From a bacterium (GTDB lineage: Bacteria; Bacillota_I; Bacilli_A; RF39; UBA660): a stretch of 41,084 nt of DNA. The notes beneath the pieces are model-generated. The model was not told the DNA's origin and did no database searches. It worked only from the letters and a program-made list of their open reading frames with translations. Positions 1 to 41,084 of the stretch are shown here, piece by piece. The stretch spans positions 1-41,084 of the forward strand of contig JAUNFS010000007.1 of NCBI GenBank assembly GCA_030524925.1, in the 5' to 3' direction. Within the stretch, counting starts at the first letter, position 1. Each line of letters begins with the position of its first letter. The position numbers were made by a program, and so were the translations under genes.

Positions 1-45
1 GATTATAACACACCTAATATGATTTCAAAAGAAAAAGACTAATAA

Positions 46-477
46 TTAGTCCTCACACATTGGATTAGAAAAATACATATCAAAGTTACCTATGTAAATA
101 TCATTGTTTTTAGTATAAAATTTACGGCAAACTAGAATACTAAAATCATATTCTTCTGAGGTATATAACTGGCTTCCACCATCATCATAACTGACATCTG
201 TATCTAATACACTAGTTATCTCATCTATGCTACCAGTTTTTAAGAATTCTTTGATAGTTGTTTGTTTTTTACTATCTTTGTTAAAGTATACTTCTTTTAA
301 TGTTTTTTCCAAATATACGGTTGAGTCTTCGCTGATAGTTGTATATTTGTTAAACTCTTGTGCTGTTCCTTGTTCATTTTTAACGGTTTCAATAAGAGCA
401 TGATTTTCTTCTTCCTTAGTGTTTGTGCAACCCGATACGCAGATAACCATTAAAAATAGCAATAAAATCTTTTTCAT
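46..477 (-). CDS. Small lipoprotein of unknown function
   Basis: A 143-residue protein with a classic lipoprotein signal: charged MKK start, hydrophobic stretch and lipobox VSGC with Cys17 as the predicted lipidated residue. The mature part is acidic and hydrophilic with no domain I recognise, so it is probably anchored on the outer face of the membrane. The start is supported by an AAGGAAC Shine-Dalgarno sequence a few bases upstream and by a strong sigma-A-type promoter at 499-527. It is transcribed alone after the VanZ gene. Being a lipoprotein is well supported; the function is unknown. Confidence 0.8.
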   Translation of the reverse strand: MKKILLLFLMVICVSGCTNTKEEENHALIETVKNEQGTAQEFNKYTTISEDSTVYLEKTLKEVYFNKDSKKQTTIKEFLKTGSIDEITSVLDTDVSYDDGGSQLYTSEEYDFSILVCRKFYTKNNDIYIGNFDMYFSNPMCED

Positions 478-498
478 AAACGTTCCTTTCTTAATATT

Positions 499-527
499 AT
501 TATATTAAGTTTTGGGTTGTCAGTCAA
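499..527 (-). promoter_or_regulatory. Sigma-A-type promoter of the lipoprotein gene
   Basis: Read on the minus strand: TTGACT (522-527), a 17-base spacer and a perfect TATAAT (499-504), about 22 bases before the start codon of the lipoprotein gene. Confidence 0.75.
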
Positions 528-548
528 TTTTTATAGGAGCTAATTAGT

Positions 549-1055
549 TCATTGAATGCTCGCTAGTATTTTATTAATAATTGGTTTTATTAGTAAATAT
601 ATTAAATAGCCAATGATTGTACCAATAAGATTATTTACGATGTCAGTGATGTCTGCACTTCTTACTGCGATTAGTGGCTGAAGAAATTCAATAGTTAAAA
701 TAAATAAAAATGCGTGAGTTATAGTTTTAATGAATTTGTTTTTAGTATTTTGAGTTATTGGGTAGATAATTCCAAATGGTATTAGCATGATGATGTTAAG
801 GATTATTTGTCTTAAGTAGTCTCCTCTTTGATGGATTAAATCATCATATAAATTTAAGTTTATTTTGGCGTAAGGATGATTAAAAATGCTGGGCAAGGAA
901 GATATTATTGGCATAAGGGTAAAGTATAGCACACCACTAATGTAGATATAAAAGATGGTATTAATAATTAGAGTTTTTTTACTTACCTTTTTCCACCTTT
1001 TATAAAAGAAAAAAATATATAGAAGAATAAGTACTAGTATGTCAATTATTTTCAT
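549..1055 (-). CDS. VanZ-family membrane protein
   Basis: A 168-residue integral membrane protein with about four transmembrane segments. It has the VanZ-family pattern: an early YFTLMP segment, LNIIMLIPFGIIYP in the middle, and EFLQPL followed by RSADITDIVNNLIGTIIGY near the end, matching the family's conserved E-x-x-Q and D-x-D-x-x-N polar motifs within membrane helices. VanZ relatives are linked to low-level teicoplanin resistance and envelope biology, but the reaction is unknown. The ATG overlaps the previous gene's stop by 4 bases (1052-1055), so it is the last gene of the methyltransferase-yoaP operon. It ends with TGA. Confidence 0.8.
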   Translation of the reverse strand: MKIIDILVLILLYIFFFYKRWKKVSKKTLIINTIFYIYISGVLYFTLMPIISSLPSIFNHPYAKINLNLYDDLIHQRGDYLRQIILNIIMLIPFGIIYPITQNTKNKFIKTITHAFLFILTIEFLQPLIAVRSADITDIVNNLIGTIIGYLIYLLIKPIINKILASIQ

Positions 1056-1762
1056 GGCCTTTTGATTTTCTGATATAGTTTGATGCTTAGCGGGGGCAAG
1101 TATGCAGTTATTAGACTTATGGCCATAGTAAATATTATCACGCCAGCTAGGATGTTAGAGTTATTTGAGAATTTGGTTATTACTAGAAAGTAAAGCACTG
1201 ATGGAATAATGCTTGTTAGGGTTCTTACGAAATAACCAAATATATGATGATATATTCTATAGAGAATTAGACATAGTAGTGATGAGATGATACTAGTTAT
1301 GATAATTGGTATTATAAACCAAGAAACAATGTTTCCATTTAATGGAGTTACTACTTCTTCCCATACACTAGTAAATGCACCACCTAAGAAGATGATTAAT
1401 AAGAATATTCTGATAATAATTTTGCCAGCGGTTACCGGCTTTTCCATGGGAGCTACGGCATCTTTTCTGGTAGTGGTTGATGATGGCGTAAATACTGGTT
1501 TGTTTGACAAAATATTTTCTTCCTTAGTTTCTACTCCACCACTTCTTAAGGCTTCTTGCTCGTCATAGTATTCATCGCCTGGCTGCCTTAACATGCCTTT
1601 TGAGTCATAAAATTCTTCACCTGGCTGCCTTAATATACCTTTGGCATCATAAAACTCCTCACCTGCTTGTCTCAGCATTCCTTTTGAGTCGTAAAAAGAT
1701 TCTCCGTTTTGTCTTAACATTCCTTTTGAATCATAAAATTCATTATTGTTTTGTTTTTTCAT
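1052..1762 (-). CDS. Membrane protein with N-terminal 14-residue tandem repeats
   Basis: A 236-residue protein in two parts. Residues ~8-75 are five tandem copies of a 14-residue unit with consensus FYDSKGMLRQPGEE; the fifth is degenerate (YYDEQEALRSGG). The part from ~110 to the end has four or so hydrophobic segments and is clearly membrane-embedded. A Ser/Thr-rich linker joins them. The repeat resembles the aromatic-Asp-x-x-Gly-x-Leu pattern of MORN/WG-like repeats but I cannot assign it to a family. The gene overlaps both neighbours by 4 bases (yoaP-like upstream, VanZ downstream), so it is translationally coupled in that operon. Function unknown. Confidence 0.75.
   Translation of the reverse strand: MKKQNNNEFYDSKGMLRQNGESFYDSKGMLRQAGEEFYDAKGILRQPGEEFYDSKGMLRQPGDEYYDEQEALRSGGVETKEENILSNKPVFTPSSTTTRKDAVAPMEKPVTAGKIIIRIFLLIIFLGGAFTSVWEEVVTPLNGNIVSWFIIPIIITSIISSLLCLILYRIYHHIFGYFVRTLTSIIPSVLYFLVITKFSNNSNILAGVIIFTMAISLITAYLPPLSIKLYQKIKRP
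1554..1741 (-). repeat. Coding tandem repeat, 42-base unit, five copies
   Basis: In-frame minisatellite inside the membrane-protein gene. On the plus strand the copies show recurring words such as CATTCCTTTTGAGTCATAAAA in several variants (the coding form of FYDSKGM). Copies 1-4 are close to identical and the fifth is diverged. Unit length and reading frame (14 codons) are kept, so copy number could change without a frameshift. Confidence 0.8.
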
Positions 1763-2514
1763 TTTTCTTCCTTTTCTAACAGTTTTGCTAAAGCATTAGC
1801 ATTTAGTATGGTATTTGATATAAATTTTCCTTTATAAAAGTTTGCCCAATTGTTAAATACACATGGAGCATTTTTGGCTTTTTCTAGAGTATCAATTTTA
1901 ATAAAATTAATCTTGATTTTTTGAGTATTAGCATATTCTGATAATTCGCTTACTTCATATTCTACATATGGACACTCATTACTGTAATATATTGTAAATT
2001 CTTTTTCATTGATAGACATTTTTCTTGCTGTTTCATTAAATTTAGGCGTTTTTGCACTATCAAATGGTAAGGCTAAAAGTTCATAATCACCAATTGTATC
2101 TACTACTTTAAAACCGTAGTGTTCAAAAAATGATTTTTCGCTTAAGAATGGTTTTTTCTTTTTGCTTGATAGAACGCATAAACCTGATTTATTTTTAGAT
2201 TTAGCATCAGCTATCGCATAGTTAAGTAGGTCTTTGCCTATACCTTTTCCTTTAAAGCTACCTGCTACCCAAAGACAGTAGATATAAATATAATTTTCGC
2301 CTGTAATAGGAACCCAAGCGGTTTCTAAGGGTTCATATTCTATAAAGGTTTTTCCTCTATCATTAAGTTTTCTAAAAACATGGCCATCAGCAAATTTGTT
2401 TTTTAGCCACTTTCTTTTATTTTCTACACCTATTTGATGTTTAGGATCTCCAATAGCACAACATAGGTGTTCTTTTTCAATATTTTCATTTGTTAAATTT
2501 AGATATTCTTTCAT
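1759..2514 (-). CDS. yoaP: YoaP-like GNAT acetyltransferase with C-terminal thioredoxin-like domain
   Basis: A 251-residue two-domain protein. Residues ~1-155 form a GNAT N-acetyltransferase domain with the acetyl-CoA-binding loop SFKGKGIGK at ~86-94. Residues ~170-251 hold a thioredoxin-fold-like module beginning IYYSNECPYV and ending with the partner strand around APCVFNN. The length and order match the Bacillus YoaP family (GNAT plus YoaP-like domain). The acyl acceptor is not known for the family. It lies 12 bases after the methyltransferase gene and overlaps the next gene by 4 bases, so it sits inside one operon. Confidence 0.8.
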   Translation of the reverse strand: MKEYLNLTNENIEKEHLCCAIGDPKHQIGVENKRKWLKNKFADGHVFRKLNDRGKTFIEYEPLETAWVPITGENYIYIYCLWVAGSFKGKGIGKDLLNYAIADAKSKNKSGLCVLSSKKKKPFLSEKSFFEHYGFKVVDTIGDYELLALPFDSAKTPKFNETARKMSINEKEFTIYYSNECPYVEYEVSELSEYANTQKIKINFIKIDTLEKAKNAPCVFNNWANFYKGKFISNTILNANALAKLLEKEEK

Positions 2515-2526
2515 TCTTACTCCTTC

Positions 2527-3405
2527 TTATTTTTTAACTGCTAAAATGTAAGCTACTGATTTTGGTGCAATGATTTTAGAGCCTGGATTTAGGGTATTAT
2601 AATCGTAAAAATACTCTTTGGTCATTGCATCATGATCTAAGTATTCATAAATATATAAGTTATTACTTGCAAGGATAGATTCTATTTCTTGATAAGTATA
2701 TTTTGCTAGCATCTTTTCGTTAGCACTAGCTGCAAGTTCTTCATTGATTTTAGCTTCTTTTGAATAGTCAGTTGTTTGATAATCAAATAGAACACTACTT
2801 CCCTCTTTAATGTTACTAGCAATTGTTTTTATTAAGGCACTAAAGTCATCTTTTGATAAGTAGTAGCTAAGACCTAGCAAGCTATTAAATGATTTTTGGT
2901 TTTTGTCGTATGATGAATTATTTAAATTTTTAAGCCAACTGGCGCTTGTAAAATCTGCTTTAATGTACTGGGTGTTAAAAGATTTGATATGAGCATTTTT
3001 TAGTCTTTTTAATTTGTCTTCTATAACTTCTTCTTTATCTATTTCATAGCATTTTATTTTTTGGTCTAGGGTGCTAGTGCTGTAACCTGATGCGTAAACT
3101 ACATATTGTTTGCAGCCTAGCTTGATTGCTACATCTAATGATCTTTTATTAAAAGCACTTCGGCCTAATACTGATGGGCCTAATTGATTATTAACTATCC
3201 ACTTAATTGCTTCTTCTTTAGTACCAATAAAGTTTGGATTAAAGTATTTAATTCCTTGGGTCATATTATCAAGAATGCTTTCGTATTCTTCTTTGGTTAA
3301 AATATATTTTGCATATTTATCATCATATATTTTTAGATTACTATTTTGTTCATGATAGCATCTTACAAATGCACTTACTAGTGCGGTCATGTTATTTTCT
3401 TTCAT
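2527..3405 (-). CDS. SAM-dependent methyltransferase, PPM/LCM (TIGR00027-like) family
   Basis: A 292-residue cytoplasmic methyltransferase of the leucine carboxymethyltransferase-like class. It opens with MTALVSAFVRCYHE, typical of the family. The SAM-binding glycine strand is present in altered form (VVYASGYSTSTLD, usually G-x-G-x-D), followed by an acidic YEIDKEEVIEDK ribose-binding segment and SVLFDYQ. The substrate cannot be told from sequence; relatives act on small metabolites. The start is supported by AGAGGTGG eight bases upstream and a plausible promoter at 3426-3454. It is the first gene of a four-gene operon. Confidence 0.75.
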   Translation of the reverse strand: MKENNMTALVSAFVRCYHEQNSNLKIYDDKYAKYILTKEEYESILDNMTQGIKYFNPNFIGTKEEAIKWIVNNQLGPSVLGRSAFNKRSLDVAIKLGCKQYVVYASGYSTSTLDQKIKCYEIDKEEVIEDKLKRLKNAHIKSFNTQYIKADFTSASWLKNLNNSSYDKNQKSFNSLLGLSYYLSKDDFSALIKTIASNIKEGSSVLFDYQTTDYSKEAKINEELAASANEKMLAKYTYQEIESILASNNLYIYEYLDHDAMTKEYFYDYNTLNPGSKIIAPKSVAYILAVKK

Positions 3406-3425
3406 TTTTTATCCACCTCTAATAC

Positions 3426-3454
3426 TTAATACTACACCGAGCAAATCTTTACAA
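3426..3454 (-). promoter_or_regulatory. Likely promoter of the methyltransferase-yoaP-VanZ operon
   Basis: Minus-strand TTGTAA (3449-3454), 17-base spacer, TATTAA (3426-3431), about 20 bases before the methyltransferase start codon. The -10 box is imperfect, so confidence is moderate. Confidence 0.5.
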
Positions 3455-3508
3455 GTCTTGAAAAATTAACGATTTTGTGGTAATATAAAAGCATATTAAA
3501 GGAATAAT

Positions 3509-4417
3509 TTAGTTATTCTTTTTATTTTTTACTTTACCTAATCTAATAACTACAGAGGTATATTTTTTTCTTTTTTTGTTTAAAATATTATCTACTTCAT
3601 CAGCTACATTTTTAAATTTAGCATTCATAAAGTGCGTGAATATATACTCTACTTCGTTGATATCGTTTTTATATTTGTAACAAAACTCCCTTATTGGGGC
3701 ACATATTGTAAATACCCAAATTGGTGAGACAATAATTATTTTTTGATAAGCTGAGATATCTTTGTTTATTTTTTTTAGTGGCATACGCCATTTGTGCATG
3801 TTAAATCTTCCGCACCACCAAAATCCTAAGTCCCCTTCGGTTTTTTCGGTTGTTTGAAGTTCAAGAATATCGGCTTTTAGTTTATTTGCTTCTTCATAAG
3901 CTACTTTTTTGGTATAGCCTTTTCTAGAGAAATAAACAACTAATATTTTTTTATCTTTACCAATGTTTGTATAAGCGTCTTTATTAAACGAAAACTCATT
4001 TTGGGTATAATAGATGTATGAAATATACCCGATAAGCATTTGCAAAATACCAATTATAAAAAATGATATAGATAAGGCATTTTTAGGTAAGATAATAAAC
4101 TGAATAGTTATCCATAGCATAAGCGTAAAACCAAAGATTGTTCCTAAAATTATTCCACTTTTTTTATTTTTTAGAAGAAGAATAACTGCTAGTAAGTTGG
4201 TTAAACCATTTACGATAAACAAACTAATACCTGAGAAAATGTAGTTTGTAAATAGTATATCGCTTAATGGTAGTACCTTAAAGTAAGGAAGCAAGTTTTC
4301 CATTTGAAGTAGCTTACCAGTTGGATCTATAAACATACAAATACTTCCATAAAAGGCACCGACACAAACAAATAAACAGATACACATTAAAGTAGTTTTT
4401 AATATTTTTAATTTCAT
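3509..4417 (-). CDS. Membrane protein fused to a flavodoxin-like domain
   Basis: A 302-residue protein. Residues ~1-140 contain four hydrophobic segments. Residues ~155-270 are flavodoxin-like: the first strand and FMN phosphate loop read KILVVYFSRKGYTKKVA, followed later by IIIVSPIWVFTICAPIREF, the family's second flavin-binding loop. A small-molecule redox role at the inner membrane face is the simplest reading; the partner is unknown. The start is 41 bases after the ABC permease stop with no terminator between them, so it probably ends the TetR-controlled operon. A weak hairpin (GAATAA/TTATTC) overlaps its stop codon. Confidence 0.7.
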   Translation of the reverse strand: MKLKILKTTLMCICLFVCVGAFYGSICMFIDPTGKLLQMENLLPYFKVLPLSDILFTNYIFSGISLFIVNGLTNLLAVILLLKNKKSGIILGTIFGFTLMLWITIQFIILPKNALSISFFIIGILQMLIGYISYIYYTQNEFSFNKDAYTNIGKDKKILVVYFSRKGYTKKVAYEEANKLKADILELQTTEKTEGDLGFWWCGRFNMHKWRMPLKKINKDISAYQKIIIVSPIWVFTICAPIREFCYKYKNDINEVEYIFTHFMNAKFKNVADEVDNILNKKRKKYTSVVIRLGKVKNKKNN

Positions 4418-4458
4418 TTAGACACTTCTTTTCTATAATTACTATAACCTAGTGTTTC

Positions 4459-5595
4459 CTAGTTTATTACTTGTTTTTTCTTACTAATATAATTAGTTAA
4501 TAAAATAAATATAGTACTAAATATTATGACTATTAGACTATTTGTTATTAGTGGCTTGATGGTTTCTAGATTAATATTTTCAATTACTTTGATAGTTTCA
4601 TTGTTGATAACATAATAGTATGTTGGCAAGATACGAGCTATTTTTAGAACATAACTTGGCATATACTGCATAGGAACAAAGCAACCACACAAGAATGATG
4701 AACCTACAGCTAAAACATTTACGATGCCACCAATAGCTTCTTTTTTAGTAGTAAAGTTTCCGATTAAATTGCCGATAGTTAATGCACAGAAACTAAATAT
4801 TAATGAGTTAAATATATAAAGTAAGCCATTTGTACTAAACATTAAATCTTTAAATAGAATGGTACTTAGAATCATGTAAAATAACCACATAAGAAAGATT
4901 ACAATTGCTGTTGATAGTAGAACTATTTTGTTATATCTTTTTTGATTAAAACTACTTATGATGGTTCTTTTGTAGACATTTTCTTCTTTGATGCTGGATA
5001 AAATCATACTAATGCAGTAGACGCAGCCAGCTAAGAAAGCATAATTTAGAAAGTTAAAATAAGTGTTCATGCTATTTATTTTTGAGGTATCTAGATTAGT
5101 GGTAAGTTTGATATTAATGTCTGAATCTAGAGTTTCATTTACTTTATCTACTAATTCTTTACCTTTATAATAATCTTTATATATTAATAGAGTTTTGAAG
5201 TATTTATTTACTAACATTTCAGTGTATGATGAAGAAGAATCGTTGTTTGATTTGTATTCTAAAGATGGGGTTATTTCTTTTAGCATATCTTCGTGAAAGT
5301 TAGCTGGGATATAAATTATGTAGCTTATATCACGATAAAAAAGTGCATCGTCTAATTTTTCTTCTTTGACGTTTTTAATTTTTGTGTGCTCATTTAGATA
5401 ATTAATAAAGTTGTCAGTTAAATAGTTTCCTTTATCGTTATTTATGATGGCGATGCTTGGCTTTGTTTCTTCAAAATTAGTTTGATTACTTCCTGTTTGG
5501 TTAATTAGAGTTATAGAAAGTAACATGATAGTGTATAGAATTAGCATACCTTTAATCTTGTTTAGAATTTTTAGGATTGTTTTAAATACTATCAT
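4459..5595 (-). CDS. ABC-2 type transporter permease
   Basis: A 378-residue ABC-2-type permease: one N-terminal transmembrane helix, a ~150-residue extracytoplasmic domain (SIAIINNDKGNYLTDNFINYL, typical of this class), then five or six clustered helices from ~185 onward. The gene overlaps the preceding permease by 14 bases (5582-5595), so the two permeases and the ATPase are co-translated and probably form a heterodimeric exporter. Substrate unknown; linkage to LiaF-like and DUF4097-like proteins suggests peptide or lipid handling under envelope stress (inference). Confidence 0.8.
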   Translation of the reverse strand: MIVFKTILKILNKIKGMLILYTIMLLSITLINQTGSNQTNFEETKPSIAIINNDKGNYLTDNFINYLNEHTKIKNVKEEKLDDALFYRDISYIIYIPANFHEDMLKEITPSLEYKSNNDSSSSYTEMLVNKYFKTLLIYKDYYKGKELVDKVNETLDSDINIKLTTNLDTSKINSMNTYFNFLNYAFLAGCVYCISMILSSIKEENVYKRTIISSFNQKRYNKIVLLSTAIVIFLMWLFYMILSTILFKDLMFSTNGLLYIFNSLIFSFCALTIGNLIGNFTTKKEAIGGIVNVLAVGSSFLCGCFVPMQYMPSYVLKIARILPTYYYVINNETIKVIENINLETIKPLITNSLIVIIFSTIFILLTNYISKKKQVIN

Positions 5596-6748
5596 ACTGC
5601 TGCCTCCTTAAACTTACGATTGAGATTATTAAGCATATAAAAATAAATATACTTAAAAATGATAAATCTCTTAAATATCTAGTATATGTTCCATAATAAT
5701 AAAGTGAGTAGAAACCATCAGTTATTAAGTTATTAGGATTTATTAGATTTATTACTGGGATATTTTTGTCTATAACATATTTTAGTTCTACACCAGTCAT
5801 TCCTGATAGAACTGATAGAAACATAGAAATAGCGATTATAATTCCTGTTTTTGCGCCTTCAGATACTTTGAATGTTGAAGCAATCATGACGCCAAGAGAT
5901 ATGCCTGCTAGACTGCCAAGCATAGATAGCAAGATAACAAGAGGAAAATTACTACCAAAGTCTGCTTTAATAACAAATACTAGAAATAGCATAAGAATTG
6001 CTAGACCAACTAAGCTTACAAAGTATGATGCTAGAAGCGAACTTAAAATAATTGTTCCTTTTTTGTTTGGAGAAACTGATATTCTTTTTCCTTTATTACT
6101 CATATTTGCTAGAGAGTTATTGATTGCAGATAAACCTAACATGCCACCGTACATGCAGGCCATAGCAATAAGTGTGTAGTATTCTATTTGAGTATAACTA
6201 AGATTAGAGTTTGATATGTTTATTAGATTTACTTTTTCATTATTTATTTTATTGGTAATTTGCTTAATTATATCGTTAATATCGTTACTATTTCCAATTG
6301 TTAGCTCTTTCTCTGTTAAATCTTTGATTATCTTGGTGTTTTGCTCAATTTCAGATGAGATGTATTTTAAGATTGTTTGATTAATACCATTTTCTTTGAT
6401 AATAATATTTTCTTGGTTATTTTCAAAAAAGATGTAGCCTTCTATTTCGCCGGCTTCTAAAAGATTTGCGGCATCTTCTTTAGTCGTATATTTTATATTA
6501 AATAGTTTTTCGTCACTATGATCATTTGATAACTCCTCAAATGTTTTTTTATAAATTTCTTGATTTTGATATTCTTCATTATCAACTATAGCAATATCAA
6601 ATACCTGAAGCATTTCATCTTTTTCAATATTTGAAAAGGCCATATTAAAGAATACACCTAATATGATTGGAAAAGCGTATGTCCAAAAGATTAGTACTTT
6701 GTTTTTAAATAATATTTTGATGTTATATTTTAGATTATGAAGAAACAT
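5582..6748 (-). CDS. ABC-2 type transporter permease
   Basis: A 388-residue permease with the same architecture as the next gene downstream: an N-terminal helix (FWTYAFPIILGVFFNMAF), a large extracytoplasmic loop at ~45-190, then five or more helices to the C terminus. The N-terminal LFKNKVLIFWTYAFPI pattern is common in ABC-2 permeases of resistance or bacteriocin exporters. Its start overlaps the ATPase stop (6748) and its end overlaps the second permease, which supports a single three-gene exporter unit. Confidence 0.8.
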   Translation of the reverse strand: MFLHNLKYNIKILFKNKVLIFWTYAFPIILGVFFNMAFSNIEKDEMLQVFDIAIVDNEEYQNQEIYKKTFEELSNDHSDEKLFNIKYTTKEDAANLLEAGEIEGYIFFENNQENIIIKENGINQTILKYISSEIEQNTKIIKDLTEKELTIGNSNDINDIIKQITNKINNEKVNLINISNSNLSYTQIEYYTLIAMACMYGGMLGLSAINNSLANMSNKGKRISVSPNKKGTIILSSLLASYFVSLVGLAILMLFLVFVIKADFGSNFPLVILLSMLGSLAGISLGVMIASTFKVSEGAKTGIIIAISMFLSVLSGMTGVELKYVIDKNIPVINLINPNNLITDGFYSLYYYGTYTRYLRDLSFLSIFIFICLIISIVSLRRQQYDSI

Positions 6749-7509
6749 TAGTCTCTTAGTTCCTTTCCAGTAAGTTTTAGAAAGACATCATTTAGTGTAG
6801 GTCCGACATGCTCAACTTTAACTTTGATGTTTGCTTGTTTTTTTAGTTCTTCACTAGTTCCTTCAGCAATAATTTTTCCTTTGTCTAAGATAATAATACG
6901 GTCACATAAGATTTCTACTTCTTCCATGTAATGGGTTGTATAAATTATTGTTGCTCCGTTATCTCTTAATTTTTTTATACCATCTAAAATATTATTTCTA
7001 CTTTGAGGGTCAACAGCTACAGTTGGCTCGTCTAAGAAAATTAGTTTTGGTTTATGAGCAATGCCACAGGCGATATTTAATCTTCTTAAAAGACCACCAG
7101 ATAACTCTTTAGGATAGTATTTTGTAAAATCTTTTAAGCCTACTAATTTAAGTGCATCATCTACATATTTTTTTCTTTGTTCTTTATTGCTTATATATAG
7201 TCCGCAAAAATAGTTGATGTTATCATAAACATTTAATTCATTAAATACTGCTACATCTTGGAAGATTACGCCTATTTCCTTTTTTATATCATAAGAGTCT
7301 GGTTTCATTTCTTTACCAAATATTTTAATGTCACCGCTTTGATATTTTAAAAGGGATAAAAGACAGTTGATTGTGGTACTTTTACCACTACCGTTTGGAC
7401 CTAAAAGTCCTAGTATTTCCCCTTTATAGACATCAAATGAAATGTCATCAATAGCTTTTTTATTATTATATTTTTTTGTTAAGTTTTTTATTTCTATTAC
7501 TTTTTCCAT
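6748..7509 (-). CDS. ABC transporter ATP-binding protein
   Basis: A 253-residue nucleotide-binding subunit with all expected motifs: Walker A GPNGSGKST near residue 38, Q-loop VIFQD near 88, a signature LSGGLLRR (variant of LSGGQQQR), Walker B LIFLDEPT near 165 and the H-switch TTHYMEE near 197. It powers the two permeases encoded immediately downstream. An AGAGG ribosome site lies five bases before the ATG. The gene follows the DUF4097-like gene by 8 bases, placing the exporter under the TetR operator upstream. Confidence 0.92.
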   Translation of the reverse strand: MEKVIEIKNLTKKYNNKKAIDDISFDVYKGEILGLLGPNGSGKSTTINCLLSLLKYQSGDIKIFGKEMKPDSYDIKKEIGVIFQDVAVFNELNVYDNINYFCGLYISNKEQRKKYVDDALKLVGLKDFTKYYPKELSGGLLRRLNIACGIAHKPKLIFLDEPTVAVDPQSRNNILDGIKKLRDNGATIIYTTHYMEEVEILCDRIIILDKGKIIAEGTSEELKKQANIKVKVEHVGPTLNDVFLKLTGKELRD

Positions 7510-7517
7510 TTGTACCT

Positions 7518-8333
7518 CTATTTATTATTTATTTCTACTTTGCCAACACCTGCATCTATTTCTAGAGTGTTAATGCCTCTGCCAATAGTAACGTCATCAT
7601 CAATGTTTTCACCATTAAAGGTAATACTCCCTACACCTTTTTCTATAATAAAAGTATAGTCTTCTTTTGCTCTTAAAAGGTTTAGTTTTAGCGAACCTAC
7701 TCCAGTATCTATACTACTATCACCAGATATATCACAGGTGATATCACTTTTGCCAACACCTAAATCTAGATCTGCGTTATTTAATTTACCATCTTTAATA
7801 GTTATTTTGCCAGCGCCACCATTAATTTTGGCATAATTAGATACGATTAGTTTATCTATTGTTATTTTACTAGCGCCTAAGTCCATATAAAGTTTATTTG
7901 AGTTTAAAGCACCAATATTTATTTTGCCAGCACCAATTGTCATATCAGTTGATGTGAGAATAGTATCAGTGGGAACCGTAATTACTAGTTTGTAATTATT
8001 TGCAGCATTATAGACAGTTAAACCTTTGTCAGTTATGTCAATATTGCCTTCTTCATTTTCATAAGTTAGATCACTATTATTTGTACTAATTTCTAGTTTG
8101 TTACCTTCTTTAATTTCTACGTTTGTATTATTAATATTGATTTTTAAAGAAACTATTTTATCATCTTGTTTAGAAATAATTTTAGTTTCAATGTTTTCAT
8201 TTTCAGTAGTTATTAGACCTACTGTGCTTAGAATTTTGTAACCAGCGATTACGACTGATGAAATTATTGTTACGGCTAGAAAAAGAGCAAAGGCTTCGGC
8301 ACAGTATTTAATTATTTTTTGAGCGGTATTCAT
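7518..8333 (-). CDS. DUF4097-like membrane-anchored beta-helix protein
   Basis: About 271 residues from the chosen start. One N-terminal transmembrane helix (FALFLAVTIISSVVIAGY) is followed by a repetitive beta-rich domain with recurring units such as DLGVGKSDI, DTGVGSLKL, EKGVGSITF and DAGVGKVEI, typical of the DUF4097/DUF4098 (LiaG-like) family. The start at 8333 is chosen because its ATG overlaps the TGA of the LiaF-like gene (ATGA coupling); an upstream in-frame ATG at 8360 would lie inside that gene. Likely an extracytoplasmic partner of the LiaF-like protein in envelope-stress sensing (family inference). Confidence 0.75.
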   Translation of the reverse strand: MNTAQKIIKYCAEAFALFLAVTIISSVVIAGYKILSTVGLITTENENIETKIISKQDDKIVSLKININNTNVEIKEGNKLEISTNNSDLTYENEEGNIDITDKGLTVYNAANNYKLVITVPTDTILTSTDMTIGAGKINIGALNSNKLYMDLGASKITIDKLIVSNYAKINGGAGKITIKDGKLNNADLDLGVGKSDITCDISGDSSIDTGVGSLKLNLLRAKEDYTFIIEKGVGSITFNGENIDDDVTIGRGINTLEIDAGVGKVEINNK

Positions 8334-9013
8334 TTTATTTCTACGCCTCCAAATGTACAAGTGGCATTGATGTAAATTGTGTATTTTCCATCTTCTTTGT
8401 TACCCTTTTTACGACTACTAACACCACCAAATAGAGCTGTTGGTTTAATTTTAATATTAACATTTTTAGGAACATAAATATCTATTCCACCAAAGATAGC
8501 ACTAGCGTTAATTACGACATCACTTTTAATTACTGCATCTCTTAAGTCTAGTTTAATACCACCAAATACAGCATTTAAATTAGTACCTTTAAATTCTTCT
8601 TTGTCAAAGTTTAAGTCTTGACTACTAAAGATGGCAGCATAGCCTTCATCAGGATTCATTTTAGAGTTAAGTTTTTTAATTTCTTCATTTACTTTTTTAC
8701 TTACTTTTTCCTTAAATAGCATTGAAAGACCGATAATTACTAGTACTATAGGAATAAATAATTTCCATACTATATCAAATGATAGTACTTTTTGGGCTGC
8801 TAGTAAAAGAAGCACTCCGATGATAAAACCAATTAAGTTACCCGTTTTGTCTTTTTCATTAAAGAAACCAATAAAGCATGGCACAATTATAAATAGAGTC
8901 CACCATCCTTCAAAAAAGATATCTACTTTAAATAGGTTTAAAGAGTTACCTCCTAAAAGTATTCCGACTATAATAAGTATAATTCCCCATATAATATTTG
9001 TTTTTTTATTCAT
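8330..9013 (-). CDS. LiaF-like membrane protein
   Basis: A 227-residue protein with four N-terminal transmembrane segments (residues ~8-105) and a C-terminal soluble beta domain (~125-227) containing three recurrences of the FGG(I/V) motif (AVFGGIKLD, AIFGGIDIYVP, ALFGGVSS, TFGGVEIK). This is the arrangement of LiaF/cell-wall-active-antibiotics-response proteins, which restrain envelope-stress signalling in Bacillus. Here the neighbour is a TetR regulator rather than a LiaRS two-component pair. It overlaps the TetR gene by 8 bases and the DUF4097-like gene by 4. Confidence 0.75.
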   Translation of the reverse strand: MNKKTNIIWGIILIIVGILLGGNSLNLFKVDIFFEGWWTLFIIVPCFIGFFNEKDKTGNLIGFIIGVLLLLAAQKVLSFDIVWKLFIPIVLVIIGLSMLFKEKVSKKVNEEIKKLNSKMNPDEGYAAIFSSQDLNFDKEEFKGTNLNAVFGGIKLDLRDAVIKSDVVINASAIFGGIDIYVPKNVNIKIKPTALFGGVSSRKKGNKEDGKYTIYINATCTFGGVEIK

Positions 9014-9629
9014 TTTCTATCTCTCCTTTATTTTTTAACATTTTATCTATTAGTTCTTTTTTGACATTACCTTTTTGATATTCATAAAGTAGCATTGAAA
9101 AGTATTGCTCTTTTAATAATTCGTCAATTTCTGAACTAGTAAAATTAATAGTGTTGTTAGCCACTAGGTTAGCTATACCATTAACATAAAGCCACATTCT
9201 TAAGTGAAAATTCTTAATTTCTTCTTCTTTCATTCCAGTTTGGCTTTCAATGGTTTTAAATATTTGTTTTGATGAACCCGTTAAATCTATAAAGCATAAA
9301 GCTTTTTCATTGATACTACTATTAAATAATAGTTTAAATAAAATTGGCTCTTCTTTAGCAAATCTAATATAATTCTTACCAATATCTTTATAAACTGGAC
9401 GACAGTACTTGTTTTTAAGCATTGCCTTATCAAAAATCTTTGATATTTCTTTTAATACATCATCTTTTAGTTCTTCCATATTACTATATAAGTAATAGAT
9501 TGGCTGGGTTGAGCAGTTTAAAGATGATGCTATTTTTCTTGCATTTAGGTTGGTTATTCCTTCTTTTCTAACAATATCTACACCAGCTTTGATGATGTCT
9601 TCTTTATCAATTTTTTTTACTGCTGGCAT
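9006..9629 (-). CDS. TetR-family transcriptional regulator
   Basis: A 207-residue regulator. Residues ~10-55 form the TetR helix-turn-helix (GITNLNARKIASSLNCSTQP then YYLYSNMEELKDD). The C-terminal ligand/dimer domain has no clear ligand clue. It is the first gene of the operon containing the LiaF-like, DUF4097-like and ABC exporter genes, and a symmetric operator at 9647-9678 sits between its -10 box and start codon. The simplest model is autorepression of the whole operon, relieved by a compound the exporter handles. Confidence 0.85.
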   Translation of the reverse strand: MPAVKKIDKEDIIKAGVDIVRKEGITNLNARKIASSLNCSTQPIYYLYSNMEELKDDVLKEISKIFDKAMLKNKYCRPVYKDIGKNYIRFAKEEPILFKLLFNSSINEKALCFIDLTGSSKQIFKTIESQTGMKEEEIKNFHLRMWLYVNGIANLVANNTINFTSSEIDELLKEQYFSMLLYEYQKGNVKKELIDKMLKNKGEIENE

Positions 9630-9646
9630 GATTCACTCTCCTTTCA

Positions 9647-9678
9647 TAACGAATGTTATCTATAACATCTGTTATTAT
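9647..9678. promoter_or_regulatory. Nested palindromic operator for the TetR regulator
   Basis: The segment contains ATAAC-N4-GTTAT, two bases, then ATAAC-N4-GTTAT. At its centre is a perfect 16-base palindrome ATGTTATCTATAACAT (7-base arms, 9653-9668). It lies between the -10 box (TATAAT on the minus strand, 9677-9682) and the TetR start at 9629, the expected place for an autorepressor. Confidence 0.7.
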
Positions 9679-9697
9679 TATAGTATAATTTTTTTAT

Positions 9698-9728
9698 AAA
9701 AAAAAGATATTTCCTTCTTAGAAATATC
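9698..9728 (-). terminator. Rho-independent terminator after the PrdX-like gene
   Basis: On the minus strand: GATATTTC, 7-base loop, GAAATATC (9706-9728), followed directly by eight T. Located 4 bases after the PrdX-like stop codon. Confidence 0.85.
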
Positions 9729-9732
9729 AAAT

Positions 9733-10221
9733 CTATAAATTTATAATATTTACTTCATTACCATGTTCTTTGATTAGAGCAATAAGATCTTCTACTTTTA
9801 ACCAAAGGGTTGCAGTGTTGTCATTAGGATGCACGCCGATAATCTTTTTGCCAGTTAAAAATTCTTGGTCTAAATAAAAACTTACTTTAAGTTCTTGGTC
9901 ATTTAATAGACCTAACGGGGTTACTGACCCAGGTATTAAATTTAATATATTCATTAAGTCATTTTCTGATGCAAAGCTTAAGGGTCTTGTGTTATTGTTC
10001 TTTCTAAACTCTTTTAAATCAACCTTTTTGTTGCCTTTTACAGTTATTAAATAATAGTTTCTTTTTTTATCGTCACGAACAAATAAATTTTTAGCATCAT
10101 ATTCAGGATAAGGCACATATATATCATTTACTTCATTCATATTAAAGACAGCTTTATGCTCTGTTATTTCATGCCAGTAACCTTTTTCTTTTATTAAGTT
10201 GTAGATTTCTTCTTTGTTCAT
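9733..10221 (-). CDS. PrdX-like prolyl-tRNA deacylase (YbaK/EbsC domain)
   Basis: A 162-residue single-domain protein matching the PrdX/ProX family of free-standing aminoacyl-tRNA editing proteins, which hydrolyse mischarged tRNA(Pro) such as Ala-tRNA(Pro). Visible family features are the KNLFVRDDKKRNYYLITV strand with the conserved Lys, LSFAS, and the GSVTPLGLL loop that shapes the active site, followed by IGVHPNDNTATLWL. Its ATG overlaps the TGA of a frameshifted upstream gene (10218-10221). A strong terminator follows. Confident at family level; the exact specificity is inferred. Confidence 0.85.
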   Translation of the reverse strand: MNKEEIYNLIKEKGYWHEITEHKAVFNMNEVNDIYVPYPEYDAKNLFVRDDKKRNYYLITVKGNKKVDLKEFRKNNNTRPLSFASENDLMNILNLIPGSVTPLGLLNDQELKVSFYLDQEFLTGKKIIGVHPNDNTATLWLKVEDLIALIKEHGNEVNIINL

Positions 10222-10524
10222 TTATTTTCTCCTTTTGTTAGATCTAATAATTTTAAAATAGTATTACTAGTTCTGATAGTTATAAAATCTTTGATGCTTG
10301 TACTAGCAGTTTTACTCCACCAATTAGTTTTGCGGTATTCACTTAGTTTGTAAGACCAAAAATTTATTATTTTTGTATTCTTTAATTTGTTCATTTTGAC
10401 TATTTGGCTTTCCTAAGGCTTCGCTTATTTCTTTAAATGTATAAGGTTTTAGTATAAAGATTATATTATCATAAATTTCTTTGTTTCTTGCTCTTCCTGC
10501 TATAAAAATTTCGTATTTATTCAT
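10218..10524 (-). pseudogene. Small gene of unknown function, interrupted by a one-base frameshift
   Basis: The first frame gives 61 residues beginning MNKYEIFIAGRARNKEI and stops at 10339. At a T-run near 10361-10365 (minus strand AAATTTTTGG) the other frame continues as KFWSYKLSEYRKTNWWSKTAS and runs without a stop to a TGA at 10218-10220, which overlaps the ATG of the PrdX-like gene. The total of 307 bases is 102 codons plus one, as expected for a single-base indel. The protein-like second half and the ATGA coupling suggest one original ~102-residue gene. The IFIAGRARNKE start loosely recalls nucleoside deoxyribosyltransferase-type folds, but I do not assign it. It could be a real pseudogene, programmed slippage or a sequencing error. 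Confidence 0.55.
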
Positions 10525-10858
10525 GGTTTCTCCTTATTTTCTTGTATAATGTTATAATTTCTTCTTCGTCTGTAACAATACTTAAAGTTCTATCAAATAA
10601 GATATCTTCAATTTCATTCCAATCATTTTTTAAAATTATATTATCTAGGGTTTTAGTATTATATAATTCATCTAATGATTTAAATTTAATCTCCCTACTT
10701 TGTTCTTTATCTATTCCGCATCTTTGAAAAGTAATATAACCATTATATTTAATGATCATGTAGGTATTCTTTTTATTTTTAAAATGTAATTCTATTTCAG
10801 GTTCTACACTGGTATCTATATTATCAAATATTTCTTTAAACTTTGGATATGAGATCAT
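10517..10858 (-). CDS. Hypothetical cytoplasmic protein
   Basis: A 113-residue soluble, acidic protein with no signal peptide or membrane segment and no motif I recognise. It opens MISYPKFKEIFDNI and has a mixed alpha/beta look. An AAAAGGAG ribosome site precedes the ATG. It overlaps the frameshifted gene by 8 bases, so it is probably co-transcribed with that gene and the PrdX-like gene. Unknown function. Confidence 0.6.
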   Translation of the reverse strand: MISYPKFKEIFDNIDTSVEPEIELHFKNKKNTYMIIKYNGYITFQRCGIDKEQSREIKFKSLDELYNTKTLDNIILKNDWNEIEDILFDRTLSIVTDEEEIITLYKKIRRNHE

Positions 10859-10882
10859 GGCTTAACTCCTTTTAATCATTAT

Positions 10883-11218
10883 TTATCTTACTATTACGTG
10901 CTTAAAATATTGTTCTTGAAACTCTACTAAAGCATTTATTGCATCATCTGAGTATTCTTTATTTTCAGGAACAATTATTAATTTGTCGTCATCATCATTT
11001 GTTCTATGAATTATAGCAATACATTTACCTTTGAATGTTTTTACAGGTTCAAATACACCTAGTAAATAACAGTCTAATTCTTCGCCATCACCACTAATGG
11101 TATTTGGAACATAGCCGTAATTTACTGGATAAATAAACCCGTGTTTTGGGTGTTTACTACCTAGTTCTCTATCAATTTCAATATCTAGTATTTTTCCTAT
11201 ATATTTTTTATTATTCAT
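10883..11218 (-). CDS. Short family I inorganic pyrophosphatase-like protein
   Basis: A 111-residue protein that aligns with the core of soluble family I pyrophosphatases: DRELGSKHPKHGFIYPVNYGYVPNT (substrate and structural residues) followed by the metal site DGEELDCYLLG at residues 44-54. The usual core is DGDPxDVL, so the second Asp is Glu here while the first and third Asp are kept (D44, D49). It lacks the ~60 C-terminal residues of the ~175-residue E. coli enzyme. Short forms are known in Bacillota. Hydrolysis of PPi is plausible but not assured; another phosphoanhydride substrate is possible. Confidence 0.7.
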   Translation of the reverse strand: MNNKKYIGKILDIEIDRELGSKHPKHGFIYPVNYGYVPNTISGDGEELDCYLLGVFEPVKTFKGKCIAIIHRTNDDDDKLIIVPENKEYSDDAINALVEFQEQYFKHVIVR

Positions 11219-11472
11219 TTTATCATCTCACTATCTATTATTATTTAATTTTTTTTGAATACTTTATTGCCATGTATAAATTGTCTAGTCTTTAAATAAA
11301 TAACTTCTTTTTCATTAGACAAATTGTTTCAATACGTGTCATCTAACTATAACTGCAATGTATAGTTACTATCGTATGTTTATTTATAATATATTCTATA
11401 TGCATGAGCAAACTAGGTTCTTCGTATGTTAATAAGATGTTATTTAACTAACATAAATTGTAAGTTGTCGAA

Positions 11473-12195
11473 TTAGTTAAAACTGTTTTCATATATATCC
11501 ATAAATGATGAAACAAATCTTGCTTGTTCTTTTTCTTCTTCTGTACCAATTGTTACTTGCCATCCAAATGTTCCATATGATTTATAGTTAAATCTATTTA
11601 ATGACAATAAATTAAATTCTTTTTGAATTAACTTTATACCATCTTTATAATCTCTCTTTAATACTTTAAATGCTTTACTAGGATTTTTAAATACTGCTTC
11701 TCCATATTTATTTGCTCCAATATCAAAAGCAATATTCTTTTTTCCAAATGAATTAATATCTACATTTCCTTTTACATTCCCATATTCAGCAATATAGACT
11801 TGTGTATATTTTAAATTATCATCCATTATATATCCCATTTTAATTAAAGTAAATCTCCCAATAATAATTAATACAACTATAATCAAAAATAATAGACATA
11901 TTTTATATGTTTTATTTCTATGCTTTTGATTCTTTAAAATATTAATTATAGTTTGTTCGGTGTGTTTTATTTGCTCATCTTTGTTTAATTTTTCACCGGC
12001 AAATAATTCATTTAAAGAAATATCTAATATACTACAAACATCTTGCATAATTGAAGCATCTGGTAGATTCAATCCTCTTTCCCACTTACTTACTGCATTC
12101 TTACTTACATTTAATTTTTCAGCAAATTGTTCTTGTGTTAAATCCTTTTTCTTTCTCATTGTTGAAATAAATTTTCCTATTTTTTCTTGATTCAT
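11473..12195 (-). CDS. XRE-family HTH regulator with a membrane segment
   Basis: About 240 residues. Residues ~3-60 form a Cro/CI-type helix-turn-helix (KKDLTQEQFAEKLNVSKNAV then SKWERGLNLPD). A single transmembrane helix follows at ~105-125 (ICLLFLIIVVLIIIGRFTLI), then a ~110-residue outer domain with no recognised fold. The start at 12195 is preferred over the TTG seven codons earlier because a GGGAGAG ribosome site lies six bases before it. Membrane-tethered HTH proteins of this layout occur across Bacillota; the regulated gene is unknown. It stands alone between non-coding stretches. Confidence 0.8.
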   Translation of the reverse strand: MNQEKIGKFISTMRKKKDLTQEQFAEKLNVSKNAVSKWERGLNLPDASIMQDVCSILDISLNELFAGEKLNKDEQIKHTEQTIINILKNQKHRNKTYKICLLFLIIVVLIIIGRFTLIKMGYIMDDNLKYTQVYIAEYGNVKGNVDINSFGKKNIAFDIGANKYGEAVFKNPSKAFKVLKRDYKDGIKLIQKEFNLLSLNRFNYKSYGTFGWQVTIGTEEEKEQARFVSSFMDIYENSFN

Positions 12196-12294
12196 ATAAA
12201 TCTCTCCCTTCAACAATTAAAATTATATTTTATAACACTATATTTTTACATACACTTAAAGTTTACTTTTGCAAATTACTATTTTTATGAATAC

Positions 12295-12660
12295 TTATCT
12301 AATTAAAAAATTCATAATTAAATCAATAATAATATCTTTTTCTTTTAGACTTGATTCAGCAATTAATAGTGTAATTGCTGTTAGCGTATTATTATCAATT
12401 ACTTGGTCATTATCTATTTTTAATATTCCATAAAAAGATAGAAAATAGATAAATAATGTTGCTGCAATTCTTTTATTACCATCAACAAAGACATGATCCT
12501 TAACAATCATATATAAGAAATTAGAGGCTTTTTCTTCAATTGAATTGTATATATCTTTTCCATCAAAACTTTGATATATATTACCAACAATTGATTTAAG
12601 TCCATTGTCTCTTTCTATTGCAAACAAATCACTTTCTTCATTAAATCTAACGCCTTTGAA
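12295..12660 (-). pseudogene. Fic/Doc domain, detached 3' half of a RhuM-Fic gene
   Basis: The reading frame holds a Fic/Doc (FIDO) domain with the catalytic loop HVFVDGNKRIAA (His45 to Arg53, counted from a TTG at 12627) and the tail AITLLIAESSLKEKDIIIDLI typical of RhuM-linked Fic proteins. No ATG start is found. The same frame reads upstream through RFNEESDLF, which in intact relatives lies inside the protein just before the Fic domain. It overlaps the RhuM frame by 13 bases or more in a different phase. Family members AMPylate or phosphorylate target proteins. A small deletion and frameshift in the linker appears to have split an ancestral ~330-residue fusion. Whether this half is translated is unknown. 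Confidence 0.65.
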
Positions 12661-13145
12661 TAGGAACCAATTATTTGCAGAATTTCTTTAGCATCACTAC
12701 TTTCTAATCTTTCATCCATTCTGTTTGCAATATTAATTAACTTAACTGTTTTTTCTAAATATTCCAGTCTTTTATTGTTTATCACATAGCCTTTTATCAT
12801 GTAGTCCTTTAATATTTTATTGGCCCATTTTCTGAATTCAACACCTTTTTTAGACTTAACACGATATCCAACACTAATTATTACATCAAGATTATAATAT
12901 TCAATATAATGAGTTTGTGTTTTATCATTCATTGCTCCATGTCTTGTGGTATTCTCAAATTTTGCGACTACCTCTTCTTTTATTAGTTCTTCATTTAATG
13001 CATTATTTATATGCTTTCTTATTGTTTTATAATCTCTATCAAATAATTTAGCCATTTGTTCAGTGTTTAACCAAACAGTTTCATCTTTCATATTTACTTC
13101 TAACTTTATATTTTGATTTTCAAAAATTATAATTTCATTTTTCAT
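12615..13145 (-). CDS. RhuM-family protein (N-terminal part of a split RhuM-Fic gene)
   Basis: A 176-residue protein with the RhuM/virulence-protein pattern: VWLNTEQMAKLFDRDYKTIR, HINNALNEEL, THYIEYYNLDVIISVGYRVKS and FRKWANKILKDYMIKGY. The family has a KilA-N/Bro-like DNA-binding character and is often fused to a C-terminal Fic/Doc domain. Here it ends KKVICLQ just where such fusions enter a linker of ~40 residues, and the Fic part follows in another frame. An AGAGGTG ribosome site supports the start. It may still make a stable RhuM domain. Toxin-type or phage-defence roles are possible (inference). Confidence 0.7.
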   Translation of the reverse strand: MKNEIIIFENQNIKLEVNMKDETVWLNTEQMAKLFDRDYKTIRKHINNALNEELIKEEVVAKFENTTRHGAMNDKTQTHYIEYYNLDVIISVGYRVKSKKGVEFRKWANKILKDYMIKGYVINNKRLEYLEKTVKLINIANRMDERLESSDAKEILQIIGSYSKALDLMKKVICLQ

Positions 13146-13335
13146 CTATTACACCTCTTCTCATTAAATATTATTATTTTCTTTTTATTATTCATCGTAT
13201 AATAAGTTTAAAGGATTCATATCTTAACCTAGTTTGTGAAAACATATTACATACATACAACCCTATTTTTAAGGCTTAAAAAAATTTGGATTTTTTTACT
13301 TTTTTTCATTTTTCCATTTTTCAGAAACCTTTATT

Positions 13336-14529
13336 TTACTGGGCTTTTCGACTTAGCACTGAAACACACTCAATGTGTTTGGTTCTTGGGAACATGTCTA
13401 AGTAAAAGACTTCCTCTATATTATAAACTGCGCTTAGTGATTTTAGGTTTTTAGCTAGTGTCATAGGATTACATGACATGTATATTAGATTATCACTTTG
13501 ATAATTAATTAAGAAATCTAGGGTCTTTTTATTTAGCCCTGCTCTTGGTGGGTCAATAATTATAGTATCTATTTTGGCATTTATTTTATTGATAGCTTCC
13601 GCACTGCCTAGAAGATATTTATTATCTTGTTTATTGATTTTAGCATTGTATATAGCATCTATTACAGCTTCTTTAACTATTTCAATACCATATAGTTTTT
13701 GCTTTTTTAATGGGATGCCTAGAGTTCCTACTCCGCAGTATAAATCAGCCACAATGTTATATTCTTTTTCTCTTAATAAATTTATTACTTTATCTAGAAT
13801 ATCTAGGTTAATTTGAAAAAAGGAGTTAACGTTTACTTTATAAAAATAGTTATGGACTTTTTCTATGAAGAAGTCTTCACCATAGATGACTTTATTGTTT
13901 ACTATAATACCAACTAGTTTAATATGTTCTTTTAGTTTTTCTATATTAAGTTCTACGGGGAATTCACTATTTATTTTGATAATTATTTCATCATTAAAAT
14001 TTGAACGAATTAAAATATTTCCTTCTTTAAATCTTAAATATTCTTTTAATTTAAAAATTTTTCTGATAGCTTGGCTTGCTAAAAGGCAGTCATCTATTTT
14101 TATAAATTCATGGCTTTCTTCTTTGTAAAAACCAAATTCATAGTTTTCTACTTTAAGACTTAATTTATTGCGATATTCTAGTTTATTATCAGATATTATC
14201 TTATGCACATTTGCTTCTATTCCAGCATTTCTTTTTAAGATTTCTTTAAGTGTATTTATTTTATACTCTACTTCATCTTCGTAAGTAACATGCATGTAAG
14301 CACAGCCACCACACTTATTAAAATATGGACAGGCTGATTCAATTCTCTTTTCAGACTTTTTAACTATTTCTAGAGTTTCACATTCGTAGTAGTTTTTATT
14401 TTCTTTAATTATTTTGGCATTAATTACTTCGTTTGGCAGAGCATTTGAAACAAAGGCTACTTTACCATCAATATAACCGATCCCTTTACCATCGTAACTT
14501 ATTTTTTCAATTTTAATATTTGTAGTCAT
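13336..14529 (-). CDS. rlmD: 23S rRNA (uracil-C5)-methyltransferase, RlmCD/RumA type
   Basis: A 397-residue enzyme methylating C5 of a uridine in 23S rRNA using SAM. An N-terminal TRAM-like RNA-binding domain (residues ~1-55) is followed by the [4Fe-4S] ligands C67, C73, C76 and C148 (CPYFNKCGGC). The Rossmann core has ADLYCGVGTLGIPL (261-274), DPPRAGL (326-332), the catalytic Cys353 in SCNP and the base Glu387 in KHIEC. Length and motifs are those of the family, which in Bacillota is usually RlmCD. The start overlaps the end of rluB by 17 bases, so it is the last gene of the dacB-spmAB-rluB operon. Confidence 0.9.
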   Translation of the reverse strand: MTTNIKIEKISYDGKGIGYIDGKVAFVSNALPNEVINAKIIKENKNYYECETLEIVKKSEKRIESACPYFNKCGGCAYMHVTYEDEVEYKINTLKEILKRNAGIEANVHKIISDNKLEYRNKLSLKVENYEFGFYKEESHEFIKIDDCLLASQAIRKIFKLKEYLRFKEGNILIRSNFNDEIIIKINSEFPVELNIEKLKEHIKLVGIIVNNKVIYGEDFFIEKVHNYFYKVNVNSFFQINLDILDKVINLLREKEYNIVADLYCGVGTLGIPLKKQKLYGIEIVKEAVIDAIYNAKINKQDNKYLLGSAEAINKINAKIDTIIIDPPRAGLNKKTLDFLINYQSDNLIYMSCNPMTLAKNLKSLSAVYNIEEVFYLDMFPRTKHIECVSVLSRKAQ

Positions 14530-15226
14530 ATAGTTTTTTTACTTCTTTTATAGATAGTTCTCTATAATCTCCACTTTTCATTTTTGATATATCTAAAAAT
14601 CCATAAGATACTCTTGATAGTTTATCTACTAGATAGCCTAGTTCTTTAAATACTCTTTTAACGATGTGGTTACGGCCTTCAGTTATGGTAATTTCTACAA
14701 TAGAATAATCTTTTTCTAGATCATTTTTTTTGATTTTTACTCTAGTAGGTGTGCATTTTATGCCGTCAATCATAATGCCTTTTTCTAAGGTTTTTAAATC
14801 CTTGATATCAAAGTGTTTGTTTAGTTTAGCTACATATTTTTTAGGAACTCCATTACTTGGATGCATTAGGATATTAGCTAAATTTCCATCATTGGTTAAA
14901 ATAATAAGCCCAGTAGTATCATAGTCAAGTCTTCCAACTGGATATATTCTTTTGTCAGTTTTAATTAAATCAACTACAGTTACTCTTCCTTTATCATCAT
15001 TTACAGAGCAAATAACACTGCGAGGTTTATTAAGAATAAAATAAACATTTTCTTCTCTTGATAAGTGAACTCCGTTTACAACAATATCATCATTGCCGCT
15101 TACTTTAGTTCCTAGTTCTTTAACTATTTCACCGTTAACATAAACCTTTCCATTTTTAATTAGTTCCTCTGCTTTTCTTCTTGAGGTATAACCTGATGCT
15201 GCTATAACTTTTTGTAATCGCTCCAT
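14513..15226 (-). CDS. rluB: rRNA pseudouridine synthase, RsuA/RluB family
   Basis: A 237-residue enzyme. Residues ~1-60 form an S4 RNA-binding domain (ERLQKVIAASGYTSRRKAEELI). The catalytic domain carries VGRLDYDTTGLIILTNDG with the active-site Asp in GRLD, and later EGRNHIVKR. It isomerises a uridine in 23S rRNA (helix 89 region for RluB). In Bacillus the order dacB-spmA-spmB-rluB is conserved, which matches here and favours rluB over rsuA. Confidence 0.9.
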   Translation of the reverse strand: MERLQKVIAASGYTSRRKAEELIKNGKVYVNGEIVKELGTKVSGNDDIVVNGVHLSREENVYFILNKPRSVICSVNDDKGRVTVVDLIKTDKRIYPVGRLDYDTTGLIILTNDGNLANILMHPSNGVPKKYVAKLNKHFDIKDLKTLEKGIMIDGIKCTPTRVKIKKNDLEKDYSIVEITITEGRNHIVKRVFKELGYLVDKLSRVSYGFLDISKMKSGDYRELSIKEVKKLYDYKY

Positions 15227-15285
15227 AAATAAATCACCTAAGGTTATTTTATCATATTGTTGTTTGTTTGCATATATAATAATTT

Positions 15286-15810
15286 TTAGGCACTAAAGAA
15301 AAAATATACTAGAATAAATGATGCGATTATGCCGATGAGATCAGCAAATAATCCAGCTTTTAAAGCGTATCTACTTTTAGTTATACCAACACTTCCAAAG
15401 TATAGTGCTATGACATAAAGTGTTGTATCACTAGATCCTTGAATGATACTTGCTAGGTAGCCCATGATGCTATCTGGTCCATAAGTTTCAAAGATATTTG
15501 CCATAATTCCTAGAGTTGAGGTACCACTGATACTTCTTAAAAAACACATAGGAATAATTTCACTTGTAAGATTCATTTTTGTTAGTATGGGAGTTATAAA
15601 TGAAAAGATATCACTTAGGAATGAACTTTTAATAAAGATATTAACTGCAAATATCATGGCAAAGATGTTAGGAGCAATTTTAAAAGTCATGATAAGGCCT
15701 TCTTTGGCTCCTTCTAGAAATTTGTCATAGATATTTACTTTTTTGATGAAAGCGATTATTAAAATAGATAAGACGATGATTGGTAAAATTATTAAGCTAA
15801 CGGTTTCCAT
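15286..15810 (-). CDS. spmB: Spore maturation protein B (SpmB-like)
   Basis: A 174-residue integral membrane protein with a nucleoside-recognition (Gate) domain and about five hydrophobic segments. SpmB motifs include FLRSISGTSTLGIMANIF and GPDSIMGYLASIIQGSSDTTLYVIALYFGSVGI. In Bacillus SpmA and SpmB are needed for full spore core dehydration, though homologues also occur in non-sporulating Bacillota. It overlaps spmA by 14 bases and has an AGGAG ribosome site. Confidence 0.9.
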   Translation of the reverse strand: METVSLIILPIIVLSILIIAFIKKVNIYDKFLEGAKEGLIMTFKIAPNIFAMIFAVNIFIKSSFLSDIFSFITPILTKMNLTSEIIPMCFLRSISGTSTLGIMANIFETYGPDSIMGYLASIIQGSSDTTLYVIALYFGSVGITKSRYALKAGLFADLIGIIASFILVYFFFSA

Positions 15811-16381
15811 TTTTTCTCCTAATTAGATAATCTATTGTTAAGCCGCCGATGGTTGAACAGGTTGTAGCGATAATACAAAATGGTAAGACTACTGAGGGAT
15901 TGACACTTCCATATAAAAGTCTTAGAGAGATGATTGTAGTAGGAACTATGGTTACGCCACTTGTGTTTAATACTAAAAAAGTAATCATAGCTTCGCTTGC
16001 TACCTTTTTATCTTTATTTAGTTTTTGAAGACTTTCCATTGCTTTTAGGCCAAATGGTGTTGCTGCACTGCCAAGTCCAGCCATATTGGCAGCTATGTTA
16101 CTGGCAATAAAGCCGAGAGATGGATCGTTATCAGGCACGGATGGAAAAATCTTTTTTAAAATTGGTGACATCATTTTAGAGATTGCTGAAATTATACCGG
16201 CTTCTTCTGCTACTTTCATAAGACCCATCCATATAACTAATAATGGAAGCATACCAAGTAATAAGTCTAAGGCGCTTTTACCGCTTATTAATATTTCATT
16301 GTTAATTACATTGAAGTTACCAGAGATTAAACTATAAATTATACCGATGATAATAAATAATGCCCAAATGATGTTTACCAT
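15797..16381 (-). CDS. spmA: Spore maturation protein A (SpmA-like)
   Basis: A 194-residue membrane protein with the Gate domain and SpmA hallmarks: LPLLVIWMGLMKVAEEAGI, GFIASNIAANMAGLGSAATPFGLKAMESLQ and FLVLNTSGVTIVPTTIISLR. It pairs with SpmB as a two-component membrane system. Its ATG overlaps the stop of the carboxypeptidase gene (16375-16381), and it overlaps spmB by 14 bases. Confidence 0.9.
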   Translation of the reverse strand: MVNIIWALFIIIGIIYSLISGNFNVINNEILISGKSALDLLLGMLPLLVIWMGLMKVAEEAGIISAISKMMSPILKKIFPSVPDNDPSLGFIASNIAANMAGLGSAATPFGLKAMESLQKLNKDKKVASEAMITFLVLNTSGVTIVPTTIISLRLLYGSVNPSVVLPFCIIATTCSTIGGLTIDYLIRRKNGNR

Positions 16382-17427
16382 AGTTCTTTAATCCTTTTAA
16401 TAAGTTTTTGGAAGAAATTTAGTTTAACTTCTTTGACTTCTTTTTTGATGTAAATGTCTTCAGTGAAGTATTCTTTATCATTTAGAGATACTTTAACTTT
16501 ACCAATAATGTTACTCGCATTATCATCATAATAAATTATTTCTTTTTTTAGCTTTTTGTATTCATCTTTAGTTAGACTCATTTTAAATGATTTTGATAAG
16601 TATGTATTATCGTATTTAGTTTTAATTGGTCCTTCGCTTAGAATTTCGTATTCTTTTAAAACATCAAAATATTTTTCGTATAAGTCTTTGTGATCACCAA
16701 AGTCATTACCGTCATTGAAGGTTACAACAGTTAAGTTTACCCCATCTTTGCTGGCGTTAGTAACTAGGGTTCTTCTAGCTTTTTCGGTAAAGCCGGTTTT
16801 ACCACCAACACAGTATTTGTAGCTTGATAATAGTTTATTTTTATTATGCCATACGTAGGTTTTTAAGTCGGTTTTTACGGTAATATCTTTGGTTCCAACT
16901 ATTTGTTTATATAAAGAATTATTAATAGCGTAGCCTGATAAAAGAGCCATGTCGTATACGGTTGAATAGTTTGCTTTGTCACCATCTTCTAGACCCGAGC
17001 TATTTACAAATGTTGTGTTATTCATACCAATGTCTTTAGCTTTATTATTCATTAAATAGGCAAAGTTATCCATGTTACCTGCGGTATAGTAAGCAAGAGC
17101 GATAGCAGCATCGTTACCACTACGGAGCATTAGTCCATATAAGAGATTAATAACACTGATTTTTTCGCCAACGCTTACATAAATTCCACTACCAAAACTC
17201 TTTAAGACTTCATCTCCAATAGTAACAGTTTTATTAACATTAGTCATATCAATTACAACCATGCTAGTCATTATTTTAGTGATGGATGCAATTAAACTTC
17301 TTTTGTTAATGTTGCTGCCTTCTAAGACTCTATTGTTGTCTGTGTCCATTACGATGTAAGATGAAGCACTAATGGCATTAACTTTTAACGGTATAATTAT
17401 TAGTAACATTATAATTATCTTTTTCAT
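16375..17427 (-). CDS. dacB: D-alanyl-D-alanine carboxypeptidase (DacB/DacF-like, S11 family)
   Basis: A 350-residue penicillin-binding carboxypeptidase that trims the terminal D-Ala of peptidoglycan pentapeptides outside the membrane. It has an N-terminal signal peptide (MKKIIIMLLIIIPLKVNA) and all three active-site motifs: S47-x-x-K50 (ASITK), S102-G-N104 and K209-T-G211. A C-terminal beta domain and amphipathic tail (FFQKLIKRIKELW) probably hold it to the membrane, as in PBP5-type enzymes. It is the first gene of the dacB-spmA-spmB block; in Bacillus this enzyme shapes spore cortex cross-linking. Confidence 0.92.
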   Translation of the reverse strand: MKKIIIMLLIIIPLKVNAISASSYIVMDTDNNRVLEGSNINKRSLIASITKIMTSMVVIDMTNVNKTVTIGDEVLKSFGSGIYVSVGEKISVINLLYGLMLRSGNDAAIALAYYTAGNMDNFAYLMNNKAKDIGMNNTTFVNSSGLEDGDKANYSTVYDMALLSGYAINNSLYKQIVGTKDITVKTDLKTYVWHNKNKLLSSYKYCVGGKTGFTEKARRTLVTNASKDGVNLTVVTFNDGNDFGDHKDLYEKYFDVLKEYEILSEGPIKTKYDNTYLSKSFKMSLTKDEYKKLKKEIIYYDDNASNIIGKVKVSLNDKEYFTEDIYIKKEVKEVKLNFFQKLIKRIKELW

Positions 17428-17462
17428 AATATATTTATATGTTAGTTACTAATTTTTAATAC

Positions 17463-17504
17463 AAAAAAATCAATAAGATAGATAAACTAACTTATTGATT
17501 TTTT
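17463..17504 (-). terminator. Rho-independent terminator after the 75-residue gene
   Basis: A 14-base perfect inverted repeat (17464-17477 with 17491-17504; arm AAAAAATCAATAAG). Its A/T ends provide the T-tract on the minus strand. It separates the 661-aa operon from dacB. Confidence 0.85.
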
Positions 17505-17507
17505 GAT

Positions 17508-17735
17508 TTATGCTTGGAATAAATTTAATAATTCTTCTTTTTCAGTTTGGTCAGTAACTATTTCTAGTTTTATGCCATCACCGTCAGGTATTTGTTTAGC
17601 AAATTTTACCTCTAATGGTTTAAAGTTACTCATTAAGTATACGTAGTCAAAGCCATTATGATTAGCTGCTTTAAACACTACGAATTCCTTTCCATCTTCT
17701 AATACTGCTACATCGCCAAATTCTAGTTTTTCCAT
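17508..17735 (-). CDS. Small DUF1292-like protein
   Basis: A 75-residue soluble protein opening MEKLEFGDVAVLEDGKEFVV, with beta-strand-rich sequence and acidic C terminus, similar in pattern to DUF1292-type small proteins of Bacillota. A strong GAAGGAGG ribosome site lies at the end of the preceding gene, whose stop codon touches its start (shared base 17735). The function is unknown. A terminator follows within a few bases. Confidence 0.65.
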   Translation of the reverse strand: MEKLEFGDVAVLEDGKEFVVFKAANHNGFDYVYLMSNFKPLEVKFAKQIPDGDGIKLEIVTDQTEKEELLNLFQA

Positions 17736-18028
17736 TATTCTCCTCCTTCTAAAACTTCAATATAACTTGCAAATAATTCTCTAAAAGAGTGTAAGTAAAC
17801 AAAGACTGCTTCTAAGTAATCATCATCAGTGTAATTAACATTTTTTAAATCTAATATTTCTCTGTTATATAAAATGTCTCTGTTGATATTTTTATTTTCA
17901 AGAAGTTTCTCTACTACTACTAAGTTTTCTTTTAATATATTAATTAATGTTTCTTCTTTTTCTTTTTTTGGTAGTTGTTTAAACATTAAAACATAATTAT
18001 TAAATTCTTCATTTTCTTTAAAATTCAT
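17735..18028 (-). CDS. Hypothetical helical protein
   Basis: A 97-residue, Glu/Lys/Asn-rich, probably all-helical cytoplasmic protein (MNFKENEEFNNYVLMFKQLP at the start). No motif recognised. AAGGAAG precedes the ATG. It sits between the 661-residue membrane protein gene (1-base gap) and the DUF1292-like gene (1-base overlap), so the three are one transcript and may act together. Confidence 0.65.
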   Translation of the reverse strand: MNFKENEEFNNYVLMFKQLPKKEKEETLINILKENLVVVEKLLENKNINRDILYNREILDLKNVNYTDDDYLEAVFVYLHSFRELFASYIEVLEGGE

Positions 18029-18029
18029 A

Positions 18030-20015
18030 TTATTTTAGTCTTCCTTTTGCTACTATTTCATTATCTTTACCAATATTATAGATATCACTCATTACAATAT
18101 CAGTTATGTCCATGAAATGTCCATCACTGTAAGTTATATAAATTTTTCCATTTTTAAAGTTTATCTTATCGTTTGGTCCATAGACAAAATCTTTATTTGC
18201 GTGGTTCATTATTGCTTCGTATAGTTCTTTGGATTGTTCTTTAGTTAGTCTTTGCATTAAATCTTCTTCTTTTCTGATGAAAATTCTTTTTAGCATTTGA
18301 CTAAACTTAGATTGTTTTTCATATTTGTCTTTAGCTTGTTCAAATTCTCTTTTAAATTTGTAATAATCTTCGCCATTAGTAAACTCAAAGAATTTAGGAT
18401 TTTTTTGTTCTTGATCGTTTTTCTTTTTATTGTCTATGGCAAAAGCAACTGACCCTAAAAGAGGTACTATTCCAAGCCCTAGGTTCATATTTTTAACACT
18501 CCACTGAAGACTCTTAGTTTCTTCTATATCTTTACTAGAATCTGTCTGTAAGTTGTTATCTAGAGTCTTTTCCTCAGTCTTTAATTCTAAGTTTTCAATG
18601 GTGTATTCTTTTGAGTCAGAACCAATTACTGTAGTTCCTTTTGGTAAGAGGTTACCATTTACATCTACTATTTTGATACTTACTCCATTAGACATAGTAA
18701 GATATTCGCCTTTGAAGTTAGTTATCTTACCCTGGTCTACAACTCCTTTTGTTGCGACTTTCTTTATCATATCATCAGTTATAGTATCAGCATTTATGAA
18801 CTCAGAGACATCAATCCAACCAAGTCTAGATGAATCACCATCTTTACCTAAATGAATTTTAATTTCTACGTCTTCAAAGTTTAAGTTTCTATCTGCAAGA
18901 GTCTTATCTAAGACATCTTTTAATTTAGTTGTGTTATCTAAACCTTCTAAGTCTTCTTTGAAGTTTAAGATTTTACCATCTTTTACTATTGAAAATCCAG
19001 TTATACGATAATCACCAGCAAATTTGTTTTCTTTGGAAAATTCTCCACCAATTGATTTTTCTCTACCAGTTTCTAAGCTGTTAGTATTAAAGCTTTGACC
19101 ATCAATTACATTTAAATTTCCACCCATAGTTAGGTCTTCAGTGGTTCTTTGAATTGTTCCTGATACTGGTTCATAATCATAAATAGTGCCACCTATATTA
19201 AAATATAAGTTGTTTTCTCTGATGTTTTGCTGTGCTATAGCGTCTTTAATATCGTCAGTAACTTTAACTGGGCCTACATTAGTTTTTTCTTTAAATCCTG
19301 AAAGTAAAACTGTTAGAGCAGCTAAAATTGCTAACCACATAGACGCACGATTACGGTATTTTCTTGTAACACGCGCTACTTTTGGTTCTTCAGTAACTTT
19401 TGGTTCAGGCTTTGGTTCTGCAGTAGGTACTGGCTCTGTTACTGGTACAGGCTCTGGTTCTTTGGTTTTAGGAGTAACAGCTACATATTCTTTAATAGCA
19501 GTATTAAACTCATCTAAGCTTACATACTCACCAGTTGCTAACTTTAGACCACGATTTCCTAGGAATAAAACACCTTTATTTGCTACGCGTCCATCAGCAC
19601 TTTCTATTTTAATAGTTCTTGAATCTTGATTTTCTACTTTCTCACTTTTATCGCCAAGAATTAACGCTCCTTGAGCTCCCTTGATCATTTTAATAAATTC
19701 GTCAATATTTAATACTTTACCGGTTTTTTTGTGAACTATCACTGTCTGTGGTTCATATTTAGCCACTGCGGCTTTCATTGCTTCAACTAATTCTTTAGAA
19801 CTTACAAAACTACCATCACCTAATTTATAATTTTGTTTGTTGTATCCCATCATTATAGTACTTGAAGTAAACTCTTCACCATTTTCACCATGAATAACTG
19901 TACTTCTATCTTCTCTTTTACTATTAGAATTAATTGATTTAGTTGTAAGGTCAATTTTATTTTTAGGATTAAAATCCACGTTAAAAGTATCATTATTATT
20001 TGGCTTATTATCCAT
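18030..20015 (-). CDS. Large two-pass membrane protein of unknown function
   Basis: A 661-residue protein. Residues ~45-185 contain three related ~50-residue units that pair a hydrophobic strand with a polar loop (MMGYNKQNYKLGDGSFVSS, ALILGDKSEK, VLFLGNRGLKLATGEYVS). A Pro/Glu/Thr-rich spacer (~190-215) precedes a first transmembrane helix at ~228-242 (SMWLAILAALTVLLSGF). An extracellular region of ~250 residues follows, then a second helix near 510-525 and a cytoplasmic, charged C terminus of ~130 residues. Because the N terminus lacks a signal peptide and precedes the first helix, the repeats are predicted to be cytoplasmic. AAGGATGG precedes the ATG. No family is recognised. Confidence 0.65.
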   Translation of the reverse strand: MDNKPNNNDTFNVDFNPKNKIDLTTKSINSNSKREDRSTVIHGENGEEFTSSTIMMGYNKQNYKLGDGSFVSSKELVEAMKAAVAKYEPQTVIVHKKTGKVLNIDEFIKMIKGAQGALILGDKSEKVENQDSRTIKIESADGRVANKGVLFLGNRGLKLATGEYVSLDEFNTAIKEYVAVTPKTKEPEPVPVTEPVPTAEPKPEPKVTEEPKVARVTRKYRNRASMWLAILAALTVLLSGFKEKTNVGPVKVTDDIKDAIAQQNIRENNLYFNIGGTIYDYEPVSGTIQRTTEDLTMGGNLNVIDGQSFNTNSLETGREKSIGGEFSKENKFAGDYRITGFSIVKDGKILNFKEDLEGLDNTTKLKDVLDKTLADRNLNFEDVEIKIHLGKDGDSSRLGWIDVSEFINADTITDDMIKKVATKGVVDQGKITNFKGEYLTMSNGVSIKIVDVNGNLLPKGTTVIGSDSKEYTIENLELKTEEKTLDNNLQTDSSKDIEETKSLQWSVKNMNLGLGIVPLLGSVAFAIDNKKKNDQEQKNPKFFEFTNGEDYYKFKREFEQAKDKYEKQSKFSQMLKRIFIRKEEDLMQRLTKEQSKELYEAIMNHANKDFVYGPNDKINFKNGKIYITYSDGHFMDITDIVMSDIYNIGKDNEIVAKGRLK

Positions 20016-20042
20016 TTTACACCATCCTTATCTTCTAGTATT

Positions 20043-20071
20043 AGAATAACAAAAAAAGAATACTTCGTCAA
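20043..20071 (-). promoter_or_regulatory. Promoter of the 661-residue membrane protein operon
   Basis: Minus strand TTGACG (20066-20071), 17-base spacer, TATTCT (20043-20048). The -35 box lies inside the right arm of the preceding gene's terminator. Confidence 0.55.
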
Positions 20072-20100
20072 TAAACATGTAAATTTGATGACTAGTATTC
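20051..20100 (-). terminator. Terminator after the SLC13-like permease gene
   Basis: On the minus strand GAATACT pairs with AGTATTC (20094-20100 and 20058-20064), extended by a TCATCAA/TTGACGA stem with one mismatch, and followed by seven T (20051-20057). The 5' arm overlaps the permease stop codon. Confidence 0.7.
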
Positions 20101-21208
20101 ATTTAAATAAAATAGTAAAAGTTAATAACACTGATAAGAAAATAATATTGATTACAGTAAATAATAGTAAATATTTATTAAAGCTTGAGTTTTTGGTTTT
20201 TAAATAAATCTTTAAAGTAATAAGGCTTGCTAGTGAGGATATTAAAGTACCTAGTGAGCCAATATTAACTGCCGTAATTAATGCTTTATAATCAGTTGTA
20301 AAACTAGATAAGAGTACAGCAGTTGGGACATTACTAATAAACTGACAGCTTAACAAACCTGTGATAAGAACACTTTTATTCATCATGTTACCAAGAAATA
20401 CTTTAACTGGTTCTATTCTTTTGACGTTTCCTGAAAAAATAAAGAAAGCACTAAATGTCAGAAGCAAGTCCCAGTCCATTGTTTTTAGAGCTTTTGGATC
20501 AAATATTAAAACGCCTAAAGTAATGATTACCATACCTATTTTTATTGGTATTACTCTTAAAATAGTTAGTAGTGATATTGCAAACATTGCTAGATAAATA
20601 ATTACTCTTTTATTATCTATTTTATAATCTTTAGTATTTTTTAAATTAATTGGTTCTTTTTTAACTGCAATCATTGGAATAATAATTAAAAGTACTAATA
20701 CGATTACAAACTGGGGCAGTAATATTTTAATAAACTCTAGAGTTGGAATATTATAGTGAGAATATAAATATAAGTTTTGAGGGTTACCATGGGGAGTGAT
20801 CATTCCGCTCATATTAGCCGCAATATTTTGCAAGATTAAAGTTAAAGCTAAATATTTTTCATTATTTGTAGTAGTTAAAATAATTACAGTTAAAGGTAAA
20901 ATAGTAATTAATGACATATCGTTTGCTAGGAAAAGATCACAAATAAATGTTGCTATAACTAGTGCTAAAATGATGCTTCTTGTGTTTTTAAATAGATAGA
21001 TTATTTTTTTGGATAATACTTCAAAGAAGTGAGATCTTTTTAGGCACTCTATAACCGCTATAAGACAATATAAAGAACATAGTGTTTTCATATCAAAATA
21101 AGATAGATATTCTTTATCAATTGGCACTATAAGCATAGTTATAAAAGTAATAACTAAAATTACCATAGTGATTGGATTATCTTTAATAAACTTTTTGATA
21201 GTCTTCAT
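20099..21208 (-). CDS. SLC13/ArsB-like membrane permease
   Basis: About 369 residues with 10 or so transmembrane segments. It has family-like features of the ion-transporter superfamily (SLC13/CitT/ArsB): LFLANDMSLITILPLTVII, ILQNIAANMSGMITPHGNPQNLYLYS in the first half (Asn-Pro-x-N-like substrate motif) and SCQFISNVPTAVLLSSF in the second half. The substrate could be a dicarboxylate or arsenite-like anion; the sequence does not decide. The ATG at 21208 is preferred over an upstream TTG because GAGG lies six bases before it. Monocistronic, with a terminator at 20051-20100. Confidence 0.75.
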   Translation of the reverse strand: MKTIKKFIKDNPITMVILVITFITMLIVPIDKEYLSYFDMKTLCSLYCLIAVIECLKRSHFFEVLSKKIIYLFKNTRSIILALVIATFICDLFLANDMSLITILPLTVIILTTTNNEKYLALTLILQNIAANMSGMITPHGNPQNLYLYSHYNIPTLEFIKILLPQFVIVLVLLIIIPMIAVKKEPINLKNTKDYKIDNKRVIIYLAMFAISLLTILRVIPIKIGMVIITLGVLIFDPKALKTMDWDLLLTFSAFFIFSGNVKRIEPVKVFLGNMMNKSVLITGLLSCQFISNVPTAVLLSSFTTDYKALITAVNIGSLGTLISSLASLITLKIYLKTKNSSFNKYLLLFTVINIIFLSVLLTFTILFK

Positions 21209-21249
21209 AGGCAACCTCTTTATTCTTAGTTAATTATACCATGAACCAT

Positions 21250-21275
21250 AAAAAAAGTCTCATTATATTGAGACT
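21250..21275 (-). terminator. Terminator at the end of the pilus/display locus
   Basis: Minus-strand AGTCTCA, 6-base loop, TGAGACT (21256-21262 and 21269-21275), followed by seven T (21250-21256 region). It overlaps the 3' end of the arylsulfotransferase-like gene. Confidence 0.85.
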
Positions 21276-23148
21276 ATTTTACTTCTATAGTTTTACCAGT
21301 TTGTTTTACATGATCATTTTCTATAATAAAGATGTAATATTTTCCTTTTGGTAAGTCTATTACTGTTTTATTAACTTTTTCTTTGTTAGGTTCTTTGATA
21401 GTGTATACAGCACCTTCTTTGCTGTCATTAACTAAAACCATTTTTACTTCATCTAAAGATAAGAAGATCATATTATTTTCAATGATGTTTTGTTCAAAAC
21501 CAAAGTCATAACTTTCATCTAATTCAGCATCTTTTAGTTTATCTAAAATAGCACTTGTTAGTTCTTCTTTTGGTGAAGCAGTAAGTGTTGTATAGTTTTT
21601 AGGACTATCAAAATTAAAGCTATGCTTAGTATTAACATTTACTTTAGTTACAGAATAATTACCGCCAGCAATAGTTAAATCTAATACTTTATTATTATTT
21701 ACTAAGCCAATTAATTTAGAACTTAGATTATCGTATTCGTTAATATCAACATTTTCATTATAATTAACGTTATTTAGTTCACGACCAAATAAAATTAATT
21801 CTTCATTATTTAATACTTTATAATCGCCTAGAGCATAACTAAAGTATTTTTTATTTTCATTGTAACTAGACACTAGTTCTATATTTTTTCCATCTATTTT
21901 ATAAGTATTTGCTGATGAATATGATCCTTTTAATTCTTTTAAATTAGTAATATTTTTAATAGTACTGTAACCATTATCTAAAACTTTTAGAGTTCCTTTA
22001 TTAAGTGTTGCTTGATGCATTGAACTTGGATAAGTAAAGTTTCCTGTTGGTGTTAATAAATATTTACTAAATGATGCTGGTAAGTTTTCGGGATTAGTAA
22101 AAATCCAGTTGATTGTACCACTTGTATAATTTAAGTTTACAACCATTTCTCCACCCCAGTAAGTTAGTAATAAACTATCATCTTCTTCATTATAACTAAT
22201 TCCTGAGTTATAGAAGTAATCTTCACGAGTAATACTACTAGTAAATGAATTGTCTATTTTACTAAATAAATCAAATAAATCTATTTGTTTTACTACTTTG
22301 CCAGTTTTAGCATCTATTTCTTCTATAAGGTCAGAGATGGTAACACGGCCTTCTTTTCTACCAGTTACGATGATATTGCCATTTTGTTTAACAAAGAAAT
22401 CATTTAAGTAACCATCTTCAATATTATATTCATTATAGATTCTACCTAAGTAGTCTATTTCTAGTAGTCTTGTTGGTAAGATTGCAGTTGTGTCAGCATC
22501 AGTACCTACAAGTAAATGATTATTTTCTAGTTTTACAATATTGTGATAGTAGTTTTTAGTTTCATACCATCTGATATCTCCGTAGCCATCAATACCAATA
22601 GAAGACATACTAAGTGGTGATGTTAATAGATATAAATCTCCATCTGATGTAACATTATTAGTATCTGCTGTTACTTTAGGTAAATTTTTATTATCATCAA
22701 TAGAAATAGTTAATTCACGAGTTGTACCACTACCTAGTTTAACAATAACTTTATTATCATAACCATTATATAAACCAAATACTGGAATATAGTGATAATT
22801 TTCTTCACCATATTCTAGTACTAAGTCATTTTGTTTTTGACCTTTTACAGTAACTGTAACTGACTCTTTTTTATCAGTATAGAAAAGTATAATTGCACTA
22901 AGAGGAGAACTTTCATATGGATCAATATATACTTTAGCTTTTTCTAAAGAGTATTTATTTGATTCTAAATCTTTTTTTAAGTAGGCATCTACATCACTTT
23001 GTGATGATGCAATTAAAGAGCCACCAATATTGGTTTTACCAGTTAAAATATTATCTTTAGGATGATCATAGAAGTATTTAACTATTATTACCCCGATAAT
23101 TATAATGATTAATAAACCTACTAATATATAATTCTTTTTATTCTTCAT
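21274..23148 (-). CDS. Membrane-anchored arylsulfotransferase-like beta-propeller protein
   Basis: A 624-residue protein with one N-terminal transmembrane helix (ILVGLLIIIIIGVIIVKYFY) and a large outer domain. It looks like the aryl-sulfate sulfotransferase (AssT) family: repeated beta-propeller blades such as DGYGDIRWY, LLEIDYLGRIYNEY, VEEIDAKTGK-type units, TSGTINWIF, and MHQATLNKGTLKVLDNG, which corresponds to the H-x-x-x...DNG region of the family. AssT moves sulfate between phenolic compounds; whether this distant member is active is uncertain because I cannot place the catalytic His firmly. It is 10 bases downstream of a prepilin gene and is the last gene of the locus. Confidence 0.65.
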   Translation of the reverse strand: MKNKKNYILVGLLIIIIIGVIIVKYFYDHPKDNILTGKTNIGGSLIASSQSDVDAYLKKDLESNKYSLEKAKVYIDPYESSPLSAIILFYTDKKESVTVTVKGQKQNDLVLEYGEENYHYIPVFGLYNGYDNKVIVKLGSGTTRELTISIDDNKNLPKVTADTNNVTSDGDLYLLTSPLSMSSIGIDGYGDIRWYETKNYYHNIVKLENNHLLVGTDADTTAILPTRLLEIDYLGRIYNEYNIEDGYLNDFFVKQNGNIIVTGRKEGRVTISDLIEEIDAKTGKVVKQIDLFDLFSKIDNSFTSSITREDYFYNSGISYNEEDDSLLLTYWGGEMVVNLNYTSGTINWIFTNPENLPASFSKYLLTPTGNFTYPSSMHQATLNKGTLKVLDNGYSTIKNITNLKELKGSYSSANTYKIDGKNIELVSSYNENKKYFSYALGDYKVLNNEELILFGRELNNVNYNENVDINEYDNLSSKLIGLVNNNKVLDLTIAGGNYSVTKVNVNTKHSFNFDSPKNYTTLTASPKEELTSAILDKLKDAELDESYDFGFEQNIIENNMIFLSLDEVKMVLVNDSKEGAVYTIKEPNKEKVNKTVIDLPKGKYYIFIIENDHVKQTGKTIEVK

Positions 23149-23158
23149 CTTATCCTCC

Positions 23159-24973
23159 CTACTTTACTACATATGGATTAGTTATTGTTCCATTACCTTT
23201 AATAATTACGGCATTTTTAAGTGATAGTGTTGGTCTTACGAAGTGTTTTGCTACTTGTATTTTTTCAATACCTGAGCTTCCTCCATAAGCTTTTTTAGAA
23301 CCATCTACATTAACACTATAAGTTTCGGCATTAACATAGTTATTTGTTGCTTCTGCGTATGGAGTACCATGGTTAAAGTTACTTGTTGTCATACTATAGC
23401 CTACTGCTTCAATTAACCAGAATGATTTATTTGCATTTGTATTATTTGTTAAGTATGTACGAACACATGAGTTATTAGAACATTTAGCTATAATATTATA
23501 GTCTGTTTGAGTAAGTAAGCCATATCTACTAGCAAAGTTTTGATAAATTCCTGTAGTTTTAGTAAACACTTGATTTTCAATGTATGGTAGAGCTTTACCT
23601 GTAACACTATAGTAGAATTTATCTAGTACATCATTCATTACTGGATAATAATTTGAAGTATTTACTGGGTTTTTAAAAGCATTTTGATTAATATACGTTT
23701 TACTACCACCTAAACCGGTATAGTACATACGGCCACCATTACAGCAACCTGCTGATTTACATCTTCCGATTAAACCGTAAGCAGTTCTACCTTCTGGGTC
23801 ATTATCTACTCCTGTTGTTTGCATTGTTGTATTATTTACTAAGAATGGACTATTAGTAATTATTCTTACACTAGAACTAATACGATGATATAGTCTAAAT
23901 AGAGTTTCACTACCATCAAATTTAATATAGTTATCTTCTACTTCACCAATATAGTAACATTCATCAGGATTATTATTTACTTTAACACAGCTATCAGAAA
24001 TAAAGTCTACTAATTTATCTGATACGATGTAAGTAAGCTCAAATGGACTTGGAATAGAACCATCTGAATTAGTATTAGCATAAGTTATAATTGATTTTTT
24101 AGTACCAATAGTACTAGTATTAAAATCACTGATATTAAATCCTTCATCAGCTAATTTTGCAATAGTTGTTTCTTTGGTTTCTTTAGTACCATTACGATAT
24201 GTAATAGTTAGTGTAATATTAGTTTCTTCTTTTGATGCATCTAAGAAAATCTTATTGTGATTATCATTTATAATTGCCGTAAAACTTTCTATATCTTTAT
24301 CATTTGATGATACATGGACATTTCTTGTTTTACTTACAGTAGTTCCATTATAAGTATACTCATATTTAATTTCATAGTTACCTGCTTTAGTAGCATTAAC
24401 ATTACAATCTTTTTTAACGATAGTATCATTTTTGACTAATGTATAAGTTTCATCAGCACTACTTGCATTTACTAATACTAATCTACTAGCATTTTTATCA
24501 CTACTATTTAAACCCATAAATACATTATCATCATTATTACACCAATTAGTATTATTAGCATCATACTTTAAATAAATATCATCAGCAATTAAGTATGTAT
24601 TATCTTGATCTTCTGGGCTAATGGTAAACTCTACAGTTCCAGTAGATCCATTTAAGGTAATACGAATCTTTTCATCATCAGAATATTTTTCATTAGTGTT
24701 AGGGTCAATAACGTCATCATTTAATAAACCATTATTTTTTAAATCTTTAATAGTAATATCAACGAAGTTATACCCTTCATATAGTTTTTCTATTTCTTCT
24801 TTGTTTGCTGAAACATAAGCATCAGCTGCAGAAATTATTTGTTTTACTGTATCTTTATTATTATCTTTATCATTTAGTTTTCTTACCATACTAACGGTAA
24901 AGATACCACCTATAGTAACTAATAAAACAATAACTGCAATAATTTCTACTAATGTAAACCCTTTCTTATTCAT
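23159..24973 (-). CDS. Prepilin-like protein with a variable-protein-type C-terminal domain
   Basis: A 604-residue protein with a class III (type IV pilin) leader: KKG|FTLVEIIAVIVLLVTIGGIF with Glu at position +5 after the predicted cleavage. The stalk (~30-330) has beta-rich, Ig-like sequence. The C-terminal ~270 residues (from CYYIGEVEDNYIKF to VRPTLSLKNAVIIKGNGTI) share order and motifs with the C-terminal domain of the three surface proteins at 25884-31366: a GLLT segment and a final VRPxLSL plus GxGTxxNPY. No C-ending codon bias is seen here, so this copy is not an obvious DGR target. It overlaps the preceding gene by 8 bases. Likely a pilus-tip or surface adhesin processed by the prepilin peptidase at 38001. 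Confidence 0.8.
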   Translation of the reverse strand: MNKKGFTLVEIIAVIVLLVTIGGIFTVSMVRKLNDKDNNKDTVKQIISAADAYVSANKEEIEKLYEGYNFVDITIKDLKNNGLLNDDVIDPNTNEKYSDDEKIRITLNGSTGTVEFTISPEDQDNTYLIADDIYLKYDANNTNWCNNDDNVFMGLNSSDKNASRLVLVNASSADETYTLVKNDTIVKKDCNVNATKAGNYEIKYEYTYNGTTVSKTRNVHVSSNDKDIESFTAIINDNHNKIFLDASKEETNITLTITYRNGTKETKETTIAKLADEGFNISDFNTSTIGTKKSIITYANTNSDGSIPSPFELTYIVSDKLVDFISDSCVKVNNNPDECYYIGEVEDNYIKFDGSETLFRLYHRISSSVRIITNSPFLVNNTTMQTTGVDNDPEGRTAYGLIGRCKSAGCCNGGRMYYTGLGGSKTYINQNAFKNPVNTSNYYPVMNDVLDKFYYSVTGKALPYIENQVFTKTTGIYQNFASRYGLLTQTDYNIIAKCSNNSCVRTYLTNNTNANKSFWLIEAVGYSMTTSNFNHGTPYAEATNNYVNAETYSVNVDGSKKAYGGSSGIEKIQVAKHFVRPTLSLKNAVIIKGNGTITNPYVVK

Positions 24974-25598
24974 TTTCTTCCTCCTTTATTTCTAAAATAT
25001 TATTATTAGTATCTTTAGTTAGTTCTTCATAAAAACCTAACATAGATACTTTATAATCATCTTTTAATTTTTTAAAACTAATATCTATTTTAATATCATC
25101 TATATTAATAGTAAAATTCTCTAAATATTTGTCGTTGATTGTAAGATACCCGACAGCATTATTATTTGTTTCAAAGTTTATAAATAGTGTTTTAAGTAAT
25201 CTATTAACAATATTTTTATCTATATTAGATGTATACTGATAAGTATTACTTAACTTAATAGTTTCTTCACCTAACTTTAAATTATTTATTATTTGATTAA
25301 TATTTTCATAGTTATCTAGATTATATTTATAGTAAGTTCCCTTATCTTGATAGTAAAGTGTATTATTAGTTAAATAGATATTATCATAATCTTTAGTAGA
25401 TATAAGATACTTATTTCCATCATAATCATAATTATAACTATAATTTTGATTATGATAATTAATATTTATTTTAGATGAATATTTATTATATAATTGATAC
25501 TTTTTACTACTAGTAATATAAAACTTACTTAGAAGAATAATAACGATTATCAATATAAGTATTAAACCTACTATAACAATCTTTTTAGTCTTAGACAT
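24966..25598 (-). CDS. Small membrane-anchored extracytoplasmic protein
   Basis: About 210 residues: a short Lys-rich N terminus, one transmembrane helix (IVIVGLILILIIVIILLSKF) and a Tyr/Asn/Lys-rich outer domain with many short beta-strand-like stretches. No family recognised. The ATG at 25598 is chosen because GGGAGGTG lies just upstream; an in-frame GTG at 25604 is inside that ribosome site. It is encoded between the structured intergenic segment and the 604-residue prepilin and overlaps the latter by 8 bases, so it probably serves the same surface structure. Confidence 0.7.
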   Translation of the reverse strand: MSKTKKIVIVGLILILIIVIILLSKFYITSSKKYQLYNKYSSKININYHNQNYSYNYDYDGNKYLISTKDYDNIYLTNNTLYYQDKGTYYKYNLDNYENINQIINNLKLGEETIKLSNTYQYTSNIDKNIVNRLLKTLFINFETNNNAVGYLTINDKYLENFTINIDDIKIDISFKKLKDDYKVSMLGFYEELTKDTNNNILEIKEEENE

Positions 25599-25639
25599 AT
25601 ACACCTCCCTATTAAGTAATTGGTAATCCTATAAAGGTG

Positions 25640-25860
25640 ATTGGCCTTGTACAAGAAATGTTATTTATTTAGTATAAACTTCTTTTGCGTATGCAAGCAG
25701 GCGCAAAAGAAGTTTATTGGCGGCAACTGCTCCTGCTCCAAGTGGTAATTTCGCAGACGTAGTTACCACTTCACATCAAAAACTCCAAGAAATATTTTTT
25801 TATTACCTCGCACTCTAGTTTTGTCCCTCAAAAGGTTTTTCGGGACATGAAACGTCTGAC
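25640..25860. other. Strongly structured, GC-richer non-coding segment after the variable gene
   Basis: No gene here. Three stem candidates occur in a row: a perfect 16-base inverted repeat (25674-25689 with 25702-25717, 12-base loop); AAGTGGTAA with TTACCACTT (25740-25748, 25763-25771); and TGTCCC with GGGACA (25822-25827, 25842-25847). The loop of the middle hairpin holds CAGACGT (25754-25760), which is complementary to ACGTCTG at 25852-25858, suggesting a pseudoknot. There is no good T-tract, so it is not a simple terminator. It lies between the diversified gene's stop (25884) and the next gene. Possible roles: 3'-UTR structure, small RNA, DGR-associated hairpin or mobile-element end. Confidence 0.5.
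25674..25717. repeat. Perfect 16-base inverted repeat
   Basis: Arm ATAAACTTCTTTTGCG and its exact reverse complement, separated by 12 bases. Confidence 0.9.
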
Positions 25861-25883
25861 GATTTGGGAGACAAAGTTATTCA

Positions 25884-27548
25884 CTATGTCGCTATCTTGT
25901 ACGGGCTTGTAGCACTACCTTCTCCACTTGATATTTTGACTCCCGACTGAAGTGATAGAGAGGGACGCACGCCGTAGCTGTAGTTAACGAAGCCGTTGAC
26001 AAGGAGGCTGTGAGCGCCATAAACACCCCAAACGTAAGCGTTGAGGCCAATAAAGACGTAAGGGGACAAAGCCCACCACCAACTTGAATTAGTATTTCCT
26101 CTTATATAATATGTTGAATTTGATATGCTTGTAGCCCCACCAGCAAAAGCAACCTCATCAACAGTAAGCAAGCCTATTTTTGCAAAACCACTTAATGCGC
26201 CATTTCCATACTCTGTATCATTTACAGTAAATTTAGATAACTTCCCTCCATTATTATCATTTGGGCATATTAAACTTGGCCCTGTTCCACCTGCTGTATA
26301 TGATGATGCTTGTACTAGTCTTTTAGTAGCACCATAATAATTTCCATTAGTTCCAGCACCATAATTTGTTCCTAGTGTATAATTGCCAGGATTAAATGTT
26401 GTATCAGTTACTACACTTTTATCGTTACACCATATTGTATCTGCTAACTGACTATCATTAAAACCCGATTGTTTAGAAAGTACATTAGTATACCATTTAT
26501 TTAGATTAGTTAATATTGTACTTGGGTTAGTATTAGCATGAGCAACAGTATAACTACTAGCTACTGCCGTACCATACATTAGCCCTACATAAGCATTATC
26601 ATTATAACTTGAATTAAATGCTGATGTATAAGTATCTCCTTCATATCTTGCAAAAGCATAATCACTTCCAGTTACATTACAAGGTGTACTACTAGATGGC
26701 GTATTGTTTGTACTAGTTAATCCATTATAATTATATAGAACCATCTTTATTGCACCATTTCCAGTTACTCTAACTATTCGCCAGCACATATTGGCATATT
26801 CTACATAATTGTTTTCTACTGCTCCTCTGAAATAGTAAGATGTACCATAATCATCTTCTGTACTTGCTAAAACTGCTTCATTATCAGAAGAAATTTCAGA
26901 ACCGGGAGTTGTTAGTGGTTCACTTACGTTTGCATTGTTTTCTCCTAGGATTTTAGATAATAGTGTTGGATGGTATTTTGCTGCTGTTACTGTTACTATT
27001 ATTTTTCCTTTCCAGGTTTTGTTTAGTCCTTGTTCATTAGTTGTTTCTGAGTTCATCCATAGTCTTAAATCGTATGATTTTGTTTCATTTCCTTTTAGGC
27101 CTGTTTCTTCTAGAATATAGGCTTTTCTTGTTGTGTCTATATCACCTAGTGAAAGAGCGCTTAAGATATTAGTTTTTCCAGTGGTTGCACCTTTTGGTGA
27201 TAAGTTTACTTTTACATAGTCATCTTTTAAATAAGTACTACTGGTACTTGTTCTATATTCACTGTAAAGAGTTATTTGAACGTCTACATAGCTATCACAG
27301 TTGTTTGTTAGAGTGAATGTAAATGGGTCTCCTTGCATTCCTCTTTCGTCGCTTATTGGAAAAGCATCTGATAAAATTATTTCTGATGTTTCTTCAGTGA
27401 AGCTTGTATCTAAGCAGGCTCTTACACTAACGGTATTATCTTTATCTTGTTTTTTATTTACTCTATAGTAAGCGAATGTTACACCAATTAGGATAATTAC
27501 TGTTACTAATAAACCTGCATATATTTTTATTTTTTTATTGTTATCCAT
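25884..27548 (-). CDS. Surface protein with DGR-type hypervariable C terminus (copy 1)
   Basis: A 554-residue protein. Residues ~8-27 are a membrane helix ending in TFAYY, like SipW/TasA-type anchors; residues ~40-195 are a beta-rich stalk. The C-terminal domain (~235-554) includes YYFRGAVENNYVEYANMCWRI, TIWCNDKSVVTDTTFNPG and YGVRPSLSL. The last part looks like a C-type-lectin/FGE-like ligand-binding fold of the sort diversified by DGRs. Codons in 25962-26081 are about 55% GC by hand count (66 of 120 bases), 21 of 40 end in C, and they differ from copy 2 mainly at first and second positions. It has its own strong promoter (27575-27603) and an AGGTGAT ribosome site. Surface location is well supported; the ligand is unknown. 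Confidence 0.8.
   Translation of the reverse strand: MDNNKKIKIYAGLLVTVIILIGVTFAYYRVNKKQDKDNTVSVRACLDTSFTEETSEIILSDAFPISDERGMQGDPFTFTLTNNCDSYVDVQITLYSEYRTSTSSTYLKDDYVKVNLSPKGATTGKTNILSALSLGDIDTTRKAYILEETGLKGNETKSYDLRLWMNSETTNEQGLNKTWKGKIIVTVTAAKYHPTLLSKILGENNANVSEPLTTPGSEISSDNEAVLASTEDDYGTSYYFRGAVENNYVEYANMCWRIVRVTGNGAIKMVLYNYNGLTSTNNTPSSSTPCNVTGSDYAFARYEGDTYTSAFNSSYNDNAYVGLMYGTAVASSYTVAHANTNPSTILTNLNKWYTNVLSKQSGFNDSQLADTIWCNDKSVVTDTTFNPGNYTLGTNYGAGTNGNYYGATKRLVQASSYTAGGTGPSLICPNDNNGGKLSKFTVNDTEYGNGALSGFAKIGLLTVDEVAFAGGATSISNSTYYIRGNTNSSWWWALSPYVFIGLNAYVWGVYGAHSLLVNGFVNYSYGVRPSLSLQSGVKISSGEGSATSPYKIAT
25929..25961 (-). other. Conserved 33-base block at the 3' edge of variable region 1 (IMH-like)
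   Basis: These 33 coding bases (SLSLQSGVKIS) are identical to 27672-27704, although the sequences on both sides differ. In known DGRs the variable region ends at a conserved initiation-of-mutagenic-homology site; this block is in the right place. The assignment as IMH is inference. Confidence 0.5.
25962..26081 (-). other. Candidate DGR variable region 1
   Basis: The 40 codons before the conserved block. Compared with 27705-27827, aligned pairs include GTC/GGC, GGC/GAC, CTC/CAC, AAC/TAC, TAC/CGC, CAC/GAC, CTC/GAC and GGC/TAC, as expected if each came from an AAC codon in a template whose A positions are randomised. Interspersed codons such as TTT, GTT, TGG and GGT are unchanged. Silent third-base differences (CCT/CCG, GTT/GTG, CGT/CGG, CCC/CCA) also fit A in a template. 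Confidence 0.7.
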
Positions 27549-27574
27549 GATTTATCACCTATTTTACTAATATA

Positions 27575-27603
27575 ATTATATAGTAAGTTGCTTTCTTAGT
27601 CAA
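27575..27603 (-). promoter_or_regulatory. Strong promoter dedicated to variable surface gene copy 1
   Basis: Minus strand TTGACT (27598-27603), 17-base spacer, perfect TATAAT (27575-27580), about 26 bases before the start codon and right after the terminator of copy 2. Confidence 0.8.
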
Positions 27604-27605
27604 TT

Positions 27606-27631
27606 AGAAAAAGCACTGTTTTGAAGTGCTT
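27606..27631 (-). terminator. Terminator after variable surface gene copy 2
   Basis: Minus strand AAGCACT, 7-base loop, AGTGCTT (27611-27617 and 27625-27631), followed by TTTTT. The 5' arm overlaps the TAA stop codon. Confidence 0.8.
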
Positions 27632-29315
27632 AATTTATCTTGTACGGGTTTGTGGCACTGCCAACCCCACCTGATATTTTGACTCCCGACTGAAGTGATA
27701 GAGATGGCCGCACACCGTAGAAGTCGTTGCCAACGAGGTAGTTTTCAAGGTCGCTGTCGCTGCCATGCACACCCCAAACGCGAGCGTAGTGGTCACTAAA
27801 GCCAGACGGAGACAAAACCCACCAATCACTTGAATTAGTATTCCCTTTTATATAATATGTTGAATTTGATATATGATAAGCTCCACCAGCAAATGCAATT
27901 TCATCAGCAGTAAGTAAACCTACTTTTGCATAGCCACTTAATGCTCCATTGCCATAAGTTGTGTCACTTGCAGTAAATTTAGATAGCTTTCCACCATCGT
28001 TATCATTAGGACATATTAGACTTGGCCCGGTGCCACCGGCTTCCCATGAAGATGCTTGTACGAATCTTTTGGTGGCACTATAATAATTTATATTTTTTGC
28101 ATAATCATAATTTGTACCTAAAGTCCAACTACCAGGATTAAATGTTGTATCAGTTACTACACTTTTGTCATTACACCATATTGTATCTGCCAACTGATTA
28201 TCACTAAAATTAGCTTGTTTAGAAAGTACATTTGTATACCATTTGTTTAAATTGGTTAATATTATACTTGGATTAGTATTAGCATGAGCATCTGAATAAC
28301 TACTAGCTCCTGCCGTGCCATACATAAATCCTACATAAACATTATCATTATAACTTGAATTAAATTTTGATGTATAAGTATCTCCTTCATATCTTGCAAA
28401 AGCTAAACCATTTCCAGTTACATTACAAGGTGTACTACTAGATGGTGTATTATTAGTACTTGTTAATCCATTGTAATTATATAAAACTAGCTTGATTGAG
28501 CCATCGCCTGTTACTCTTACTATTCGCCAGCACATATTAGCATACTCTACATAATTATTTTCTACTGCACCTCTAAAATAATAGCTCGTTCCATAGTCGT
28601 CGTCAGTACTTGCTAAAATTGCTTCGGATGAAGATGAAGTTTCAGAACCAGGTGTTGTTAAAGGGGTGGTAACTGTATTATCTTTTTTGATAGCAGCTAA
28701 TAATGTGCCTGTTCCGGGGTCTTCCCATGAAGGTTGTTCTTCTTCGGCATTAACAATAATTACTATCTTGCCTTCCCATGATTTGCCTAGACCTTCGTCT
28801 AGTGTGGTATTACTGTCCATCCAGGTTCTTAGGTCGTATTCTTTAGTTTCGCCACCTTTTAGGCCAGTTTCTGATATGATGTATCCTTTTCTTCCAGCTT
28901 CTATGTCAGTTAGTGTTAGTATTCCTAGGAGTTTGCTAGTACCAGTGGTTGTTCCTTTGGGACTTAGATTTACTTTTATCAAATTATCATTTAATAAGCT
29001 TGTACTAGTGCTTTCTCTGTTTTCATTTTCTATGGTGATTGTTAGCTTTACGTAGCTATCACAGTTGTTGGTTACACTAAAGGTAAATGGTGTTTGATTT
29101 AGGCCATCATTATCTGAAATTGGGATGGCATCTTCTAGTAGTATTCTTGATGTTTGTTCATTTAGTGTAGTGTTTAAGCAAGTTCTTGTACCAATTACAT
29201 TATCATTTGTTTGTTCTTTTCTTAGCATGAAGTACGCGTATGATACACCAATTATTAAAATGATTACTAGTAGCAAACCAATATATAATTTTATTTTATG
29301 TTTATTATTTTCCAT
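27630..29315 (-). CDS. Surface protein with DGR-type hypervariable C terminus (copy 2)
   Basis: About 561 residues. Membrane helix at ~8-27 (LYIGLLLVIILIIGVSYAYF), stalk to ~200 that is nearly identical to that of copy 3, then a C-terminal domain highly similar to copy 1 and ending YGVRPSLSLQSGVKIS. Codons in 27705-27827 are about 56% GC by hand count (69 of 123) against ~30% locally, with 18 of 41 ending in C. The ATG at 29315 is chosen for GAGG seven bases upstream. It is 14 bases from copy 3, whose promoter it can use, and has a terminator at 27606-27631. The mosaic of a copy-3-like stalk with a copy-1-like head suggests past recombination. Confidence 0.8.
   Translation of the reverse strand: MENNKHKIKLYIGLLLVIILIIGVSYAYFMLRKEQTNDNVIGTRTCLNTTLNEQTSRILLEDAIPISDNDGLNQTPFTFSVTNNCDSYVKLTITIENENRESTSTSLLNDNLIKVNLSPKGTTTGTSKLLGILTLTDIEAGRKGYIISETGLKGGETKEYDLRTWMDSNTTLDEGLGKSWEGKIVIIVNAEEEQPSWEDPGTGTLLAAIKKDNTVTTPLTTPGSETSSSSEAILASTDDDYGTSYYFRGAVENNYVEYANMCWRIVRVTGDGSIKLVLYNYNGLTSTNNTPSSSTPCNVTGNGLAFARYEGDTYTSKFNSSYNDNVYVGFMYGTAGASSYSDAHANTNPSIILTNLNKWYTNVLSKQANFSDNQLADTIWCNDKSVVTDTTFNPGSWTLGTNYDYAKNINYYSATKRFVQASSWEAGGTGPSLICPNDNDGGKLSKFTASDTTYGNGALSGYAKVGLLTADEIAFAGGAYHISNSTYYIKGNTNSSDWWVLSPSGFSDHYARVWGVHGSDSDLENYLVGNDFYGVRPSLSLQSGVKISGGVGSATNPYKIN
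27672..27704 (-). other. Conserved 33-base block at the 3' edge of variable region 2 (IMH-like)
   Basis: Identical over 33 bases to 25929-25961; see that entry. Sequence diverges immediately on both sides. Confidence 0.5.
27705..27827 (-). other. Candidate DGR variable region 2
   Basis: 41 codons, one more than variable region 1. Residues such as SDH, RV, HGSDSD and YLVGNDF replace those of copy 1, while Trp, Gly and Val scaffold positions are kept. The frame-preserving indel means the two regions may not come from exactly the same template. Confidence 0.7.
28751..29265 (-). repeat. Duplicated stalk segment (copy in variable gene 2)
   Basis: About 500 bases nearly identical to 30803-31305. 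The encoded stalks (LRKEQTNDNVIGTRTCLNTT to KSWEGKIVIIV) differ at only a few residues, with only scattered base differences, so the duplication or conversion is recent. Confidence 0.85.
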
Positions 29316-29329
29316 CTTTAACCTCAAAA

Positions 29330-31366
29330 TCATTCAACTACTTTGTATGGATTGGTAGCTGTTCCTTTTCCAGTTATTGTGGTTGATGATACAAGTGATA
29401 TTGCTGGGCGAATACCGTATTCCCTGTTGTTTGACGATAAAGTTGGTTCCCCAAATATTCTTGTTCCTTTAAGTACGCCAAAGTTATATACTCCGCGATT
29501 GTACCCATATGGTGTTGCTGTAAACCAATGATTTCCGTTACTATTTTCATTAAGATAATAACCACTACTTCGCTTTATGCTTGCATATGTGCCAGCATAA
29601 GCTAGTTCATCCGCGGTTAATAATCCAATTTTTTTATCTAATGCACCATTCCCGTTAGTTGTATCACTTACAGTAAACTTAGATAACTTTCCTCCATTAT
29701 TATCATTTGAGCATATTAAAGATGGACCACTTCCATTTGGAGTTCCTGCTTTTGTTAACATTCTTTTAACTGCTCCAAAATAAATTTGATTTCTGCCATA
29801 GCCTAGGTTTGTAAGATTTGTCATATTGTCTGGATTAAATGCGGTATCAGTTACGACACTTTTATCATTACACCATATTGTATCAGCAAGCTGATTTTCG
29901 TTAAAATTACTTTGTTTTGAAAGAACATTATCATACCATTTTTCTAAATTTTGAAGTATAATACTTTTATTAATATTTGCATGGGCTTCGGCATAAGATG
30001 ATGAGTTAGTCCACGTGCCTCCATTACTGGTACAAGCATTTTGAGTAAGGGATGTCTTATCTGAACAGCCGACATTACCATACATTAAACCTGCAAAAGC
30101 ATTATCTGTAGTACTATTGAATTTACTTTCTATAGTATCACCTTCATACCTAGCAAAAGCTAGATCACCTCCTGTTACATTGCAAGGAGTACTGCTTGCT
30201 GGAGTAAAATTATTATCTGTTAATCCATTGTAATTATATAAAGTTAATTTGATAGAGCCATCGCCAGTAATGCGAACTATTCTCCAACACATATTGGCAT
30301 ATTCTATAAAATTATTTTTAACAGCACCTCTAAAATAGTACGAGGTTCCGTAGTCATCTTCTGTGCTTGCTATAACGGCTTCGGTTTGATTTTTTACGGA
30401 ACAAAGAGACTTGTATGAAAAACTATCTTTTGTGGCATTTGTTATATAATAGACACACCCATAAGTATTTGAACCAGGCTTTACAGTAGCTGTTTCACTA
30501 CTTACACTAGATGGTGACCATGAGCTTAGGTATTTATTTATAAGGCTAGAATAAGAATTGGCATAAATATCTGATGTTACGTTAGAGTTAGCTAATATAC
30601 AGTCACTACCACTTGCTTTCCAATCAGTTCCGTAAGTCCAATAATAATTTTGATATGTTTCATCAACGCTTACAGTCGTAGTTGAGGCGTCATCTAATAC
30701 GTAGTCACTTATTTCTAGTCCAGGTGTTGTAAGTGGAGTCGTAACATTTGAATTATTTTTACCTAGTATTGCTAAATCTAATGCTTGTGGAGTCTCTTCA
30801 GCATCAACGATTATTACTATTTTGCCTTCCCATGATTTGCCTAGTCCTTCGTCTAATGTGGTATTACTGTCCATCCAGGTTCTTAGGTCGTATTCTTTAG
30901 TTTCGCCACCTTTTAGGCCAGTTTCTGATATGATGTAGCCTTTTCTTTCGGCTTCTATATCAGTTAGTGTTAGGATTCCTAGGAGTTTGCTAGTTCCAGT
31001 TGTTGTGCCTTTAGGGCTTAGATTGATTTTAATTAGATTATCATTTAATAAACTTGTACTAGTGCTTTCTCTGTTTTCATTTTCTATGGTGATTGTTAGT
31101 TTTACGTAGCTATCACAGTTGTTGGTAACACTAAAGGTAAATGGGGTTTGATTTAGGCCATCATTATCTGAAATTGGGATGGCATCTTCTAGAAGTATTC
31201 TTGATGTTTGTTCATTTAGTGTAGTGTTTAGACAAGTTCTTGTACCAATTACGTTATCATTTGTTTGTTCTTTTCTTAGCATGAAGTATGCATAAGATAC
31301 ACCAATTATGATAAGCACTACTACGAATAGACTTATGTAGATTTTTAATTTTTTGTTATCTTTCAT
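29330..31366 (-). CDS. Surface protein paralogue with extra Cys-containing insert (copy 3)
   Basis: A 678-residue protein with the same helix and stalk as copy 2, then an insert of ~110 residues (~230-340, with the Cys residues in SDCILAN, YGCVYYI and SLCSVKNQ) absent from the other two copies. The C-terminal domain keeps YYFRGAVKNNFIEYANMCWRI, IWCNDKSVVTDTAFNP and IRPAISL. The region that is variable in the others reads GNHWFTATPYGYNRGVYNF here and shows neither the GC rise nor the C-ending codon pattern, so it looks like a non-diversified scaffold. It has its own promoter (31387-31415) and an AAGGAGT ribosome site. Confidence 0.8.
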   Translation of the reverse strand: MKDNKKLKIYISLFVVVLIIIGVSYAYFMLRKEQTNDNVIGTRTCLNTTLNEQTSRILLEDAIPISDNDGLNQTPFTFSVTNNCDSYVKLTITIENENRESTSTSLLNDNLIKINLSPKGTTTGTSKLLGILTLTDIEAERKGYIISETGLKGGETKEYDLRTWMDSNTTLDEGLGKSWEGKIVIIVDAEETPQALDLAILGKNNSNVTTPLTTPGLEISDYVLDDASTTTVSVDETYQNYYWTYGTDWKASGSDCILANSNVTSDIYANSYSSLINKYLSSWSPSSVSSETATVKPGSNTYGCVYYITNATKDSFSYKSLCSVKNQTEAVIASTEDDYGTSYYFRGAVKNNFIEYANMCWRIVRITGDGSIKLTLYNYNGLTDNNFTPASSTPCNVTGGDLAFARYEGDTIESKFNSTTDNAFAGLMYGNVGCSDKTSLTQNACTSNGGTWTNSSSYAEAHANINKSIILQNLEKWYDNVLSKQSNFNENQLADTIWCNDKSVVTDTAFNPDNMTNLTNLGYGRNQIYFGAVKRMLTKAGTPNGSGPSLICSNDNNGGKLSKFTVSDTTNGNGALDKKIGLLTADELAYAGTYASIKRSSGYYLNENSNGNHWFTATPYGYNRGVYNFGVLKGTRIFGEPTLSSNNREYGIRPAISLVSSTTITGKGTATNPYKVVE
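30803..31305 (-). repeat. Duplicated stalk segment (copy in surface gene 3)
   Basis: Partner of 28751-29265. Boundaries are approximate and coincide with the membrane helix on one side and the start of the head region on the other. Confidence 0.85.
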
Positions 31367-31386
31367 ATTGACTCCTTTATTATTTA

Positions 31387-31415
31387 ATTATAATAAATTT
31401 ATTTTGTTAGGACAA
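31387..31415 (-). promoter_or_regulatory. Promoter of surface gene copy 3
   Basis: Minus strand TTGTCC (31410-31415, overlapping the last codons of the giant prepilin gene), 17-base spacer, perfect TATAAT (31387-31392). Confidence 0.7.
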
Positions 31416-34400
31416 GGTGTTTATTGTTAAGTTATGATTTAGGGTGTAATTATTTCTATTTAGTCTTTGGCCATTTTCAATGTATATTGTTTTAATACCA
31501 TAATCGTCTCCATATATTGCATTGTTTTCAATGGTTTTGATTCCTTCTAGGGTTAGAGTTTCTAGTATTATGTTGTTATTTATTGAGTAGGATTTGATTG
31601 TTGTAATATCCTTAGTTAAAGTATATTCTGTTTGATTAAAGTATACTGGGATATTTATTAGAGTGTCTGCTTCTTTGTTTAGTAAAATACCATTTAGGGA
31701 TGAATAATTTTGGTTATCATCATGTACTATAAAAGATTCTATGTTTAGAATTAGTTTAGTGTTTATTTGTTCTAGTGAACTTGGAATATTTATAGTCATT
31801 TTAGTATTGTTATCTGCTACAAAGCCATTTAGACTATCAAATGCTAGATTAATGGTTCCTTCTTTAATAGAGATATTACCACTGATGTTATCTGGTACTA
31901 GTAAAAGATTATTATCTTTGTATAGGAGATTGTTTTCTGCTTGGAAGTTTGGTGAAAGACTTGTTATTTCTTTAAAATTGGTTCCTCTAAATGGTGTAGT
32001 TCCTAGGGTTTCTAGAGATTCATTTAGTTCTATTTTTTCAGCTTTGTTACCGTAGAATGCATATGAGCCAATTGTTTTTAAGCTTGCTGGTAGTTTGATA
32101 GATTCTATTGGCGCACCTGAGAAAGCATAGTCTTTGATTTCTTCTAAGTTATCATTTAGTAAAATATTTACTAGTGATGAGTTATTATTAAAGGCATATT
32201 CCCTAATTATTTTTAAGTTTTTACCTAGTGTTATAGTTGTTAAGTTTTCATTGTTTGTAAATGCTCTTTTGCCAATTTCTTCTAAATTATCTGGTAGATT
32301 TAGAGTTTCTAGTAATGAGTTTGCGAAGGCTGATTCACCTATTTTTGTTAGATTTGTTGGTAAGTTTATTTTTGATATGTTGGTATTATAGAATAAGTTA
32401 TTTCCTAGATAGGTTATTTCATCACTTATTAGGATATTAGTTATATTACTTGAGTAGTTATTCCATGGTGGTGTGTCATAGTCATAAGTTTCTCCGCTAC
32501 CAGTTATATCAAGAGTATAACCATCTGTTTGATCTATATTTTGATTATCATAAATGAATGCATAAGCATTATCTCCTACTCTGTAGTAGTTTTCATATTT
32601 ATATTTGGCATGAACTATTTCTTTAGTGGTTATACTTTTATTTGATAGGTCGTATGTGTCTTTTACTGCTCCTTCTTTTAGGGTTACAGTAAATGGTCCA
32701 TAGTTTGTGGTTGTTAGTAAATTTATGATGTATGAGTAACCGTCAGTTATAGATTTTTCTTTGCTTACTGAGTTTATTTTGGCGTTATCATTTGATATTT
32801 GGAAGTCGTTTATTGTTAAATCGTTTGGTGTTAAACCTCCACCTTTATCAGTACAACTTAAGAAAATATTTGCGGTTGAGTTGTCTAAAATCATTTCTGG
32901 AACACTAGTAAATGTACATACTGGAGATGGATTATAGATTATTGCATAGTAGGTTGTTCCACTACTATATCTATCTAGATGAATGGTATCACCTACACTA
33001 TATTCTCCGTATTCACTGTTTGGATTGGTACTCCAGCCTCTTGGTTCCGTTCCTATTACATAATCATATGATGGTAAGATTACGTCACAACCGTCAGTTA
33101 ATGAGAAAGCACTTTCTCGGCAGGTTAAGACATTTTCGTCTGCTTTTCCATATTTACCACCTGTTAGGTTGATACTAAATGTACTTGTAACATTTACGGT
33201 TATTTCTATAGATCCACAGCCTGCACCTGTTATAGTTATTTTTGTTCTTCCTCTTCTATTACCTGTAACTGTTATGGTGTCAGTAAATTCTTTATTTATT
33301 TCACTATTATCATCTTCGTTATAAGTACTTTCTCGTCTAGTGATTCTAGCAACACTTTCGTTTGATACTCTATAATTTAAGTTGCCAGTAGCTGCATAGG
33401 TTACTTTAATAGTTTTTGTTCCACCAGTGTCAACACTTATAGAACTTTGGTCAACTTCTAATTTATATACTCGGTAGTCTATTTGAGCTAAGCGGTTTCC
33501 GTTATTTTCTTTTAAATAGATAGATGTTACACCGGTATTATTATAACCTTTTTGATATGGAGTACCAGGTGCTGCATCAAGTTCGGCAGTAGTTACGTTA
33601 TGTCTATTTAGGGTCATATATCCGAAGTATGATTTAGAGTCTCCACAGTTATTTTTAATTTCTATTTTGGGTTCGGTTACTGATGATCCAACATTAGCTA
33701 GATAGTAGTCAGTCATTTCTTTATAGAAAATATTTTGAACACTTGAATCACATACTTGAGTATTATTTTGCTGTGATAATTTACCCGTGTTTGTTCCATA
33801 AATAGATATTGTATGGCTTGTCGTATCATTATATTTTTGACAGACATAGTTAACACTTTTATTATTTTCTCTTAGAGTAAGACTTGTTTTATAAATTACT
33901 GGTATACTAAATTCTAGGGTTCCTTCGGTTGGACTACTTATTATAACTTTAGTTGCTTCTTTATCTTTAATGTTATCAGCAATGTTTTCACCTTTTGTAG
34001 TTGTTAGTGTAAGAAGACCGCCTTGAATAGTACAGTTTAAATAATTGTCATCAGTTTTACAAGTGATGTTACTAATATCGTCAGCTATGATTTTACTAAT
34101 GAATTTAGTTGTATCGGTTCTTTCATCAACAGGAGTGTTACCACCATCAAAGAACATAAAGTCTGGGGTTGTTTTTTCTAGTTTGATATTAGTTACGTGA
34201 ATTTGTTTAGTTATTTGGCCACAGTTTTCACCTGTTATCGTTAGAGTTACTTCTCCTACTTCATAGCCTTTTAAGTAAATGGTAGTTTCGTTTGTTAGTT
34301 CTAGAGTTGTATAAAAGTTTTTGTTGTCTTTGGATATTTTAAGAGGGGTTTTACCATTTGCTGATGTTAATGTTACAGTAAGTTTACCTGTTTGACCATA

Positions 34401-35474
34401 AATTAAATTTAGTTTTTCAGAATTATCACCTACAGTGATATTAGTTACATCATTTGCAAATTTTAAATCATAAATGTTTTTATCTATTGTTCTACTTAAT
34501 CCAGCATTGCTTTCTTCTACTTTGATGCTTGCTTGGCCAGGTGTGTTTCCACTACTTAGATATAAAATATTTTTATTTATTGTAGCACTTAAGCCATTTC
34601 CTGTGTAAGTTATATTAGTTGTTCCAGCATTATTTTCATGAATATAGAGTCTTTCATTACTTAAAACTGGCATGCAGGATTCAATGTCTTCACTTTCGTT
34701 TACGTCGGTTATTTTAAATTCTACCTTTTTTACATTTATTGTGTAATTTTTATTTAATGTGATGTCTTCAGCATTTTCTTTATATTTTCCCGTTACGGTC
34801 ACAAAGTGATTTTCAGTAAAATTCGGCGTTACGCTTTTGTTTTGAGTAATTATTAGTTTTTGATTTTCTATTTGACAAGAAAAACTTGCTGAATTACTTT
34901 CACATGTGTATGTCATATCTTTGTTAGAACTAATCGTAGCTTCAATATTATCATTATTTTCTTTATTCCAATAAAAGGTGCTGAAACTTGGAAATACATC
35001 TAGATAGACATCGCCATTAACTGCTGGACATGAGTAGTTTTTATCTTCTTCATTATAGTATTTAGCAATAATATGAATAGTTCCTGGATCATAGCATAAT
35101 AGAACTTTACCTTTTATTTTTTCATTTGTTACAGGGTTTGAAATATAATTAATATTATTTTTTTTAGTATCGTTTTCAAGGTATCCATATGAAACAAGGT
35201 TTTCAATGGTTAAAAGACAGTCTTTATATATTTCACTTTGATCACCTATATGAGCATTTCTTTCTAAGTTACTAGTACATTTTTGATACAGATTAATATT
35301 ATCATTGCCGTATTTTTCCGCTGATGATGTTATTGTACTTAGCTTAGCATTTAATAAGCTTTCTTTGGTGTTTTTTGAGACGTTTGCGACTGCTGGTATA
35401 ACAATTATCATAATAACACCTAAAATTGCGATGACTGCTATTAGTTCAACCATTGTAAATCCTTTTTGTTTCAT
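31407..35474 (-). CDS. Giant prepilin-like adhesin with Ig-like domains and BspA-type leucine-rich repeats
   Basis: A 1355-residue protein that begins with a type IV pilin leader and helix (KQKG|FTMVELIAVIAILGVIMIIV, Glu at +5). The long stalk has Ig/BIG2-like beta units (for example RGRTKITITGAGCGSIEITV near 745) and an InlB-repeat-like stretch around 800-850 (PRGWSTNPNSEYGEYSVGD). From ~1010 to ~1230 run BspA/LRR_5 leucine-rich repeats (LPTNLTKIGESAFANS, LPDNLEEIGKRAF, LPASLKTIGSYAFYGN). Typical pilins are 150-200 residues, so this would be a very large minor pilin or tip adhesin. AGGAG precedes the ATG. It lies 14 bases after a minor prepilin gene. Adhesion is inferred from architecture. 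Confidence 0.85.
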   Translation of the reverse strand: MKQKGFTMVELIAVIAILGVIMIIVIPAVANVSKNTKESLLNAKLSTITSSAEKYGNDNINLYQKCTSNLERNAHIGDQSEIYKDCLLTIENLVSYGYLENDTKKNNINYISNPVTNEKIKGKVLLCYDPGTIHIIAKYYNEEDKNYSCPAVNGDVYLDVFPSFSTFYWNKENNDNIEATISSNKDMTYTCESNSASFSCQIENQKLIITQNKSVTPNFTENHFVTVTGKYKENAEDITLNKNYTINVKKVEFKITDVNESEDIESCMPVLSNERLYIHENNAGTTNITYTGNGLSATINKNILYLSSGNTPGQASIKVEESNAGLSRTIDKNIYDLKFANDVTNITVGDNSEKLNLIYGQTGKLTVTLTSANGKTPLKISKDNKNFYTTLELTNETTIYLKGYEVGEVTLTITGENCGQITKQIHVTNIKLEKTTPDFMFFDGGNTPVDERTDTTKFISKIIADDISNITCKTDDNYLNCTIQGGLLTLTTTKGENIADNIKDKEATKVIISSPTEGTLEFSIPVIYKTSLTLRENNKSVNYVCQKYNDTTSHTISIYGTNTGKLSQQNNTQVCDSSVQNIFYKEMTDYYLANVGSSVTEPKIEIKNNCGDSKSYFGYMTLNRHNVTTAELDAAPGTPYQKGYNNTGVTSIYLKENNGNRLAQIDYRVYKLEVDQSSISVDTGGTKTIKVTYAATGNLNYRVSNESVARITRRESTYNEDDNSEINKEFTDTITVTGNRRGRTKITITGAGCGSIEITVNVTSTFSINLTGGKYGKADENVLTCRESAFSLTDGCDVILPSYDYVIGTEPRGWSTNPNSEYGEYSVGDTIHLDRYSSGTTYYAIIYNPSPVCTFTSVPEMILDNSTANIFLSCTDKGGGLTPNDLTINDFQISNDNAKINSVSKEKSITDGYSYIINLLTTTNYGPFTVTLKEGAVKDTYDLSNKSITTKEIVHAKYKYENYYRVGDNAYAFIYDNQNIDQTDGYTLDITGSGETYDYDTPPWNNYSSNITNILISDEITYLGNNLFYNTNISKINLPTNLTKIGESAFANSLLETLNLPDNLEEIGKRAFTNNENLTTITLGKNLKIIREYAFNNNSSLVNILLNDNLEEIKDYAFSGAPIESIKLPASLKTIGSYAFYGNKAEKIELNESLETLGTTPFRGTNFKEITSLSPNFQAENNLLYKDNNLLLVPDNISGNISIKEGTINLAFDSLNGFVADNNTKMTINIPSSLEQINTKLILNIESFIVHDDNQNYSSLNGILLNKEADTLINIPVYFNQTEYTLTKDITTIKSYSINNNIILETLTLEGIKTIENNAIYGDDYGIKTIYIENGQRLNRNNYTLNHNLTINTLS

Positions 35475-35488
35475 ATGAATGCTCCTTT

Positions 35489-36040
35489 CTAATTAGTTTT
35501 AAAATAAATATTTATAGAGTAATCTTCTCCCGTTTTAGATTTTAAGTTTACTTTGATTTTATTTAAAATATGCGATGAAGATTCATTGTTTTCATCATTA
35601 TAGGTAGTTAGATTTATTAAGTTATTTTTGTCTAGGATTATTCCATCTGGAAGTTTTCTTGCGATGTTACTACTACGTTCTTCGCTTGTTAGATCTTCAT
35701 CTTCAATGTAGCCATATTTGATATATGTGTAGTCATCTCCAAATGATATTTTTTTGGCTATTTGTTTATTTAATTTGGTATCTCTTACGGCATTATAGGT
35801 AATTGTAACTTCATTTTTACTATCATTAATAGAAGCACTTGCTACCCCATAATTAAGTATATCTTTACCAATTGCATCAGTTAAGATTGTATTTAGTACA
35901 TCATAATCTACTTCTTGTTTACTTTTTCTATATAAATCATTTACAGTTATTAGTAATTTTGTTATAAATATTAGAATAATTGATACTAGTACAATGCTTA
36001 CGATTATTTCAACTAAAGTCATTCCTTTTTGATTTTTCAT
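35489..36040 (-). CDS. Minor prepilin-like protein
   Basis: 183 residues with leader KNQKG|MTLVEIIVSIVLVSIILIFI, i.e. Met rather than Phe at +1 and Glu at +5, followed by a pilin N-terminal helix and a soluble C-terminal domain. The size and position among other prepilin genes resemble PulJ/ComGF-like minor pilins, but subfamily cannot be set. It overlaps the preceding gene by 4 bases (36037-36040). Confidence 0.8.
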   Translation of the reverse strand: MKNQKGMTLVEIIVSIVLVSIILIFITKLLITVNDLYRKSKQEVDYDVLNTILTDAIGKDILNYGVASASINDSKNEVTITYNAVRDTKLNKQIAKKISFGDDYTYIKYGYIEDEDLTSEERSSNIARKLPDGIILDKNNLINLTTYNDENNESSSHILNKIKVNLKSKTGEDYSINIYFKTN

Positions 36041-36543
36041 TTGACATCTCCTATTTTAATTGATGCATATTCATATACTGCTGGAGTTTTACCTAGGGAG
36101 TTTTCATTTTCATACATAACGATTAGTCTATAAGCATTTTCGTCTGTTGCATCTAATTTATTTAGATAGTTTTGGGTTGTCGCTTCTAAGCTACTAAAAT
36201 TGTTTTTACCAATTTTGGCTGGATTCCAATTAGTTATGTATATTGAGTTAATATGCATTTGATTAACTAATTCTTTCATGTAGTTATCAGTAAATCTTTC
36301 TAAACAGGCATCTTTTCCTTGACAAATAGTTATTATAGTTTCAGTTTCTATATTGATATTTTTTTCAAGTAGGTAATCTTTAACTAATGTTGTTTTATAG
36401 ATGTACTCAGTGTTGTCGTAGTGAGACTTTTTTTGAACTGCTGTTATAACATTCATGTACCCACCATAGAGCATAATAAGTAGGACACATAAGACTAAAA
36501 TTACAACTATGGTTTCTATTAGTACAAAACCTTTTTTATTCAT
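36037..36543 (-). CDS. Minor prepilin-like protein
   Basis: About 168 residues with leader MNKKG|FVLIETIVVILVLCVLLIML and Glu at +5. The start at 36543 is chosen because GGAGG lies about eight bases upstream and the leader is then a normal five residues; the frame opens further upstream but inside the neighbouring gene. The soluble part contains a Cys pair (ITICQGKDACLERF). Likely a minor pilin of the initiation complex (inference). Confidence 0.8.
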   Translation of the reverse strand: MNKKGFVLIETIVVILVLCVLLIMLYGGYMNVITAVQKKSHYDNTEYIYKTTLVKDYLLEKNINIETETIITICQGKDACLERFTDNYMKELVNQMHINSIYITNWNPAKIGKNNFSSLEATTQNYLNKLDATDENAYRLIVMYENENSLGKTPAVYEYASIKIGDVK

Positions 36544-36557
36544 GTGACTTACCTCCT

Positions 36558-37466
36558 TTATTGTGCCCATGTGATGTTGCATGTAGTGTCTTTTAGTGTG
36601 TTTTTTACAGTTAAGGTGTAAGGACTATCAGTTTTGTCTGGTTCTTTTTTATTTAATTCGTATTCTACGTCTGTTCCAGTAATATCTTTGCAAGTAACTT
36701 CAGCATTTTGATAGGCACTATAGGGTGTTATAGTAAATTCTAGTTTGTCATCTTTAATAAAGTTTTTATATGTATAAGCTACAGTTCCTTCAAAATAGGA
36801 AATGTTATCATCAACCCACTCTTTTGATGGTATGTTATTTTCATAGGTATAAGATAAATCTAAAAGCATCAGTTTAGTGATGTATGGTCTTGTAGAAAGA
36901 TAATTTTTACCTATTTCAGTATAGGATAAGTCTGCTGGATTTTGGACATTTATAATTTTGCTTATTCGTTCCCATGATGGAAGATTACTGCTTGAATCAA
37001 GTGTTATGTTACTGTCTTGATTAACCATAATATTTAGTAAGTTGCTTGCTCCTTCACCATAGACTTCTGCACTTAAATAGTATGTATCATTATTTTTAAG
37101 ATTTATAGCTTGGCTTAGATAGCCTGTTCCACTATTTTTTACAAGACATATTTGGCCAAAATCTGCTAGTTTAAAGTCTGCTGTTCCTTCTAATGACCAA
37201 TCTTTAAAGTTTTCTTCTTCATAGGCAAAGGTACCATTTTTTATTAGGTTAGTTAGCATTACGCCACCATCTATGTTTGAGTATGATGAATAAACTGTTA
37301 TTTTATGATTTCCAGTGTTGATTCTATCTAATACTTCACTATTATACCTATCTAAAATTGTTTTGTTAGCTATGTAAGCTCCCAAAAGAGCAGTTAGGAT
37401 GGCTATAAACGCAAGAAAAAAAGTATAGATTAAAGATGTTGCTATAAAACCACTATTATTTTTCAC
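36558..37466 (-). CDS. Pilin-like protein with carbohydrate-binding-like domain
   Basis: 302 residues, GTG start with AGGGTGAT upstream. The N-terminal KNNSG|FIATSLIYTFFLAFIAILTALLGAYI is pilin-like in position but has no Glu at +5, as in some GspK-type minor pilins. Residues ~70-200 resemble a CBM4/9-type jelly-roll domain (NLIKNGTFAYEEENFKDWSL, YYLSAEVYGEG). The C terminus has a few Cys residues in a beta-rich tail (TCKDITG, TTCNITW). It may place a sugar-binding module on the pilus. It starts the second transcription unit of the locus, with an extended -10 (TGATATACT, 37489-37497) upstream. Confidence 0.7.
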   Translation of the reverse strand: MKNNSGFIATSLIYTFFLAFIAILTALLGAYIANKTILDRYNSEVLDRINTGNHKITVYSSYSNIDGGVMLTNLIKNGTFAYEEENFKDWSLEGTADFKLADFGQICLVKNSGTGYLSQAINLKNNDTYYLSAEVYGEGASNLLNIMVNQDSNITLDSSSNLPSWERISKIINVQNPADLSYTEIGKNYLSTRPYITKLMLLDLSYTYENNIPSKEWVDDNISYFEGTVAYTYKNFIKDDKLEFTITPYSAYQNAEVTCKDITGTDVEYELNKKEPDKTDSPYTLTVKNTLKDTTCNITWAQ

Positions 37467-37488
37467 TCTATCACCCTACTATGGTATA

Positions 37489-37497
37489 AGTATATCA
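37489..37497 (-). promoter_or_regulatory. Extended -10 promoter of the minor pilin operon
   Basis: Minus strand TGA followed by TATACT (37489-37494), 22 bases before the GTG start; no good -35 box, since the expected place is the T-tract of the pilin terminator. Confidence 0.45.
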
Positions 37498-37509
37498 TTT
37501 TTTTTGAAT

Positions 37510-37530
37510 AAAAAAAAGACTAAATGTCTT
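37510..37530 (-). terminator. Terminator after the major pilin gene
   Basis: Minus strand AAGAC, 5-base loop, GTCTT (37516-37520 and 37526-37530), followed by a run of T. The stem is short, so partial read-through into the minor pilin genes is likely. Confidence 0.65.
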
Positions 37531-37987
37531 AGCACTCACCAGCATTTAAATCTAATTTTGCGGTTGCAGTTTTATATTTTGAACTTAGTGTAATATTGAT
37601 ATTTAAGCAGTCTAAGCATTTGTTTTTGTCTGTTGGATTAGGAACAGCACAAGTTTCATCTTCTAAAGTTTCTCTTTTTAAATCACCACTGGTAATTAGA
37701 GTCTTTATGTTTATAGTAAATTGATAGTTACATTCATCTTCGCTTTTACATACGCAGTTTTCATTTTGGTTATTAATGTCACATATACCGTAATGATTTT
37801 TTAGTGAATTACTGTTACTTTGCACATAAGATACTGCTGCAGTTTCAATAGTGTTTATTTTAGCTTCTAAAGCTTTTTCATTCATTTTATCTCTGATTTT
37901 ATAGATACCTGGTATAGCTATAGCCATGATAATTCCTAGTAAAACAATTACTGCTAAAAGTTCTACTAAAGTAAAGCCTTTTTTCAT
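37529..37987 (-). CDS. Major type IV pilin-like protein
   Basis: About 152 residues with a canonical leader and helix: MKKG|FTLVELLAVIVLLGIIMAIAIPGI, Glu at +5 and a Pro in the helix, as in PilE/ComGC. The C-terminal half has six clustered Cys residues (CDIN, CVCKSEDEC, CAVPNPT, CLDC), probably disulfides. The ATG at 37987 is preferred to the GTG at 37996, which would abut the GGTGG ribosome site. It is followed by a terminator, an arrangement common for abundantly made pilins. Confidence 0.85.
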   Translation of the reverse strand: MKKGFTLVELLAVIVLLGIIMAIAIPGIYKIRDKMNEKALEAKINTIETAAVSYVQSNSNSLKNHYGICDINNQNENCVCKSEDECNYQFTINIKTLITSGDLKRETLEDETCAVPNPTDKNKCLDCLNINITLSSKYKTATAKLDLNAGEC

Positions 37988-38000
37988 TTTATTCACCCAC

Positions 38001-38759
38001 CTACCTTAATGATAATAGATTTTTTAAAAATAGTATTGCTAAATTACTGTTAAAATATAAAAGTAACATACTTACTGCAAGAAACGGTCCAAAAGGTAGC
38101 ATATTTTCTTCTCTTTTCACAGTAATATACATAGCATATGGAAAAGCTAAGAATGATGCTAGGATGATATAAAATATTCCTAATAGTGGTCCAAGAGCTA
38201 AACCAGCTATAAATGATAATTTTATATCTCCACCACCTAAAGATTCTTTTTTAAATAGGAAGTTTCCTAAGAGCATTAGAGCATATACTAAAGCAAATAT
38301 TAAAAGTCCTGATAGCACAGACATTATTGTTTTGTTTATTCCTTCAAATATTAGTTTTGTAATGATAATTAGCAATCCAGAAATTATTAGTGGTCCATCC
38401 GATATAATCATGTATTTAGAATCACTAACAATTATTATTATAACTAGACTTGATATTATAAGGCTGATAATAAAACTTTCAGTAAATCCAAATAATAAAT
38501 AGCCAAATAAGAAAAGTATTCCTGTTAATAGTTCCATTACAGGATAGATGAAAGATATTCTTTGGTGACATGATTTACATTTTCCTTTTAAAAAGATAAA
38601 TGATAGTACTGGAATATTTTCATACCATGATAGTTTGTGATTGCATTTAGGACAATGACTTCCTGGATAGATAATTGATTCATCTTTAGGAAGTCTTAAA
38701 CCTACTACGTTATAAAATGAGCCAAATATTAAGCCAATTATAAATATAAGAATTTCCAT
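38001..38759 (-). CDS. pilD: Prepilin peptidase (type IV leader peptidase, A24)
   Basis: 252 residues, about seven or eight transmembrane segments. The N-terminal cytoplasmic loop has the zinc-binding C36-x-x-C39 and C61-x-x-C64 of bifunctional prepilin peptidases/methylases, and the catalytic aspartates are D113 (SDSKYMIISD) and D178 in GGGDIK. It cleaves the class III leaders of the prepilin-like proteins in this locus and may N-methylate the new N terminus. It lies 7 bases after pilC. Confidence 0.93.
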   Translation of the reverse strand: MEILIFIIGLIFGSFYNVVGLRLPKDESIIYPGSHCPKCNHKLSWYENIPVLSFIFLKGKCKSCHQRISFIYPVMELLTGILFLFGYLLFGFTESFIISLIISSLVIIIIVSDSKYMIISDGPLIISGLLIIITKLIFEGINKTIMSVLSGLLIFALVYALMLLGNFLFKKESLGGGDIKLSFIAGLALGPLLGIFYIILASFLAFPYAMYITVKREENMLPFGPFLAVSMLLLYFNSNLAILFLKNLLSLR

Positions 38760-38766
38760 AACCCAC

Positions 38767-40425
38767 CTACTTAATTTGATTATATAAACTAAACATTGGT
38801 AAAATTACTGCTAGAACAATTCCACCTACGACAACTGCTAAAAAGATTATCATTGTTGGTTCAATAAAGTTTTTCATATTGTTAATAATTGTTTTGTGTT
38901 CTGTTTGATAGTACTCAGCTACTTTATCCATCATGGCAGCTAGTTCCCCAGTTGATTCACCAGTTACAATCATGAAGTAAGCAACTTCTGGAACCGCCCA
39001 TTGATTTTTAAATGATTCACTGATTTTTTCACCTTTGGCAATATTGTTAATTGTTTTAAACATAATTTCTTTGTATATTTCATTTTTGGTTATTTCACTT
39101 AATAAGTTCATACTATCAGTGATAAATACATTATTTTTTAGTAATGATGCAAATGTTTTAGCAAAAACGTTCATTTCTTTATAGATAATTATTTTACCAA
39201 ATAGAGGAATTTTCATTGCAAAAGTTTGCATACTTTTTCTAATTGATTTAACTTTCTTATAAAGAACAACTATAACTACAATGATTAGAATAAAGCCACC
39301 TAGTAAGTATACAAAGTTTTTATCAAAGAATTTACTTAAGTTAAGAACCCATAATGTGTAGCCATTTAAGGTTGCTTCTGTAGATGCATAAACTCCTTCA
39401 AATTGAGGAATTACATATAACATAATGAATACTACTACGGCAATTGAGAATACTGAGATGATTGCTGGGTAACTCATAGCATTGATCATGGCTTTTCTTG
39501 TATTATCCAATTCAGTATAGTATGCGGCTAAGTCATCTAATGTTTCTTCTAGTTCACCTGTTGCTTCTGCAGCTTTTACCATACTAATTAGTAATGCTGG
39601 GAATGAGTTTCTTTGTTTTTCTAGAGCAGAAGAAAATGATTCTCCTAAGGTTAAATTATAAATAATAGAGTCAAAAACTCTTTTTTTACGCGGACTTTTA
39701 CTCATTTGTTTTCCTAAAATACGCATTGAATCTGTTAAAGTGATACCAGCTTTTAGGTAAGTAGATAGCTGAGTTAACCAAAATATTAAATCTTTATTTC
39801 TAAAACGATAATTATTAAATTCTGATGGTCCATAAAATAATTCAATGTATTTACTAGTTTCAATTGTTAGAACAGTATTACCTTCGTTAGTTAAATAGGT
39901 ATAGACTTCCATTTTTGAGTATGCATAAAATACACTAGTTATTTTTTTACCACTAGAATCTATTGCTGTATATTTGTAGGTTACAGGCTTTTCGCTTCTA
40001 TCTGTGTCTGTTTGCAATGCTGCATAGAGGTTTTGATTTTGAATTTTTTGAGCTTCTTTTTGTTTTTTTACGAAAGGTAAATTATTATAAAATTCTTGCC
40101 ACTTATCTTCTAAAGTAGGTTTATATTCTAGTTTTGTTTCTTCACTTTTGATGGGTTCTTCCTTGGTGTTAGTTATAGTTTTTTCTTTTTTGAATGCATC
40201 TACTCCACTATCTAAATTGATAGTTTCTTCTTCTAAGGTTTCTATCCCTACTTTGTTTTTTTGTTTTTTTTCATAATTATTAAATATTTTATCTCCTATT
40301 TTATTAAATATGAAGATAAATGGATACAGTAAGGCATAGCAAGTATAGTAAATGCCAAGTACTTCATATTTTAGGAGGTTAAATGGAAATAATAATATTT
40401 TTAATACTATATTTTGATTATTCAT
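38767..40425 (-). CDS. pilC: PilC/GspF inner-membrane assembly platform protein
   Basis: 552 residues, longer than the usual ~400. Two T2SF domains are clear at ~210-335 (LTQLSTYLKAGITLTDSMRI, MVKAAEATGELEETLDDLA) and ~415-545 (FAKTFASLLKNNVFITDSMN, IVTGESTGELAAMMDKVA), with three transmembrane helices. A PilC-type N domain (YKYTAIDSSGKKITSVFYAY) is at ~145-190. An extra N-terminal ~140 residues carry a hydrophobic hairpin (~8-40) and an acidic linker. It interacts with the assembly ATPase and pilins in relatives. It is the first gene of the locus, with promoter 40453-40481 and AGGAGG upstream of the ATG. Confidence 0.92.
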   Translation of the reverse strand: MNNQNIVLKILLFPFNLLKYEVLGIYYTCYALLYPFIFIFNKIGDKIFNNYEKKQKNKVGIETLEEETINLDSGVDAFKKEKTITNTKEEPIKSEETKLEYKPTLEDKWQEFYNNLPFVKKQKEAQKIQNQNLYAALQTDTDRSEKPVTYKYTAIDSSGKKITSVFYAYSKMEVYTYLTNEGNTVLTIETSKYIELFYGPSEFNNYRFRNKDLIFWLTQLSTYLKAGITLTDSMRILGKQMSKSPRKKRVFDSIIYNLTLGESFSSALEKQRNSFPALLISMVKAAEATGELEETLDDLAAYYTELDNTRKAMINAMSYPAIISVFSIAVVVFIMLYVIPQFEGVYASTEATLNGYTLWVLNLSKFFDKNFVYLLGGFILIIVVIVVLYKKVKSIRKSMQTFAMKIPLFGKIIIYKEMNVFAKTFASLLKNNVFITDSMNLLSEITKNEIYKEIMFKTINNIAKGEKISESFKNQWAVPEVAYFMIVTGESTGELAAMMDKVAEYYQTEHKTIINNMKNFIEPTMIIFLAVVVGGIVLAVILPMFSLYNQIK

Positions 40426-40452
40426 AATGCCTCCTACTTTATTCCTAGTTTG

Positions 40453-40481
40453 ATTATATCATTTTTTGGAAATAGAGACAA
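40453..40481 (-). promoter_or_regulatory. Promoter of the pilC-pilD-pilin operon
   Basis: Minus strand TTGTCT (40476-40481), 17-base spacer, perfect TATAAT (40453-40458), 27 bases before the pilC start. Confidence 0.8.
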
Positions 40482-40502
40482 TAAAATTTTTAATGTGGGG
40501 TA

Positions 40503-40532
40503 TTGTATATAATAAGCATATTGTAGTATAAT
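40503..40532 (+). promoter_or_regulatory. Promoter of the small plus-strand RNA
   Basis: TTGTAT (40503-40508), 18-base spacer, perfect TATAAT (40527-40532); predicted start near 40539. Confidence 0.7.
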
Positions 40533-40538
40533 TAATTT

Positions 40539-40630
40539 GAGGAAGAACACTAACCCCTGATGGTTAGACTTCTCCAAGTTTTGTGATTGAAAAAGTCAAA
40601 TCCACCTAGGTAGTTTTGACTTTTTCTTTT
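40539..40630 (+). ncRNA. Candidate antitoxin-like small RNA
   Basis: About 90 bases between a strong promoter and a strong terminator, without a credible reading frame. It folds into a 5' hairpin (CTAACC 40550-40555 with GGTTAG 40562-40567, flanked by an imperfect GAGGAAG/CTTCTC stem) and the terminator hairpin. It contains GGTTAGACTTCTCC (40562-40575), identical to a motif in the leader of the convergent minus-strand mRNA (plus-strand reverse complement at 40752-40765). Together with the peptide gene this resembles par/Fst-type type I toxin-antitoxin loci, where two convergent RNAs share repeats and a terminator. The role is inference. Confidence 0.55.
40590..40628. terminator. Bidirectional terminator shared by the small RNA and the peptide mRNA
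   Basis: Perfect 11-base stem AAAAAGTCAAA with TTTGACTTTTT (40590-40600 and 40615-40625), with T-tracts on both strands. The loop contains the palindrome CCTAGG. Confidence 0.85.
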
Positions 40631-40638
40631 TATTCAAA

Positions 40639-40713
40639 CTAAATAAGTTTTAAAATAATTAGAAAGACTACTAAGATGATTATTAACTGAAGTATTTCTT
40701 TAATGGGTTTCAT
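40639..40713 (-). CDS. 24-residue hydrophobic peptide, candidate type I toxin
   Basis: Reads MKPIKE followed by an uninterrupted Ile/Leu/Val/Phe stretch and a short KLI end: one transmembrane helix with a positively charged start. AGAGGGG (40724-40730) lies ten bases before the ATG. In the predicted mRNA that ribosome site can pair with CUCCUCUU in the leader (40748-40755 against 40724-40731, eight pairs with one G-U), so translation looks sequestered, as in Fst and other type I toxins. It has its own promoter at 40785-40813 and shares a terminator with the opposing small RNA. It has no sequence match to Fst or TxpA that I can see. It could instead be a harmless small membrane peptide. Confidence 0.6.
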   Translation of the reverse strand: MKPIKEILQLIIILVVFLIILKLI

Positions 40714-40784
40714 CTGTTCATCACCCCTCTTTCATTCTTAAAAAAATAAGAGGAGAAGTCTAACCTAGTGCTCTTCAATGTGTT

Positions 40785-40813
40785 ACATTAGCATATAAAA
40801 TCATACTATGCAA
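40785..40813 (-). promoter_or_regulatory. Promoter of the hydrophobic peptide mRNA
   Basis: Minus strand TTGCAT (40808-40813), 17-base spacer, TAATGT (40785-40790) preceded by TG at the extended -10 position. Predicted start near 40778, giving a leader of about 65 bases. Confidence 0.6.
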
Positions 40814-41005
40814 GGGTAAATTTTTATAGTAAATCAGACTTTAAAAATTAGATTAAACCTTACGCAAAGCTGCATAAATAGAGGACTTGAAGCAATGCAC
40901 TTACATTAATTAATTTAATACATGTAACTCTAAAATCCTTTATACATCTAACATCAACCAAAACTTTAAAATTAGCATTTGAAATTGAAATTTATATTAA
41001 AAAAC

Positions 41006-41035
41006 TTGAATAAAACACATTTCTTGTTGTATAAT
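41006..41035 (+). promoter_or_regulatory. Plus-strand promoter near the window edge
   Basis: TTGAAT (41006-41011), 18-base spacer, perfect TATAAT (41030-41035). The ~40 bases after the predicted start contain no start codon with a ribosome site and run off the window. The stretch 40814-41005 before it holds no gene or clear element that I can see. Confidence 0.6.
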
Positions 41036-41084
41036 CCTGACTTTGACAGTTGTGAGAAAGAAAAAACTCCTAAAGGCCCTATTT

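Follow-up and report, generated by a model that had tools for sequence, protein, structure and literature searches.

Two paralogous surface-protein genes as very probable remote targets of a single DGR in a small genome of uncultured gut Bacilli

Diversity-generating retroelements (DGRs) are known, and targets that lie away from the retroelement itself have already been established for Treponema and for the cyanobacteria. The TvpA DGR of Treponema denticola combines one reverse transcriptase (RT) and one template with surface-protein targets in cis and at remote positions, 2-7 per isolate; some of these targets show an excess of mismatches at positions other than the template adenines, and leftover targets are found in strains that lack the RT (PMC4891356). 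For the cyanobacterial DGRs 76 remote targets were described in one set (PMC7517822), and Trichodesmium erythraeum has 18 TR/VR loci with two DGR RTs (PMC8867640). DGRs with two templates have also been recorded (PMC6642488). The domain DUF6273 is a DGR target domain in gut phages, where it was modelled as a C-type lectin (PMC11792537, PMC10743442). Large surveys that are restricted to the neighbourhood of the RT overlook remote targets (PMC8144416).

The window, i.e. the whole stretch of DNA analysed here (41,084 nucleotides), is an entire contig (C18) of a draft genome of 905,118 bases in 38 contigs, which is 85% complete. Two paralogous genes in the window are, with very little doubt, both remote (trans) targets of one DGR that has its core on another contig, C25 (Table 1).

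Table 1. Features of the window and of contig C25 (positions on the latter carry the prefix C25)
Feature	Position	Strand	Description	Basis
Target gene 1	25884..27548	-	554 aa; hydrophobic anchor at the N-terminus, variable domain at the C-terminus, weak DUF6273 match	ORF and Pfam
VR1	25962..26078	-	117 bp, in target gene 1	Limits from alignment to template; BLAST E 1e-29
33-base coding block	25929..25961	-	TCTCTATCACTTCAGTCGGGAGTCAAAATATCA; after VR1, identical copy after VR2; not in template	
Structured element, three hairpins	25683..25865	-	3' of target gene 1; 85% identical to C25:81-282; fold z-score -4.6	
Target gene 2	27630..29333	-	567 aa; 71% identity to its paralogue, gene 1	
VR2	27705..27824	-	120 bp, in target gene 2; exceeds template by one codon	Template alignment
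Third paralogue, same family	29330..31366	-	678 aa; AT-rich C-terminus, without VR; ordinary GC and codon use	
Template	C25:392-508		117 bp, AAC-rich, non-coding; WWALSPNDFNGNNANVWDVNGDNSNLDNDNVNNNNGVRP	
RT gene	C25:1447-2547			Found with PF00078

The variable regions of the window

An earlier note on this DNA had pointed to a GC-rich stretch in each of the two genes as a DGR-type variable region (VR). Both are indeed VRs, and the positions given were right within one codon (on the 5' side). The GC content rises to 0.55 and 0.57 in the VRs vs 0.33-0.34 in the gene bodies, and codons ending in C make up 21/39 and 18/40 of the VR codons vs 10-14% in the bodies, both as described before. The proposed bias of the VR1-VR2 differences to codon positions 1 and 2 did not hold, as these differences are distributed 10/12/9 over the three positions; with 22 of 31 at the first two, which is near chance, the bias was discarded as too weak to be evidence of A-directed change. 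The A-directed change itself emerges from the comparison with the template. VR1 is changed at 19 of the 34 A sites and at a single one of the 83 other sites (Fisher p 9e-12), VR2 at 19 of 34 and 12 of 83, respectively (p 1e-5). This bias of the template-VR mismatches to A supports the view that the VRs are the mark of adenine-specific mutagenesis from an AAC-rich template. The anticipated template, with A at the variable positions, and the DGR-type RT are both present in the same genome, on C25.

The VRs are located at the 3' end of the genes and their homology to the template stops at GGCGTGCGTCCC, beyond which the flanks differ, as would suit a putative IMH vs IMH*. The earlier note had also listed the 33-base block among the DGR features. 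Its conservation after both VRs was confirmed, but the block is absent from the template, for which reason it was rejected as IMH, and it is different in most other paralogues. The block belongs to the coding sequence that a subgroup of the paralogues has in common and is no DGR-defining element. The third paralogue in the window gave no match to the template and was consequently rejected as a VR carrier.

Directly upstream of the target genes, and on the same strand, the window contains a type IV pilus or competence-type cluster (31407-40425). It encodes a T2SSF protein, a prepilin peptidase and three N_methyl prepilins, one of which (1355 aa) contains BspA-type LRRs. The target proteins have hydrophobic N-termini, in which the N_methyl prepilin match of the gene at 31407 is missing. 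A functional link between the three paralogues and this cluster would be speculation.

The suggestion that the targets are C-type-lectin-like variable proteins is weakly supported, by weak matches to DUF6273, for target gene 1 at E 1.9e-4 (21.8 bits vs a cut-off of 23.5) and at E<=1 for 10 of 27 family members (best E 1.1e-6). The C-type lectin fold around the VR is a putative one; AlphaFold models, made with 12 and then with 8 homologues, had a pLDDT of 37 both times, and a sequence search of the PDB gave no match.

The DGR core and the paralogue family

Contig C25 starts within the 3' end of a gene of the target family, which is followed by the hairpin element, the template, a MutS_I-domain gene, an Avd-like gene, the RT gene and two more target paralogues. 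This RT is the only one in the genome that is detectable with PF00078. Its best solved relative is 8ub7 (1e-22, the next being at 4e-9), far ahead of group II and other RTs, and we take this structure to be the DGR RT of Bordetella phage BPP-1. The protein carries the sequence IGNMTSQ, a motif of the [IVL]GxxxSQ kind, as in DGR-type RTs, and relatives of it occur in DGR phages, e.g. crAssphage LMMB. The MutS_I domain was identified above the cut-off (PF01624, E 3e-6, 28 bits), and the Avd-like gene by matches to NF033474 (E 3e-6) and PF22296 (E 7e-5), both under the curated cut-offs. Changes at A turn none of the template codons into a stop, and the number of possible peptides is ~10^20. Rfam gave no match in the window or in the initial 20 kb of C25. 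Since the window and C25 share paralogues and the hairpin element, and since VR1 matches the template at 82 of the 83 non-A positions, we argue that C25 is part of the genome of the same organism.

The family comprises about 28 paralogues in the draft, and at least 11 of the genes carry VRs. In 11 of them the template mismatch is A-biased at p<1e-3, and a further gene, C28a, is borderline. Pooled over these 12, 63% of the A sites differ from the template, vs 20% of the C, 12% of the G and 10% of the T sites, and in the seven clearest VRs the A sites are occupied by G (81), A (80), T (54) and C (17). The paralogues without VR mostly have AT-richer ends, and the fixed scaffold residues of the template are conserved for 52% in these proteins vs 90% in the VR carriers; they may be retired or never-targeted members of the family. 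A search of viral contigs with the target proteins yielded no relatives, and the conserved alignment did not provide a pattern suitable for such a search.

On the basis of the known mechanism, the template RNA would be reverse-transcribed with random bases placed opposite A, and the cDNA would then replace the homologous 3' part of the target genes, including those at distant loci. The outcome would be a membrane-anchored surface protein with a C-terminal, probably ligand-binding surface, in which many variable codons are placed on a fixed W/G/V scaffold.

The relatives of this system are found in MAGs of uncultured gut Bacilli, with best RT matches that are 42-50% identical. The VR-template pairs that adjoin the RT in these relatives display the same A bias, e.g. 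21/42 A sites vs 4/84 others in L077. In four loci from Bacilli and rumen relatives that have the targets upstream of the RT (L076, L077, L078 and L079), the halves of the variable domain lie several hundred residues apart, as though a further domain had been placed between them. Similar paralogue families are present in genomes of the same genus. One of these, G002, has a large family in which some ends are GC-rich and VR-like; no RT was detected in this 84%-complete draft. Another, G003, has its own DGR (L162, contig C11) with three tandem templates of 117, 117 and 108 bases (about 2285-2995, minus strand), located between a target gene and the MutS_I gene. The VRs of G003 sort by template in length and scaffold: L162 and L167 go with the short template, L179 and L166 with the first long one, and L175 has a VMIV scaffold in common with the second long one. 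The sequence that follows the template (GATAGAGAAACAAGCATA...ATTAGGAG; L004:575-660 and the matching stretch of L162, minus strand) is conserved among the DGRs of this genus; it could be the structured spacer RNA in the template transcript.

Template history and alternative explanations

Several VRs carry A, T or C where the present template has G (columns 22, 64 and 85). The non-A share of the VR2 mismatches is 39%; those at columns 64 and 85 fall on sites where other VRs too carry A, T or C, and 6 of the 12 lie within the first 18 or last 12 bases, regions in which many VRs depart from the template. In VR1 both columns 64 and 85 have G. The pattern looks like an AAC-to-GAC change of a template codon that took place once the VRs mismatched at these columns had been written. 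VR1 would then fit the present template, and VR2 and other copies would fit earlier template states, since several of them carry A, T or C at a present template G. The VRs thus probably date from different times, VR2 looking older than VR1. The clear non-A mismatches make the link of VR2 and several other VRs to the C25 template an indirect one.

The main rival to template drift is a second template, missing from the 85%-complete draft or collapsed in the assembly, that wrote VR2 and similar VRs while the C25 template wrote VR1. We consider this possible but doubtful. It would explain why VR2 is one codon longer and why VR2 and six other VRs have TCTCCG in common at the 5' edge, and the three tandem templates of two lengths in the sister genome G003 offer a precedent. 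However, a BLAST search with the template found no other template-like loci outside the target genes in the genome, so that a second template elsewhere in the draft was rejected, and the shared differences are also compatible with boundary effects and single-template drift.

The window genes could also be relics, duplicated together with the 3' hairpin element from the cis target and no longer rewritten, so that only the cis target is active. The copy of the element on C25 (C25:81-282) sits just upstream of the template, and the sharing of this element with the flank of gene 1 suggests that duplication carried a target gene and its flank away from the DGR locus. The drift of VR2 and other VRs away from the template would also suit such a history. 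Nevertheless, we regard it as unlikely, because VR1 retains its near-complete non-A match to the template although its flanking element shares just 85% identity with the C25 copy; this favours a later rewriting of VR1, after the duplication, over simple inheritance. The C25 DGR may still be rewriting the window VRs. Partial copies of the hairpin element were found at C14:63-214 and C20:12539-12622, and the element recurs 3' of target genes.

Finally, gene conversion among paralogues with diversifying selection and without any retroelement, for which the size of the family and the flanking blocks shared between subgroups might speak, is hardly credible: in 11 genes the changes cluster at adenines of the template, a non-coding sequence that has a DGR-type RT gene together with Avd-like and MutS_I genes next to it.

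Comparison with known systems

What is notable about the trans-acting DGR proposed here is its target density, with at least 11 VR genes in a ~0.9-Mb draft in which one RT was found (a gene family that seems unusually large in relation to the genome), together with the signs of template drift and the three tandem templates in a sister species. Tentatively, one DGR could generate the whole surface-antigen repertoire in this genus of small-genome gut Bacilli: genes within a family of ~28 paralogues would be rewritten in trans, the template itself evolving or being present as tandem versions, and other members would pass out of reach, drift and preserve a record of past template states. The analysis connects a hypervariable family of surface proteins, from uncultured gut Bacilli, with a specific mechanism of mutagenesis, and indicates how many trans targets one DGR may serve in a small genome. 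Whether DGRs switch templates is a question that the tandem templates of the sister species make directly accessible.

The system resembles the TvpA DGR of T. denticola in having one RT and one template for cis and remote surface-protein targets, some with excess non-A mismatches. It differs in the number of targets (at least 11 genes with VRs, among ~28 paralogues, in a roughly 0.9-Mb Bacilli genome), in the accessory genes (Avd-like and MutS_I-like vs HRDC) and in the target domain (putative DUF6273-type vs FGE-sulfatase type). With the cyanobacterial DGRs (PMC7517822, PMC8867640) it shares scattered paralogous targets that carry their VRs 3'-terminally and are served in trans, although the cyanobacterial targets are mostly predicted to be cytosolic, whereas those described here have N-terminal hydrophobic anchors. 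The C-terminal position of the VR is as in Faecalibacterium prophage proteins, in which it maps to the C-terminus of DUF6273 (PMC11792537, PMC10743442); the latter, like the gut-phage tentaclins, are phage proteins, whereas the present family is a cellular surface family with a DUF6273 match just under the Pfam cut-off. The order target, template, Avd and RT is that of the DGR of Bordetella phage BPP-1 (Mtd), the RT of which is also the closest solved relative, but in contrast to BPP-1 the system described here is cellular, has many targets and includes an additional MutS_I-domain gene.
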